Source of the DNA: Candidatus Geothermarchaeota archaeon | Lineage (GTDB): Archaea > Thermoproteota > Nitrososphaeria > Geothermarchaeales > JDFR-13 | NCBI GenBank assembly: GCA_015523725.1 | Contig: WAJV01000086.1 | Location: 1 to 51,423 of the forward strand | DNA length: 51,423 nt | Reading direction: 5' to 3' | In this document: positions 1 through 51,423 of the stretch, in pieces | Position numbering within the stretch: the first letter of the stretch is position 1 | Layout: each line of letters opens with the position of its first letter | Notes under the pieces: model-generated | Seen by the model: only the letters and a program-made list of their open reading frames with translations | What the model was told of the DNA's origin: nothing | The model's database searches: none | Made by a program: the position numbers and the translations under genes

Positions 1-47
1 GACATTCCTAAGCCGTGCCCCGTTGGCCAGGCTAGGGGAACCCCCGC
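1..47 (-). tRNA. tRNA-Leu(TAG), 5' part, cut by the window edge, probably intron-containing
   Basis: Read on the minus strand from base 47, the sequence gives an acceptor strand GCGGGGG, the linker TT, a D arm with CCC/GGG pairing around TAGCCTGGCCAAC, then CACGG and the loop start CTTAGG with anticodon TAG. The G after the anticodon and the long D loop fit archaeal tRNA-Leu. The five bases that should pair back with CACGG do not follow (AATGTC instead), so an intron at the canonical position 37/38 is likely, but the rest lies outside the window. The 3' half cannot be checked. Confidence 0.72.
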
Positions 48-80
48 AAACAATACTATTCATATATTTCTTATGTTAAT

Positions 81-91
81 TTTTAAGTTTT
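81..91 (-). promoter_or_regulatory. Possible TATA box of the tRNA-Leu
   Basis: On the minus strand an AAACTTAAAAA stretch lies about 35-45 bp upstream of the tRNA-Leu 5' end. This is a reasonable place for an archaeal TATA/BRE element with a short leader. It rests on position and composition only, in an AT-rich region. Confidence 0.3.
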
Positions 92-108
92 TGGCTGTCG
101 TTATCTGC

Positions 109-122
109 GATATTAAAATATC
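109..122 (+). promoter_or_regulatory. TATA-like dyad before the DUF998 gene
   Basis: GATATTAAAATATC is an inverted repeat with six-base arms and an AA centre. It sits 22-35 bp before the ATG at 144, the position expected for a TATA box on a leaderless transcript. No Shine-Dalgarno sequence precedes that ATG, which supports leaderless initiation. The dyad may simply reflect the symmetry of a TATA box. Confidence 0.4.
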
Positions 123-143
123 ATTTCTATACATATTTATTTC

Positions 144-716
144 ATGGTTAAGAGTAGGTTAATTATCTCGGGCTTATTAATTTTCGTTGGTGTGGCTCAA
201 TTTTTCTTTCTTATGAATATTGCTGCTTTTCTCTACCCTGGTTATAGTGTTTCGGGTAATTATATCAGTGAGTTAGGTATTGGTCCCTCTGCACCTATTT
301 TTAATATATCTGTATTTTTATTGGGTTTGTTTGGTTTAGTTTCAATATATTTGCTTTATTATGAAGGTTTTGATAGGGTTTTCATAGTTTTAATGGGGTT
401 GGCTTCATTGGGAGCTATGGGAGTCGGATTATTCCCTATGAATGTACCATATCTACATACAATATTCTCCTTGATTACTTTCTTATTCTCATCATTGGCT
501 GCAATTTATTCTATTAGGATCGATATAACAGTATTTAGGTATATTTGGGTGTTGTTAGGAGTTATTGCATTGTTGTCACTGGTTCTTTTCGTAATTGGTT
601 CTTACCTTGGTTTGGGTAAGGGTGGTATGGAGAGGCTTATAGTATATCCTGTTCTGATATGGTTATTAGGTTTCTCTATGAATATTGCCGGCGGTAAAGT
701 TATTAAGAAAGGATGA
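144..716 (+). CDS. DUF998 family integral membrane protein
   Basis: A 190-residue protein made almost entirely of hydrophobic segments, with about six predicted membrane helices. The segment SGNYISELG at residues 37-45, after the first helix and before a run of small residues, is the hallmark of DUF998 membrane proteins, which are frequent in archaea and have no known biochemical role. It has no adjacent co-directional partner: it faces the DUF2892 gene convergently with only a short T-rich gap. Family assignment is fairly secure. Function is unknown. Confidence 0.8.
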   Translation: MVKSRLIISGLLIFVGVAQFFFLMNIAAFLYPGYSVSGNYISELGIGPSAPIFNISVFLLGLFGLVSIYLLYYEGFDRVFIVLMGLASLGAMGVGLFPMNVPYLHTIFSLITFLFSSLAAIYSIRIDITVFRYIWVLLGVIALLSLVLFVIGSYLGLGKGGMERLIVYPVLIWLLGFSMNIAGGKVIKKG

Positions 717-763
717 TATCGTTGCCCTCCTCCTAGACCCTTTTTATTGTATTATTGAATTCC

Positions 764-988
764 CTATTTTTGTTCAGTAGCGACCTGGGTCTTACAGGTA
801 TTTGTTCCAAGTATTTTGTAGAGGGGACAGTATCCTGATGCGCCAGTTACTAGCATCAATAGGCCTATTATTCCTATTACTATACCTATTAATTGGCTGT
901 ATAGCCCTAATAGAATCATTAGTCCAATAAGTATGATTCCCACTATTACCCTAATTCCTCTATCGATTCCCCCTACGTTACACTCCAT
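764..988 (-). CDS. DUF2892 (YgaP-type transmembrane) family protein
   Basis: A small membrane protein with two helices. The pattern CNVGGIDRGIR, then hydrophobic helices, then TGASGYCPLYKILG matches DUF2892, the membrane part of YgaP-like rhodanese proteins, including the conserved CP motif near the C-terminus. The ORF track starts at 1057, but the ATG at 988 is preceded by GGTGAG at a good distance and opens directly into the conserved MECNVGG, so I prefer it. The ATG at 1000 is an alternative. No rhodanese domain is present here. The role is not known; a link to sulfur handling is only a family suggestion. Confidence 0.72.
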   Translation of the reverse strand: MECNVGGIDRGIRVIVGIILIGLMILLGLYSQLIGIVIGIIGLLMLVTGASGYCPLYKILGTNTCKTQVATEQK

Positions 989-1164
989 TTCACTCACCAT
1001 TGATTTTTTATGTATGGGTATATTATATCCATTATATATACAAAATGTATATCTCAATTAACATATGGATTTTCTAGTTTACATTGTATATTTAGTATAT
1101 AAAATAAAGAACAAATTTTATTCCTAAAACAATCCATTATATTATTGATGTATCCTTTGGGAGA

Positions 1165-1824
1165 CTATATTATGTATTTGGTTAGCAGTATTATGAAGCT
1201 TGATGTGGGGACACTTATATTATCATCTATGAATTCATAATGCTCTACTATACTGGATATTATGGCTGCAATAACTCCTAGCCATTTATATGTTACGAAT
1301 CCGATTGGAATGCATAAGACAGCCATGGCTAGATTGCCTATCCATGCTTTGGTTCGGCGGCTGTATCTAAGGTTTCGGATTATGCCGGTTATCCCGTCCC
1401 CCCATGCCATAAATATGATTGGTATTACGCCCAGCCAGACATCTATTATCCACCCTATGAATATTAATATTCCCCACATTATTGTGAAGTATACTTCGGC
1501 TATGTTGTCTGGCACTTGGAACCAATACATTAGTCTATTGGTTTTATGAGGTATATAGACTACTATTGTTAATATTGAGGCCATGATTACTGGGAGTAGG
1601 GGGGATTGAAATAAATATGGGACTAGTAATGCGACCAATCCACCTGCTAGGAAGTGGATTATTTTCCTAGCAAAGTATATCCCGGCTCTCTCTCCTCTAT
1701 ATGTTTTGATCCATTCATATCCTTTTTTGGCCAAAATGTTTACGACGAATACAACCCATATTAATAATATTGATGCATATATCGTTTCGTTAAATATGTT
1801 TGTAGTCGTCCATTCAGTATACAT
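1165..1824 (-). CDS. Dolichol kinase / phosphatidate cytidylyltransferase-like membrane protein (SEC59/DGK1/VTE5 family)
   Basis: A 219-residue polytopic membrane protein with about six helices. Conserved features of the CTP-dependent lipid kinase family are visible: ARKIIHFLAGG near residue 52, AWGDGITGIIRN in the middle, GNLAMA shortly after, and EFIDDNISVP near the C-terminus. In archaea such enzymes are thought to phosphorylate polyprenol-type lipid carriers or to make CDP-activated lipids, at the cytoplasmic membrane. The ATG start is probably leaderless, 29 bp from a TATA-like box. The exact substrate cannot be told from sequence. Confidence 0.78.
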   Translation of the reverse strand: MYTEWTTTNIFNETIYASILLIWVVFVVNILAKKGYEWIKTYRGERAGIYFARKIIHFLAGGLVALLVPYLFQSPLLPVIMASILTIVVYIPHKTNRLMYWFQVPDNIAEVYFTIMWGILIFIGWIIDVWLGVIPIIFMAWGDGITGIIRNLRYSRRTKAWIGNLAMAVLCIPIGFVTYKWLGVIAAIISSIVEHYEFIDDNISVPTSSFIILLTKYII

Positions 1825-1847
1825 AACTTAAATATATATTTTTTGTA

Positions 1848-1859
1848 TTTGGTTATAAA
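1848..1859 (-). promoter_or_regulatory. TATA box, copy of the TTTATAACCAAA motif
   Basis: On the minus strand this reads TTTATAACCAAA, an exact 12-mer also found at 2566 and 6035. It lies 24-35 bp before the ATG of the dolichol kinase-like gene, right for a leaderless archaeal promoter. Confidence 0.5.
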
Positions 1860-1919
1860 TTATTGGGTTTATCCCTGGATCAAAACTTGTTTTTATGTTT
1901 CCTCAGTAGATGGAATATC

Positions 1920-2378
1920 TTATAAAATGTTGCTAAGGTTTCTGTGTACGTTTATTTTATCGTCGTCAATTATGTGGATAACTTGGTATCCCTCTTTTAC
2001 TAATGTATGTGATATGTATCGTCTGTGGCATTTAAACCATAATTTTTCACTGCACATTATTGCTATACGCCTTTTGTTAGCTAGTTTCTTTATCATTAAT
2101 ATCCCCTCTTGATATGCTGGAGTTTCCATGTATTTTTTATATCCGCCTTTCCTGTATCCACCCAAGTTTTTTCCGAGCCACATGTATATAATTCCGTTAG
2201 TCTTTAGATTCTTTTTTAGAGTCTCTTGGTTAAACCATGGGAATTTTCTGCTCTTGGGGAATCTCCTCACATCTATTAATAGATTGATATTGTATTTTTT
2301 TAGTAGCTTGATGAAGTGATAGGCTTCTCTGTTTGAGTGACCTATTGTATATATCTTTATCTTGTTTTTCATATTCAC
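1920..2378 (-). CDS. DUF488 family protein
   Basis: A 152-residue soluble protein. The opening IYTIGHSNR, then LLIDVRRFPKSRK, and CSEKLWFKCHRRYIS near the C-terminus are the standard DUF488 signature (TIGHS, DVR..P, CxE....CHR). The conserved Cys and the CHR motif suggest a metal- or nucleotide-related enzyme, but no activity is established for the family. The start is probably GTG at 2378, with GAGGAG five bases upstream. An ATG at 2372 is possible but sits too close to AGGTGA. Confidence 0.85.
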   Translation of the reverse strand: MNMKNKIKIYTIGHSNREAYHFIKLLKKYNINLLIDVRRFPKSRKFPWFNQETLKKNLKTNGIIYMWLGKNLGGYRKGGYKKYMETPAYQEGILMIKKLANKRRIAIMCSEKLWFKCHRRYISHTLVKEGYQVIHIIDDDKINVHRNLSNIL

Positions 2379-2424
2379 CTAATCTCCTCATATTTTTTAT
2401 ATTTTATTATTATTCTAATGTTTT

Positions 2425-2491
2425 GGGCTATGATGAATGAGGTCCTTAATGATATATGGTGATTGGCCCCTTCGAGGACGGGTCTGAGCCC
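2425..2491 (+). ncRNA. Probable C/D box guide sRNA
   Basis: A perfect C box ATGATGA (2430-2436) and D box CTGA (2484-2487) are flanked directly by a GGGC/GCCC terminal stem, giving a canonical kink-turn. Internally a D'-like ATGA begins exactly 12 nt after the C box, followed after 4 nt by a C'-like TGGTGAT. The D' guide would be ATGAGGTCCTTA. The D-side guide region is 20 nt, longer than the usual 12 or so. Archaeal C/D RNAs direct 2'-O-methylation of rRNA or tRNA with L7Ae, Nop5 and fibrillarin. The target was not identified. Confidence 0.6.
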
Positions 2492-2565
2492 ATAAGGGTA
2501 CATAGCATATTTATACTTGGTTTGGCTAGTATGATTAATGCCTATAGAACTATTATAGGAGTTTG

Positions 2566-2577
2566 TTTATAACCAAA
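2566..2577 (+). promoter_or_regulatory. TATA box, copy of the TTTATAACCAAA motif, before rpiB
   Basis: An exact copy of the 12-mer TTTATAACCAAA lies about 48-59 bp before the rpiB start. That places transcription start near 2595 and leaves a short 5' leader, consistent with the Shine-Dalgarno sequence at that gene. Confidence 0.5.
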
Positions 2578-2624
2578 TTATTTTTTATGGATTATATTCT
2601 TATTTTAATCAATGGTGGTTGTTC

Positions 2625-3074
2625 TTGAGGATAGCTATAGGATGTGACCATGCTGGTTATGATTTAAAGAAATTTATTATGGAGCGTTTGGGGGGTAGAG
2701 TTAGTTTCGTTGATGTGGGAACTTATTCAAAAGAATCTACTGATTATCCGGATTATGCTGTTAAGGTGGCTGAATTGGTTTCTAAAGGAGATGTTGAAGC
2801 TGGAATTTTGATATGTGGTACCGGTATTGGTATGTCGATTACGGCTAATAAGTTTCCTGGGGTTTATGCTGCTTTAGTATATTCTAGGGAGAGCGCTATC
2901 TTGGCTAGGAGGCACAATAATGCTAATATAATATGTCTAGGGGGTAGAACAATGCCCTTCGAGGATGTTGTTGAGTGGGTTGATGCATGGTTAAGTGAAT
3001 CTTTTGAGGGGGGTAGGCATTTAAGAAGGATTAATAAGATTAGGAGTATTGAGGAGAGATTATGCGGCCATTGA
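2625..3074 (+). CDS. rpiB: Ribose-5-phosphate isomerase B
   Basis: Interconverts ribulose 5-phosphate and ribose 5-phosphate. The RpiB/LacAB fold signatures are all present: IAIGCDHAGYDLK at the N-terminus, CGTGIGMSITANK with the catalytic Cys, and RRHNNANIICLGGR. About 150 residues is the normal size. The ORF track opens at a TTG at 2619; the next TTG at 2625 gives MRIAIG, the usual family N-terminus, and has GGTGGT five bases before it, so I chose it. The end overlaps the next gene by 13 bp, suggesting coupled translation with hexulose-phosphate synthase. Most archaea use RpiA, so RpiB here is uncommon. Confidence 0.93.
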   Translation: MRIAIGCDHAGYDLKKFIMERLGGRVSFVDVGTYSKESTDYPDYAVKVAELVSKGDVEAGILICGTGIGMSITANKFPGVYAALVYSRESAILARRHNNANIICLGGRTMPFEDVVEWVDAWLSESFEGGRHLRRINKIRSIEERLCGH

Positions 3075-3706
3075 TTCAAGTTGCTTTGGATCTGATTGAT
3101 ATAAAGGATGCTATTGATATAGCTTCTAAAGTTTTAGATTATGTTGATTATATTGAGGCTGGAACTCCGTTAATTAAAACATTAGGCCTTAAGTCGGTTG
3201 AATTGTTGAAGAAGAACTTCGGTGAGAAGGTTGTGGTTGCTGATATGAAGACTATGGATACTGGATATTTAGAGGCTTCTTTAGCATATAAATATGGGGC
3301 GGATTATTCGACTGTGATGGGGTTGGCTGATGAAGACACTATTAAAGCATCTATTGATGCGGCTAGGGAATTTAGTAGGGGGATCATGGTTGATTTGATG
3401 GGTGTTAAGTCAATGAATTTAGTTAGGAAGATTGATGAATTTAGGCCGGATTATATGATAATTCATTCTGGTATAGATATGCAGCATAAGGGTGTCACTC
3501 CCTTTGAGTTCTTGGGCAAGGTGGCTGAGGCGGGCTTATCGAGTAGGTTGGCTGTAGCTGGGGGTATTAATCCAGATAATCTAACTAGATTAAGTAAGTA
3601 TAAGGTTGAGTTGATTATAGTTGGTGGATATATAACTAAATCAAGTGACCCTGCTCGGGCTGCTGAGACATTGTTTAACAAGGTTGAGGAATTATTCGAT
3701 GGTTAA
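3062..3706 (+). CDS. 3-hexulose-6-phosphate synthase
   Basis: A member of the orotidine monophosphate decarboxylase superfamily. It catalyses reversible aldol cleavage of 3-hexulose 6-phosphate to ribulose 5-phosphate and formaldehyde. The diagnostic ADMKTMDTG with the D-x-K-x-x-D catalytic set is at about residues 59-67, and the phosphate-binding AVAGGIN and IVGGYIT segments follow near the C-terminus. In archaea lacking a classical pentose phosphate pathway this enzyme supplies ribulose 5-phosphate. Its 13-bp overlap with rpiB places the next step, isomerisation to ribose 5-phosphate, in the same operon. The isomerase partner (PHI) is not in the window. Confidence 0.92.
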   Translation: MRPLIQVALDLIDIKDAIDIASKVLDYVDYIEAGTPLIKTLGLKSVELLKKNFGEKVVVADMKTMDTGYLEASLAYKYGADYSTVMGLADEDTIKASIDAAREFSRGIMVDLMGVKSMNLVRKIDEFRPDYMIIHSGIDMQHKGVTPFEFLGKVAEAGLSSRLAVAGGINPDNLTRLSKYKVELIIVGGYITKSSDPARAAETLFNKVEELFDG

Positions 3707-3729
3707 TCCTTTAATGGTGGCGTGGGTAA

Positions 3730-4740
3730 TTGTTCTCAGCTAATTATAATCATATATTGGTTGTCGCCGCTGGCGGTGGAGGTGATATAGTTACTTCTGC
3801 TGTGTATGCATCTAAACTTAGGAGGTGGGGGTTTAGGGTATCCTTGGCGGCATATCCCTGGGAGAGGTTTGTCGTTGATAGGGTTCCTGGCCCTATTGAC
3901 TTGAGTGAAATATATTCTTTTAGGGATAGAGGGAACTATTATTTGACGATAGATGGCTCATCTTATTCGATTCGGGGAGGCAGGATTGTGCGTTTTCAGG
4001 CGGCCAATGTCTCTCTCGCCCTTAATGAACCCATTGATATCTATACATTGAGGAGAGGAGTTTTGGGTGCGTATAGAGGTATTCGAGAGATTTGTAGGAG
4101 TAAGGGAGTCGATTTAGTGGTTGGTCTCGATGTGGGTGGGGATATTTTGGCTAAGGGTAATGAGAGTGATTTATGGAGCCCACTTGCTGATCAAGTTACG
4201 TTGGCTTCTCTATATTTGTTATGGGATCGGGACGGTATTCCTTCATATGTTGCTGTCGCTGGCCCTGGTGTAGATGGTGAGTTGAGTAGAGATTATATAT
4301 TTAAATTATTGGGTGGGTTTGTTAGGGATGGGTCATACTTAGGGAGTATAGGCTTCGGTAAATCTGATATAAAGTTATTCGAGGATATATTGAAGCATTC
4401 CATATCTGAGGCTGGATATATGATACTGGAGGCTGTCAGGGGAAATTATGGTTGGAAGAATATAAGGAATGGGACTAGAAGAGTATATCTGGATATTTTG
4501 TCTACTATGGTTTTCCATATCGACTCTAAGTCAGTGTATAAAGCTTCTCCAATGGCTCATAAAATATTAGCTACTGAGTCGATTGATGAGGCTAATCAGA
4601 TTCTTTTGTCCATGGGTGTGCCGACTGAGTATGAATTAGAGAACATTTTAAGCGATTTATTTGAGGGAAGTATTGATTATGGAATGATAATGGAGGCGAG
4701 GAGAATCTTACTAGATAGGATTCGGCGAGAAAATACATAG
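3730..4740 (+). CDS. DUF1152 family protein
   Basis: A 336-residue soluble protein. The glycine-rich opening VAAGGGGDIVTSAVYA, the RIVRFQAANVSL region and the VVGLDVGGDILA segment match DUF1152, a largely archaeal family of unknown activity that looks like a nucleotide- or sugar-binding Rossmann protein. The start is TTG with GGTGG upstream. It lies 23 bp after the hexulose-phosphate synthase on the same strand, so it is probably part of the same operon. No catalytic role can be assigned. Confidence 0.82.
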   Translation: MFSANYNHILVVAAGGGGDIVTSAVYASKLRRWGFRVSLAAYPWERFVVDRVPGPIDLSEIYSFRDRGNYYLTIDGSSYSIRGGRIVRFQAANVSLALNEPIDIYTLRRGVLGAYRGIREICRSKGVDLVVGLDVGGDILAKGNESDLWSPLADQVTLASLYLLWDRDGIPSYVAVAGPGVDGELSRDYIFKLLGGFVRDGSYLGSIGFGKSDIKLFEDILKHSISEAGYMILEAVRGNYGWKNIRNGTRRVYLDILSTMVFHIDSKSVYKASPMAHKILATESIDEANQILLSMGVPTEYELENILSDLFEGSIDYGMIMEARRILLDRIRRENT

Positions 4741-4817
4741 ATGTGGAATATATACTTCATTCTACATTTAACTAAACCTAATGTTAATTCGAATGGTTGC
4801 ATTGAAGAATTATTATT

Positions 4818-5468
4818 ATGAATATAATTACTATCGTAAATAGTCTATTTGCCTCAAATACATATGTGATTATTTCCAAGGGGAAAGCCTTGATTATTGA
4901 TCCGGGTTCCTCAGTAACGGAATTATTTAAGGTTTTGGATGAGTGGAAGGCCGCTCCCATCGCGGTATTGGCTACACATGGGCATATAGACCATGTTATA
5001 GGTGCTTATGACGTATGCACAAAGTATAATATACCTTTTTATATTCATGAGTTGGATTCTTATCTCCTCAGTCTGGATGAGGTAAGGAGATTAAGGATTT
5101 TTATTAGGGATATTGACGTCAAGTTGCCGCAGTCCAAGGAATTTATTGAAGAAGGTGAACTTAGGATAGAGGATTTTTCCCTCGGTATTATTCATACTCC
5201 GGGGCATACTATGGGTAGTGTATGTATTATGATTGGGAAACATGTCTTTACAGGTGACACTATATTCCGCGAGTCCATTGGTAGAACCGACTTTGGTGGC
5301 GATTTAAATCAATTAATAGAGTCCATTCACAATAAACTTTTTTCTGCCTTGGATAGTGGAACCATTCTACATCCCGGCCATGGCCCCTCAACAACCGTTG
5401 AGTATGAGATCAGAAATAATCCATTTGTAGGGATAAAGGGTATCTATCCCTACAAACCAAGTAGATAG
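4818..5468 (+). CDS. MBL-fold metallo-hydrolase (glyoxalase II-like)
   Basis: The zinc-binding set of the metallo-beta-lactamase fold is intact: THGHIDHV near residue 54, IHTPGHTMGS in the middle, FTGDTIFRESIGRTD, and a final HPGHGPSTT. The order and spacing resemble hydroxyacylglutathione hydrolase-like proteins, which in archaea usually act on unknown thioesters. At 216 residues it lacks the extra C-terminal substrate domain of true glyoxalase II. It starts at an ATG 77 bp after DUF1152 and may have its own promoter. Confidence 0.88.
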   Translation: MNIITIVNSLFASNTYVIISKGKALIIDPGSSVTELFKVLDEWKAAPIAVLATHGHIDHVIGAYDVCTKYNIPFYIHELDSYLLSLDEVRRLRIFIRDIDVKLPQSKEFIEEGELRIEDFSLGIIHTPGHTMGSVCIMIGKHVFTGDTIFRESIGRTDFGGDLNQLIESIHNKLFSALDSGTILHPGHGPSTTVEYEIRNNPFVGIKGIYPYKPSR

Positions 5469-5561
5469 GATTATTCACTATTAATCAATTGATCTAAATA
5501 TCCCTATTTTATACCACTTATTAGGCTCCCCTACAATAAGTTATACAGATGGTGTAATATC

Positions 5562-5984
5562 TTGTCTTTGATTAGATGGAGTATTTGGCTTAAACGGGAA
5601 TCTGCGACTACTAACGATATGTTTTCGAAGGATCCACTGATTTTAAGTAAGATGAGTAACGGAACTATTGCTAGGGAAAATTTACCAATAAAAATAATCA
5701 TCACCTTTAAAAAGGAAAAAGTTATTTTACAATATTTTCTTCCAGAGGGTAGTGGAGATTATCCTTATGTCCATGTAAAAGAGACTTGGTTCAACGATGG
5801 AGATAAAAACAAAAATTCTAGGGACACCCAGTTGAGACTTGATGTTCTTAGGGGATATCTGAATAGTGGGTATATCGAGATAGAAATAGAGACTGATCAG
5901 AGGTATGCCTATGCGGAGTTTGAGAAAGGACATAGGAAAAGACGTATATATGCCTATACAATTCATGAAGGGGAGACAACTTAA
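5562..5984 (+). CDS. Hypothetical protein
   Basis: A 140-residue, charged, soluble protein I do not recognise. It has an N-terminal RWSIWLKRE segment, a probable beta-rich middle (KIIITFKKEKVILQYFLP) and a basic C-terminal patch (KGHRKRRIY). The start is uncertain; TTG codons at 5562 and 5568 both fit, with a weak GGTG upstream. Base composition is like its neighbours and the frame is open throughout, so it is probably a real gene. No function is proposed. Confidence 0.6.
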   Translation: MSLIRWSIWLKRESATTNDMFSKDPLILSKMSNGTIARENLPIKIIITFKKEKVILQYFLPEGSGDYPYVHVKETWFNDGDKNKNSRDTQLRLDVLRGYLNSGYIEIEIETDQRYAYAEFEKGHRKRRIYAYTIHEGETT

Positions 5985-6034
5985 CCTCTTCCCCTTAATT
6001 TTTTATATCAACATGATGACTCGAATCGTTTAAG

Positions 6035-6046
6035 TTTATAACCAAA
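6035..6046 (+). promoter_or_regulatory. TATA box, copy of the TTTATAACCAAA motif, upstream of tRNA-Thr
   Basis: The third exact copy of TTTATAACCAAA in the window. It is 65 bp before the tRNA-Thr 5' end, so if used it would give a leader of roughly 45 nt removed by RNase P. Confidence 0.4.
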
Positions 6047-6110
6047 AAAATATATTTTTATTGCGTTCATCTCTCACTTTAGATCTATTACATAGAATTA
6101 TTTATTGTAT

Positions 6111-6183
6111 GCCCCGGTAGCTCAGCGGTTAGAGCGGCGGCCTCGTAAGCCGCAGGTCGGGGGTTCAAATCCCCCCCGGGGCT
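6111..6183 (+). tRNA. tRNA-Thr(CGT)
   Basis: A complete 73-nt cloverleaf. The acceptor strands GCCCCGG/CCGGGGC pair perfectly, the D arm is GCTC...GAGC, and the anticodon stem GCGGC/GCCGC encloses the loop CTCGTAA with anticodon CGT. The T arm is GGGGG-TTCAAAT-CCCCC. There is no intron, no encoded CCA, and the discriminator base is T. The anticodon reads ACG, threonine. Confidence 0.96.
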
Positions 6184-6687
6184 CTTTCAAGTATTTCGAC
6201 TAAAATACTTGATTTTTATCACATCTTTATTGATGGATATATTTCTTCGATACCCTTGATTTCAATATAGTGGGTATATCTGTTTTATATAATGTACTGT
6301 GACGCAAGAATATATGTGACGTGTATCTTAGGTTTGTGATGATTTATGATGTAGATGTTTTGGTTGAGATTCGATAAAACTCTTAATATAAAGACTCGGT
6401 GAACTTAAAATATATGGCTTTGGAGCGTGTTTATTGTCGTAGGTCTTTAAAGTCGCTGTTTTCCCTTGCACTCAGCCTTTAATATAATAATTTATTTCTC
6501 AACTTAAGCTGACTAGAGCGGTGTTTTTCATCTTATTATCAGCCACTATAAATCCTGACTAACTAAATTCCTCTTATCTAAATGTTTGGTGCTTTAATAA
6601 TATGTTTTTCGTTTTCTCGTTTAATTTATCTTTTTAGATTCTAATTGATTTACTGAGTATTAAGTTATTATTGCCTATATTAATATC
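6184..6687. other. Gene-poor stretch after tRNA-Thr
   Basis: About 500 bp with no credible coding frame. It begins with the hairpin at 6188-6211 and is otherwise AT-rich with many stop codons in all frames. I saw no complete tRNA, no C/D RNA with both boxes, and no clear direct repeat. It may be the decayed left part of a tRNA-associated insertion, or simply a long intergenic region. Confidence 0.5.
6188..6211 (+). terminator. Hairpin terminator candidate after tRNA-Thr
   Basis: A perfect inverted repeat CAAGTATTT-CGACTA-AAATACTTG with nine-base arms begins five bases after the tRNA. It is followed by ATTTTTATC. Stem plus T tract resembles an intrinsic terminator, although archaeal termination mostly needs only the T run. 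Confidence 0.5.
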
Positions 6688-6696
6688 TTGAGGTAT

Positions 6697-7584
6697 ATGA
6701 AGAAGGTTCTAATTGCTGGCGCAACAGGATATTTGGGGAAGTATGTTGTTAAAGAATTTAAGAAACGTGAATATTGGGTTAGAGCTTTGGTAAGGAATCC
6801 GGATAAACTTAGTGAAACCGGTCCCTTTTTAGAACCTAAAATAGATACGTTTGTTGATGATGTTTGGATTGGAGATGTAACTAAGCCTGAAACCTTGAGT
6901 GGGTTATGTGAGGATATAGATATCGTTTTCTCCTCAGTTGGATTGACTAGACCTGGTGAGAGGGTTACTTTCATGGATGTTGATTATAAGGGAAATAGGA
7001 ATATATTATTTGAGGCTATCAAGTCGTCTACAGATAAATTTATATTTATCTCAGTGTATAGGGCTAGAGACTTCACGTTTATCGAGGGTATTAAGGCTAA
7101 GGAAATGTTTGTAGATGAACTTATATCCTCAGGATTAAAGTATACAATTATACGTCCAACTGGGTTCTTTTCGGATATGACACAGTTCCTCGATATGGCT
7201 TTAAAAGGTAGGGTATATCTTATTGGGGACGGTGAGAATAGGATGAATCCTATACATGGGGCGGATCTCGCAAAGGTGTGCGTAGATTCAGTGGATCAAG
7301 ATGTTGAGGAGGTGTCAGTAGGTGGACCAGAGATATTAAAATATATCGACATAGCTAGACTGGCCTTTAATATAATAGGTGAAAAGCCTAAAATAATGAG
7401 GGTTCCTAAGAAACTGGTTGAGTTATCCACTATACCACTTAAAATATTCTCTAGAAATTATTATACCCTAATAAAATTCTTTGTAACTGCAATGACAAAT
7501 GATTTCATCGCGCCCTGTAGGGGGAAACATAGGTTAAAAGATTATTATAAAGAATTGTTGAGGATGAGGGGAATTAAGGTATGA
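6697..7584 (+). CDS. NAD(P)-binding SDR family protein (NmrA/atypical epimerase-like)
   Basis: The N-terminal glycine-rich dinucleotide motif GATGYLGKYVV and ALVRNPDKL, followed by DVTKPETL and a C-terminal region after IRPTGFFSD, identify an atypical extended short-chain dehydrogenase. The family includes NmrA-like redox sensors, NDUFA9-like and divinyl-reductase-like proteins. A YxxxK catalytic pair is not obvious, so it may bind rather than reduce a substrate. I prefer the ATG at 6697 (MKKVLIAGATG) over the TTG at 6688. It stands alone between two gene-poor stretches, beside tRNA-Thr. Confidence 0.8.
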   Translation: MKKVLIAGATGYLGKYVVKEFKKREYWVRALVRNPDKLSETGPFLEPKIDTFVDDVWIGDVTKPETLSGLCEDIDIVFSSVGLTRPGERVTFMDVDYKGNRNILFEAIKSSTDKFIFISVYRARDFTFIEGIKAKEMFVDELISSGLKYTIIRPTGFFSDMTQFLDMALKGRVYLIGDGENRMNPIHGADLAKVCVDSVDQDVEEVSVGGPEILKYIDIARLAFNIIGEKPKIMRVPKKLVELSTIPLKIFSRNYYTLIKFFVTAMTNDFIAPCRGKHRLKDYYKELLRMRGIKV

Positions 7585-8109
7585 TGGATTTGTATGTAAA
7601 CAACCTCGTAAGCCGCCGGTTTGAATTAGCATACTTTAGGCCTTTATTTATATATTTGAGGAGAATTCATGGGCATCCCGTTGGATATGTTGTTTCCAGT
7701 ATTCCTGGCTTGAGTCACATGATTATCTGTATCTGCATCATTAACTCAGATTATTTTAATAAAGGCTAAATTAGGTACTGTGGATATATGATAGTCCACG
7801 GAAGAGGGTCTTGAATAGAGTGAGGAAAAGTATGGTGCATTTACATATTATAAGAAATCTCATATAGGTTTCATAGTTTTGCAAGAGTGAGAGCGTATTA
7901 CTTTATTGTTGTGTGAGCTTATCAATAGATGAATGTCTCGGTTGTTATTTAGTGTTTTGTTGAGATGAATAGTTATTTGGGTTTTGTATTAGGTGTTATT
8001 GGAGTTATTATATAACACTGTTAAATAATAACCTCTACTATTAATTTACATGGAATTATTTGAATTATAATTATGGTTGGTGGTTTAATTCTCTATAGGT
8101 GATGAGGTT
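7585..8109. other. Gene-poor stretch before sufS
   Basis: About 525 bp. Its left part contains a tRNA-Thr-like fragment at 7604-7620. The 62-codon frame at 7581-7769 crosses this fragment and resembles nothing known, so I do not call it a gene. From 7770 to about 8040 the sequence has scattered stops and no recognisable RNA. The end carries the leader and GGTGATGAGG ribosome binding site of sufS. Confidence 0.5.
7604..7620 (+). repeat. Partial direct repeat of the tRNA-Thr anticodon arm (att-like remnant)
   Basis: CCTCGTAAGCCGC is identical to bases 6141-6153 in tRNA-Thr, covering the anticodon loop and 3' stem strand, and the match is 16 of 17 bases over 7604-7620. The following GGTTTGAAT resembles a T loop. 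Many archaeal integrases recombine within the anticodon loop to 3' half of tRNA genes, so this could be the distal attachment site of a largely lost element. No integrase is present nearby. Confidence 0.4.
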
Positions 8110-9354
8110 ATGTTTGATCCATATGAAATTAGGAAGGATTTCCCTATACTTAATCGTAGGGTTAAGGGGAAGCCTTTGATTTATTTTGATAATGCGGCTA
8201 CTAGTCAGAAGCCTATTCAAGTGATTGAGGCGATCAGGAATTATTACATGTATTATAATAGTAATGTGCATAGGGGTGTTCATACATTATCTCAAGAAGC
8301 GTCTCAGTTGTATGAGGATGCTCATGATTATGTAGCTAAGTTTATCGGTGCTAGGAGTTTTAGGGAGATAGTGTTTGTTAAGAATGCGACTGAGGCTATT
8401 AATTTGGTTGCTTATTCCCTTGGTTTGCATGAATTTGGTGAGGGTGATGAAGTATTAGTTACTTTGATGGATCATCATAGTAATATTGTGCCGTGGAATA
8501 TTGTGTCTGAGGTTAAGGGGTTTAAGGTTAAATATGTTAACATTACTGGTGATGGTAGAATTGATATGGATGATTTGTACTCGAAGTTGTCGAGTAATAC
8601 TAGGATAGTTTGTGTACCACACGTCTCTAATGTATTGGGTACTATTAATGATGTCAAGTTGATTGCAAAGGCTGCTCATGAAGTCGGTGCATATATTTTG
8701 GTTGATGGGGCTCAGTCGGTTCCACATCTCCCAATTGATGTTAGGGGATTTGATATCGATTTCTTGGCCTTTTCTGGGCATAAGATGCTGGGTCCGATGG
8801 GTATAGGTGTTTTGTATGGTAAGGAGGAGATTCTTAGTGATATGGAGCCTTTTTTGGGTGGTGGGGATATGATTAGTAGTGTCTCAGCTAGGGCTAGGGA
8901 GGGATTTAATATTATTTATAATGCTCTTCCATGGAAGTTTGAGGCTGGGACGCCTAATGTTGCTGGTGCCATTGGTTTAATGGAGGCGATTAAATATTTG
9001 GAGAGGCTTGGTATGGATAATGTTCGTAGGTATGAGGAGGAGCTAGTTAGATATACCATTGAGAAGTTGGGTGGTTTGGATGGTGTTGAGTTTTATGGGC
9101 CTCGCGACCCGTCTCTTAGATGTGGTGTTGTGGCATTTAATGTTGAGGGTTTGGGCGGTCATGAAACAGCATCTTTATTAGATGATTACGGTATAATGGT
9201 TAGGAGTGGGCATCATTGTGCACAACCTCTACATGAATTTTTTAGGATAAATAACTCGGCTAGGGTTAGTTATTATATTTATAATCTTAGGGAGGAGATA
9301 GATGTATTTATTGAGGCTTTGAAGGAGATAGTGGTGATGACGAGTGAATTATAG
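8110..9354 (+). CDS. sufS: Cysteine desulfurase, SufS family
   Basis: A PLP enzyme releasing sulfur from cysteine for Fe-S cluster and other sulfur transfer. Visible signatures: YFDNAATSQKP at the N-terminus, DHHSNIVPW, DGAQSVPH, the PLP lysine in SGHKMLGP, and the persulfide-forming Cys in RSGHHCAQP. Length of 414 is normal. GGTGATGAGG provides the ribosome binding site. It overlaps the following 89-residue gene by 11 bp, so the two are probably translated together. SufB, C and D are not in the window. Confidence 0.95.
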   Translation: MFDPYEIRKDFPILNRRVKGKPLIYFDNAATSQKPIQVIEAIRNYYMYYNSNVHRGVHTLSQEASQLYEDAHDYVAKFIGARSFREIVFVKNATEAINLVAYSLGLHEFGEGDEVLVTLMDHHSNIVPWNIVSEVKGFKVKYVNITGDGRIDMDDLYSKLSSNTRIVCVPHVSNVLGTINDVKLIAKAAHEVGAYILVDGAQSVPHLPIDVRGFDIDFLAFSGHKMLGPMGIGVLYGKEEILSDMEPFLGGGDMISSVSARAREGFNIIYNALPWKFEAGTPNVAGAIGLMEAIKYLERLGMDNVRRYEEELVRYTIEKLGGLDGVEFYGPRDPSLRCGVVAFNVEGLGGHETASLLDDYGIMVRSGHHCAQPLHEFFRINNSARVSYYIYNLREEIDVFIEALKEIVVMTSEL

Positions 9355-9613
9355 GTCTTTTATTAAGAAAATTGAGAAGTTGTGTGGGGAGAAGAAAGGG
9401 TATATGGTTTTATTCAAGGATGATTATTCAGAGGCTGCTTTGTCGAGGATCTATAGGGTTTTTGGGGTTTCTAATGTGAGGCCATTGGTTAGGGTTAGGA
9501 GGGATGGTTTAGAATTTAATATATTTAGGACTGGTAAGATAATTATCAAGGGAGTTGATAAGGAGAGTGATCTCTGGAGTATTTTGGATGATATATATAG
9601 GGATGTAGACTGA
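9344..9613 (+). CDS. Small protein with a TBP-like half repeat, partner of sufS
   Basis: An 89-residue protein starting at a GTG inside the end of sufS. The second half, FNIFRTGKIIIKGVDKESDL followed by a helix, resembles one repeat of the TATA-binding protein fold (compare the F..GK....G segment in the TBP at 41638-42210). The N-terminal half is a helical, basic segment. Tight coupling to sufS suggests a sulfur-related partner, for example an acceptor or RNA-binding helper, but it has only one cysteine and is not SufE. The TBP-like reading is by eye. Confidence 0.7.
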   Translation: MNYRSFIKKIEKLCGEKKGYMVLFKDDYSEAALSRIYRVFGVSNVRPLVRVRRDGLEFNIFRTGKIIIKGVDKESDLWSILDDIYRDVD

Positions 9614-9734
9614 TCCTCTGTTTTGATGGATATATTCTATATATTAATATTTTTATTGGAATCTTGTGCATAAATAATATTTCATTATGGTCTATCATTC
9701 TAATATTCTATAGTTTTTTTGGAAGTGGGTCATT

Positions 9735-10880
9735 TTGAGGTTGCTTGTTATTGGTGCTGGATTAGTTGGTAGTGTTATTGTTAGGGATCTAGTTAGGTTT
9801 TACAGTGATATTGATGAGGTTATTGTCGGTGATATTGACGTAAATAGGGTTGATACACTTGCGAAGTCATTTGATAAAGTTAGTGGCGTATATTTAGATG
9901 TTATGGATGGGGCTGCATTAAGGGAATATTTGCGTGGTGTTGATTGCGTAGTTAATGCTACTTATTATGGTCTTGCTAGGTATGTTTTGGATGCTGCCTT
10001 GGATACTGGGACGCCTTATCTAGATTTGGGTAGTTCTTTATATAATTATGATAAGGCTTTTAAGGAGAGGAGTCTGACAGCGTTGATCGATGTTGGTGGG
10101 GCTCCTGGCTTGATTAATATGTTGGCTAAATATTTGGTTGAACGTTTTGATGAGGTAAATTATATTCATTTGTATGATGTTAATAGGGAGATTAGGGGTC
10201 CCTTTAAGAAGGTTCCAATAAGATGGAAATACTCGGTTGAGACGATGTTGGATGAGTCAATTATGGATGCAGTTGTTTATAGGGGTGGTAGATTCATTAA
10301 GGTGCCTCCGTTTTCGGAAGTTGAGGAAAGATGTTTCCCTGAGCCTATAGGGTGTGCGAAGGTTTTCTTGATATTTCATCCTGAAGTTATGACATTGGCT
10401 GAGACTTATGCTGATAAAGGGATTGATGAAGTTTGGTATAAGATTGATGCATTTAACTTACCTTGGGATGAGGGTATGAAGTGGAAGCTTATTGCTGATC
10501 TGGGCTTAGCATCTAATGATGCGGTTAATTTAGATGGATATGAGGTTGTTCCTAGGAAGGTTCTTCTTAAGCTGTTGCGTTCTTTAAATCTTTCTTTCGA
10601 TGGATGGGCTGGTTACGAGATGCTCCAAGCTGTTGTGAGTGGTGTTCTCCGTGGGACCAAGTTAATCGGTGTGGCTACAGCGGTTGCTGAGGTTGATTCT
10701 GATACTGGTTCATTATTAACCGCTGTACCTGCATCTATTGCATCATATTTGTTGGCTAAGGGTGTAATTAATGTCCCTGGAGCCCATCCAATTGAGAGAA
10801 TAATGGATACTAGGCTGTTCTTTGATGAGGTTTTGAGGCGCGGCATAAAATTATCTTTCGAGTTTTCTCCATCTCATTAA
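9735..10880 (+). CDS. Saccharopine dehydrogenase-like NAD(P)-binding oxidoreductase
   Basis: The N-terminal Rossmann motif VIGAGLVGSVIVRDL, GDIDVNR at the end of the second strand, DCVVNATYYG, and LDLGSS match the saccharopine dehydrogenase family. At 381 residues it is the size of the archaeal single-domain forms. IDVGGAPGLINMLA is the conserved helix following the dinucleotide domain. The precise substrate (saccharopine, carboxynorspermidine-like or another amino-acid adduct) cannot be told. It starts at TTG and stands 120 bp after the sufS pair. Confidence 0.85.
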   Translation: MRLLVIGAGLVGSVIVRDLVRFYSDIDEVIVGDIDVNRVDTLAKSFDKVSGVYLDVMDGAALREYLRGVDCVVNATYYGLARYVLDAALDTGTPYLDLGSSLYNYDKAFKERSLTALIDVGGAPGLINMLAKYLVERFDEVNYIHLYDVNREIRGPFKKVPIRWKYSVETMLDESIMDAVVYRGGRFIKVPPFSEVEERCFPEPIGCAKVFLIFHPEVMTLAETYADKGIDEVWYKIDAFNLPWDEGMKWKLIADLGLASNDAVNLDGYEVVPRKVLLKLLRSLNLSFDGWAGYEMLQAVVSGVLRGTKLIGVATAVAEVDSDTGSLLTAVPASIASYLLAKGVINVPGAHPIERIMDTRLFFDEVLRRGIKLSFEFSPSH

Positions 10881-10918
10881 ATGATTTAAAATTATATTTT
10901 TATCCATTATTTTATTTG

Positions 10919-11800
10919 ATGAAGGCTGTTGAAGTTATTGGGCATGGTTCGTTGCCTTTTATAACTAGTATTACTAGTGGTTATGCGGCATCGATGGGTG
11001 TAGACATTCCTTTACGTGTAGTGGCGTCATTCACGGATAAATCTGGTGAGGTTGAGTTTATTATTAAGGGTGAGTGGGATAAGGATACTAAGCTGATTAA
11101 TCAGGTTAGGAAGGGGTTTCTAAATAAATATCTTAATAGGATTAAGGACCGTGGTATTAGGTTAGAGATTGACTCGAGGATTCCTCCAGGTATTGGGTTG
11201 AAGAGTGGAGCATCTGTATCTGTGTATTCGGTTTTGGCTGCTACTCAATTGCTTGAGTTATCTTTCTCCGAGAATGACGTTATTCATCAGGCGTTGAATA
11301 TATCTAAGGCTGTTAGTGGATTCTATTCTGCATCATTAGATGGTATTTATGCATCCCTTAAGGGTGGTGTTGTTTATACCGATAATATGGGTGGTAGGGT
11401 TATTTCATGGTACACTGGTGTGCCCAATAAGTTTGTTATAATAGCTTATAGAGGGTCTTCGGGTTCCGATTTGTTATCGAGGATGAGGGAGATTAGGAGA
11501 TATGGTGAGTTGTTTAAGAAGATTTTTGATGTGGGTCAGAAGGGAGGTCATTTGAAGGCGGCTACTTTAAACGGTATTCTATTTTCAATACTGGGGAATT
11601 TGGATTATGAGACGTTGGTGGAGACTTTGACTGAGGGTGCTGTGGCGGCATGTATAGCTGGCACGGGTCCTAGTTTATGTATATTTGTTAGGGAGGACGA
11701 TGTTGACAGATTTGATGCTATGTTGAGAGATAAGGGATATAAGACTTTGATTACTAGGCCTACTTCTAAAGGCTATTCCTATAAGGTTATTGAAGATTAG
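10919..11800 (+). CDS. aroK: Shikimate kinase, archaeal GHMP type
   Basis: Phosphorylates shikimate in aromatic amino-acid synthesis. It belongs to the GHMP kinase family, not the bacterial P-loop type. The phosphate-binding loop IPPGIGLKSGASVSV at about residues 92-106 matches the archaeal GLKSSSA pattern, and AGTGPSLCIFV is the C-terminal GHMP motif. A length of 293 is typical. The ATG at 10919 is better than the preceding TTG; no Shine-Dalgarno sequence is seen. Other aro genes are absent from the window. Confidence 0.85.
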   Translation: MKAVEVIGHGSLPFITSITSGYAASMGVDIPLRVVASFTDKSGEVEFIIKGEWDKDTKLINQVRKGFLNKYLNRIKDRGIRLEIDSRIPPGIGLKSGASVSVYSVLAATQLLELSFSENDVIHQALNISKAVSGFYSASLDGIYASLKGGVVYTDNMGGRVISWYTGVPNKFVIIAYRGSSGSDLLSRMREIRRYGELFKKIFDVGQKGGHLKAATLNGILFSILGNLDYETLVETLTEGAVAACIAGTGPSLCIFVREDDVDRFDAMLRDKGYKTLITRPTSKGYSYKVIED

Positions 11801-11870
11801 TTTCAAAAAATTTTGATTCTTCAATCAAAGATATGCTATATAAATATTTTGAAGTCATGGAATTTGGTTG

Positions 11871-13121
11871 ATGAGCATCTATCTGACTTTTGATGAGAGT
11901 AGTGGTTCGGAATTTGAGGTGGAATGGAGTTTATTCAGGAGGGGCATTAATTTTGTGGGTAGGTATGTTGATTCGATTATAATTGAGTTTTGCGAGTATG
12001 CTTATAGCCATGGTTATCATTCAGTCTTGTTTGATGTCATGGGGGAGTGGTTTAATATTGATTTAGGTGTAGGGGATGTTTCAAGATATTTATTTGGTGT
12101 TGATATACCTGCTAATATTTTTCTTCCACCACCTGGATTAGATAAGTATTTTTATTTTGAATTGGTTGCTGATTATCTTGATGTAGTAGCTGGTAATTTG
12201 GGTTATAGGGTGAGTGGCTGGAAGCCGCTCTTCATAGATCTATTGATTAGTGTTTACGAGTCTGAGGGTACGATTAATAATGAGATTTTGAGTAGCCGTG
12301 TCGAGATTCTTAGGAATGAGGCTTCTGGGTATGATAAGGTTGTTTATAATTGGTTGGCTGGGTTATTAAGATATTTGATTTATAGTTCAGATGTTAAGAG
12401 GCTTTATTATGTTGATGAGCCGATTAAGTATGAGTATGTTGTGGGTGATGCATCGTTAATTGATTATTCTGCTATAAAGGGTTTTTATCAGAGGCTTCTT
12501 CCGTATATCGCCACTCTATTTACCAGTTTGGTGTATGATTTTAAGCGGTTAAATATTTTTTTCTTAGGTGAATTATATCTAGAGAATCCTGCACCTAGTA
12601 TGGTCAATGTTTTGTTAAAGTCTTATAGTTATTTGATTAACCTTATACATTTTAGTTATTATAAGAGTAATTTGTTTAGTTATTTGCCGGCTTATAATTT
12701 ATTTGTAGATAATTCTTTTGTTGATAGGATTTTGAAGTATTATGGTTTTGATAGGATAAAGTTTATTGACGCTTCGACGCACCACTATATATCCCTAGGT
12801 AGATTTTTGCCGATCAGTGTTGATAGGGAATTGAATGAATTAAAGACGAATTTTTCTAGTGACGTATCAGTAGATGAGTCGTATGCTCCAGATAAGTCTC
12901 TTGTTAAGAGGATATTGCTTATTGTTAGGGATTTGGGGAGTGTGGGTGTTGAGGGTATCTATATGTATTTGCGTGAGTATGGTCGTGGTGATGTTTATAT
13001 GGCGGTTGAGTGGATGTGGAGGGAGGGTCTATTGAAGAGGAGTAGATTTGGGAGAGGATATGTTTATAAGATTAGTATCAAGGGCTTAATGTGGCTTAAG
13101 GAGGGTGGGGATGATGGTTGA
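11871..13121 (+). CDS. Degenerate HerA/DUF87-like ATPase homologue with C-terminal winged helix
   Basis: A 416-residue protein without a full family match. Its layout follows HerA/DUF87 ATPases. GINFVGRYVDSIIIEF at about 26-40 stands where Walker A should be, and SVLFDVMGEW at 51-60 mimics the DPHGEY strand. NIFFLGELYLENP at 228-240 lies where Walker B would be, with the acidic D replaced by G. Residues 345-412 look like a winged helix (SVGVEGIYMYL...GRGYVYKI). GKS/T and DE are both missing, so ATP binding is unlikely. It overlaps the RecA-like gene by 8 bp, so a complex with that ATPase is plausible. The assignment is my inference. Confidence 0.65.
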   Translation: MSIYLTFDESSGSEFEVEWSLFRRGINFVGRYVDSIIIEFCEYAYSHGYHSVLFDVMGEWFNIDLGVGDVSRYLFGVDIPANIFLPPPGLDKYFYFELVADYLDVVAGNLGYRVSGWKPLFIDLLISVYESEGTINNEILSSRVEILRNEASGYDKVVYNWLAGLLRYLIYSSDVKRLYYVDEPIKYEYVVGDASLIDYSAIKGFYQRLLPYIATLFTSLVYDFKRLNIFFLGELYLENPAPSMVNVLLKSYSYLINLIHFSYYKSNLFSYLPAYNLFVDNSFVDRILKYYGFDRIKFIDASTHHYISLGRFLPISVDRELNELKTNFSSDVSVDESYAPDKSLVKRILLIVRDLGSVGVEGIYMYLREYGRGDVYMAVEWMWREGLLKRSRFGRGYVYKISIKGLMWLKEGGDDG

Positions 13122-14106
13122 GAGATATATTGTTAGGAGTATTCCAAGGCTGAATACTTTTTTTGGGGGTGGAATACCTAAAGAGAGTATGGTTCATTTA
13201 TATGGGCCGTTCCAGAGTGGTAAGACTTTGTTGGTTTATCAACTGCTATATGAGCTTGTTTACCAGGGTTTGGGGAATGCATTGTATATAGATACAGAGG
13301 CATCATTTAGAAGCAATTTCTCGGATACAGTGGGAAGAAGATTTGAAGAGAGGTTCGGAAAAGGTGTGAGATTATGTGACGTTAAGTTATCTAGGAGTGT
13401 TTTAATGCGTGGTGGTAAAAAATTAGGTGTGAGTGAGTTTAAGAGGGAGTTGGCTGCTATACTTGATGATTTAGGTATATTATATGATATTGAGGACTTG
13501 AGTGACGCCGTTAGATTGTTTACTAGGAAGGTTGATTTGGTTAGTGATGAGAGGGGGAAGAAGATTATATATTTACTAGATGGTGTAGATCTGGCTCTTG
13601 CCCTTAAGATTCTCGATATAGAAGCGGAAGTGGGGCGTAAGGGTGAGAAGACTGAGGTTAAGATAAAGGGTTTGTCGGATCCTGTTACATCACCCTTGGC
13701 TAAGTTTATTAGAAAATATAGGGTATCATTCTTAGTTATTGATAGTATGGGGATGCTTGTTAAGGGTTTAGCAGTTTCTCTATCTGATTTACCTGCTAGA
13801 GCCGTTGTCACCAATCTAATTATCGGTAGTTTGATAAGGTTGGCCAGCATATATGGTTTGGTTGTTATAGCGACTAATCATGAGAGTAGGAATCCTACTG
13901 GTAAAGGGTTTCATTCATTTTATGGGGGGAATGCATTTGGATATGGTTTTAAGTATTCACTTTATCTATCGAAATTGGGTAAAGGCCTTAGGAGATTGGT
14001 GGCTGAACGCTCGCCTATACTGCCTGAATATAGTGAATATATTGATTTGAAGATCGGTGAGGATGGTTTCTATGAGGTTGAGAGTGTTGATAAAGATACT
14101 GGCTAA
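13114..14106 (+). CDS. RecA-superfamily ATPase (RadA/RadB-like paralogue)
   Basis: A 330-residue ATPase. Walker A is GPFQSGKT at residues 31-38 after the RecA-type opening IPRLNTFFGGGIP. ALYIDTEASF is the conserved second strand, FLVIDSMG at 206-213 is Walker B, and VVIATNHESRNP is the sensor region. Between A and B there are about 170 residues instead of the usual 80-100. The extra part, about 95-195, holds charged helices and a lysine-rich KGEKTEVKIKG loop. It has no N-terminal HhH domain, unlike RadA, so it is closer to RadB. The start ATG at 13114 has GGGTGG upstream. It is part of a four-gene cassette. Confidence 0.85.
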   Translation: MVERYIVRSIPRLNTFFGGGIPKESMVHLYGPFQSGKTLLVYQLLYELVYQGLGNALYIDTEASFRSNFSDTVGRRFEERFGKGVRLCDVKLSRSVLMRGGKKLGVSEFKRELAAILDDLGILYDIEDLSDAVRLFTRKVDLVSDERGKKIIYLLDGVDLALALKILDIEAEVGRKGEKTEVKIKGLSDPVTSPLAKFIRKYRVSFLVIDSMGMLVKGLAVSLSDLPARAVVTNLIIGSLIRLASIYGLVVIATNHESRNPTGKGFHSFYGGNAFGYGFKYSLYLSKLGKGLRRLVAERSPILPEYSEYIDLKIGEDGFYEVESVDKDTG

Positions 14107-14449
14107 AATTAGCTTGTTTATCTTTACTTTCATCTTTCTAAGTATTGGTGTGGGAGTGATATATGGTTCCAGCGAATTCTCCTTATTGATCGATGTAGTA
14201 ATTATCTCTATATTAATTTATTTTATTTTCCTCAGTAGGATGGGGTTTCTGAGGAAGTTAGTGGTTATTTTACTCACCATGTTGTTCATAGTTTATCCAT
14301 ATTTGATAGGTCTCTTATTGATTATATATTTATTGTTGGTTAATCGTCATCTATTTCCGATCCTTCTCTATTATGTCCAAGATATCTTTAATAGGTGGCG
14401 GGTGGTTTTAAATGGTTTTCTCCGTCTTCGAAGTGAGGAGGAGGATTGA
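14072..14449 (+). CDS. Small membrane protein of the RecA-like cassette
   Basis: About 120 residues with four hydrophobic segments, a basic N-terminus and an acidic C-terminal tail (RLRSEEED). It overlaps the end of the RecA-like gene and the start of the next gene. The start is unclear: ATG at 14072 with GAGGATGG upstream, or GTG at 14084 with GAGGT upstream. I recognise no family. The position suggests it anchors or works with the cassette proteins at the membrane, but that is context only. Confidence 0.65.
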   Translation: MRLRVLIKILAKISLFIFTFIFLSIGVGVIYGSSEFSLLIDVVIISILIYFIFLSRMGFLRKLVVILLTMLFIVYPYLIGLLLIIYLLLVNRHLFPILLYYVQDIFNRWRVVLNGFLRLRSEEED

Positions 14450-15221
14450 TGGATTTCTGACTAGTGATTTTCATGTTTTGAACCTATATATATCTTTCAT
14501 TGGTGCAGGTGTATCTATAGTATTGGAAGCGCGTGGAAAAGATGGGTATAATGTTTTTAGGTATGGAGCCCCTGGCCCTCAAATCCCAAAGGGGACTTTG
14601 TTCAAGTTTTTTCCTGGTTTAAAGGAGGAGGAATGGCTTACTCTCCATTTCGGTGAGGTGCTGTTATATAATGTCGTTAGATATGGGAGGCGGTATAGGT
14701 GGGGTGTGTATAAAGGTTTTACCAGCGGCAGGTCATTGTTCAATGGTATTAGGAGGAGGTTAATAGCTATGGGATTAGTGAATAATAAGATGGTTAAACA
14801 GTATAGGGAAGATTATTTTAAAATTAGATTAGTAATTGATCTTGGTCCAAATGTTCTCGATGCTTTGGATATATTGAGATATCTACCTGGGCCCAGAGCC
14901 ATAAGTAAACGTTTATATTCGTTCTTGGCTCGATATGGGAATAGCTTGAATATTCCTATTAAATATTTGTATAGGATTAGTACCCCATTATCTAGTTTCA
15001 AGGACGAGTTGGTGATGGATTATATCCAATATAATTCTAGGTTTGGATCTGACTTGAATAATTGGATCAATGGTTTGGTATTCAATAGAGATATTGTAAT
15101 CGGGTTTGTACCTAATATTAGGCATGATGGAGTTAATGTGTGGTCTGGTGATTCATGGGTATTGGGTAGTTTGATGGATATGGATGATGAGGGAGGGTTT
15201 ATATGTAGGTTGGTTATTTAA
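14412..15221 (+). CDS. Hypothetical protein, last gene of the RecA-like cassette
   Basis: A 269-residue soluble protein I do not recognise. It has an N-terminal region with GAPGPQIPKGTLFKFFPG, a basic middle (GIRRRLIAMGL), a helical stretch around RYLPGPRAISKRLYSFLARYG, and an acidic tail region MDMDDEGGF. It starts at ATG with GGGTGG upstream and overlaps the membrane protein gene by 38 bp. Its stop overlaps the rhomboid gene's end by 4 bp on the opposite strand. No catalytic motif is evident. Confidence 0.7.
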   Translation: MVFSVFEVRRRIDGFLTSDFHVLNLYISFIGAGVSIVLEARGKDGYNVFRYGAPGPQIPKGTLFKFFPGLKEEEWLTLHFGEVLLYNVVRYGRRYRWGVYKGFTSGRSLFNGIRRRLIAMGLVNNKMVKQYREDYFKIRLVIDLGPNVLDALDILRYLPGPRAISKRLYSFLARYGNSLNIPIKYLYRISTPLSSFKDELVMDYIQYNSRFGSDLNNWINGLVFNRDIVIGFVPNIRHDGVNVWSGDSWVLGSLMDMDDEGGFICRLVI

Positions 15222-15871
15222 TATTGAGGGCTCTTCGATATTCTATATATTATACCGGCTATTAGACCGACTGCGAAGCCTCCTATGTGGGCCCAATATG
15301 CTACTGGTAAGTTGATTAATGATATTATTGTTATTGATGCAAATATTGCTTGTAATATGAACCAGAAAAATATGTAGTATATTGCCTTTACTTCGATAAT
15401 CCTGAAGAAATAATATCCTATGGGAATTACGGTTAATATTTTTGCGTTTGGGAATAACACTAGGTATGCGCCTAGTATTCCGGATACAGCTCCGGAGGCG
15501 CCTATAGCTACTATGTAGGGATTTACCGCTGTTATCGAGAATAGTATTGAACCGGCTGCTCCTGATAGTATGTATAGGATTAGGAATTTTAGTCTGCCGA
15601 ACTTGTCCTCTATATTATCGCCGAATATCCAGAGAAACCACATGTTTCCTATTACATGTTCTAAACCTCCGTGGAGAAACATTGATGTTATTATCGTCTC
15701 AATTCTCTCCATTTTATATAGATAGATGGGTCTAAAGCCGAATCTATCTATTATCTCTTGGTAGTTTGGCTGTATTGCTAGATATATGAATATTATTATG
15801 TTTATGATGACGAGTAGTTTTGTTAGTATCGGGGATTTCTCTGTTTGGTTTATATCTTTTATAGGGAACAT
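15218..15871 (-). CDS. Rhomboid family intramembrane serine protease
   Basis: A membrane protease cutting substrates within the bilayer. The catalytic serine is in GASGAVSG and the catalytic histidine in AHIGGFAVG, on separate helices. The family HGGLEHVIGNMWFLWIFGDNIED loop is also present, with the conserved HxxxN pattern. About six helices in 217 residues is the minimal rhomboid core. It converges on the RecA-like cassette, overlapping its last gene by 4 bp, and shares an intergenic region with the alkyl-transferase gene. Confidence 0.94.
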   Translation of the reverse strand: MFPIKDINQTEKSPILTKLLVIINIIIFIYLAIQPNYQEIIDRFGFRPIYLYKMERIETIITSMFLHGGLEHVIGNMWFLWIFGDNIEDKFGRLKFLILYILSGAAGSILFSITAVNPYIVAIGASGAVSGILGAYLVLFPNAKILTVIPIGYYFFRIIEVKAIYYIFFWFILQAIFASITIISLINLPVAYWAHIGGFAVGLIAGIIYRISKSPQY

Positions 15872-15918
15872 TATATTAGTTAATTACGGTGTTATAGTAA
15901 TAATTGTTTTTTTATCGA

Positions 15919-15931
15919 GTTATTAAATAAC
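15919..15931 (+). promoter_or_regulatory. TATA-like palindrome before the DNA alkyl-transferase gene
   Basis: GTTATT-A-AATAAC is a 13-bp inverted repeat 24-36 bp before the ATG at 15955, the expected TATA position for a leaderless mRNA. The symmetry could also serve a regulator. Confidence 0.4.
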
Positions 15932-15954
15932 CTATTGTTTTAGATTTTTTGGAT

Positions 15955-16434
15955 ATGATTGACTTGTCTTATATTCCGTTTTATAAGGGTTCTTTAAGGG
16001 TTGAGTATTTGGGGAGAGTGGTTTATGGAGTATCTTACATGAGTGGGTTGGTTTTGAGTAAGAATTTGGTTGGCCGTGTTCCGAGATATTTCTTGGATTA
16101 TGTTAAGGGGAGGCGTGTAGAATTTAGTGATTTAGAGTTGGCCACTGGGTTGGGGACTGATTTTGATTATAAGGTGTGGAAGGCCACTAGGCTCATAAGG
16201 TATGGTGAGGTTAGGAGTTATAAGTGGTTGGCTGAAAGGGTTGGTGGGAAAAAATATGCAAGGGCTGTGGCCAGTTCGCTATCTAGAAATCCTTTCCTGA
16301 TCGTTGTTCCCTGTCATCGTGTAATTAGAAGTGATGGTGGGTCTGGTGGCTTCTCCTCTGGAGACGGCATAGAATTGAAGAGGTATATGTTGGAGTTGGA
16401 GGGGGTTGCCCGATTGGTTAAATATTGGGGATAA
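15955..16434 (+). CDS. ogt: Methylated-DNA--[protein]-cysteine S-methyltransferase
   Basis: Directly reverses O6-alkylguanine damage by transferring the alkyl group to its own cysteine. The active site VPCHRVIRSDG is complete, preceded by IRYGEVRSYKWLA and the arginine-finger helix region KYARAVASSLSRNP. At about 160 residues it is a typical archaeal Ogt. The ATG at 15955 is preferred over TTG at 15949. No Shine-Dalgarno sequence is seen, so it is probably leaderless. Confidence 0.94.
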   Translation: MIDLSYIPFYKGSLRVEYLGRVVYGVSYMSGLVLSKNLVGRVPRYFLDYVKGRRVEFSDLELATGLGTDFDYKVWKATRLIRYGEVRSYKWLAERVGGKKYARAVASSLSRNPFLIVVPCHRVIRSDGGSGGFSSGDGIELKRYMLELEGVARLVKYWG

Positions 16435-16443
16435 TTCCTTTTT

Positions 16444-16512
16444 GCTCAGCCTGCCCGTCTACTACATCTACCCCTTCATGGGGTATCAATTAGCTACAAT
16501 GGCTCATCATCG
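16444..16512 (-). ncRNA. Possible C/D box sRNA between convergent genes
   Basis: On the minus strand a perfect C box ATGATGA (16510-16504) and a D box CTGA (16449-16446) are 54 nt apart. A D'-like TTGA lies 14 nt after the C box, and a GATG-containing C'-like element lies about 12 nt before the D box. The terminal stem is weak, and an internal TACCCC/GGGGTA hairpin is unusual for a guide RNA. It fills the gap between two convergent genes. This is much less certain than the RNA at 2425. Confidence 0.3.
16469..16485. terminator. Inverted repeat between convergent genes
   Basis: TACCCC-TTCAT-GGGGTA forms a perfect six-pair stem with a five-base loop, midway between the converging alkyl-transferase and glycosyltransferase genes. 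A bidirectional terminator or barrier is plausible. It also falls inside the possible sRNA listed above. No strong T tract follows on either side. Confidence 0.35.
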
Positions 16513-16544
16513 CTACTGCTTACAATAATTATTTTGTATTTATA

Positions 16545-17459
16545 TTATTTATTGATTATTATATTCTTAGTTGTTTTAGCTGTCTCCCATAGATGGGTTG
16601 CGGCGCCTCTCCATATTATTGGTATATAGATTAGGGTGGCTAGGTAAGATGTTATGGTGGATATAATTAGGTTTAGATTTCTACTATTTAATAGTTGTTC
16701 TATAAATAGGCGTGTTTGTTGGATCAGTTCTAATCTATCGTGTATTGATTTTTTAATTAAAATATCTAGTTGTTTGTGTCCTAAATATCCTCTTAATATT
16801 TGTGATGCAAAATCTCTTATTGTGGTAGGTGGTGTGAAGTATATCTTAACTTTATCTAGATATTCAATTTGGTAACCTTGTTTACTAACTATGCATTGCA
16901 GATATAGGTCTGGTGATATTAGGTTGGTTGGTATCATGATCTTTTTTGCTATTTTGGTTTTTATACCCAGTGTCCTCCCCATAATTGTGAATTGACTTCT
17001 TGGATGCTTCTTTCTAACTAAGTGGAGCCATTGTGCAACGACATAGGTTGCCTTGGCGGCTATAGATTTATCTATCAATGGCTCTGTTCTGCATCCTATT
17101 ATACCGAGTCTATTATTTTGGTAGAGTTCTTGGGCTATTGTTTTGATAGTCTTTTCACCGAGTTTTATATCTGCATCTAGGAGGATAATTATTTCGCCCC
17201 TTGCTTCTCTAAATATTTTGTTCCATGCGTTTGCCACTCCTTTTCTCTCTTTATTGTGGATGTAAATAATGGGATATGGATATACTGTTGTTTTCAAGTG
17301 TTTTTCAATTAGTGTCTTTGTGTAATTATCGCTATCATCAACTATAATTATCTCTTTTATTGTTGTCTTGTATTTACGATATTCATCCTTGATTTGGTTG
17401 AGGAGATTTATAAGGTTTTTACCCTCATTGTATGAGGGGATCCCTATAGTGATTGACAT
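16545..17459 (-). CDS. Glycosyltransferase family 2
   Basis: A GT-A fold transferase. IGIPSYNEGKNL opens the protein, EIIIVDDSD carries the first acidic cluster, and LLDADIKLG supplies the DxD-type metal site at about residue 95. The C-terminus has a hydrophobic segment (LIISTITSYLATLIYIPII), suggesting membrane association and a lipid-linked acceptor. The start ATG has GGTGAT just upstream and follows the 17464-17880 gene by 4 bp, so the two form an operon. The donor sugar and acceptor are unknown. Confidence 0.9.
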   Translation of the reverse strand: MSITIGIPSYNEGKNLINLLNQIKDEYRKYKTTIKEIIIVDDSDNYTKTLIEKHLKTTVYPYPIIYIHNKERKGVANAWNKIFREARGEIIILLDADIKLGEKTIKTIAQELYQNNRLGIIGCRTEPLIDKSIAAKATYVVAQWLHLVRKKHPRSQFTIMGRTLGIKTKIAKKIMIPTNLISPDLYLQCIVSKQGYQIEYLDKVKIYFTPPTTIRDFASQILRGYLGHKQLDILIKKSIHDRLELIQQTRLFIEQLLNSRNLNLIISTITSYLATLIYIPIIWRGAATHLWETAKTTKNIIINK

Positions 17460-17463
17460 TTAA

Positions 17464-17880
17464 TCACCTATTTAACTCGCTTCTCTCTTCATCCGACCAC
17501 CAAGCTGTATCGGGGTTTTCATCTATATATACTGCTATCCACTTTATTCCTCTATTTTCATCCCATATTCTAAGTAGTCTAATTAAATAATGGGTGAATG
17601 TTGGGTAGTCATATATCTCCCATATTACTCCATGATTTATTTTTAAAGTTTCTATCCCGGTATCCAAGAAATATCCCTCTGAGATTAGTAATTTGATTAT
17701 TTCGCTTCTGCCTTTATATTTCTCAAGCGTCTTCTCTATAATATCTATTATTTCTGCCTCTGCATCGAGTGTGGCTCTGTAAAATGCTACCCTTGAGTTT
17801 CTATATTTTCTTATTGAGCTGTGGTTGGCTTGTTTATTGAGGATATTATTTAGGTCATCTAAAATATTTTCTCCATACAT
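17464..17880 (-). CDS. Hypothetical protein upstream of the glycosyltransferase
   Basis: About 138 residues, soluble, mainly helical with many charged residues, and a Trp-rich C-terminus (DTAWWSDEERS). I recognise no family. The ORF track starts at a GTG at 17889; the ATG at 17880 is preferred because a TTTAAGATA box lies at a leaderless distance. It is followed 4 bp later by the glycosyltransferase, so the two are probably co-transcribed. Confidence 0.65.
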   Translation of the reverse strand: MYGENILDDLNNILNKQANHSSIRKYRNSRVAFYRATLDAEAEIIDIIEKTLEKYKGRSEIIKLLISEGYFLDTGIETLKINHGVIWEIYDYPTFTHYLIRLLRIWDENRGIKWIAVYIDENPDTAWWSDEERSELNR

Positions 17881-17968
17881 TTTAAACACTTTTGTTAATT
17901 ACTTATCTTAAATAAATTCATTCTATTAAGAATTATTTTTTTGGTTTGTTTTGTTGGGGGGTATGTTT

Positions 17969-18394
17969 ATGAAGAGCGGTGGAATTGAGAGAGTATTTGT
18001 TGGGAGATTAGAGAGAGGGACTGATGTTCTTAAGGAATTGACTAGGATAGTTGAGCGTGAGGGTATTCGTAGTGGTGCTATATTCTTGATTGGTAGTTTG
18101 GATAGAGTTAATGTAGGTTTCTTCGATGAGTCTAGAGGTGAGTATCTCAGTGTTTCTGGTGAGGGTTTCTATGAACTAGTATCGGGCGTCGGGAATATAT
18201 CTTGGATGGATGGTAAGCCGGTTGTCCATATTCATATTTCTGCCTCTAGGCACGATGGTGATCTGAAGTTGGGGCATTTATTGGAGGGTAACATAGCTTC
18301 CCTAACGGTTGAGTATGTAATATTTGCTTTTGACTTCGATTTGGGACGTAAGTTCGATGAAAAGACGGGGTTGAATTTACTAGATACTGAGTAA
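17969..18394 (+). CDS. PPC/DUF296 domain protein
   Basis: A single PPC (DUF296) domain, the fold also found in plant AT-hook proteins but here without any AT hook. Conserved features: AIFLIGSLDRVNVGFFD near residue 40, GVGNISWMDGKPVVHIHIS in the middle and GHLLEGNI after it; the HIH pair is likely to bind a metal. Archaeal and bacterial members form trimers of unknown role. The ATG at 17969 has GGGGGT six bases before it. The next gene, a PfkB kinase, begins about 10 bp later and is probably in the same operon. Confidence 0.85.
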   Translation: MKSGGIERVFVGRLERGTDVLKELTRIVEREGIRSGAIFLIGSLDRVNVGFFDESRGEYLSVSGEGFYELVSGVGNISWMDGKPVVHIHISASRHDGDLKLGHLLEGNIASLTVEYVIFAFDFDLGRKFDEKTGLNLLDTE

Positions 18395-18404
18395 TTGGTG
18401 AGGT

Positions 18405-19310
18405 ATTATTATTGGATTAGCTGGGTTATTGACTCTCGATGAAAATATCGCTGGTGATAAGGTTACTAGGGGTGTAGGAGGCTCTGTTTATTTCATTTCT
18501 TCTGTTTTGAATTTTTTCATGAAGTCTTTTCTTATTTATACTGCAGTTGGCGTTGATTTTGATTTGAATAGGCTTAGGGAGGATTTCATTAAATATTTTG
18601 TTATTAGAAGGTATGGAAAACCCAATATAAAATTTAGGAATGTTTATAGGGTTGGTGTTAGGCGTCAATTTGTTGAGAATTATGGTTATAAGTTTGATTT
18701 GGGTGATCTCCTTGATGTTTTTTGTAGAGCTGATATTGATATATTGGGTTTAGTTCCAGTTCTTGGTGAGTTATCGCCAATTGATATATTAACACTTTCA
18801 AGGTATTTCAGTGTTGGTTTGGATCCTCAAGGCCTTGTAAGGTTGGTGGAGAATAATAGGGTTATTTATCAACGAATAGACCCTATGTTCTTTAGATGGT
18901 GTAAGTTCATTAAATTTTCTTTGGATGAGGTTTCTTCATTGTTTAGTGGAGTTAATGAGATTATTCAATATAGTTTAATAATTGATGGTTTTATGGTACT
19001 GACTTTAGGTTCATATGGCTCCATTTTGGTTAGGGATGGGTCTTTCATATATATACCTACATTGCCTGTTAGTGGGATTGTAGATACCACCGGCGCCGGA
19101 GATGTTTATATGGCTGGTCTTTTGCATAGTTGGGTTAGTGGATTGGACCCTCTTGATGGATGTGTTTTTTCTTCTTCTTTGGCTAATGCCTATCTCAGAG
19201 AAGGGTTCGAGGGCCTCTCCAAATATGTTGATTTTTCTGATTTAATTTGGGGTGGTGTGGAGGAATTATCTGTTAGTAGGGTTGAGGAATTGATAGGCCA
19301 ATATTTTTAG
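18405..19310 (+). CDS. PfkB family carbohydrate/nucleoside kinase, probable ATT start
   Basis: A sugar or nucleoside kinase of the PfkB family. DTTGAGDVYMAGLL near the C-terminus is the PfkB signature 2 with the catalytic Asp, and GGSVYFISSVL is the substrate-side segment. The ORF track starts at TTG 18429, but that removes the first strand. In frame upstream are ATT codons giving IIIGLAGLLTLDENI, the usual PfkB N-terminus, with GGTGAGG at 18397-18403 and an in-frame stop just before. I therefore propose an ATT start between 18405 and 18411. The substrate is unknown. Confidence 0.8.
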   Translation: MIIGLAGLLTLDENIAGDKVTRGVGGSVYFISSVLNFFMKSFLIYTAVGVDFDLNRLREDFIKYFVIRRYGKPNIKFRNVYRVGVRRQFVENYGYKFDLGDLLDVFCRADIDILGLVPVLGELSPIDILTLSRYFSVGLDPQGLVRLVENNRVIYQRIDPMFFRWCKFIKFSLDEVSSLFSGVNEIIQYSLIIDGFMVLTLGSYGSILVRDGSFIYIPTLPVSGIVDTTGAGDVYMAGLLHSWVSGLDPLDGCVFSSSLANAYLREGFEGLSKYVDFSDLIWGGVEELSVSRVEELIGQYF

Positions 19311-19585
19311 TAGTATTTTATTCTGAAGTCCTTGAATTCTCCTTTGTATTCTTCCTCAATCACATCAACTTTCTTTACTATTGCTAAGGGGGGTCCTCTA
19401 TGGAAGAACTCAAGCATCTCTTTAAGCTTCTCCTCATCGCCTTCTATTACAGCCTCTACTCTTCCATCTGGTAGGTTTCTTATCCACCCGGTTACGCCTA
19501 GTTGGTCGGCTAGTTCTTTCGACGTATATCTAAAGAATACTCCTTGTACTCTTCCCGATATATATACATGAAATCTCTTTTTCAT
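19307..19585 (-). CDS. acyP: Acylphosphatase
   Basis: A small enzyme hydrolysing acyl phosphates. HVYISGRVQGVFFRYTS contains the phosphate loop and catalytic Arg, and VTGWIRNLPDGRVEAVIEG contains the catalytic Asn. A length of 92 is exactly that of the family. GGTGATTTAAGG lies just upstream of the ATG. Its stop overlaps the PfkB gene's end by 4 bp on the opposite strand. Confidence 0.96.
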   Translation of the reverse strand: MKKRFHVYISGRVQGVFFRYTSKELADQLGVTGWIRNLPDGRVEAVIEGDEEKLKEMLEFFHRGPPLAIVKKVDVIEEEYKGEFKDFRIKYY

Positions 19586-19669
19586 TGCCTTAAATCACCA
19601 TTTAATCATTCCACTATTTCATAAGAATTATTTATTTTTTGTTCTGGTTGTTTAAAGTATTTAGTTTAT

Positions 19670-20590
19670 TTAGAGGCTTTCTGCATCGTATCCCAATCTA
19701 TTCAATTCATTGGCGAAGTATTTTGAGTATCCAAATATTGTATAGATTTTTTTCGGTGCTACTTTATCCACTACTCTGAGGAGGTTTGGATAGTCTGCAT
19801 GGTCACTTAATGGCAGTCCTTTATCTTCTCTTCCAACCATCCAACCCGTTAACCTAATTATTTTTGTTCTAAGCCTAAATTTTTTAAGGTCTATTTTCGA
19901 GGTATTCGATTTAATTAGTAGAATGGGTTCGATTATATTCTGTTCATTGTATATTTTGTATTTAGTCTCCTTCATATATCCTAGTTTCTGATATGCTTTA
20001 TTGTAGTTATATACCGATTTGGATACATATAGGTTTTCATAATCTTTGAATATGTTTGTTAGTAACTGGGTTTTTCCGAGGGGATATGCTTCAAGGATGG
20101 TGTTCACTCCATTTACTAATGATTTATATACTTTTTGGATTAATTTATCGAGTAATTTGTTATATTCTCCAAATATATATTTTCTCAGGCCATATGTAGC
20201 TTCAATAATTAGTATATCGGCTTGGGGTGGTCTAAATCCTTTTAAGAATTCCCTATCATATATGTTGATGTCGCCTGTATATAATATATTTCCGTTTATT
20301 AGGAATGCTTTAGAGCCTAATATATGTCCATTGTCTATTAATTCTATATCTCTGTATTTGTCTCCATTATCTGCTATATATTTGTATCCTCTTAGTTTTG
20401 CGAGTTCTATTGTTTCGTTTGATGCTAGTACTTTCATATTTCCCCCTGGTGGGAGATGGTCTGTATGTGCGTGGGATACCAAGTATAGGTCTGCACTAAC
20501 ATTTTTCGGAACTTTGTCTATTGCTATCCTTTTATTATAAGTATCTATTACAACTCCGTTTCCGACTCTCCTTATTACAGGTCTATTCAT
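19670..20590 (-). CDS. MBL-fold nuclease-like protein (CPSF/exonuclease-related)
   Basis: A metallo-beta-lactamase fold protein of 306 residues. SHAHTDHLPPG is the metal motif, GHILGSKAFLI and YTGDIN follow, and LSDHADY near the C-terminus is the nucleic-acid branch motif seen in the CPSF-73/Artemis and ligase-associated exonuclease group. A full beta-CASP insert seems reduced. Therefore RNA or DNA processing is likely but the substrate is open. It is divergent from the YchF-like GTPase, with 64 bp between. Confidence 0.82.
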   Translation of the reverse strand: MNRPVIRRVGNGVVIDTYNKRIAIDKVPKNVSADLYLVSHAHTDHLPPGGNMKVLASNETIELAKLRGYKYIADNGDKYRDIELIDNGHILGSKAFLINGNILYTGDINIYDREFLKGFRPPQADILIIEATYGLRKYIFGEYNKLLDKLIQKVYKSLVNGVNTILEAYPLGKTQLLTNIFKDYENLYVSKSVYNYNKAYQKLGYMKETKYKIYNEQNIIEPILLIKSNTSKIDLKKFRLRTKIIRLTGWMVGREDKGLPLSDHADYPNLLRVVDKVAPKKIYTIFGYSKYFANELNRLGYDAESL

Positions 20591-20654
20591 CGTGTATTCA
20601 AAAATATTTGTATACTCGGCTTATCAATATAACTATTTATTGTGGGTGTGTTGA

Positions 20655-21869
20655 ATGACTGACTTGAGGATCGGTATTATCGGTAAGACTAATACTGGTA
20701 AGACGACTTTCTTTAATGCAGCTACATTGCTTAATGCCGAGATTCAGCCGTATCCATTTACTACTAAGAGGCCTAATATTGGTGTGGCCCACGTCTCTTC
20801 ACCATGTGTATGTAGGGAGTTTAATGTGAAGTGTCAACCTAGGAATAGTGTATGTATTGGTGGTTGGAGGTTTCATAGGATAACATTAATAGATTTACCT
20901 GGTTTAATTAAAGGTGCTCATATGGGGAAGGGTTTGGGTAACCAGTTCCTAGGGGTGGCTGCTCAGTCGGATGCGTTGATTCACTTGGTTGATGCCTCTG
21001 GAAGTATTGATGCGGAGGGTAATATTGTTGAGGTTGGTTATGGTGATCCATTGGCTGACTATTATGATATTGAAGAGGAGCTTGCACTATGGTATCAGAG
21101 GATCATTGAGGGTAATAGGATGACAATTGAGAAGCATGAGAAGAATATTGGTTTGGTTGATGCTTTATATTCTGTGTTATCGGGTATTAAGGTTAAGAAG
21201 GAGCATATTGAGGAGGCTCTCATACTCAGTGGGTTGGAAGACACTCCTTTCAGGGATTGGTCGATGGATGATACTAAGGTATTTGCTTATAGGGTCAGGG
21301 AGATATCTAAGCCGACTATTGTTGTAGCTAATAAAATTGATTTAGAGGGGGCTGAGAAGAACTATATTAAGCTTAATAATACTCTTAAGGATGTTGTAGT
21401 TATTCCTGCATCGGCTGACTCGGAGTTGGCACTTAGGCGGGCTGAGCAGAAGGGGTTAGTTGAATATATTCCTGGTGATGAGGAGTTTAGGGTTAAGGAT
21501 CCATCTAGGTTGACGGAGAAGCAGAAGAAGGCCTTGGAGTATATGGAGCGATTTGTGTTCTCCAAGATTATGAGGACTGGTGTACAGTTTGCTTTGAACA
21601 CTTTGGTGTTTAAGGTTATGGGTTATAAGTATGTGTATCCAGTGCATGATATTGAGCGTTTGAGTGATAAGAAGGGAAGGATATTGCCTGATGTTTATTT
21701 GTTGCCTAGGGAGGCTGATTTGGAGGATTTGGCTGGTGAGATTCATACGACTCTAAGGAAGAATCTTCTTCATGGTATTGATGTAAGGACTGGTATTAAA
21801 TTACCTAGGAACTATATTTTGCATGATAGGGATGTTGTTCATTTGGTGGTTGCGCGTAGGGGAGGATGA
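20655..21869 (+). CDS. YchF/Obg-like GTPase, archaeal type, with TGS domain
   Basis: A translation-associated P-loop GTPase. G1 is GKTNTGKTT at residues 10-18, then QPYPFTTKRPNIGVA, G3 DLPGL, and G4 NKID, which favours GTP, unlike the ATP-preferring bacterial YchF. The insert CVCREFNVKCQPRNS is characteristic of archaeal members. The C-terminus from about 325 is a TGS domain. The gene overlaps the histone deacetylase-like gene by 4 bp (ATGA). Confidence 0.92.
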   Translation: MTDLRIGIIGKTNTGKTTFFNAATLLNAEIQPYPFTTKRPNIGVAHVSSPCVCREFNVKCQPRNSVCIGGWRFHRITLIDLPGLIKGAHMGKGLGNQFLGVAAQSDALIHLVDASGSIDAEGNIVEVGYGDPLADYYDIEEELALWYQRIIEGNRMTIEKHEKNIGLVDALYSVLSGIKVKKEHIEEALILSGLEDTPFRDWSMDDTKVFAYRVREISKPTIVVANKIDLEGAEKNYIKLNNTLKDVVVIPASADSELALRRAEQKGLVEYIPGDEEFRVKDPSRLTEKQKKALEYMERFVFSKIMRTGVQFALNTLVFKVMGYKYVYPVHDIERLSDKKGRILPDVYLLPREADLEDLAGEIHTTLRKNLLHGIDVRTGIKLPRNYILHDRDVVHLVVARRGG

Positions 21870-22810
21870 AGTCCAGACTATATGTCGGTGATAGATTATT
21901 TAGTTATGGTTTTGAGGATCATCCTCTAAGTAGGGATAGATATAAGTTTTTTCTAGATTTATTTAGGAGGGATTCTGGTTTAGCTAGGGGGCTAGAGGTT
22001 ATTGGTGTAGATGGCTTATGTAGTGACGATGAAATTTTGTACTTGTTTCATACTAGGGATTATGTTGAGAAGGTTAAGAGGCTTTCGGAGAGGGGTTATG
22101 GCTATATTGATTATGGGGATACTCCTGTGTTTAAAGGTATTTATGAAGTTTCTTTGGAGTCGGTTTGTGTATCTTGCCATGGCGCTGATTATGCTTTCAA
22201 GTTTAGTGGGATTGCATTTAATTTGGCTGGTGGTTGGCATCATGCGTATAGGGATAGGGGTGGTGGTTTCTGTGTCTTCAATGATATTGGTGTCTCTATT
22301 GAGTATATAAGGAGTCGGTATGGTCATGATATTACTTTTTTCTATGTAGATATAGATGCTCATCACGGGGATGGAGTATATTATTCTTATGAGTATGACC
22401 CGAAAGTTTATATCTTCGATATTCATGAAGATGGGAGGTTCCTTTATCCTGGTACTGGTTTTAGTAGTGAGCGGGGGAGGGGAGAGGCTTTTGGAACGAA
22501 GTTTAATGTTCCATTGCCGCCTTGGTCAAGTGACAGTGAGTTACATAGATACATTGATGAGTGTTTGGAACATTTGTATAGGGTTGGGCCGGATATAATT
22601 TTATTTCAGGCTGGTCAGGATGGGTTGGCGGGCGATCCAATAACACATTTGAGTTATACGGATGAGGGTTATTTAGATGCTGTTGCTAAGGTTTTTAGGG
22701 CTGGGAAGGAGTTGGGTGTTGGTATTTTATTTTTGGGTGGGGGTGGTTATCAACCTGAGAGGGTGGCTAGGAATTGGGTGAAGGTTTTGAGGGTTGCCGT
22801 GAACCTCTAG
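21866..22810 (+). CDS. Histone deacetylase family protein (AcuC/acetoin utilisation-like)
   Basis: A zinc-dependent amidohydrolase. GGWHHAYRDRGGGFCVFND carries the tandem catalytic histidines, DIDAHHGDGV the zinc ligands, QDGLAGDP the third ligand, and LGGGGY the transition-state Tyr. At 314 residues it matches class I/II-like archaeal members. These may deacetylate proteins such as Alba or small metabolites such as polyamines. It overlaps both neighbours, so it belongs to a three-gene operon with the GTPase and an unknown gene. Confidence 0.93.
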   Translation: MKSRLYVGDRLFSYGFEDHPLSRDRYKFFLDLFRRDSGLARGLEVIGVDGLCSDDEILYLFHTRDYVEKVKRLSERGYGYIDYGDTPVFKGIYEVSLESVCVSCHGADYAFKFSGIAFNLAGGWHHAYRDRGGGFCVFNDIGVSIEYIRSRYGHDITFFYVDIDAHHGDGVYYSYEYDPKVYIFDIHEDGRFLYPGTGFSSERGRGEAFGTKFNVPLPPWSSDSELHRYIDECLEHLYRVGPDIILFQAGQDGLAGDPITHLSYTDEGYLDAVAKVFRAGKELGVGILFLGGGGYQPERVARNWVKVLRVAVNL

Positions 22811-23850
22811 TAGTAGGGGATAGATTCGGTATATATAATTTATTTTTATATAATGAGTATAGGGGTCATAACTATTTAGTTGGTTTATCTGAAATACCTG
22901 AGGAGCATGTTAGTCTACATCCAGTGATAGATTTTATTCCGGATGATTCGATAAACTTATATGTATCGTTCTTGGAGAAGGTTGTTATTGACGATATTTA
23001 TGGCGTTCCCCCAATGGCTTTCGCCATATTAGGTTTTTATAATTCGTATGGAGATTCGTTTGTGAAGGAAGGCTTGTCCAGTTTCTTGGTAAATGGCTTT
23101 AAATTATGGACTGTTCAGTGGTTTTCTTGGATGGTTAGGCCATTTAGAGTCGAGAATTGCGCATTGTTTGATTATGTTTTATCATATTCTAGGTTCCTAC
23201 CTTCTAGTTATAGGCCTGAATTGATTAATTCTAAGTTTGGTGTTGTGATTAATGGTATCCATTTTTTTAATTATACTTCTTTTAATCAGTGTCTCGATAT
23301 TAATTCTTTAAGGGTCTTTCTTAGGGGGAGTGGTGGGGATTACGTATTAATTTTCCCTCCTAACATCATAAATATTCCATTTGTATGTGATGTGGATGAG
23401 GTTTATCGGTGGTTTCTTTTTGGCTATGATAGGTTTGGTGAGCGGTATTCTCCAATTGGTTATAAGTTTATGGATAGGGTTCTTAGATTTTATAGGAATT
23501 TTTTTGAGGATCTCTTGGTTGGATTTAAGTCGGTTATTATTCCCTTTTTTGTGTGTAGGGATGGTGCCTTGGATGTATTTTATATAGTCTATGATGGGAG
23601 GTGGAGGGTTGTGGAGGGACCTATCTATGATGGGGATGATTTTGTTATCGACCCATTTGGTGAATATAGGGGGGTTAAGATGAAGATTTATTTTAGTCTG
23701 TGGGGTAGGACAGTTATGAGGAAGGGTTGGAGTATAGTAAATTATCTTAACTTTAGTAGGTATAAAATTGTTGGTTCGAGGATGTTTTATGAAGTGAGAT
23801 TTGGTGGTAAACTTATATATTCTTCTCCATCTCGTTTAGGTATAATTTAG
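22774..23850 (+). CDS. Hypothetical protein coupled to the deacetylase
   Basis: A 358-residue soluble protein with many aromatic residues that I do not recognise. Notable stretches are VGDRFGIYNLFLYNEYRGHNYLVG near the N-terminus and GRTVMRKGWSIVNYLNFSRYKIVG near the C-terminus. The start is TTG at 22774, 37 bp inside the deacetylase gene; a later start is possible but no good codon is seen. The end is convergent with the NAD synthetase-like gene, one base away. No catalytic motif is obvious. Confidence 0.65.
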   Translation: MGEGFEGCREPLVVGDRFGIYNLFLYNEYRGHNYLVGLSEIPEEHVSLHPVIDFIPDDSINLYVSFLEKVVIDDIYGVPPMAFAILGFYNSYGDSFVKEGLSSFLVNGFKLWTVQWFSWMVRPFRVENCALFDYVLSYSRFLPSSYRPELINSKFGVVINGIHFFNYTSFNQCLDINSLRVFLRGSGGDYVLIFPPNIINIPFVCDVDEVYRWFLFGYDRFGERYSPIGYKFMDRVLRFYRNFFEDLLVGFKSVIIPFFVCRDGALDVFYIVYDGRWRVVEGPIYDGDDFVIDPFGEYRGVKMKIYFSLWGRTVMRKGWSIVNYLNFSRYKIVGSRMFYEVRFGGKLIYSSPSRLGII

Positions 23851-24645
23851 CTATAGTATGGCTATCGGTGTATTTCGTTTAAAGTATGATTCTTCAAATT
23901 TTTTTCTTATTAAACCTATTTTCTCTATTGTTATTTCATTATCTAATCTTGATATGTCTTCATATATTTCTTGATCAGTTTTACTCTTAACTATTCCCTC
24001 TAGAATAGCATCTATTAATGTATCTTCATTGATTCTGATGTTTTTCTTGAAGCGTGTCCATTCATCGTCTAGATCGATCCCCTTTGTGTATTGTAGTATA
24101 TGTAGTCTTCCCACTAATTTGTTTAGTTGAGTTTTATATATTTTTGTTAATGGTAGTAGATCCATTGATTTTGTGTATATTTGATTGAATATGCCTAGTA
24201 GCCAATTGCTTCGGTTCACATCTCCAACTAACAGGAGGTCTCTCGCGTCGGCTATCTCCCTTAGTATTAGTGCCTGTATTACTTTGTTTGTGGGTGTTCT
24301 CTCTTTATGTATAAATGTTTTTATGTAGTTGTTAAGGTCTTTCGCTACTGAACCTATCTCGATGTATTCATAGGATATCTTTAGGAATTTCATTAGTTTA
24401 TCTAGATTGGGGGGCATTTTGTACCTTCGCTCGCTTATGAAATATATAGCATTTACTTTTGCGGGGTTCCTTAGTGATCTTACGCCTATTGCAGTTAATA
24501 ATATTGATTCTAATGTATTTGTTATGTTTATTAGTATTCCATTTTTATCTCTATCTTCGACGGTCTCTCTAATGTCTCTAGTAATACTATAAATTGCATG
24601 GTCGACGTTGAAGACTTTTATTGATTTAACTAGTGTGCTTGTCAT
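23851..24645 (-). CDS. NAD synthetase-like protein with degenerate PP-loop
   Basis: A 264-residue homologue of NH3-dependent NAD synthetase. LLLVGDVNRSNWLLGIFN, then DLLPLTKIYKTQLNKL, and a C-terminal INEDTLIDAIL...SYFKRNTP follow NadE closely. However, the ATP-pyrophosphatase loop SGGxDS is replaced by TNTLES at residues 42-47 (ungapped match of GILINITNTLESILL). The DGxxD-type substrate motif is also altered. Catalysis by the usual mechanism is doubtful. The ATG at 24645 has GGTGAG upstream and starts just after the nicotinate phosphoribosyltransferase stop, so it is co-expressed with an NAD-pathway enzyme. Confidence 0.82.
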   Translation of the reverse strand: MTSTLVKSIKVFNVDHAIYSITRDIRETVEDRDKNGILINITNTLESILLTAIGVRSLRNPAKVNAIYFISERRYKMPPNLDKLMKFLKISYEYIEIGSVAKDLNNYIKTFIHKERTPTNKVIQALILREIADARDLLLVGDVNRSNWLLGIFNQIYTKSMDLLPLTKIYKTQLNKLVGRLHILQYTKGIDLDDEWTRFKKNIRINEDTLIDAILEGIVKSKTDQEIYEDISRLDNEITIEKIGLIRKKFEESYFKRNTPIAIL

Positions 24646-24646
24646 T

Positions 24647-25864
24647 TTATATCTCACCTAATTCATGGATTTTCTCTAATTGTTTAAGTACATATTCTCT
24701 TGTTTCTTCTACATTTGCATATTCTTCTAATACCTTGCCGTTTTCTATAACTTTATGTATTAGTGGCTCCATTTTTATTCCGCAGTTGGGGCAAGTTAGT
24801 TCCTGAGTCGTGTATTTAGTTACGGTGTATCGGTAGCATTTTGGGCATCTGTATACTTGTTTCATACCAGATAATTTTCCTCTCTTGGCTATTGGTTTAT
24901 TCTCTATCTCTACGATGTCTAGTGCGTAGTCTATGGTGGGTGCGTTTGAAACGGATGTTCCGACTCCGAATCCGTCTGCACCAGCTTCTATCATTTCTTT
25001 AATATTGTCTATGTTTACGCCTCCCGATACTATTATCTTTACTTTTTCGTGTCCTCTTAGGTCTAATTCCCATCTTAATTCACGAATAATTTCCTTAATA
25101 TCTCCTCTTCTACTTTTTGGAGTATCTATTCTGACTCCATATAATTTTTCTCCGAGTGCTTCAGCAGCCATTATACCTTCTACCTTTTCATCATATAATG
25201 TATCGATTAAGGCTATTCTTTTTACATCCTTTTCTACATATTTATCAAATGCTTTCCAGGCCTCGACTTGGTCGCCTATTATTAGTATTAATGCATGGGG
25301 CATCGTTCCTTGGGGTTTTAGTCCTAATATGTCTGCGCTTAGGATGGCTGATACACCATCGAACCCAGCTATATAAGCAGCATAATCTATTAATGGAGTT
25401 ATTGCGGGGTGCATCCTTCTGGCTCCGAATGATAATAATACTTTGTTCCACGCTGTTATTCTGATGTGTGCACTATATGTAGCTACTCCACTTGCTTGGC
25501 ATAATAATCCTAGTAGTGGTGTTTCATATTTTCCAAAAACTCCGTATTCTCCTACTAAGTAGCCTATGGGTACCCTGTATCCATAGACGTCATTTGGTTT
25601 GAATACAGTTCCCTCCCTCATTATATATAGGTCTAGCTTCTTGTCTCTGAATAGATTTATTACTTCTTGCACTCCTGCTACTACTCCCCATGTAAAGTTG
25701 TGGGGGAGCGATCCTGCAGTTATCTCCATTTTTACTTTAGTATCCAGTTTTCCGACTTCTTTGAGTATTTTTTCGGTTCTTAGGAAGTAAATGTCGGTTG
25801 TTAATCCATTTTTTATTTCATCTTCTTTGGAGATTAGGAATAATCGGTCCTTTGGAAACCTCAT
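24647..25864 (-). CDS. Nicotinate phosphoribosyltransferase with C-terminal zinc ribbon
   Basis: Makes nicotinate mononucleotide from nicotinate and PRPP, in NAD salvage. Family features include AGSLPHNFTWGVVAG near residue 48, SFGARRMHPAITPLIDYAAYIAGFDGVS in the middle, and the phosphate-binding VSGGVNIDNIKEMIEAGADGFGVGTSV. The C-terminus carries CPKCYRYTVTKYTTQELTCPNCG, a four-Cys zinc ribbon seen in some archaeal members. A length of 405 is normal. It is followed directly by the NAD synthetase-like gene. GGTGG precedes the ATG. Confidence 0.93.
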   Translation of the reverse strand: MRFPKDRLFLISKEDEIKNGLTTDIYFLRTEKILKEVGKLDTKVKMEITAGSLPHNFTWGVVAGVQEVINLFRDKKLDLYIMREGTVFKPNDVYGYRVPIGYLVGEYGVFGKYETPLLGLLCQASGVATYSAHIRITAWNKVLLSFGARRMHPAITPLIDYAAYIAGFDGVSAILSADILGLKPQGTMPHALILIIGDQVEAWKAFDKYVEKDVKRIALIDTLYDEKVEGIMAAEALGEKLYGVRIDTPKSRRGDIKEIIRELRWELDLRGHEKVKIIVSGGVNIDNIKEMIEAGADGFGVGTSVSNAPTIDYALDIVEIENKPIAKRGKLSGMKQVYRCPKCYRYTVTKYTTQELTCPNCGIKMEPLIHKVIENGKVLEEYANVEETREYVLKQLEKIHELGEI

Positions 25865-25950
25865 TTTAATGCCACCTTAATCCCTCCATCCCTCAATATA
25901 AATATATTATGAAAGTTATTAACTCTGTGTATACTAATTTGTTTGGGGAA

Positions 25951-27741
25951 TTATTTTGCTATGTAATAATATTCTCCCCTCTCTTTTTGCTCTCTATCAA
26001 GCCTGCTATTTGGTTTATTTATCCTAGGTCTCCCGCTATGTTTGTCTCTTCTCAGAGTTATATTTACTTGACTTAGGAATTTATTCATTCCTTCTCTTTT
26101 GTTTTGGGGTTTTCCTCCATAACCCTTTTTACTGGGTTCTCCATCGAATACTATTATTCTATCTGAGACTGCATCTATTAGTATGAGGTCGTGGTCTATT
26201 ACGGCTGCAGGTTTTTTATTTAATTTAATGAATCTATTAATGGCTGTTGCTACTTCTAATCTGTCCTCAACGTCTATGAATGCTGATGGTTCGTCTAGTA
26301 AGTATATGTCTGCATTTTGGAGTAATGTTGCTGCTATATATACTTTCTGTAGTTCGCCTCCAGATAAATTTCTTACTTCTCTCTCTAATAGATTATAGAT
26401 GTTTAGTGGTTTTAGGAGTGAGTTTATTGCCCATCTAGATGTGGCGTTTTTACCAGCTTTATCGGTTAGGAAGTCTTCTACTGTGCCGTCGTAGTCTGTG
26501 GATAAATATTGTGGTTTGTATGCCATTTTCTCCGGTGATATTATTATTTCTCCTTCGTCGGGCTCTATTTCGCCGACTAACATTCTGATGAAGGTTGTTT
26601 TACCTATTGCATTGGGGCCTACTATTCCTATTACCTCTCCCTGCATTATTTCTCCTTCATCGATCTCTAACGAGAATCCTTTAAAATATTTCTTAAGTTT
26701 GGTGTATTTCATTGCTGGGTATGCCTCTGGACTATGTTTGGGTGCTACTGTACTAAATTTTATTGGTGATTCTCTGAATCTCATGTTGTCTGATGGTATG
26801 TATCCATCTAGAAAAATATTTATACCTGTTCTTACGCTTTCTGGCCTGGTGAATATGCCGTATGCACCAGGTTCTCCATAGACAACTGATACATAATTGC
26901 TTATGTAGTCTAGGAAAGCTAGGTCGTGGTCTACTATGATTACATATTTGTCTCTAGATAATTTATTTATGTATTTTGCTACGGCCATTCTTTCGAAGAT
27001 ATCGTTGTAACTGCTTGGTTCATCGAATAAATATACATCAGCCTTCTTTAGTGATGCGGCTGCAATCGCTAGTCTTTGTAGTTCGCCTCCCGATAATTCT
27101 TTTATATCTTTGTTTAATGAGTTTTTGAGGTGTAATATATCTATTGTATAATCCTTGTCTCCATATTCATAGGCTTTTTCTATTAAGTCTTTTACCTTAC
27201 CTTTTACTGCTTTCGGTATTAGATATACCTCTTGAGGTTTATATGCTACTTTGATGTTTCCTTCGTATAAATCTTTGAAGTAGTAGTATAATTTTTCTCC
27301 CCTAAAGAATTCTATAACTTTGTCTGGATCTGGTTTAGATGTGTAATCCCCTAAGTTTGGTATGAGTTTACCCGCGAGTATTTTTATTGCAGTAGATTTT
27401 CCTGTTCCATTCCTACCTATTATACCAAGCACTCCGTCTTTAGTGGGTGTTGGTAATCTGAACAGTCGGAACTCATTTACTCCGTATTGGTGGATCAATT
27501 GGGTGCTCAGTTCCTTCGGTAGGTTTACTATAGTTATTGCTTCGAAGGGGCATTTCTTTACACATATTCCGCATCCTATACATAGTTCTTCATTTATTAT
27601 TGGTTCGCCTTCAACAAATTCTATGCAGGGTATTCCCATTCTTACTGGTGGACAGAATCTTTGGCATTCGTGGGTGCATCTATCTGGGTTACATAGTTCT
27701 CTGTCTATTACTGCTACTCTGAGGGGAGTCTCTTCACTCAA
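25951..27741 (-). CDS. Ribosome recycling ATPase ABCE1/RLI
   Basis: Splits terminated ribosomes with aRF1 and Pelota. The N-terminal Fe-S domain has two cysteine clusters (CNPDRCTHECQRFCP and CIGCGICVKKCP). Two ABC domains follow, with Walker A GRNGTGKST and GPNAIGKTT and signatures LSGGELQR and LSGGELQK. About 596 residues is the normal size. The ORF track begins at GTG 27750. The TTG at 27741 has GGGTGA at the right distance, so I prefer it; both give the same domains. Confidence 0.97.
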   Translation of the reverse strand: MSEETPLRVAVIDRELCNPDRCTHECQRFCPPVRMGIPCIEFVEGEPIINEELCIGCGICVKKCPFEAITIVNLPKELSTQLIHQYGVNEFRLFRLPTPTKDGVLGIIGRNGTGKSTAIKILAGKLIPNLGDYTSKPDPDKVIEFFRGEKLYYYFKDLYEGNIKVAYKPQEVYLIPKAVKGKVKDLIEKAYEYGDKDYTIDILHLKNSLNKDIKELSGGELQRLAIAAASLKKADVYLFDEPSSYNDIFERMAVAKYINKLSRDKYVIIVDHDLAFLDYISNYVSVVYGEPGAYGIFTRPESVRTGINIFLDGYIPSDNMRFRESPIKFSTVAPKHSPEAYPAMKYTKLKKYFKGFSLEIDEGEIMQGEVIGIVGPNAIGKTTFIRMLVGEIEPDEGEIIISPEKMAYKPQYLSTDYDGTVEDFLTDKAGKNATSRWAINSLLKPLNIYNLLEREVRNLSGGELQKVYIAATLLQNADIYLLDEPSAFIDVEDRLEVATAINRFIKLNKKPAAVIDHDLILIDAVSDRIIVFDGEPSKKGYGGKPQNKREGMNKFLSQVNITLRRDKHSGRPRINKPNSRLDREQKERGEYYYIAK

Positions 27742-27803
27742 TTGTTTCACCCTTGAAATAATCTGGGGTAATGATATTTAAGGTATGGTTAAAAGTATTT
27801 TAT

Positions 27804-28145
27804 TCAAATTATTTTATCGAGGTCTTTCTTAAATTCTTCTAGAGTCTCTATTTGTTTGGCTAGGTCACTTCCTATATTTTTTATCGGATATTTTCTTTTG
27901 AATAAATTTATTATTGTTCCTACTCCCATGAGTATAATTCCGATAAGCTCTGATATCCCGAGTATGGGTAGAAAGAATATGAGTGCACCCAGCTTAATTA
28001 GTCTTGTTGATACTGTGTTTTTCCCCTCTAACTCACTATATAGGGTATTGATTGTCTCGTTGAGATTATTTAACTCATTTAAGATTCTTTTATTGTATTT
28101 TTGTTTGTGTTTTAGTAGCTGTGGTATGTATTTATATTTCTTCAT
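27804..28145 (-). CDS. Hypothetical coiled-coil membrane protein
   Basis: A 113-residue protein. Charged helices flank one hydrophobic hairpin (LGALIFFLPILGISELIGIILMGVG), with coiled-coil-like stretches at both ends (NELNNLNETINTLYSELE and AKQIETLEEFKKDLDKI). The ATG has AGGGA upstream. It lies directly upstream of ABCE1 on the same strand, 54 bp apart, and may be co-transcribed. The family is not recognised. Confidence 0.65.
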   Translation of the reverse strand: MKKYKYIPQLLKHKQKYNKRILNELNNLNETINTLYSELEGKNTVSTRLIKLGALIFFLPILGISELIGIILMGVGTIINLFKRKYPIKNIGSDLAKQIETLEEFKKDLDKII

Positions 28146-28220
28146 TTTTCCCTGTTAATTAATTGTTGCCGCCCCATCTTTATAGTTGATGTAACTTTTT
28201 TGTTGGTTGGCTTCGAGACT

Positions 28221-28228
28221 TTTAAATT
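28221..28228 (+). promoter_or_regulatory. TATA box before the 28253 membrane gene
   Basis: TTTAAATT lies 25-32 bp before the ATG at 28253, the distance for a leaderless archaeal transcript. No Shine-Dalgarno sequence precedes that ATG. Confidence 0.45.
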
Positions 28229-28252
28229 TTTATTTTGTGTATAATATGTTTT

Positions 28253-28579
28253 ATGGTTGATTTGGGTGAGGTTCTCTATTGGGTTTCTTGGGGTTTTGCT
28301 ATCCTGTGGTTAGGTTTTTCCATTATAGTAGGTTATTTGGCTGGGGCTAACATTTTAGGTATTTATCTCTTGGGTATTGGTGTTTATGGAGTTGTATTGG
28401 GTTTATATGCATTTGATAGGTCTTCTGATAAGGTTTACTTGATTTTTGTTTCTGCTGCTTTGGTGTCTTTATTGGTGGGTTCCTCGATTCTGCTTGGTGG
28501 TGTTATTGATCCTATTATTTTGGTAGGGGTTATTTTGGTTATTATTGGTATTATGTTGATTATATATTATGTTGTTTGA
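28253..28579 (+). CDS. Small polytopic membrane protein
   Basis: A 108-residue protein of four hydrophobic helices with very few charges, which I do not assign to a family. The ORF track begins at 28235, but ATG 28253 (MVDLGEVLYW) fits the TATA box for leaderless translation. It lies 50 bp before the Lhr-type helicase gene. Confidence 0.6.
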   Translation: MVDLGEVLYWVSWGFAILWLGFSIIVGYLAGANILGIYLLGIGVYGVVLGLYAFDRSSDKVYLIFVSAALVSLLVGSSILLGGVIDPIILVGVILVIIGIMLIIYYVV

Positions 28580-28629
28580 TGTTTTTGTGTAAATTTTTAT
28601 ATTATGGATGTTGTATTTGAATAGGGAAT

Positions 28630-31254
28630 ATGATAAAATATGCTGATGAAGCTATATCTATGCGGGATTTAATGCATTATCTGGATGTTGATGTTTATAG
28701 GTGGTTTAGTAGATTTGGAGAGCTTACTCCCCCTCAGAAATATGGGATATTGCCTATTGTTAGGGGGGAGAATGTTTTAATATCTGCTCCCACTGGCTCT
28801 GGAAAGACTTTGACAGCTTTTATATATATAATTAGTGAGTTGGTTAAGCTGGATAAGATTGGTATGTTGGAGGATCATGTGTATGCTGTATATATTAGTC
28901 CATTAAGGGCTCTAAATAATGATATCTATAAGAATCTTATATCTCCATTGAATGAAATTAATCAAATGGTTAAGGATAAATTGGGTAGGGATTTGGGTAT
29001 TAGGGTAGCGGTCAGGACTGGTGACACTTCCCAAGCGGAGAGAAGTAGAATGCTTAGGGAACCTCCTCATATATTGATTACTACTCCTGAGAGTTTGGCG
29101 TTGGTTATTACTGCGCCTAAGTTTAGGCGTTTCTTGAAGGATGTTAAGTGGGTTATTGTGGATGAGATCCATAGTTTATGTGAGAATAAACGTGGGGTTC
29201 ATTTAGCGTTGTCTTTGGAGAGGTTGGTTGATCTTGTGGGTGGTGATTTTATACGTATAGGGTTGTCTGCCACTATTAATCCGCTTGACGTTGTGGCCCA
29301 ATATTTGGTGGGGTTTAGGGATGATGGGTCTCCTCGGGATTGTGTTATTGTTGATACTAGGTTTCATAAGAAGATGGTTCTTCGGTTGATTGCCCCCGTA
29401 AAGGATTTAATTTATGTGTCATCTCAGGAGCTTTCTAATTCTATGTATAGGTTCTTGAGTAGAGTATTGAAGAGGTATAAGACCACGCTTATTTTTACCA
29501 ATACTAGGAGTGGCGCGGAGAGGGTTACGTATCATTTGAAGAGGCTTAATATAGTCGATGCTGATGAGTTGGGTGTTCATCATTCATCTCTCTCTAGGGA
29601 GATTAGGTTTGAGATTGAGAATAAGTTGAAGCAGGGGTTGGTTAAGGGTATTGTGACTAGTACTTCCTTGGAGTTGGGTATAGATATTGGGCATATTGAT
29701 GCTGTGGTTCAGATAGGGTCTCCTAAGAGTATTAATAGGGGGTTGCAGAGGGTGGGGCGGAGTGGGCATTCAATGGATAAGGTTTCTAGAGGATATTTTA
29801 TTGGGTTGGATGTGGATGATTTGATTGAGGATGGTGTCTTGATTAAGGAGGCTTTGGAGGGTAGATTGGATAGGGTTTATATTCCTAGGAATTCGTTGGA
29901 TGTTTTGGCTCAGCATATTGTTGGTATGGCTTTGGTTAGGAAGTGGAGTGTTGATGAGGCTTATAGGCTCGTTAGGAGGGCTTATCCATATAGGAATCTT
30001 GGTAAGGAGGTTTTCATTAGGGTGCTGAGGTATTTGGCTGGTAAGTATCATGATTTGGAGAGGTATAGGGTGTATGGTAAGATATGGTTTGATGAGGATG
30101 AGGGGGTTTTTGGTAGGAGGGGGAGGTATCTAAGGCCAATCTATTTTCAGAATATTGGGACTATCCCTGATGAGGCTCATATTGTGGCGTATCATGGTAG
30201 GAGGAGGATTGGTTATTTGGAGGAGACGTTTGTAGAGAATCTTGATTTTGGAGATATATTTGTTTTGGGAGGTAAGACCTATCGATTCTTGGGGTCGAGT
30301 GGGAATAAGGTTTATGTTGAGCCCGTGTCTGGTTTGAAGCCCACTGTTCCCAGCTGGATTTCTGAGATGCTTCCTCTATCTTTTGATTTGGGTGAGGCAG
30401 TTGCTGAGGTAAGGAGTTATTTATGGATGCTTATTTCTAGGGGTGATTATGAGGAGGCGTACAGGTTTATTATGAGTAGGATGAAGGGGAATAGGTATGC
30501 GGCGGAGAATATTATTAGATATATTAAGTTACAGGGGGAGTTCCTCTCTAAATTGGGTGTTGATGTTTTTCATAGTAGGAGGAATTTATTGATTGAGAAT
30601 TATGTTGATTATGGTGATGGTTTAAGGTATAATATTTTTCATACTGTTTTTGGTAGGAGGGCCAATAATGCTTTGGCTAGGGCTTTCGCATATTTAGCTA
30701 GGAATATGGTTAATTATTCGATTCGCGTGTTGGTTGATGATCATGGATTTGCACTCATATTACCCTCATATTTGAATCTTAATTTAGACGATTTGCTTTC
30801 ATCATTGCGGAGTTCTAATATTAGGGGTGTTCTTAAAGAGGCTATTAAGAATAGCCAGTATATATGGAGGATATTTAGGCATGTTGCGAATAGGGGGTTA
30901 ATGATATTAAATTATTATAAGGGGAGGAAGACAAGTATATCTAGGCAGCAACTTAATTCTGAGGCTATTTATAGTGCTTTTAGGGATAGGGATGATTTTC
31001 CACTTATTATGGAGGCTATTAGGGAGATTATGGAGGATAAGATGGATGTTTTGAATGCTGAGAAGGTTCTTAAGGATATTGAGGTTGGTTTTAGGAGGTG
31101 GGTGGTTTTACCGGAGTATGATGTTCCTTCTCCATTTTCACATGGATTGTTGTTGAGGGGTATGCAGGATGCGGTTCTTATGGAGGATAGGGTTAAGATC
31201 TTGCAGAATTTATATAAAAAGATTATGTTGAGGGTGGGTATGAGGAGTGATTGA
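28630..31254 (+). CDS. Lhr-type superfamily 2 DNA helicase
   Basis: An ATP-dependent 3'-5' helicase of the Lhr family. Motifs seen: Q-like PPQKYG, I APTGSGKT, Ia SPLRALNND, II DEIH, III LSAT, IV IFTNTRSGAERV, V TSTSLELGIDIG and VI RVGRSGH. A winged-helix and Lhr-core region follow. At 874 residues it matches archaeal Lhr-core proteins rather than the roughly 1500-residue bacterial form. It is implicated in DNA repair. It overlaps a metallophosphoesterase gene by 8 bp, a recurring partnership for Lhr. Confidence 0.95.
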   Translation: MIKYADEAISMRDLMHYLDVDVYRWFSRFGELTPPQKYGILPIVRGENVLISAPTGSGKTLTAFIYIISELVKLDKIGMLEDHVYAVYISPLRALNNDIYKNLISPLNEINQMVKDKLGRDLGIRVAVRTGDTSQAERSRMLREPPHILITTPESLALVITAPKFRRFLKDVKWVIVDEIHSLCENKRGVHLALSLERLVDLVGGDFIRIGLSATINPLDVVAQYLVGFRDDGSPRDCVIVDTRFHKKMVLRLIAPVKDLIYVSSQELSNSMYRFLSRVLKRYKTTLIFTNTRSGAERVTYHLKRLNIVDADELGVHHSSLSREIRFEIENKLKQGLVKGIVTSTSLELGIDIGHIDAVVQIGSPKSINRGLQRVGRSGHSMDKVSRGYFIGLDVDDLIEDGVLIKEALEGRLDRVYIPRNSLDVLAQHIVGMALVRKWSVDEAYRLVRRAYPYRNLGKEVFIRVLRYLAGKYHDLERYRVYGKIWFDEDEGVFGRRGRYLRPIYFQNIGTIPDEAHIVAYHGRRRIGYLEETFVENLDFGDIFVLGGKTYRFLGSSGNKVYVEPVSGLKPTVPSWISEMLPLSFDLGEAVAEVRSYLWMLISRGDYEEAYRFIMSRMKGNRYAAENIIRYIKLQGEFLSKLGVDVFHSRRNLLIENYVDYGDGLRYNIFHTVFGRRANNALARAFAYLARNMVNYSIRVLVDDHGFALILPSYLNLNLDDLLSSLRSSNIRGVLKEAIKNSQYIWRIFRHVANRGLMILNYYKGRKTSISRQQLNSEAIYSAFRDRDDFPLIMEAIREIMEDKMDVLNAEKVLKDIEVGFRRWVVLPEYDVPSPFSHGLLLRGMQDAVLMEDRVKILQNLYKKIMLRVGMRSD

Positions 31255-31987
31255 GTTATATGGTGGCGACCTATTTATAGCTGATCCTTGGCCGGCGGTT
31301 TATGTGAAGTCTATGGATGCGATTGTGTTGGCTGATTTACATTTGGGTATTGAGGGTGCTTTAGCCAATGAGGGTATTTTTCTGCCTATGAGTATTAGTG
31401 AGTCGACTTTACGTTTGGTGTATAGGGTTTTGGATGATTATAGTCCAAGTATGGTTATTTTTGATGGGGATGTTAAGCATGGTTTTGGGCTGCTTAATAC
31501 GAGTGAGTGGGTTCATGTTAGGAATCTTTTTAGGGAGATTAGTGATAGGTTTGATGTTGTAGTGGTTAGGGGGAATCATGATAATTACTTAGGTGTTATC
31601 TTGAGTAGATTTAATATACCTTTTGTTGATAGGTACGACTATGGTATGTATACTTTTATTCATGGGCATACTAAGCCGCCTGATTTGAGGGATATCGTCA
31701 TTATTGGGCATGAGCATCCATCCATAACTCTTAGGGATGATGTCGGGGTTAAGTATAAGTTTAAGTGTTTTCTTTGGGGGGAGGCTCATGGCCATAGAGT
31801 ACTTATTTTACCATCTGTAGGTGAGTTGGCTACTGGTGCGACGATTAATATTTATGAGGAGGAGAGGCTTAGCCCCTTGATTAAGGATATTGATATCACT
31901 GGATTTAAGGCTTATGCTGTGGTGCCTGGTGAGACTGTGCAAGAATTTCCGGTCTTGAAGGATTTTATTGATTTCTTTAGTCCTTAG
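31247..31987 (+). CDS. Metallophosphoesterase, Lhr-associated
   Basis: A calcineurin-like phosphoesterase. The metal motifs are ADLHLGIEG, FDGDVKHGF, VVRGNHDN, and IGHEHPS followed by GEAHGHRVLIL. The family found beside Lhr helicases is thought to act as a nuclease or phosphatase in DNA repair; that role is by association. The start is GTG inside the helicase stop region. A length of 246 is typical. The gene ends the operon at an inverted repeat. Confidence 0.92.
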   Translation: MIELYGGDLFIADPWPAVYVKSMDAIVLADLHLGIEGALANEGIFLPMSISESTLRLVYRVLDDYSPSMVIFDGDVKHGFGLLNTSEWVHVRNLFREISDRFDVVVVRGNHDNYLGVILSRFNIPFVDRYDYGMYTFIHGHTKPPDLRDIVIIGHEHPSITLRDDVGVKYKFKCFLWGEAHGHRVLILPSVGELATGATINIYEEERLSPLIKDIDITGFKAYAVVPGETVQEFPVLKDFIDFFSP

Positions 31988-32009
31988 TATTTAGGCATTT
32001 ACCTAAATA
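31988..32009 (+). terminator. Inverted repeat directly after the Lhr operon
   Basis: TATTTAGG-CATTTA-CCTAAATA has perfect eight-base arms and starts at the first base after the stop codon. It is followed by TTTATTAGG. It may act as a terminator or mRNA 3' end stabiliser, though the T tract is weak. Confidence 0.4.
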
Positions 32010-32086
32010 TTTATTAGGTGATATATTAATCCTTCTTTAAATAATAGTCTATTATAAGGTTTTGGATTATCTCGGTGGTGTTTGTT

Positions 32087-33124
32087 GTGAAGCCTGTGAA
32101 TGGTGTTGGTATATTTGGATATGGGGCTTATATTCCTAGATATATAATTGAGAATAGTTCGATTGCTAGTGTGTGGGGGAAGTTGTCTACACCGATTAAG
32201 AGTAAGACTTTTCCTTCCTATGATGAAGATAGTTTAACTATTGCTTATGAAGCTTGTAGAATTGCGTTAGAGTCGTCTGGGGCGCCTAGGGACAAGATTG
32301 GGGCTATATATATTGGGTCAGAGTCTAAGCCTTATGCTGTTAAGCCGTCTGGGACAGTTCTTGTTGATGCCCTCGGCTTGAGTAGGAATATATTGTCAGC
32401 TGATTTCGAGTTTGCTTGTAAAGCTGGTACTGAGGCTATTCAAGCGGTTTCTGGGCTCATTGCATCTGGCATGATTGAGTTCGGTATTGCTATCGGCACC
32501 GATACTTCTCAGGGCAGGCCTGGGGATGAGTTGGAGTATACTGCCGCTGCCGGTGGTGCTGCTTTTGTTTTGAGTAGGGCTTCGAATGGGGTTGTTGCGG
32601 AGATTGAGGCTTCTAATTCATATGTATCTGATACACCGGATTTTTGGAGGAGGTCGGGTGAGAAGTATCCTAGGCACCTATATAGGTTTACTGGTGAGCC
32701 GGCGTATTTTCACCATATAATTACTTCAGTTAAGCATTTTTTTGAGGAGTATGGTTACTCGCCGAGGGATTTTGATTATGCGATTTTTCATCAGCCTAAC
32801 TCAAAATTTCCACAGCGTGTTGCGAAGATGCTTGGTTTTACAATGGATCAGATTAGGCCAGGTTTACTATCGCCCATTATAGGTAATACTTATTCCGGTG
32901 CTACTTTGGTTGGTTTAGCCGCTACTCTGGATGTATCTAAGCCTGGTGATAGAATATTACTTGCTAGTTTTGGCTCTGGCGCGGGGAGCGATGCTTTTTC
33001 ATTTGTGGTAACTGATTTGATTGAGGAGCGTAGGGCTAAGCCTCCTCTTAAGTCTTTCTTGGAGCGCTTGGTTACTAAGGATTATTCTACCTATGTTAGG
33101 TATAGGGGTAAGTTATGGGTCTAG
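32087..33124 (+). CDS. Hydroxymethylglutaryl-CoA synthase
   Basis: Condenses acetyl-CoA with acetoacetyl-CoA to HMG-CoA for isoprenoid lipids. The nucleophilic Cys is in DFEFACKAGTEAIQ, the catalytic His in FHQPNSKFP, and GNTYSGATLVGL is also present. A length of about 345 is the archaeal size. The start chosen is GTG 32087, giving MKPVNGVGIFGYG, with GGTGGTG six bases upstream; the ORF track starts four codons earlier. The thiolase-like and DUF35 genes follow closely, a known archaeal arrangement forming a channelling complex. Confidence 0.95.
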   Translation: MKPVNGVGIFGYGAYIPRYIIENSSIASVWGKLSTPIKSKTFPSYDEDSLTIAYEACRIALESSGAPRDKIGAIYIGSESKPYAVKPSGTVLVDALGLSRNILSADFEFACKAGTEAIQAVSGLIASGMIEFGIAIGTDTSQGRPGDELEYTAAAGGAAFVLSRASNGVVAEIEASNSYVSDTPDFWRRSGEKYPRHLYRFTGEPAYFHHIITSVKHFFEEYGYSPRDFDYAIFHQPNSKFPQRVAKMLGFTMDQIRPGLLSPIIGNTYSGATLVGLAATLDVSKPGDRILLASFGSGAGSDAFSFVVTDLIEERRAKPPLKSFLERLVTKDYSTYVRYRGKLWV

Positions 33125-33136
33125 GGGGTGGATATT

Positions 33137-34288
33137 ATGGATAATAATGTTGTAGTTGTTGGTTATGGTATGGTTCGGGTAGGGGAGTATTGGTATAAAG
33201 ATATTGTGTCTATTGGTGTGGAGGCGGCTGAGAGTGCGTTGGAGGCTGCTGGGAATCCTGATATTGATGCGTTTTATGTGGGTTCTGCATTGAGTTCGGC
33301 TCTTGGTATCCAAGGTAATGTTGGTCTTCATATTGCTGACGAGATTGGTTTGGATGATTTTATTGTTGAAACCATATCATCTGGCGGTGTGTCCTCGGGT
33401 CTTGCATTCATCAATGGACTTCATTATTTGGCGTCGAGACATGGTTATGTTTTAGTGGGAGGTGTTGAAAAGACTAGTGATAATTTGCCGACTGAGGTTT
33501 CGGAGGCGGTTTTGGTTGATTTGGATAGGAGGGTTATGAAGTATAGTGGTTTGACTGAAGCTGGGTTGGCTGCTATTTTGGCGCGTCTATATATGGAGCG
33601 TTACGGTGTTGATAGGAGTAAGATCACTCAGATATCTGTGTTGGATCATGAAAATGCTGTTGATAATCCTTATGCAATGTTTAGGAAGGCTGTTACTTTG
33701 GATATGGCTCTATCATCACCTATTGTGGCAGATCCATTAACTATATTTGATGTAAGTCCTTATGGTGATGGAGCAGCTTTTCTTGTATTGACTACTAAAG
33801 ATAGGGCTATTGAGGATGGTTTGAGGTATGTTGAGGTGGCTGGTTATGGATTTGCAAGGAATCGGGTTCCGATAAATTATAGGGAGGATATCCTCAGTTT
33901 TAGGGCGACTGCCAAGGCTGTTGGGGATGCTTTGGGTTCTGCAGGTATATCTTTGGATGATTTAGATATTATTGAGTTATTTGATTCATATTCTATCTCT
34001 GGATTATTGGCATTGGAAGGTATTGGTGTATGTGAATCTGGATCATCTGCAAACGAATTTTCTAGAGGGATGTTTAGGCGTGGGATGAGGCCATCAATTA
34101 ATACTTTTGGTGGTTTGAAGGCTAGGGGTTATCCTATAGGTGCTACAACCGCGTATCAGATTTCTGAGGCGGTTATTAGGCTATTGAGCGATTCTGATGA
34201 TTACAGTACGGCATTGATTCACTCGATGACTGGTTTTGATGATGAGGCTTTGGCAATTATTTTGAGGAGAGGTGGTTTGAATGCCTGA
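33137..34288 (+). CDS. Thiolase family protein lacking the usual catalytic Cys and His
   Basis: By position this is the acetoacetyl-CoA thiolase of the HMG-CoA synthase complex, and the fold is clear: VGGVEKTSD, NPYAMFRKAVT, DVSPYGDGAAFLVL and NTFGGLKARGYPIGATTAYQI. But the nucleophile segment reads ETISSGGVSSG (residues 78-88), where thiolases have ACASGG, and there is no Cys in the N-terminal half. The GHPxGATG histidine is Tyr at about 332. It could be a structural subunit or a lyase-like member similar to Ltp2-type aldolases. The ATG at 33137 has GGGGGTG six bases upstream. Confidence 0.88.
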   Translation: MDNNVVVVGYGMVRVGEYWYKDIVSIGVEAAESALEAAGNPDIDAFYVGSALSSALGIQGNVGLHIADEIGLDDFIVETISSGGVSSGLAFINGLHYLASRHGYVLVGGVEKTSDNLPTEVSEAVLVDLDRRVMKYSGLTEAGLAAILARLYMERYGVDRSKITQISVLDHENAVDNPYAMFRKAVTLDMALSSPIVADPLTIFDVSPYGDGAAFLVLTTKDRAIEDGLRYVEVAGYGFARNRVPINYREDILSFRATAKAVGDALGSAGISLDDLDIIELFDSYSISGLLALEGIGVCESGSSANEFSRGMFRRGMRPSINTFGGLKARGYPIGATTAYQISEAVIRLLSDSDDYSTALIHSMTGFDDEALAIILRRGGLNA

Positions 34289-34676
34289 GATAACTGAGTG
34301 GAGGGATAGGTTGTGGAGGTATAGGCTAGTAGGTTCTAAATGTTTGTCGTGTGGGGCTAGGTATTATCCTCCACGCAATAGTTCTTGTATCAAGTGTGGC
34401 GGTGAATTGGTGGATGTTGAATTGCCTAGGCGGGGTAAACTGCTTTCCTATACTGTCATTTATCAAGCACCTGGAATATATAGATTTGCCTCGCCTTACA
34501 TTGTAGGCTTTATTGAGCTTGAGGATGGGACTAGGTTGTTTGCTATGCTCACTGATGTCGAGCTGGATGAGGTTAAGGTTGGTATGGAGGTTGAGGCTAC
34601 ATTTAGAAAGCTCTATACATACGGTGATTCGGGGCACATTGTTTATGGTATTAAATTCAGGCCTCTAGTAACTTAG
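34281..34676 (+). CDS. DUF35 OB-fold/zinc-ribbon acyl-CoA-binding protein
   Basis: The N-terminal rubredoxin-like zinc ribbon CLSCGARYYPPRNSSCIKCG is followed by an OB fold (GKLLSYTVIYQAPGIYRFASPY, then GMEVEATF). In archaea DUF35 proteins bridge HMG-CoA synthase and thiolase and bind CoA esters, passing acetoacetyl-CoA on. A length of 131 is typical. It overlaps the thiolase-like gene by 8 bp and so completes the three-gene unit. Confidence 0.93.
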   Translation: MPEITEWRDRLWRYRLVGSKCLSCGARYYPPRNSSCIKCGGELVDVELPRRGKLLSYTVIYQAPGIYRFASPYIVGFIELEDGTRLFAMLTDVELDEVKVGMEVEATFRKLYTYGDSGHIVYGIKFRPLVT

Positions 34677-34677
34677 T

Positions 34678-35220
34678 TCATAGATTCTCTCTAGCATATG
34701 TTCGAAGCATCCACCTAATCTTTCCCAATAGATCTCTTCTTCTTGTTTCATTACCGTGATCCATAAACTCTATTTGGGATAATACCCCATTTTTTTCATC
34801 CATTGTATATATAAATCTCTTGCTGGGTTCTAATTCGCCTTTAGCCTCTCTCTCCAAGTCTTCTTCAAATAACTTGTCGAGTTCTCTCTTTATATAGGCT
34901 ACTAATTTATGATCTATTGGTATATTGGCTTCTAGAGATATATCTACAACAACTCTATCTAGATATATCTCTACCCAAGCTAGGGTCTTCCCCCTCCAGT
35001 TAAATAATGGTTCTCGTCTTATAGGTCGTTCAACGGTTCTCTCTTCAGGTTTCTCTTTTATTTCTATTGCGGGTTTGTAACTTATGTTTTCAATTAGTTT
35101 ATCAATGATTTTTAGGGTTAATTCCAATTCATCCAATTCTTCTTTTAAATTTTTGATCCTTTCCTCGATTTTCTCCCTCAACTCTACTATCTTCTCTATA
35201 TTTACCTCATCGCTACTCAT
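34678..35220 (-). CDS. Coiled-coil protein, unknown function
   Basis: A 180-residue acidic protein. Residues about 8-48 form a strong heptad coiled coil (EKIVELREKIEERIKNLKEE). A charged linker follows, then a globular C-terminal domain with TLAWVEIYLDRVVVDISLE and a basic end (GKIRWMLRTYARENL). I believe similar proteins occur in other crenarchaea but know no function. Its end lies one base from the DUF35 gene end. Confidence 0.72.
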   Translation of the reverse strand: MSSDEVNIEKIVELREKIEERIKNLKEELDELELTLKIIDKLIENISYKPAIEIKEKPEERTVERPIRREPLFNWRGKTLAWVEIYLDRVVVDISLEANIPIDHKLVAYIKRELDKLFEEDLEREAKGELEPSKRFIYTMDEKNGVLSQIEFMDHGNETRRRDLLGKIRWMLRTYARENL

Positions 35221-35306
35221 GTCTCATCAATATAAATAATTATGCATCTAAATTAGTATTCTTATTGTGTGAGTAGCATCCTCTAATTAATTTTTGGTAA
35301 GTGGGG

Positions 35307-36629
35307 TTACGTTAGAATATTTATTTTTTTGGTAAATTTGATCAGTTCCTCTTTCAATTCACCTGTAAAATCTTCTACTTCATATGTTATCTGTATGATT
35401 GGCTTATTTATATCGAGAATATTCGCTAGTCTAGTTGGTGTAGCTGATATTATATAATCTGCATCCAGTTCATTTAATAATTCTTCAAGTTCTTGTATCT
35501 GTTTTTTGCTATACCCTAATGCCGGGATAACTTCTTTCAAGTGTGGGTATTTACTAACTGTATCCTTAATTGTTCCTTTAAAATATGGTCTAGGATTAAT
35601 TATGTCTGCACCTTTTTCCTTTGCATATAAGTAAGCGGCTCCGAAACCCATTTCTCCATGAGTTACCGTTGGTCCATCCTCCACTATAGCTACTTTCTTA
35701 TGCTGGAGGTCGACATCTCTATCTGGGAAATATTTGATGGATATTGGTATTATCCTTGCTTTTTCATTGATTTCCCTGACTTTTTTCTCGGCTTTCTCGA
35801 CTAATTCTCTCGGTGCCGTATTTACCTTACTTATAACGACTATATCAGCTGCCCTGACATTTGTTTCTCCTGGATAATATGTATCGATATGCTCCCATCT
35901 ATATGGATCTACTACACATATATATAGGTCTGGCCTGATGAATGGATAGTCATTATTTCCTCCGTCCCATATCAATATATCATTCTCCGCCTCAGCCAGA
36001 TGTAGTATTTCTTCGTAATCTACTCCGCTATAGACGGTGAAGCCATTTATTATATGTGGTTCATAGTCCTCCCTCTCTTCGATAGTTACTTCATATCTAT
36101 CTAGATCTTCTAAAGTTGTAAATTTCTGTACCTTTTGTTTAACTAGGTCTCCATAAGGCATGGGATGTCTTATAATTCCTACTTTAAATCCCATTGATTT
36201 CAGCGTTTTTGATACATATCTTGTAGTGGGGCTTTTACCTGCACCGGTCCTCATGGCTGTTATGGCTACAACGGGTTTCTTTGACTTGATCATAGTGTCA
36301 TTTGGCCCGAGTAGATGGAATGAGACTCCCATGCTTTGCACTAGGGATGCCCGGTTCATTACATATGTGTGTGATACATCACTGTATGAAAAATATACAT
36401 CTGTTACGTTATATTCTTTAATTAATTGTGGCAGCATTCCTTCTGGATATATTGGAATTCCCTCTGGGTATTGAGGTCCAGCTAATTCTGGTGGATATCT
36501 ACGTTTCTCTATGAATGGAATTTGTGTTGCTGTAAATGCGACTACCTTGATATTTGGATTATTTCTAAAGAATACGTTGAAGTTGTGGAAATCTCTTCCC
36601 GCGGCACCCATTATTATTGCACGCCTCAT
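35307..36629 (-). CDS. cpgS: Cyclic 2,3-diphosphoglycerate synthetase
   Basis: Forms cyclic 2,3-diphosphoglycerate, a thermoprotectant, from 2,3-diphosphoglycerate and ATP; the family also includes related GTPase-like proteins. The N-terminal IIMGAAGRDFHNFNVFFR, AGPQYPEGIPIYPE, the P-loop TAMRTGAGKSPTTRY at about residues 125-139, IWDGGNNDYPFI and DPYRWEHIDTYYPGE are characteristic. A length of about 440 is right. The ATG at 36629 with GTGGTGAT upstream is preferred to GTG 36641. The product-specific role is inferred from family; many crenarchaea carry this homologue. Confidence 0.85.
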   Translation of the reverse strand: MRRAIIMGAAGRDFHNFNVFFRNNPNIKVVAFTATQIPFIEKRRYPPELAGPQYPEGIPIYPEGMLPQLIKEYNVTDVYFSYSDVSHTYVMNRASLVQSMGVSFHLLGPNDTMIKSKKPVVAITAMRTGAGKSPTTRYVSKTLKSMGFKVGIIRHPMPYGDLVKQKVQKFTTLEDLDRYEVTIEEREDYEPHIINGFTVYSGVDYEEILHLAEAENDILIWDGGNNDYPFIRPDLYICVVDPYRWEHIDTYYPGETNVRAADIVVISKVNTAPRELVEKAEKKVREINEKARIIPISIKYFPDRDVDLQHKKVAIVEDGPTVTHGEMGFGAAYLYAKEKGADIINPRPYFKGTIKDTVSKYPHLKEVIPALGYSKKQIQELEELLNELDADYIISATPTRLANILDINKPIIQITYEVEDFTGELKEELIKFTKKINILT

Positions 36630-36779
36630 GTTGATCACCACGTTACATTTAGATATTATAAATGGATTATCTGTTATAAATGTAACTATTTACTGATGAC
36701 ATAAAAATTATTTTTAGTTAGCTTGTAATTTTTAAAGGAGATTTTATAAATAGGGTTTGGATAAATGATAAATAAGTTG

Positions 36780-36802
36780 GGAGTCTAATGTTTACTGACT
36801 CC
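36780..36802 (-). terminator. Hairpin directly after alba
   Basis: GGAGTC and GACTCC arms of six bases, 11 bases apart, begin immediately after the alba stop codon on the minus strand. An AT-rich CAACTTATTTATC follows. It is a possible terminator or 3' end stabiliser of a highly expressed gene. Confidence 0.4.
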
Positions 36803-37084
36803 TTACTCCTTCTTCTTCAAGATAATCTCTATCGTAGACACTTTCCGTATGTTGGGTTCCTCGCCGACTTCTTCGGTGTCGATTTTGCAGCTGCTTACTT
36901 CAACCTTATCTTGGTATAGTCTTCTCTTAACTATTTCTGCTACATCTACCGCTTTTGATATCGCTTTTCCTCTTGCCCTGAGGATCACTTCGTCGGCTCC
37001 GGCGTCGAATTGTAGAAGTACTGCTAGGACATAGTTCATGACGGATTTTCGGCCTATGAAAATTACGTTGGTTTGTTCACTCAT
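36803..37084 (-). CDS. albA: DNA/RNA-binding protein Alba
   Basis: An abundant archaeal chromatin protein. NVIFIGRKSVMNYVLAVLLQF and VILRARGKAISKAVDVAEIVKRR are the Alba core; the first lysine of the usual GKKPVMNYV pair is Arg here. The length of 93 is typical. The ATG at 37084 has AGGTGAG upstream, so the GTG start in the ORF track is not needed. The next upstream gene on the strand is rpoK. Confidence 0.96.
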   Translation of the reverse strand: MSEQTNVIFIGRKSVMNYVLAVLLQFDAGADEVILRARGKAISKAVDVAEIVKRRLYQDKVEVSSCKIDTEEVGEEPNIRKVSTIEIILKKKE

Positions 37085-37160
37085 TACACTCACCTAAGTA
37101 ATTAATAAAATTATGATTATCCATTATGTTATAAATAAATAAAAATGAGTATATATTTGG

Positions 37161-37457
37161 CTATAGCTCTACTATTGAGTCCTCCTTTTCTGCCTCAATC
37201 AACCATTTTAGGGGGATGGGTTCAAAGTCTTCTTTAAAGGGTAATTTTCTTTTTATTGATAGCGGTAGAACACCCTCCTTTACTTCTCTTTCGGCAATCT
37301 CTATGGATGACATAGGCTTATCTACTTTTATGAAGGGTCTCGCGCCATAATCAATCTGTATAGCTCTTACACCAATGATTCTCGCTTTTTCAAATGCCGT
37401 GAGTCTAGGGGGGCCAATTGGAATCAATTTCTTATATTTAATTTTTTTATCTGTCAT
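37161..37457 (-). CDS. rpoK: DNA-directed RNA polymerase subunit K (Rpb6/omega homologue)
   Basis: The conserved core LTAFEKARIIGVRAIQIDYGARPFI, then IEIAEREVKEGVLPLSIKR, identifies RpoK, which helps assemble the polymerase. A crenarchaeal-type C-terminal extension (PLKWLIEAEKEDSIVEL) is present. The ATG at 37457 with GTGAT upstream is the most likely start. Confidence 0.95.
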   Translation of the reverse strand: MTDKKIKYKKLIPIGPPRLTAFEKARIIGVRAIQIDYGARPFIKVDKPMSSIEIAEREVKEGVLPLSIKRKLPFKEDFEPIPLKWLIEAEKEDSIVEL

Positions 37458-37585
37458 TTTCATCACTAAAATATGATTTTAATTTTTATGTTATTATGGG
37501 AGTGTACGGTAGTATTTAAACTTATTTATTGAACATTCTATTTAAATTATTACTTAACTCTGTTTATCAATCTGGTGCATCAGTG

Positions 37586-37954
37586 ATGTCTTTATATATT
37601 GATTATGAGGTTGATTTGGGTTCAGGGAAGAAGTTTATATTATCTTTATCGAAGTCTAGGGCTCTCCCAATTATTAATGAGTTGAATAGACGGGTTCCGA
37701 TTAAAACTTATGTGTTTAGGCGCGGGTCAAATATCTATATATATTTGGGTATTCGGAAGGGTGGCGTTTCCCAGGTAGCTTGTTCATTTGGAAAAGTGTT
37801 ATACGATGTTGTCCAAGATTGTCTAATGATATGTTTGAGTGATAAGAAAATTACCTCTAGAAAATTCATTGAGGTGGGCTCTGTTAAGGAAGGTATTGAG
37901 TTGGTTATGAGTATTGAGGATAGGGTCGATGTAACTATAAAGCGTTTAGGATGA
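37586..37954 (+). CDS. Cyclophilin-like fold protein (DUF369/DUF3830-type)
   Basis: About 122 residues of beta-rich sequence: YIDYEVDLGSGKKFILSLS, RALPIINELNRRVPIKTYVFRRGSNIYIYL. This matches the archaeal cyclophilin-like family, which lacks prolyl isomerase catalytic residues. ATG 37586 is preferred to TTG 37529, because a TTTAAA box at about 37515 would place transcription start after 37529. The 3' end overlaps the S25e gene by 9 bp on the opposite strand. Family call by eye. Confidence 0.6.
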   Translation: MSLYIDYEVDLGSGKKFILSLSKSRALPIINELNRRVPIKTYVFRRGSNIYIYLGIRKGGVSQVACSFGKVLYDVVQDCLMICLSDKKITSRKFIEVGSVKEGIELVMSIEDRVDVTIKRLG

Positions 37955-38254
37955 TACTGGTGCATATATTTCTACATCACGATGCTTTTCTAATAGTTCC
38001 AATAATCCTTCTTCCTTTAGTTTCCTAAGAAGTCTTCTCGCAATACTTATTCTAACCTCTCCCCTTCGAGCTAGCATAGATGGCGTTATATATCTTTGTT
38101 TTAGGATATATTTCTTTAGTTCATCTTCTTCTTTGGACGTTAAAAATCCTTTATAGATATCTCTCTTCTTTTCTTCCCCCTTTCTGGAGGATGAATCTCT
38201 ACGCATAGCCATCTTTTTTAACTTCGATATGGTAGGTTTCTTTGTTCCACCCAT
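37946..38254 (-). CDS. rps25e: 30S ribosomal protein S25e
   Basis: A basic 102-residue protein with a winged-helix core. The N-terminal KKPTISKLKKMAMRRDSS is lysine-rich, and ILKQRYITPSMLARRGEVRISIARRLLRKLKEEGLL is the conserved S25e DNA/RNA-binding helix region, ending VEIYAP. GGAGGTG precedes the ATG. S25e occurs in Thermoproteota-type archaea and eukaryotes but not in typical Euryarchaeota, which helps place the organism. Confidence 0.95.
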   Translation of the reverse strand: MGGTKKPTISKLKKMAMRRDSSSRKGEEKKRDIYKGFLTSKEEDELKKYILKQRYITPSMLARRGEVRISIARRLLRKLKEEGLLELLEKHRDVEIYAPVSS

Positions 38255-38375
38255 TTTTTACACCTCCAATATTCATTACACAATATAAACCTATGTTAAC
38301 TATATTAATTTAATTTTATTCTATTCTGGTTAATTTTCTTTATATACTGATTTTATGTAATTAAATAACACTGTA

Positions 38376-40133
38376 TTATTCAATCTTCCTTCTTTGTTGT
38401 TTAAACATCTCTATTAACTCTTTCTCTGTAGTAGCGTCTTCTGGACTTTTGTCATCCCTATATCTTCCTGTGAATCGTGGGAATCTTAGTGCTAATCCCG
38501 CTCCCTCCTGGAAAACATTGTATGCTGCTCTATGCACTGGGCTTAGTGTAATTTCGGCAGCCTGTATCTCGAGTACAATTTTAGGCTCAACCCAATAATC
38601 AGGCTCCATACCTGACTCCACTCTTGCTGGTCTTTTATCTCTCAATAATGGTTTTAATATCTTATTCATATATGCTATGTCTTCATCCTTAAATCCTGTC
38701 CCTACTTTACATACTGACCTAAATATATCATTATCTGGGTCATAAACTGCCATTAGGAAGCTACTTAGGTTTCCACCCTTTCTTCCCCTACCGTATAGTG
38801 CTCCTATAACCACTAGATCTAATGTGTCTACTAGTTCTGCTCTATAGTCTCTCTTTAGCTTTATCCAGAGCCATCCCCTTGCACCTGCTTGGTATATAGA
38901 TTCGGGTCCAGCGTTTTTAATTACTAATCCCTCACACCCATTTTCTATTGCTAGTAGGAAGAAGTCCCATAATTCTTTTACGTTTTTTGGATATATTAGT
39001 TCAGATGGCTTTATCCACTCCGATTCTTCGATAATTTCTTCGAGGATTTTTCTTCTTTCTGGGAATGGTTTTTTCATTAGGTTCTCTCCATTCAAGTAGA
39101 CTATATCAAATACCCTTAGTGTTACAGGTATCTCCTTTATCATTTTCTCTATGTCGTATTTTCTTTTCCTACGCATTAGTTCTTGGAATGGCCTGAATTC
39201 ACCGGTGTTTTTATCTATTGCCACTGCTTCTCCTTCTATTATGACTTTGTTTGCCTTGACTGATTTTTTCACCGTCTCAACTACATCTGGGAATTGGTAT
39301 GTAATGTTTTCCAGTCGTCTACTAAATATTAATACGTTATCCTGATCTTTGTGGATTTGCATTCTTTCACCATCGTATTTGAAGTCTGCGGCTAATTGTC
39401 CATTTGTTTTTTCCCATGCCTCCTCTGGGCTTTTAACTCTTTCAGCTAACATGGGTCTTACTGGTATCCCTAATTTAATATCTATTTTTTTCACTCCTTC
39501 TATTCCCTTCTCATAGGCTACTTTTGTTATATATCCTATGTCTGGAACCATATTGTATGCTTCCTCGAGCACTGGTTTATATTCTCTGCTCCCGAGGTGT
39601 ATTGAGAGTGCTTCTAAAAGTGTCATATCGGCGACTCCGATTCTCATTACACCTTCTGCTATCCTAGCTATATATCTTGCTTCGAGGCCGGATGCGTCTA
39701 CTAGTAGACTGGCCAACAGCCTTATTTTATCATTTATCGAGCCTTCGCCAGATGTTTTGGATATTTTGTCTAGAGTATCATATACTCTCTTAACGTTTAG
39801 TTCTGTTGTGAAGAGCGTCATTTGTCTTTTTTTCGATATGAAGTACTCGGCCACCTTTCCTATGTCACCCAATTCATTTAGTTTTGATTCCACTTGGTTG
39901 GCGTCATATCCAGATGCCATTGATATGCTTCGAATTATTAGTTTTTCACTCATACCGAGTTCTAGGCCTACATATGGTGGATGAATTTCCCCTAATACTA
40001 GATATGATACCATCGACGCTTCATCAGGGTCAGTAATTTTTTTGTATAATTCAGCCAATATAGCCATCATATCCAGTCTTGAACTAGTGTTTTCCAGTCG
40101 CTCGAAGTATGTTACTAACTCACTGAACTTCAA
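38376..40133 (-). CDS. lig: ATP-dependent DNA ligase
   Basis: The replicative and repair ligase. The nucleotidyl lysine is in FKYDGERMQIH (Lys252), with VIIEGEAVAID, FDIVYLNG, GCEGLVIKN and WLWIKLKRDY as motifs III to V. An N-terminal DNA-binding domain and C-terminal OB domain (VLEIQAAEITLSPVHRA) complete the 585-residue archaeal form. The start is TTG with GGTGA seven bases upstream. Confidence 0.97.
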   Translation of the reverse strand: MKFSELVTYFERLENTSSRLDMMAILAELYKKITDPDEASMVSYLVLGEIHPPYVGLELGMSEKLIIRSISMASGYDANQVESKLNELGDIGKVAEYFISKKRQMTLFTTELNVKRVYDTLDKISKTSGEGSINDKIRLLASLLVDASGLEARYIARIAEGVMRIGVADMTLLEALSIHLGSREYKPVLEEAYNMVPDIGYITKVAYEKGIEGVKKIDIKLGIPVRPMLAERVKSPEEAWEKTNGQLAADFKYDGERMQIHKDQDNVLIFSRRLENITYQFPDVVETVKKSVKANKVIIEGEAVAIDKNTGEFRPFQELMRRKRKYDIEKMIKEIPVTLRVFDIVYLNGENLMKKPFPERRKILEEIIEESEWIKPSELIYPKNVKELWDFFLLAIENGCEGLVIKNAGPESIYQAGARGWLWIKLKRDYRAELVDTLDLVVIGALYGRGRKGGNLSSFLMAVYDPDNDIFRSVCKVGTGFKDEDIAYMNKILKPLLRDKRPARVESGMEPDYWVEPKIVLEIQAAEITLSPVHRAAYNVFQEGAGLALRFPRFTGRYRDDKSPEDATTEKELIEMFKQQRRKIE

Positions 40134-40249
40134 TTTATATTCACCAAATATATGTTAGGTATATTTGAAAAAATAACTTTATTAGCCGACTTTTATTTGC
40201 ACTTTTAATTAAATGGTTATTGAGTTAGAAGTGTCCTGAGTCACAATTG

Positions 40250-40257
40250 TTTATAAA
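40250..40257 (+). promoter_or_regulatory. TATA box before the antiporter gene
   Basis: TTTATAAA inside the palindrome GTTTATAAAC lies 35-42 bp before the antiporter ATG. That leaves a short leader containing the GAGGT ribosome binding site. Confidence 0.45.
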
Positions 40258-40291
40258 CATAATTATGTTTTAGAGTTTATTTGAGGTAAAG

Positions 40292-41575
40292 ATGCAGGAG
40301 GAAGTATATGGTTTATTTCTGGCAGCGGCCGTTATTTTTGTCGGATTTTTGGGTGCTTTTCTTCTTAATAGGAAGAATATTCCAGATGCTATATTCCTAA
40401 TTGGATTTGGATATATATTGGGTCATTATTCTGGATGGCTTGATCCGAATCAGTTTTCAAGCATAGCTGGCTACATAGGTGCATTGGCGTTAATAGCTAT
40501 TATGTTTGAGAGTAGTTTAGATATAGATCTGAATGAATTGCTCATATCTGCTAAACCTGCCTTGATTATGGCTTTCGGAGGCTTTATTGTCTCTACTTTG
40601 GTAACATTTTTCATCCTTTATTATGGTTTCAATTTCTTTCCTGAGAATCCATTATACAGTATCTTAGTTGGAACTATTGTGGGTGGGGGTAGTGGCGCCG
40701 TCATAGCTAGTATTGCTCCTAGAATATCTATACCTAGTAGTCTTCAGCTTGCCCTAAGCCTTGAGAGTGTATTGACGGATGTTTTTGTTATAGTTTTTAC
40801 TCTGACTATTTTGTCTATAGTTAAGAATCAGGTTCTGGGTGGTACTACTGCGATATCGATACCTGATGTTGCAGGGCAGATTGCCGCTAAGTTCTCGACG
40901 AGCTTGGTATTAGGATTTATAGGTGGAATTATTTTATCTAATTTGATTTTTAGGTTCAAGAAAGAACAACATATTTATGTCATGACTTTTGCATATTTAA
41001 TAATGTTGTATGCTGGTGCGGAGTTTGTTGGTGGTAGTGGGGCTATTACTATATTAACTGCTGGGATAATCTTGGCTAATCTCGCTTATTTACCTCAATT
41101 TATGGCTGGGAGTAATATAGTTGATGTAGTAAGATATCAATTATTTAGCATGGAGTCCACACACGCGGAATTAACGTTATTAATTAGGGTTTTCTTTTTC
41201 GTCGAGGTTGGATTAATACTGGATTTAAGTAATGTTTTTCTGTTGATGGTTTCGCTTTTATTATCTTTCGCCTTATTGATTGCTAGATATCCATTGGCTT
41301 ACTATATTAGTCGAGGATTGGGTTTTCGGAGGAAGACTGGTATTGCCGCGTCGGTGGCAAGTGTTTTTTATGCTAGGGGTTTGGCGGCTGCTGTAATGGC
41401 TATCTTTGTTTCTCAGGCTACTGTTACTTCGGCTGGTTCGGAGGTGCCACTTGTCCCTCCGTCTATTAGTGCCTCTATATTAACGATAGCGTCAGCGGTA
41501 ATCTTATTTACGAATATTATATTGACTATAGGGGTTATTCTTCTAAAGGAGAAGGCTAAAGAACTTTTGATTTAG
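40292..41575 (+). CDS. Cation:proton antiporter (CPA superfamily)
   Basis: A 427-residue protein with about 12 membrane helices. MFESSLDIDLNEL, GGGSGAVIAS, LESVLTDVFVIVFTLTIL with its central acidic residue, and YARGLAAAVMAIF near the C-terminus are features of monovalent cation/proton antiporters of the NhaP/KefB group. Na+ or K+ in exchange for H+ is likely. It has no C-terminal TrkA domain. GAGGT precedes the ATG, and the gene stands alone. Confidence 0.92.
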   Translation: MQEEVYGLFLAAAVIFVGFLGAFLLNRKNIPDAIFLIGFGYILGHYSGWLDPNQFSSIAGYIGALALIAIMFESSLDIDLNELLISAKPALIMAFGGFIVSTLVTFFILYYGFNFFPENPLYSILVGTIVGGGSGAVIASIAPRISIPSSLQLALSLESVLTDVFVIVFTLTILSIVKNQVLGGTTAISIPDVAGQIAAKFSTSLVLGFIGGIILSNLIFRFKKEQHIYVMTFAYLIMLYAGAEFVGGSGAITILTAGIILANLAYLPQFMAGSNIVDVVRYQLFSMESTHAELTLLIRVFFFVEVGLILDLSNVFLLMVSLLLSFALLIARYPLAYYISRGLGFRRKTGIAASVASVFYARGLAAAVMAIFVSQATVTSAGSEVPLVPPSISASILTIASAVILFTNIILTIGVILLKEKAKELLI

Positions 41576-41637
41576 TTAATTCTAATGTATTAATTCTATT
41601 TATTCAGATTTTTTATAAAGAGTGGATTTGGGGACTA

Positions 41638-42210
41638 TCAGTAGTATATTAGACGAAGTTCCTCTAGTTCATTACGTAGTTTTTCTATTGCTGTATAGAT
41701 ATATTTTTCTCCTCTAGCTCCTGTACATACTATTTTCCCGCTGGCGAATAGGAGAATAACTACTTTTGGGTCTCTCATGCTATATATTAATCCAGGGAAT
41801 TCTTCTGGTTCATATATTGCAAATTCGAATGTTTCAGCAGCTTTTTCTAAGTCGATTAACCCTTTTAGATTCCCTGATGCAACTACATTCTCAATCTTTA
41901 CATTCGGTTTAGCGTCTTTTATGATTCTTTTTGATATTAATGTTTTTATTAGTTTATCTACTGCTTTGTATACGTCTTCCTCCGCTTTGGCGCCTGTTAT
42001 CACCATATTTCCAGATCCGAAAATTAATATAGCCGTTTTCGGTCTATTCAATCTGAACACAAGTCCTGGGAATCTTTTTGGATCATATTCCGCCTGGGGA
42101 ATTTTTTCTAGAATTCTCCTTAAATTTATTTCCTGATTTAGTTTTACTGTTGCTACCACATTTACTATCTTGATTTCCGGCTCTGGTCTAGGAATTAAAC
42201 CATCTGGCAT
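41638..42210 (-). CDS. tbp: TATA-binding protein
   Basis: General transcription factor recruiting TFB and RNA polymerase. Two imperfect repeats are visible (VNVVATVKLNQEINLRRI and VENVVASGNLKGLIDLEK), each with FPGLV/IY and a phenylalanine-containing stirrup (LIFGSGNMVITGAK and LLFASGKIVCTGAR). The length of 190 is standard. GAGGTGTGATTA precedes the ATG. Confidence 0.97.
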   Translation of the reverse strand: MPDGLIPRPEPEIKIVNVVATVKLNQEINLRRILEKIPQAEYDPKRFPGLVFRLNRPKTAILIFGSGNMVITGAKAEEDVYKAVDKLIKTLISKRIIKDAKPNVKIENVVASGNLKGLIDLEKAAETFEFAIYEPEEFPGLIYSMRDPKVVILLFASGKIVCTGARGEKYIYTAIEKLRNELEELRLIYY

Positions 42211-42287
42211 TAATCACACCTCATTAATCGATTGAAATGAAGATTAAGACTAGATAAAGTGAAATTTAAAATAGTATATAAATTAAT

Positions 42288-42860
42288 TTATATATAATTT
42301 GATTCCCCCTCCTCCTTTCCCTCCTCTTTGAAGATTTCCTGTGCTTCCATTATTATAAACAATGTAAATATAATTATTATCGTTAGGTAATTATATGGAG
42401 GTTTAAAGATTCTTGTTATAATTCCAAGCTGGGGAATTATCATTATGACCTTTCCGACTACGTCATTCTCCCTAACTAAGAAGGGATCTGGCGCATAATT
42501 TGCATCTCCTTTGGTTCTGAAGGTCAGAGGGTTTGTTTTTACTATTTCTATTATTCTGTGGACTATGCAATGCCCTGATTCACATGATTGGTTGGGATAG
42601 TTGGGGTTTTTGAATACTATTATGTCCCCTACTTTTAGTGTATGCGGGTCGACTCCTTGTACAATTATTAAGTCGTTTATATTTATGGTTGGTCTCATAC
42701 TCCCTGATACGACAACCATTATTGGTGTGTCTGTGTTTAAGGCTAATTTTAGACCTCCCGTAAATATTATATATAATCCTATTACCAAGACTATTAGAAC
42801 CACTATTTCCTTTAATAATTTCTTATATCTCGTATCTTCTTCCGTCGTCTTTACCACCAT
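42288..42860 (-). CDS. Signal peptidase I, archaeal type
   Basis: Membrane protease removing signal peptides of secreted proteins. The catalytic Ser is in VSGSMRPTI and the catalytic His, replacing the bacterial Lys, in CIVHRIIEI. KGDANYAPDPF and VVGKVIMIIPQLG are the remaining SPase boxes. There is one N-terminal and one C-terminal membrane helix. The length of 190 fits. It is followed on the chromosome by two small membrane genes on the same strand. Confidence 0.95.
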   Translation of the reverse strand: MVVKTTEEDTRYKKLLKEIVVLIVLVIGLYIIFTGGLKLALNTDTPIMVVVSGSMRPTININDLIIVQGVDPHTLKVGDIIVFKNPNYPNQSCESGHCIVHRIIEIVKTNPLTFRTKGDANYAPDPFLVRENDVVGKVIMIIPQLGIITRIFKPPYNYLTIIIIFTLFIIMEAQEIFKEEGKEEGESNYI

Positions 42861-42866
42861 AATAAT

Positions 42867-42881
42867 TGATACTTAGTATCA
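42867..42881 (-). promoter_or_regulatory. Palindrome just upstream of signal peptidase
   Basis: TGATACT-T-AGTATCA has perfect seven-base arms around one base, 7-21 bp before the start codon. It could be an operator, or a small hairpin in the mRNA leader. Palindromes of this quality are few in the window. Confidence 0.35.
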
Positions 42882-42949
42882 GTATACCTCTATTTTGATT
42901 GATTATTATATTTATGTATTAATTTATGTAATTTGGTAACGTGAGTAAA

Positions 42950-43240
42950 TTAAATCATTGCTCTACTAGTCAATATAGTTATTATTAATAGGCCCCAACC
43001 AATTATTAAGATGATTTTTACCCACTTTTTAGCTGCTTCAATCATCTCCAGGATGAGGTATAATGCTGTGAGGCTTATTAGGAATGATATTGCCTCACCG
43101 TAAGTAGCTGCATAGTCTGGATGTCCTTTAAATAATGTGTTTTCTAGTAAGAATGCTATGGCATTGCGTAAGAAGTAATATATTGCATATAGAAAGTTTA
43201 CTATTTGTTCGGGAGATATTTGGGGGATTGGTAATGCCAT
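42950..43240 (-). CDS. Small membrane protein
   Basis: A 96-residue protein with three hydrophobic segments and the amphipathic start PIPQISPEQIVNFLYAIYYFL. The family is not recognised. The ATG at 43240 with GAGGTG six bases upstream is preferred over GTG 43249. It lies between the signal peptidase and a secreted-type protein, all on the minus strand. Confidence 0.65.
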   Translation of the reverse strand: MALPIPQISPEQIVNFLYAIYYFLRNAIAFLLENTLFKGHPDYAATYGEAISFLISLTALYLILEMIEAAKKWVKIILIIGWGLLIITILTSRAMI

Positions 43241-43358
43241 AATATACACCTCAATTTTATTGAATGAATTCTATCCAATAAATTAAGGATGTAGTAATAT
43301 TTAACTTAAATTAGTTGTCTACGTGGATATCTATTTTTAAGTTACATTTATTAGGAAT

Positions 43359-43874
43359 TTATCTTGGGAAGAATACCTTTATTATTAATGCTATTAAAGA
43401 GATTGTTGTGATTAATATACCTAAGTTCCTAATCCTATTTTCTGGTATAGATAATTTCTCTACATTTATTTTTATTATTAGAGTTATGGAGTGTAATGTG
43501 GGGTTCTTAATTTGTATTATATATATTCCGTCACGCCCAGCTTTTATTGTTATGTTTTGAGTATGGCTTACATTGGCTGGCCCCCATACTATTCTTTCAT
43601 TGGACCCTATGTTTGGGAATTCACCACTTACGTCTATTTTAGGTATTGAACTTATTACTACGATATCTGTGAAGCTCTCTGGCTCCATTACTGTTATGCT
43701 AAACTTTATTTCATCTCCTTTTTTCATGTGGTAGTTATATATTTTCATATAGTATTTATCCAGGGTTATTAATTCATTTTTTGAATATATCAGTCTAACT
43801 ATTTGGTTTGCGCCAATATATATTGAGGCGCCTAGAATCGCTATTATAAATATTAATAACGTGGTTTTGTTCAT
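43359..43874 (-). CDS. Membrane-anchored extracytoplasmic protein, unknown
   Basis: A 171-residue protein with an N-terminal hydrophobic anchor (LLIFIIAILGASIYI) and a C-terminal helix (LGILITTISLIALIIKVFF). Between them is a beta-rich domain of about 110 residues (GDEIKFSITVMEPESF, HTQNITIKAGRDGIYIIQI) reminiscent of GOLD- or Ig-like domains. It probably faces outside the cell. It lies 109 bp upstream of the 43240 membrane gene and may be transcribed with it. Confidence 0.65.
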   Translation of the reverse strand: MNKTTLLIFIIAILGASIYIGANQIVRLIYSKNELITLDKYYMKIYNYHMKKGDEIKFSITVMEPESFTDIVVISSIPKIDVSGEFPNIGSNERIVWGPANVSHTQNITIKAGRDGIYIIQIKNPTLHSITLIIKINVEKLSIPENRIRNLGILITTISLIALIIKVFFPR

Positions 43875-43983
43875 TCTGGGTCTAAGAGGTATATATTACT
43901 CCTTAAGACTTAAATTTAAATTTATGTTGTATTAACAGAAATAATTTTGTTTGGTAATGGTTTGGGGGGATGGTGGATAATTA

Positions 43984-45033
43984 ATGGGATTAGCTAAATA
44001 TGTATCATATAGAGTTGTGAATGCATTAATTATTTTGTTTTTCGTCCTATTAATAACTGCCTTCCTGATGAATAAATATATGGAAGATACTATCAAGACT
44101 GATATCGAGAATCGGATTCAACAGGAGGTTTATAGAAATCCCAAATATGCTAGGTTATCAACGGAGCAAAAGGAGCAAATAGCCGCTCAGAAAAGAGCTT
44201 TTTATTATGCTAAATATGGTCTTGACCAACCATATATTATTAGGGTTCTTTATCGTGCTTACGATGCGATGACCTTTAACTTTGGTAAGGCTGTGACTCT
44301 GAGGAGTTCATCTGGTTCATCTTATGTTACTGATATCATTTTGGAGGCTTTGCCTAGGACTATATTGTTGTTTACGACCGCCACTATAATAAACATTATT
44401 CTTGGGATTTTCTTGGGGATGAAAGCAGCTTCAAATATTGGTTCTTTGTTGGATAGAAGTATATCTACATTTGCGATGTTTACATATAGTCTTCCGATGT
44501 GGTGGACCGGTATATTATTTATATTACTGTTTTCTTATATGCTAAATCTATTTCCAAGTGGGGGAATGATAAGTGTTCCTCCGCCATCCGGAATTATGCA
44601 TTATGTAGATATTCTTTGGCATATGGCTTTACCCTTAATCACCATAGTGTTCGTTAGTTTTGGCGGATGGGCTTATATGACCCGGAGTATCGTTACAAAT
44701 GTCTTAACTGAGGATTTTGTGATTACGGCTAAGGCTAAAGGTGTTCCTGAGAGGAAGATTCTATATGGGCATGTATTGAGGACTGCCAGCCCGCCTATTG
44801 TTACGTCTATAGTATTATCTATATTGGGTTCCCTTAGTGGAGCTATTATTACTGAGGCCGTCTTCTCATGGCCTGGTATTGGCCGACTCTATTGGATGGC
44901 TATTAGTAGTGGTGATATGCCAGTCGTCCTGGGCTTAGTATATATTACGACGTTTTTGTATGTATTTGCTGTGCTTATATTAGATTTGGTATATGGTTTG
45001 TTGGATCCGAGGGTTAAGGTCGGTACAGTGTAG
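43984..45033 (+). CDS. Peptide ABC transporter permease, DppB-like
   Basis: Inner membrane permease of a Dpp/Opp-type importer. Six helices, with a long extracytoplasmic loop after the first (to about residue 105), and the EAA-like region AKAKGVPERKILYGHVLRTASPP near residue 250. The ending EAVFSWPGIGRLYWMA is typical. The ribosome site GGTGG is part of a four-codon ATG...TAA frame that overlaps the start, most likely fortuitous. It is the first gene of a five-gene cluster with promoter-like TTAAATTTAAATTT upstream. Confidence 0.93.
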   Translation: MGLAKYVSYRVVNALIILFFVLLITAFLMNKYMEDTIKTDIENRIQQEVYRNPKYARLSTEQKEQIAAQKRAFYYAKYGLDQPYIIRVLYRAYDAMTFNFGKAVTLRSSSGSSYVTDIILEALPRTILLFTTATIINIILGIFLGMKAASNIGSLLDRSISTFAMFTYSLPMWWTGILFILLFSYMLNLFPSGGMISVPPPSGIMHYVDILWHMALPLITIVFVSFGGWAYMTRSIVTNVLTEDFVITAKAKGVPERKILYGHVLRTASPPIVTSIVLSILGSLSGAIITEAVFSWPGIGRLYWMAISSGDMPVVLGLVYITTFLYVFAVLILDLVYGLLDPRVKVGTV

Positions 45034-45057
45034 CTTGTTTAGGAGGTCTGTTTGGGG

Positions 45058-46467
45058 ATGTATGTTCTTGGATGGAGAGGGGTTATTAGAGAGTTCTTTA
45101 GGTATAAGAGTGGAGTGGTAGGATTTGCTTTGCTTATGTTTTTAGTTGGTTTAGCAATATTTGCTCCGCTTCTGGCTCCTGAACCAATATTCTATAACTG
45201 GTATGTTCCTACTTATTGGTCGCAGCAGACTTTGCCTAAAGCTGCTCCCCCTGAGTGGATTAATTCATTTTCTGATAAAAAATTTGCTGTTAGGCAGGTT
45301 CTTGACCCCATTAATTCTTATGAGTCTCCCTCGGCCTATAACTTCACATTTATCTATAATTATCAGTATGATATACCTACTTATGATATTTACTTTGAGA
45401 TAGATAGTTCTATTGCTAATAATAGTAAAATGCTTATGTTGGTGGATTTGATTAGACCCGATGGTAATAAAATTGTTAGGTTGATTGACTTAAAGATTGA
45501 TCAGCCGTTTGTAAGGATATCTTTGAGGAGTCTTGAGGAAAGCATAAGAAAGATCTTTGGTTTCGGATTAGCATATGAGTCCGAGGAAACTAGGAAGAAT
45601 ATTACTGAGCGTGGCTTACTCAAGGTGCTTAACCCGATGAACGTTATATTTAGTTCCACAGGTGAGGGCATTGTATTCGGGAAGACGAAACCCCTCAAAG
45701 GTCGTTACCAATTTAATGTAGTGATATTTAAAATAAATCCATCTAATAAAGTTAATCAAATCAAAATGATCGTAACTGGTAGCGTATATGGATTGCTTGG
45801 TACTGATGCATTGGGTAGAGACCTATTTGGTGGAGTTGTCTGGGGATCTAGGATAGCCCTTATAATAGGGCTGGGTGTAGCTATATTAAGTACGTTAATC
45901 GGCGTAGTCTATGGAACTATTAGTGCTTATGTAGGTGGCTGGGTTGATGAGGCTCTTCAGAGGATCCAAGAATTCGTTATATCTATTCCTGTCTTACCTA
46001 TATTGCTGATTATGGCTTATGTCCTCTCTCCCACTGTATGGAACTTAATATTTTTATTGGTTATCTTCTCTTGGCCTGGTCCTGTTAAAACGATTAGGAG
46101 TATGGCGCTACAGATTAGAGAGCAACTATATGTATTAAGCGCTAAAGCTATTGGGCTATCTACTTGGAGAGTTATAACTAGGTATATTTTGCCACAAATC
46201 TTACCATATACTTTTGCATTAGTGGCTTTCTCTGTTCCTGGTGCCATACTGACTGAGGCTGGTGTTAGTTTTCTGTTAGGTAGTCAAGGTACTTTGGAGG
46301 TTACTTGGGGGAGGATTCTTAATGATGCTGAGAAGTACTCGGCTGTGTTGACTGGTATGTGGTGGTGGGTTATTCCGCCTGGTCTGATGATTGCTTTAGC
46401 TGGGTTGGCTTTTGTGTTGGTTGGTAATGCATTGGATAGGGTTCTTAATCCTAGATTAATTAGGTAG
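45058..46467 (+). CDS. Peptide ABC transporter permease, DppC-like, with large outer domain
   Basis: Second permease. The GTDALGRDLFGGVVWGSR motif and the EAA loop AKAIGLSTWRVITRYILPQ are standard DppC features. At about 470 residues it is some 170 longer than usual: an insert of roughly 190 residues between the first and second helices (PEPIFYNWYVPTYWSQQ to about 235) lies outside the membrane. The ORF track starts at TTG 45052, four bases after AGGAGGT; the ATG at 45058 is an equally possible start. It follows dppB by about 20 bp. Confidence 0.92.
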   Translation: MYVLGWRGVIREFFRYKSGVVGFALLMFLVGLAIFAPLLAPEPIFYNWYVPTYWSQQTLPKAAPPEWINSFSDKKFAVRQVLDPINSYESPSAYNFTFIYNYQYDIPTYDIYFEIDSSIANNSKMLMLVDLIRPDGNKIVRLIDLKIDQPFVRISLRSLEESIRKIFGFGLAYESEETRKNITERGLLKVLNPMNVIFSSTGEGIVFGKTKPLKGRYQFNVVIFKINPSNKVNQIKMIVTGSVYGLLGTDALGRDLFGGVVWGSRIALIIGLGVAILSTLIGVVYGTISAYVGGWVDEALQRIQEFVISIPVLPILLIMAYVLSPTVWNLIFLLVIFSWPGPVKTIRSMALQIREQLYVLSAKAIGLSTWRVITRYILPQILPYTFALVAFSVPGAILTEAGVSFLLGSQGTLEVTWGRILNDAEKYSAVLTGMWWWVIPPGLMIALAGLAFVLVGNALDRVLNPRLIR

Positions 46468-46484
46468 GTCTTGGTGATACATGT

Positions 46485-47438
46485 ATGGAGACTATTTTAA
46501 AAGTTGAGGGATTAAAAACGTATTATTTTACGAGTACAGGAGTTGTGAAGGCTGTAGATGGCGTTAATTTTACGATGCAGAGGGGAGAATCTTTAGGGAT
46601 AGCTGGGGAATCGGGATGTGGTAAGTCTACATTGGCTTATAGTTTAATGAATTTGGTTCCGCCTCCTGGTAAAATAGTCGATGGTTCAATTATTTTGGAT
46701 GGGATGGATATAGCAAAGATGGATGAGGATTCTTTGAGGAATGAAGTAAGGTGGAAGAAGGTTGCAATGGTTTTTCAGGGTGCGATGAATGCTCTTACAC
46801 CAGTATATAAAATTGGTAAGCAGTTGGCTGAACCCTTGGTTATACATGGAAATATCTCTGAGGATGAGGCCATTGAGAAGGCTAAGGAGATATTGCCTAA
46901 GGTTGGTCTGGATCCAAATATAATTAATAGGTATCCTCATGAATTGAGTGGAGGTATGAAGCAAAGGGTTATGATTGCTATGGCTCTCATAATGAATCCA
47001 GATATTGTTATAGCTGATGAGCCTACTACTGCTTTGGACGTAATTGTTCAGGCTCAGATTCTTAATTTGCTTAAGAAGTTGAAGTGGGAGATGGGTATTA
47101 ATCTAATCTTGATATCCCACGATTTAAGTATTATGGCTGAAGTGGTTGACAGATTGATTATAATGTATGCTGGGAAGATCGTTGAGATAGGGAATAGTGA
47201 GGATGTTTTTGGAAAGCCTAATCATCCATATACACAAGGTCTATTGAATTCTATACCTAAACTTGGGACGCATGAATTAAATTATATTCCTGGTCTTCCA
47301 CCTGATTTAAGGAATCCACCAAAGGGCTGTAGGTTTGCAGATAGGTGTCCATATGTTATGGATATTTGTAGGAGAGAAGAGCCCCCTATGTTTGAGGTGG
47401 GGAATGGCCATTATTCATACTGTTGGTTGAATAGGTGA
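46485..47438 (+). CDS. Peptide ABC transporter ATPase, DppD-like
   Basis: ATP-binding subunit. Walker A GESGCGKST, Q-loop VFQGAMNAL, signature LSGGMKQR, Walker B VIADEPTTALD and H-loop ISHDLS are intact. The C-terminal oligopeptide extension GLPPDLRNPPKGCRFADRCP, with an Fe-S or zinc-binding Cys cluster, is present. GGTGAT stands six bases before the ATG. It overlaps the ORF of the next subunit gene. Confidence 0.95.
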   Translation: METILKVEGLKTYYFTSTGVVKAVDGVNFTMQRGESLGIAGESGCGKSTLAYSLMNLVPPPGKIVDGSIILDGMDIAKMDEDSLRNEVRWKKVAMVFQGAMNALTPVYKIGKQLAEPLVIHGNISEDEAIEKAKEILPKVGLDPNIINRYPHELSGGMKQRVMIAMALIMNPDIVIADEPTTALDVIVQAQILNLLKKLKWEMGINLILISHDLSIMAEVVDRLIIMYAGKIVEIGNSEDVFGKPNHPYTQGLLNSIPKLGTHELNYIPGLPPDLRNPPKGCRFADRCPYVMDICRREEPPMFEVGNGHYSYCWLNR

Positions 47439-47443
47439 AGTTA

Positions 47444-48559
47444 ATGGGAAGTGTGGTCGATGTAACTGAGGGCATGTTTTTTCCTGATGAAAAGAATGTT
47501 ATGGTTGTTAGGGATTTGAGTAAATATTTTCCAGTTCGCCGTGGCTTAAGCGATGTTATTCTCCGTAGGCCAGCTAGGTTTGTCAGGGCAGTTGATCACA
47601 TTGACCTCGATATTCCTGAGGGTAAGATTCTTTCATTAGTCGGTGAATCCGGTTGTGGTAAGACTACAACTGGTATGACCTTAATTAGGTTATATGATCC
47701 AACTAGTGGAAGTATATTTTTTGAGCCCAAGGAAGAGACGTTGGATAAATTGAAGAGAGAGGTTGGCAACTTAGATATATACAATGGATATATTGATATA
47801 GCCAAGTTACCAGCTAAATACGTTAAGTTTTTAAGAACCGACATGCAGATAATTTTCCAAGACCCTTATTCTTCTTTAAACCCGACTTATAGGATATATG
47901 ATATTTTGGAAGAACCGTTGAAAGTTCATGGTATAGGGGAGTCTGAGGATGAGAGGAGGGATATGGTTTTAAAAGCCCTTGAGGAGGTTAAGCTAGTCCC
48001 CGCGGAGGACATCGCCGCTAGATTCCCGCACATGTTGTCTGGAGGGCAAAGACAGAGGGTGGCTATTGCAAGGGCGCTACTATTGAACCCTAAGTTTATT
48101 GTTGCTGATGAGCCTATAGCTATGATTGATGTATCATTGAGGGCGGAGATATTATTATCACTTATGGAGTTGAGAGATAAGCATAAAATAACAATTCTAT
48201 TTATTACCCATGACCTAACGATTGCTAACAATATTAGTGATTATATTGCAGTAATGTATTTGGGTAAGATTGTTGAGATAGGGACTCCGGATGAGATTGT
48301 TAATAATCCTCTCCACCCATATACAAAAGCTCTTATAAAGGCTATACCCATTCCTGACCCGAGTATGAGGAATAAATTAAAGGATATTTGGATTAAGGGT
48401 GAGGTACCTAGTGCAGTTAATATACCGAGTGGCTGCCGTTTCCATCCTCGATGCATGGATTATGAGTTTCATCCAGAGATACAGGAGAGGTGTAGAAATG
48501 AGGAGCCTAAGCTTATAGAGGTTGAGAAAGGCCATTATGCTGCTTGTTGGCTGTATTGA
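47444..48559 (+). CDS. Peptide ABC transporter ATPase, DppF-like
   Basis: Second ATP-binding subunit. Walker A GESGCGKTT, Q-loop IFQDPYSSLNP, signature LSGGQRQR, Walker B IVADEPIAMID and ITHDL are present, with the C-terminal PSGCRFHPRCMDYEFHPEIQ cysteine region. An extra segment of about 40 residues (EPKEETLDKLKREVGNLDIY) separates Walker A and the Q-loop, as in some archaeal homologues. The ATG at 47444, five bases after AGGTGA, is preferred to GTG 47435. Confidence 0.94.
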   Translation: MGSVVDVTEGMFFPDEKNVMVVRDLSKYFPVRRGLSDVILRRPARFVRAVDHIDLDIPEGKILSLVGESGCGKTTTGMTLIRLYDPTSGSIFFEPKEETLDKLKREVGNLDIYNGYIDIAKLPAKYVKFLRTDMQIIFQDPYSSLNPTYRIYDILEEPLKVHGIGESEDERRDMVLKALEEVKLVPAEDIAARFPHMLSGGQRQRVAIARALLLNPKFIVADEPIAMIDVSLRAEILLSLMELRDKHKITILFITHDLTIANNISDYIAVMYLGKIVEIGTPDEIVNNPLHPYTKALIKAIPIPDPSMRNKLKDIWIKGEVPSAVNIPSGCRFHPRCMDYEFHPEIQERCRNEEPKLIEVEKGHYAACWLY

Positions 48560-48616
48560 TTTAAACATTTTACAAAGAAATAGGATATTTTATTGTCTTT
48601 AGAATAATAAATAACT

Positions 48617-48627
48617 CTTAAATATAT
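48617..48627 (+). promoter_or_regulatory. TATA box before the substrate-binding gene
   Basis: CTTAAATATAT lies 35-45 bp before the TTG start, leaving a leader that includes GAGGTG. The binding protein gene therefore probably has its own promoter besides the operon transcript, consistent with a need for excess binding protein. Confidence 0.5.
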
Positions 48628-48661
48628 GTTGAATTGATTAATTTAATTTGAGGTGTAAATC

Positions 48662-50278
48662 TTGAGATATAGAGCTAGTGCTCTCTTGATTATATTTCTG
48701 TTTGTTCTAGGTCTCTTCCCGTTGATGACAGCATATACCACCGCACAAGGAGTTCAAAACGGGCCGCCTACTGATAAGATATATGTTGATGTACGTTTGT
48801 CGCAAGAAGTAGGTATAGGAGATGTAGCTGCAGGAAGAACGGATCTTTTCTTATGGGGCGTTTCTCCAGCTGTTCTCCAAAGACTCCCAGAACAAGTAAA
48901 GGATAATATAAAATTGGCAGAATCCAGAGCCGGATTCTGGTCTCTTATTTTTAATCCAGTACAAACCGAGGATCTAGGACCAGGTGTTGTCAATACTACA
49001 GGAGGCGAAGTCCACTTTAATCCATTCGCGATCAGGAAAGTAAGATTTGCCATGAATTATCTAGTGAATAGAAAATATTTAATTGATGAGATATTGCTAG
49101 GTGGAGGAGAACCAATGTATTCTCCTATCCTACCCGGTAATCCTATGCTTGATATGATTCAGGATATCATCCAAAAATATCATCTAACGCCTGAGGGTGA
49201 TAAAGAGTTAGCGAAAAATATGATAGACCAGGCCTTGACTCAAGTAGCAAATGAATTGGCAAACTATGGATATTCACTAACCAAACAGTCTGCCCCAGAT
49301 TCACCTGCAGGTTATTGGTGGACTTTTAGCGGCCCCGGTGTTCCTGGTGGCTCAGAAGTTGTTACTGTTAACTTTGTTATAAGGATTGAAGACGAAAGGC
49401 ATGAAGAGGGACTGGCCATAGCTAATTGGATAGAAGAAACAGGTATTAAAGTAAATAGATTGGAATGGGATAGAAGAAAAGCAATAAGGACTGTTTATGT
49501 ATCGGATCCTCATGATTTTGTTTGGAGCATTTATACTGAAGGATGGATATCAATGAGTGATTTCCCATATGTCGAAGGGGACTTTAGCTTCTTCTATTCA
49601 CCTCTAAGTGGCTTTGTTCCAGCCTATCCAATAGAGCCATGGTTAGTATATAGAAATGCTACTATTGAACATCTTGGAAATATGATTGATACCGGTGCTA
49701 TTGCTAATCCAGATCAATATAAACAAGTTATAAGGCAAATATATGAACTAGGTCTCCAAGAGAGTGTTAGAGTATTCGTCTTGACTCAAATAGAATATTG
49801 GGCCTATAATCCAAGGGTAAGTAATTTAGTGACAGGTTTTGTTACTGGTCCAGCTAATATATGGCCATATAGAACCATGAGCACTCCAGATGGTATAGTA
49901 AAGCTAACTGAATTCTCTGCTTCTGGAGCGCTGTTCCTCACAGTGTGGAATCCAGTCCTCGGATTCACTGGTTATTATGCTGATATAATCAGGATGGCTA
50001 TTAGAGACTATGGAGACTTCCCCGACCCAGCTACAGGGGAACCAATCCCCATCAGGAGTACATGGAAAGTCGAGAAGAACTTTGAAGTTAATGAGACCAG
50101 CTTAGAACTGATTCCAAAATTAGATGTACCATCAGATGCAATGGTGTTCGATCCAGTTTCCGAGAAATGGGTTACTGTAGGGCCTGGAAAGAAGTCAATT
50201 GTTGCTGTGACTTATAACTTCAAATTTAGTAACTGGCATAGTGGTGTATGGAAACTATTATCATCCATACTCAGATAA
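48662..50278 (+). CDS. Peptide ABC transporter substrate-binding protein, N-terminal part (frameshifted)
   Basis: An SBP family 5 lipoprotein-like binding protein. The first 30 residues are a signal peptide (LLIIFLFVLGLFPLMTAY). FAIRKVRFAMNYLVNRKYL and EVVTVNFVIRIEDERHEEG are family features. The frame stops just after VTYNFKFSNWHSGVW, the conserved WHxG region, while the next frame continues the fold from YGNYYHPYS. The gene is thus split by a +1 shift between about 50230 and 50278. The start is TTG with GAGGTG upstream. A- and C-ending codons (AGA, CCA) are commoner here than in neighbouring genes. Confidence 0.88.
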   Translation: MRYRASALLIIFLFVLGLFPLMTAYTTAQGVQNGPPTDKIYVDVRLSQEVGIGDVAAGRTDLFLWGVSPAVLQRLPEQVKDNIKLAESRAGFWSLIFNPVQTEDLGPGVVNTTGGEVHFNPFAIRKVRFAMNYLVNRKYLIDEILLGGGEPMYSPILPGNPMLDMIQDIIQKYHLTPEGDKELAKNMIDQALTQVANELANYGYSLTKQSAPDSPAGYWWTFSGPGVPGGSEVVTVNFVIRIEDERHEEGLAIANWIEETGIKVNRLEWDRRKAIRTVYVSDPHDFVWSIYTEGWISMSDFPYVEGDFSFFYSPLSGFVPAYPIEPWLVYRNATIEHLGNMIDTGAIANPDQYKQVIRQIYELGLQESVRVFVLTQIEYWAYNPRVSNLVTGFVTGPANIWPYRTMSTPDGIVKLTEFSASGALFLTVWNPVLGFTGYYADIIRMAIRDYGDFPDPATGEPIPIRSTWKVEKNFEVNETSLELIPKLDVPSDAMVFDPVSEKWVTVGPGKKSIVAVTYNFKFSNWHSGVWKLLSSILR

Positions 50279-51353
50279 TGTAATAGCGGACTATTTCCAG
50301 TTATTCCCAGACTTGCCGTGGGAAGTTTGGGCAGCTATGGAATATGTAGTGATTGAGGGAGGTCCTAAAACTGGTACTACTTATTACTGGGAAACAATTG
50401 AGGGGGCTGAGGGTCTAGACTTGATTACGCCCAGTCATACTAAAGATATGGTTGCTGCTTTAAGAGATTTAATGAACAATGGCTGGGTTGTGACAGCAGG
50501 TAACAATACGGTTAGAAACGTAACTGCTCCATATATACCTCCATACGCCGCTCCTTGGATTACTGAAGATGAGGCAGTGACTCGATACGAGGCTGCAATA
50601 GACTTTGGAACACGATTTAACCACATGTATATCAGCAATGGACCTTTTGTGTTGAAGCAGTATAAGCCTGAGGAGAGGTTCTTGGAATTAGATGCGTACA
50701 GGGATCCAACCTATCCATTCGGTAAGACTTATTGGCAAGGCAAATTAGTGGTGGCATCCTTAAGGATTGATAATATTGTTTTGCCTGCGGAGAGGGAGCA
50801 AGGTCAGTCATTTGCGGTTGACGTATTTGTTAGCTACACTGAGACCTATCCTGAGGTAATTGATCAGCCTGCCACTAAGGGTGTTGTAACTGTACAGCTG
50901 GTCTCAGCAGGAGGGGAAACCCTTTACAAAGCGAAGGCAGATTTGGTTGCTCCTGGACAGTTCAGGGTCGTTATACCAGATTATGTGACACTAGACTTGG
51001 AGCCTGGTACCTATACTATTAAGGTTTCCGCATCAGTTGGTGGACTATGGGGTACAGTTGGTGAAGCATCAATAGTCATTAAGGAAAGTACTTCAAGTAA
51101 ACTTGTTAAGCAGTTAGCTGACTTTAGCGAGAGTGTAGCCAGTGCATTTAACCAGCTGAGTAACTCCATTAATAGTCTGTCGAGTTCAGTTAATCAATTA
51201 AGTTCCAGTGTATCAGGATTACAATCTACAACGGAGGCTATAGAGGAGAATACAAAGGGATTATCTGGACAGTTGAGTACATTAACCATGATGGTGGCCG
51301 TAACTATAATCCTAGCATTGATAGCTATTGTTGTGCCTTTCGTCAAGAAGTAG
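50241..51353 (+). CDS. Peptide ABC transporter substrate-binding protein, C-terminal part (frameshifted)
   Basis: Continues the binding protein in the +1 frame: YGNYYHPYSDNVIADYFQLFP, then the C-terminal lobe (NGPFVLKQYKPEERFLELDAYRDP). A beta domain to about residue 285, a Ser/Asn-rich coiled-coil stalk (VASAFNQLSNSINSLSSSV) and a single membrane anchor (MMVAVTIILALIAIVVPFV) follow. The stalk and anchor are usual for archaeal surface-bound binding proteins. The GTG at 50241 is only where the open frame begins and is unlikely to be a true start. With the first part the protein would be near 895 residues. Confidence 0.85.
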   Translation: MVYGNYYHPYSDNVIADYFQLFPDLPWEVWAAMEYVVIEGGPKTGTTYYWETIEGAEGLDLITPSHTKDMVAALRDLMNNGWVVTAGNNTVRNVTAPYIPPYAAPWITEDEAVTRYEAAIDFGTRFNHMYISNGPFVLKQYKPEERFLELDAYRDPTYPFGKTYWQGKLVVASLRIDNIVLPAEREQGQSFAVDVFVSYTETYPEVIDQPATKGVVTVQLVSAGGETLYKAKADLVAPGQFRVVIPDYVTLDLEPGTYTIKVSASVGGLWGTVGEASIVIKESTSSKLVKQLADFSESVASAFNQLSNSINSLSSSVNQLSSSVSGLQSTTEAIEENTKGLSGQLSTLTMMVAVTIILALIAIVVPFVKK

Positions 51354-51423
51354 TTATTTAACTCACCTTTCTTTATTTAAAATTTTTTTATTGAATTTAT
51401 CAATTAATTGTATCCTTAATAGA

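Follow-up and report, generated by a model that had tools for sequence, protein, structure and literature searches.

A conserved archaeal gene cassette that pairs a predicted inactive HerA-type domain with a RadA/Rad51-type ATPase paralogue and a membrane protein

Architecture of the gene block

The stretch of DNA analysed here, from an archaeon of a hot habitat (hereafter referred to as the window; 51,423 nucleotides (nt)) carries at positions 11871–15221 four genes, g1 to g4, which run in one direction on the forward strand and overlap at each junction. The overlaps span 8–17 nt between g1 and g2, 44–50 nt between g2 and g3 and 38 nt between g3 and g4; coordinates and lengths confirm the co-directional, overlapping layout described in an initial annotation made from the sequence and its open reading frames. 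The first gene, g1 (11871–13121; ATG start, with a TTG at 11868), encodes a 416-residue protein predicted to consist of an inactivated HerA-type ATPase domain and a C-terminal winged helix. The second, g2 (13114–14106; ATG start, alternatives at 13105 and 13111), encodes a RadA/Rad51-type ATPase paralogue of 330–333 residues without the N-terminal DNA-binding domain. The membrane protein expected in the block is g3 (14063–14449; alternative GTG at 14057; 128–130 residues), for which hydropathy predicts four transmembrane segments. The product of g4 (14412–15221; 269 residues) is a soluble protein with a fold of no recognised kind, which evolves fast (28% identity within the genus); the end of g4 overlaps a convergent rhomboid gene by 4 nt. 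Since relatives of g1 and g2 occur in the same order in 10 of the 10 family genomes in which they were found, and also across five families, the four genes are not chance open reading frames.

A palindromic operator-like element, TTTCAAAAAATTTTGATTCTTCAATCAAAG, lies upstream of g1 at 11801–11830 on the forward strand, with the core TTTTGATTCTTCAAT at 11811–11825. It is followed on the same strand by an archaeal TATA box, TATATAAAT (11837–11845), and aligned relatives have TATAA at the same place. From the TATA box to the g1 ATG the distance is about 30 nt, which would imply a leaderless transcript.

g1 resembles HerA without its ATP-binding motif

Searched on its own, g1 returned no Pfam, NCBIfam or PDB match, and its relationship with HerA is visible only through family-wide profile comparison. 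In hhalign, a profile of 43 g1 relatives matched the HerA-family ATPases with a probability of 97.5% and a score of 95 over 267 collinear columns, whereas reversed profiles and unrelated families, used as controls, scored at most 29. The sub-families f1 and f11 each matched HerA on their own (scores of 58 and 70, respectively). These comparisons sustain the HerA-type fold proposed in the initial annotation and place the HerA-like core at about residues 18–290 (11922–12740, forward strand). The core shares with the HerA/DUF87 proteins of the FtsK–HerA superfamily the order of strands and helices and a D-x-x-G motif after strand 2.

The catalytic motifs are gone, as had also been proposed. The Walker A motif (GxxGxGKS/T) is missing in 43/43 relatives, and the P-loop of the g1 core is about three residues shorter. 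In g1 itself there is neither a GKS/T nor a DE pair; at the site of the acidic Walker B pair (DE/EE in HerA) the relatives read GEL, GDF or TGA, and only some f11 members retain an EAH remnant of Walker B. The N-terminal HAS barrel is absent as well, only about 20–25 residues preceding strand 1. Two further differences from HerA are the additional winged helix and the neighbouring gene, which is a RadA paralogue and not NurA. We thus assign g1, from its family profile, as a HerA-type ATPase domain lacking the ATP-binding motif.

The winged helix occupies residues 342–410 (12894–13100, forward strand), with AspA, PadR and MarR as its nearest relatives. Of the solved structures, AspA ranks with the nearest by sequence profile (E = 4e-4) and first by fold (rmsd 1.4–1.5), in agreement with the winged-helix tail noted initially. 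Structure prediction and a Foldseek search, suggested in the same annotation, gave a mixed outcome: the winged-helix block was usable (pLDDT 61–90), but the HerA core was not retrieved, only winged helices appearing among the matches. The AlphaFold model of g1, computed like that of g2 with four sequences, is weak overall (mean pLDDT 47), and its secondary-structure order agrees with a HerA-like core at low confidence. Within the winged helix, the helix expected to read DNA is acidic on average (net −2), which argues against ordinary DNA binding.

g2 is related to RadA and retains its catalytic residues

By sequence and by fold, the nearest kin of g2 are RadA and Rad51. Its Walker A motif (GPFQSGKT, 13204–13227) is present in 47/47 relatives, as is the D[TSV]E motif that contains the catalytic glutamate of the RecA/Rad51 type (DTE in g2, 13291–13299; D60 and E62 invariant), and D210 and S211 of its Walker B motif (VIDS, 13735–13746) are invariant, all on the forward strand. 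Across the 47 relatives, the catalytic motifs are preserved without exception or nearly so, and the earlier description of g2 as a RecA-like ATPase with intact Walker A and B motifs holds. The ATPase core, the catalytic glutamate, the GG and the ATP-cap region are shared with RadA, Rad51 and RadB. The AlphaFold model is weak (mean pLDDT 53), with the RadA-like fold as its usable part.

In other respects g2 departs from these proteins. The RadA alignment begins at RadA column 96, so that the N-terminal helix–hairpin–helix domain is not present. An insertion of about 100 residues (residues ~83–200; 13360–13713, forward strand) falls in a gap of the RadA alignment and opens with a conserved basic patch, with 6.6 K/R per 20 residues versus 2.4 D/E among the 25 sequences compared. 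The TNQ sensor and the full L2 loop were not found; an invariant histidine (H256) replaces the glutamine, and the loop is shorter. The score against the RadA model (about 54 bits in one search; best segment 31 bits in another) is far under its cut-off of 259. In the tree, g2 forms a clade separate from RadA, and every genome of the order has RadA as well. g2 is therefore an ATPase of the RadA/Rad51 type whose catalytic residues are intact, and not RadA itself. RecA-like proteins of 220–235 residues from other members of the class were considered as g2 orthologues and rejected, having no g1 nearby and scores of at most 67 bits.

The conserved unit, its inheritance and its membrane partner

g1 lies immediately 5′ of g2 in 46 of 47 loci, distributed over five families of the class Nitrososphaeria, and a membrane protein adjoins the pair nearly always. 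The co-occurrence search proposed for Thermoproteota at large thus confirmed that the genes co-occur, but confined them to these five families; the cassette was not found in the remainder of the phylum sample. Nor do all four genes travel together, as had been supposed, because other families have one membrane-plus-soluble protein in place of g3 and g4. The conserved unit consists only of g1, g2 and the membrane protein. The g2 tree has one branch per archaeal family, the pattern that vertical descent predicts, and the cassette is inherited as one unit.

The g3 protein corresponds to the transmembrane part of the single downstream protein by position only. We considered whether g3 and g4 of f1 are a split form of that protein; place and layout are equal, but homology was not detectable, including between g4 and the soluble part. 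The genes flanking the cassette differ from family to family and give no steady hint of function.

The operator takes the forms TTTTGAAGCTTCAAT and three ACAAGTTGT units with a 13-bp period. Taken alone, the window copy is not above chance. Its core is kept in four species of two genera, the core 15-mer has practically one occurrence per genome at up to one mismatch, and the motif with a TATA box behind it marks one site per genome in three relatives, each time before g1. In f11, 9-bp repeat units recur with a 13-bp period; their letters vary between sub-clades while the spacing is constant, and the array is practically unique in the genome. These patterns suggest that the element is a private operator of the cassette. 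A genome-wide regulon was rejected, since there is practically one site per genome, with genome G168 as the exception.

In G168, an identical 22-bp operator also precedes the gene of P0001, a 901-residue protein that combines the membrane module of the cassette (43.8 bits, residues 1–94) with a HerA ATPase whose Walker A and B motifs are intact. The shared operator and the fusion link the membrane module to a HerA domain. P0001 is a lone example from one genome, with an ATPase domain similar to the DUF87 proteins of bacterial plasmids. This second operator copy precedes a different operon and has the look of a promoter operator.

Relationship with known membrane ATPases

CedB, CedD and VirB4 are membrane ATPases of DNA import and conjugation (PMC11868833). 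As in these enzymes, a HerA-type domain is tied to a membrane module in the cassette, and P0001 reproduces their layout of transmembrane segments plus ATPase. One g1 relative weakly matches the CedD model (E = 0.003). Unlike in these enzymes, the membrane and ATPase parts of the cassette are separate genes and the ATPase part is dead. A CedD/VirB4-type N-terminal domain in the single downstream membrane protein was rejected, the hhalign scores of 13–16 lying at control level, and we found no similarity between the CedD N-terminal domain and the membrane partner.

Archaeal HerA proteins are known to take part in the resection of DNA ends and in DNA import; independently of these, RadA paralogues are known as recombination helpers. 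The archaellum proteins ArlH, ArlI and ArlJ suggest a scheme in which one active and one dead RecA-like ring sit on a membrane protein. The cassette resembles them in this pairing, as an idea; the families differ, and ArlI and ArlJ gave no sequence match. A description of the g1–g4 block was not found in the papers searched.

Possible functions of the cassette

The anatomy of the cassette is well supported, and its function can be proposed only tentatively. The interpretation that we favour, while giving it less than even chances, is that the operon encodes an ATPase assembly that is anchored in the membrane, handles DNA and descends from a membrane HerA translocase, the motor role having passed to the RadA paralogue. 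g1, catalytically dead, would serve as an adaptor or ring that bears the winged helix and docks g2, and g2 would load on or move DNA through its ATPase core and basic insertion. The complex would be held at the membrane by g3 (with g4), or by the single protein of other families, on the model of P0001, where the membrane module of the cassette holds a HerA ATPase that is still active. The likely task would be either to couple the capture or translocation of DNA to recombination or to tether the chromosome to the membrane. The g1 winged helix would probably read the operator, in which case the operon would control itself. It is somewhat more doubtful that these parts form a hitherto unknown archaeal membrane DNA machine with a dead HerA-type scaffold and a RadA-paralogue motor, under the control of a private repeated operator or centromere-like site that co-evolves with the cassette. 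Weighed against the favoured interpretation were the weak AlphaFold models of g1 and g2, the acidic reading helix, the uninformative flanks, the single P0001 case, the lack of a CedD-like N-terminal domain and the dissimilarity of the f1 g3 and g4 to the single downstream protein.

If this interpretation is correct, a stable unit that brings a dead HerA together with a live RadA paralogue at the membrane would couple the two in a new way, and would clearly exemplify how one ATPase family can replace another as the motor. Several proteins would leave the unknown list in relatives of ammonia-oxidising archaea. As the cassette is apparently vertical, nearly always single and equipped with its own candidate operator, its function is directly testable.

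Among the alternatives, a membrane machine with no action on DNA, in which a dead HerA ring and a live RecA-fold ring move a protein or assemble a filament, as in ArlH/ArlI/ArlJ, or remodel the membrane with the winged helix binding protein, would fit a winged helix that is not basic and a membrane protein that is almost always adjacent. ArlH/FlaH-type RecA-fold relatives serve such machines, and g2 matches those models weakly; however, g2 is closest to RadA/Rad51, its insertion has a basic patch, and no pilin or platform family was recognised; we regard this reading as unlikely. Little more than an outside candidate, to a similar degree, is a signalling or gene-control unit, with g1 as a HerA-derived regulator of its own operon and g2 and the membrane proteins sensing stress. 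The private operator right before the promoter, the PadR/MarR-like winged helix and the reuse of the operator for a second operon in one genome speak for it, but a regulator would need far less than a HerA domain of 270 residues plus an entire RadA-type ATPase, the reading helix is acidic, and the operator may be bound by another protein.

Segregation or anchoring of DNA, as by AspA–ParB–ParA or SegAB, seems less probable still. Here the g1 winged helix would sit on centromere-like palindromes, ATP-driven movement would come from g2, and g3 would provide the membrane anchor. The tail shares its fold with AspA of plasmid pNOB8, and in both systems a palindromic array lies upstream of the operon, a position typical of centromere sites on plasmids; the array letters change with the cassette at a constant period. 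Yet there is only one array per genome, the AspA match is equally a general PadR/MarR match, and the second copy in G168 stands before another operon. Unlike AspA, the g1 winged helix is fused to a HerA-type domain and has an acidic reading helix, and the cassette is chromosomal and without ParA or ParB relatives. Chance remnants of a mobile element or a defence system are very improbable. HerA ATPases do occur in defence systems, but among the PADLOC component sets g2 gave only a weak match to the MADS component mad8 (E = 3e-6) and the partner genes were absent; plasmids and phages gave no match, with PHROG returning only general recombinases. Such an origin is contradicted by the signs of vertical descent, with one clade per archaeal family and with reading frames and g2 motifs intact across five families.

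Organization and distribution of the cassette

Contig C86, which makes up the window, belongs to a 1.43-Mb Geothermarchaeales genome (72.7% complete), whose named relatives comprise two further metagenome-assembled genomes besides Ca. Geothermarchaeum rappei JdFR-14. The window sequence bears out the four-gene block of the initial annotation at positions 11871–15221: the genes for a HerA-like protein (g1, 416 residues), a RadA-like ATPase (g2), a small membrane protein (g3) and a soluble protein (g4) all lie on the + strand and overlap at every junction. A rhomboid-family membrane protease gene (15218–15871, − strand) is convergent with g4, with a 4-nt overlap, and several family genomes likewise have a rhomboid gene close to the cassette.

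Within the order, g1 is present in 10 of 12 genomes, and in all ten it lies immediately 5′ of g2, with a small membrane protein following; the cassette flanks vary between genera. A g2 profile built from 25 sequences matched 46 of the 400 class genomes scanned (best match per genome, 315–478 bits). These carriers fall in five families of the class Nitrososphaeria (f1, which has separate g3 and g4 as in the window, f3, f5, f8 and f11), and g2 was not found in f2, f4, f6, f7, f9 or f10 as far as sampled. In a phylum sample of 398 genomes, strong matches were limited to the genome of the window and a single class member, the remainder reaching at most 61 bits in genome scoring. The check initially proposed, co-occurrence across Thermoproteota, is borne out in part: g1 lies directly before g2 in 46 of the 47 loci read, mostly with a 4-nt overlap, but strong matches are confined to families of the class Nitrososphaeria. 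The exception (L051) comes from the only f8 genome, G046 (86% complete), where g2 and a downstream membrane protein are present and a full-length g1 was not found elsewhere. At one further locus (L048), g1 is split across two frames, and three of the f11 genomes have at least two copies.

Outside f1, a single downstream protein with transmembrane segments and a soluble part occupies the position of g3 and g4, with no detectable homology to them. In the g2 tree, the family forms one clade separate from RadA and every archaeal family a single branch (SH-aLRT 98–100), a pattern as would be expected from vertical descent. In other class members (L071–L077), a 220–235-residue RecA-like protein that resembles g2 at its N terminus only (59–67 bits) adjoins a helicase-like gene.

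g1 is an inactivated HerA-type domain

Single-sequence searches with g1 gave no match, and the ATPase model of CedD, the HerA-type ATPase of the Ced membrane DNA import system, matched one g1 relative (E = 0.003) over the Walker B region. When 43 g1 sequences were compared, profile against profile, with 16 proteins of the HerA family taken from related genomes, the match had a probability of 97.5 and a score of 95 over 267 collinear columns, against a best score of 29 for reversed or unrelated control profiles. Taken alone, the f1 and f11 sub-families scored 58 and 70, respectively, and f3 and f5 gave no signal. In the alignment, the g1 P-loop is about three residues shorter than that of HerA, and GKS/T is missing from it. 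Most sequences retain the strand-2 D-x-x-G, and the residues at the Walker B position are GEL/GDF in f1 members and TGAH/TEAH in those of f11. The profile match, lost GKS/T and altered Walker B together identify g1 as an inactivated HerA-type domain, in agreement with the pseudo-ATPase first proposed, and decay of Walker B can still be seen in the family as a series. The 70 C-terminal residues form the winged helix also proposed, nearest to AspA (a protein of plasmid pNOB8), PadR and MarR proteins. Its reading helix is on average acidic, so DNA binding by this domain is not a given.

g2 is an additional RadA paralogue

The RecA-like ATPase with intact motifs proved to be of the RadA/Rad51 type, with catalytic residues that are kept across all or almost all of its relatives. 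It lacks the N-terminal domain of RadA, has His in place of Gln at the sensor position and carries an inserted stretch of about 100 residues that opens with a conserved basic patch. As all 12 genomes of the order also contain RadA itself, g2 is an extra paralogue and not the recombinase. The RadA of the window's own genome (G000:C107:52767–55259, L130) carries an intein at the P-loop, its frame running on as ...CILHN/TQLCHTLAV within a single 851-residue open reading frame.

Control region upstream of g1

Upstream of g1 in f1, 46–60 nt before the ATG, lies a palindromic element with the core TTTTGAAKCTTCAAT, and it is followed by a TATA box, whose placement implies a probably leaderless g1 message. 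Each of three relatives' genomes contains a single copy of the motif with its TATA box, located before g1 in every case; with one mismatch allowed, the 15-mer occurs once per genome, with an extra weak site only in G003, within another gene. At the same place, f11 has 9-bp units, two to three in number, repeated every 13 bp. Such periodic units, with at least eight of nine letters matching, occur in 20 of 26 loci as compared with 0.8% of shuffles, the loci being related and the independent cases fewer. Unit letters vary by sub-clade (ACAAGTTGT, ACCTAAGAT/ATCTTAGGT and others) at constant spacing. The array was seen in 9 of the 11 f11 genomes searched, before g1 in all nine; a second copy is strong in G168 only and weak in G626. 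Site and cassette change together, which points to a site reader that may itself be encoded in the cassette, most simply as the g1 winged helix.

Proposed mechanism

No description of this gene set was found in the open-licence literature searched, and one may exist elsewhere; among that literature, we file it as components of known superfamilies in a putatively undescribed arrangement. Among described membrane HerA proteins, the nearest one identified was CedD (PMC11868833). On the simplest reading, the ancestor would have been a HerA-type translocase of the membrane, and its ATPase domain became a separate protein; this freed domain (g1) would have ceased to be catalytic but remained as a scaffold, and the RadA paralogue (g2) would have taken over as the motor. 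The substrate is likely to be DNA, given that DNA is what both ATPase lineages work on and that the insertion in g2 is basic. The chief argument against a DNA substrate is that the winged helix is acidic, and rival readings would have the cassette serve segregation, non-DNA membrane work or signalling.

A second operon and other HerA-type neighbours

In G168, a 22-bp array identical to that of the cassette also precedes an operon (G168:C1:2084–7525, L163) encoding, in this order, a 901-residue protein (P0001), a 689-residue protein and a 192-residue protein. Residues 1–94 of P0001 correspond to the membrane module of the downstream protein in the cassette (43.8 bits; blastp E values down to 6e-9; HerA controls near 0). 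The C-terminal half of P0001 consists of a HerA ATPase in which both Walker motifs, A and B, are intact and which resembles DUF87 proteins of Streptomyces plasmids (39%). The module is thus joined to an active HerA ATPase at least once, and P0001, as one event in one genome, supports the idea that the membrane protein pairs physically with the g1 HerA-type domain. The 689-residue protein, which gave no family match, has an acidic N-terminal half and a C terminus that is nuclease-like by eye.

NurA and HerA are a DNA-end resection pair. In f3 (L048–L052), the region about 6–9 kb past g2 has GatD and GatE (by eye) and, following them, a NurA-like and HerA-like pair that lies some 6–8 kb downstream of the cassette, a linkage that may be due to chance. 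In G524 (L079:4607–5779), an intact 390-residue HerA-type ATPase (GTTGSGKST, VIDEAQ) is encoded convergently just downstream of the cassette.
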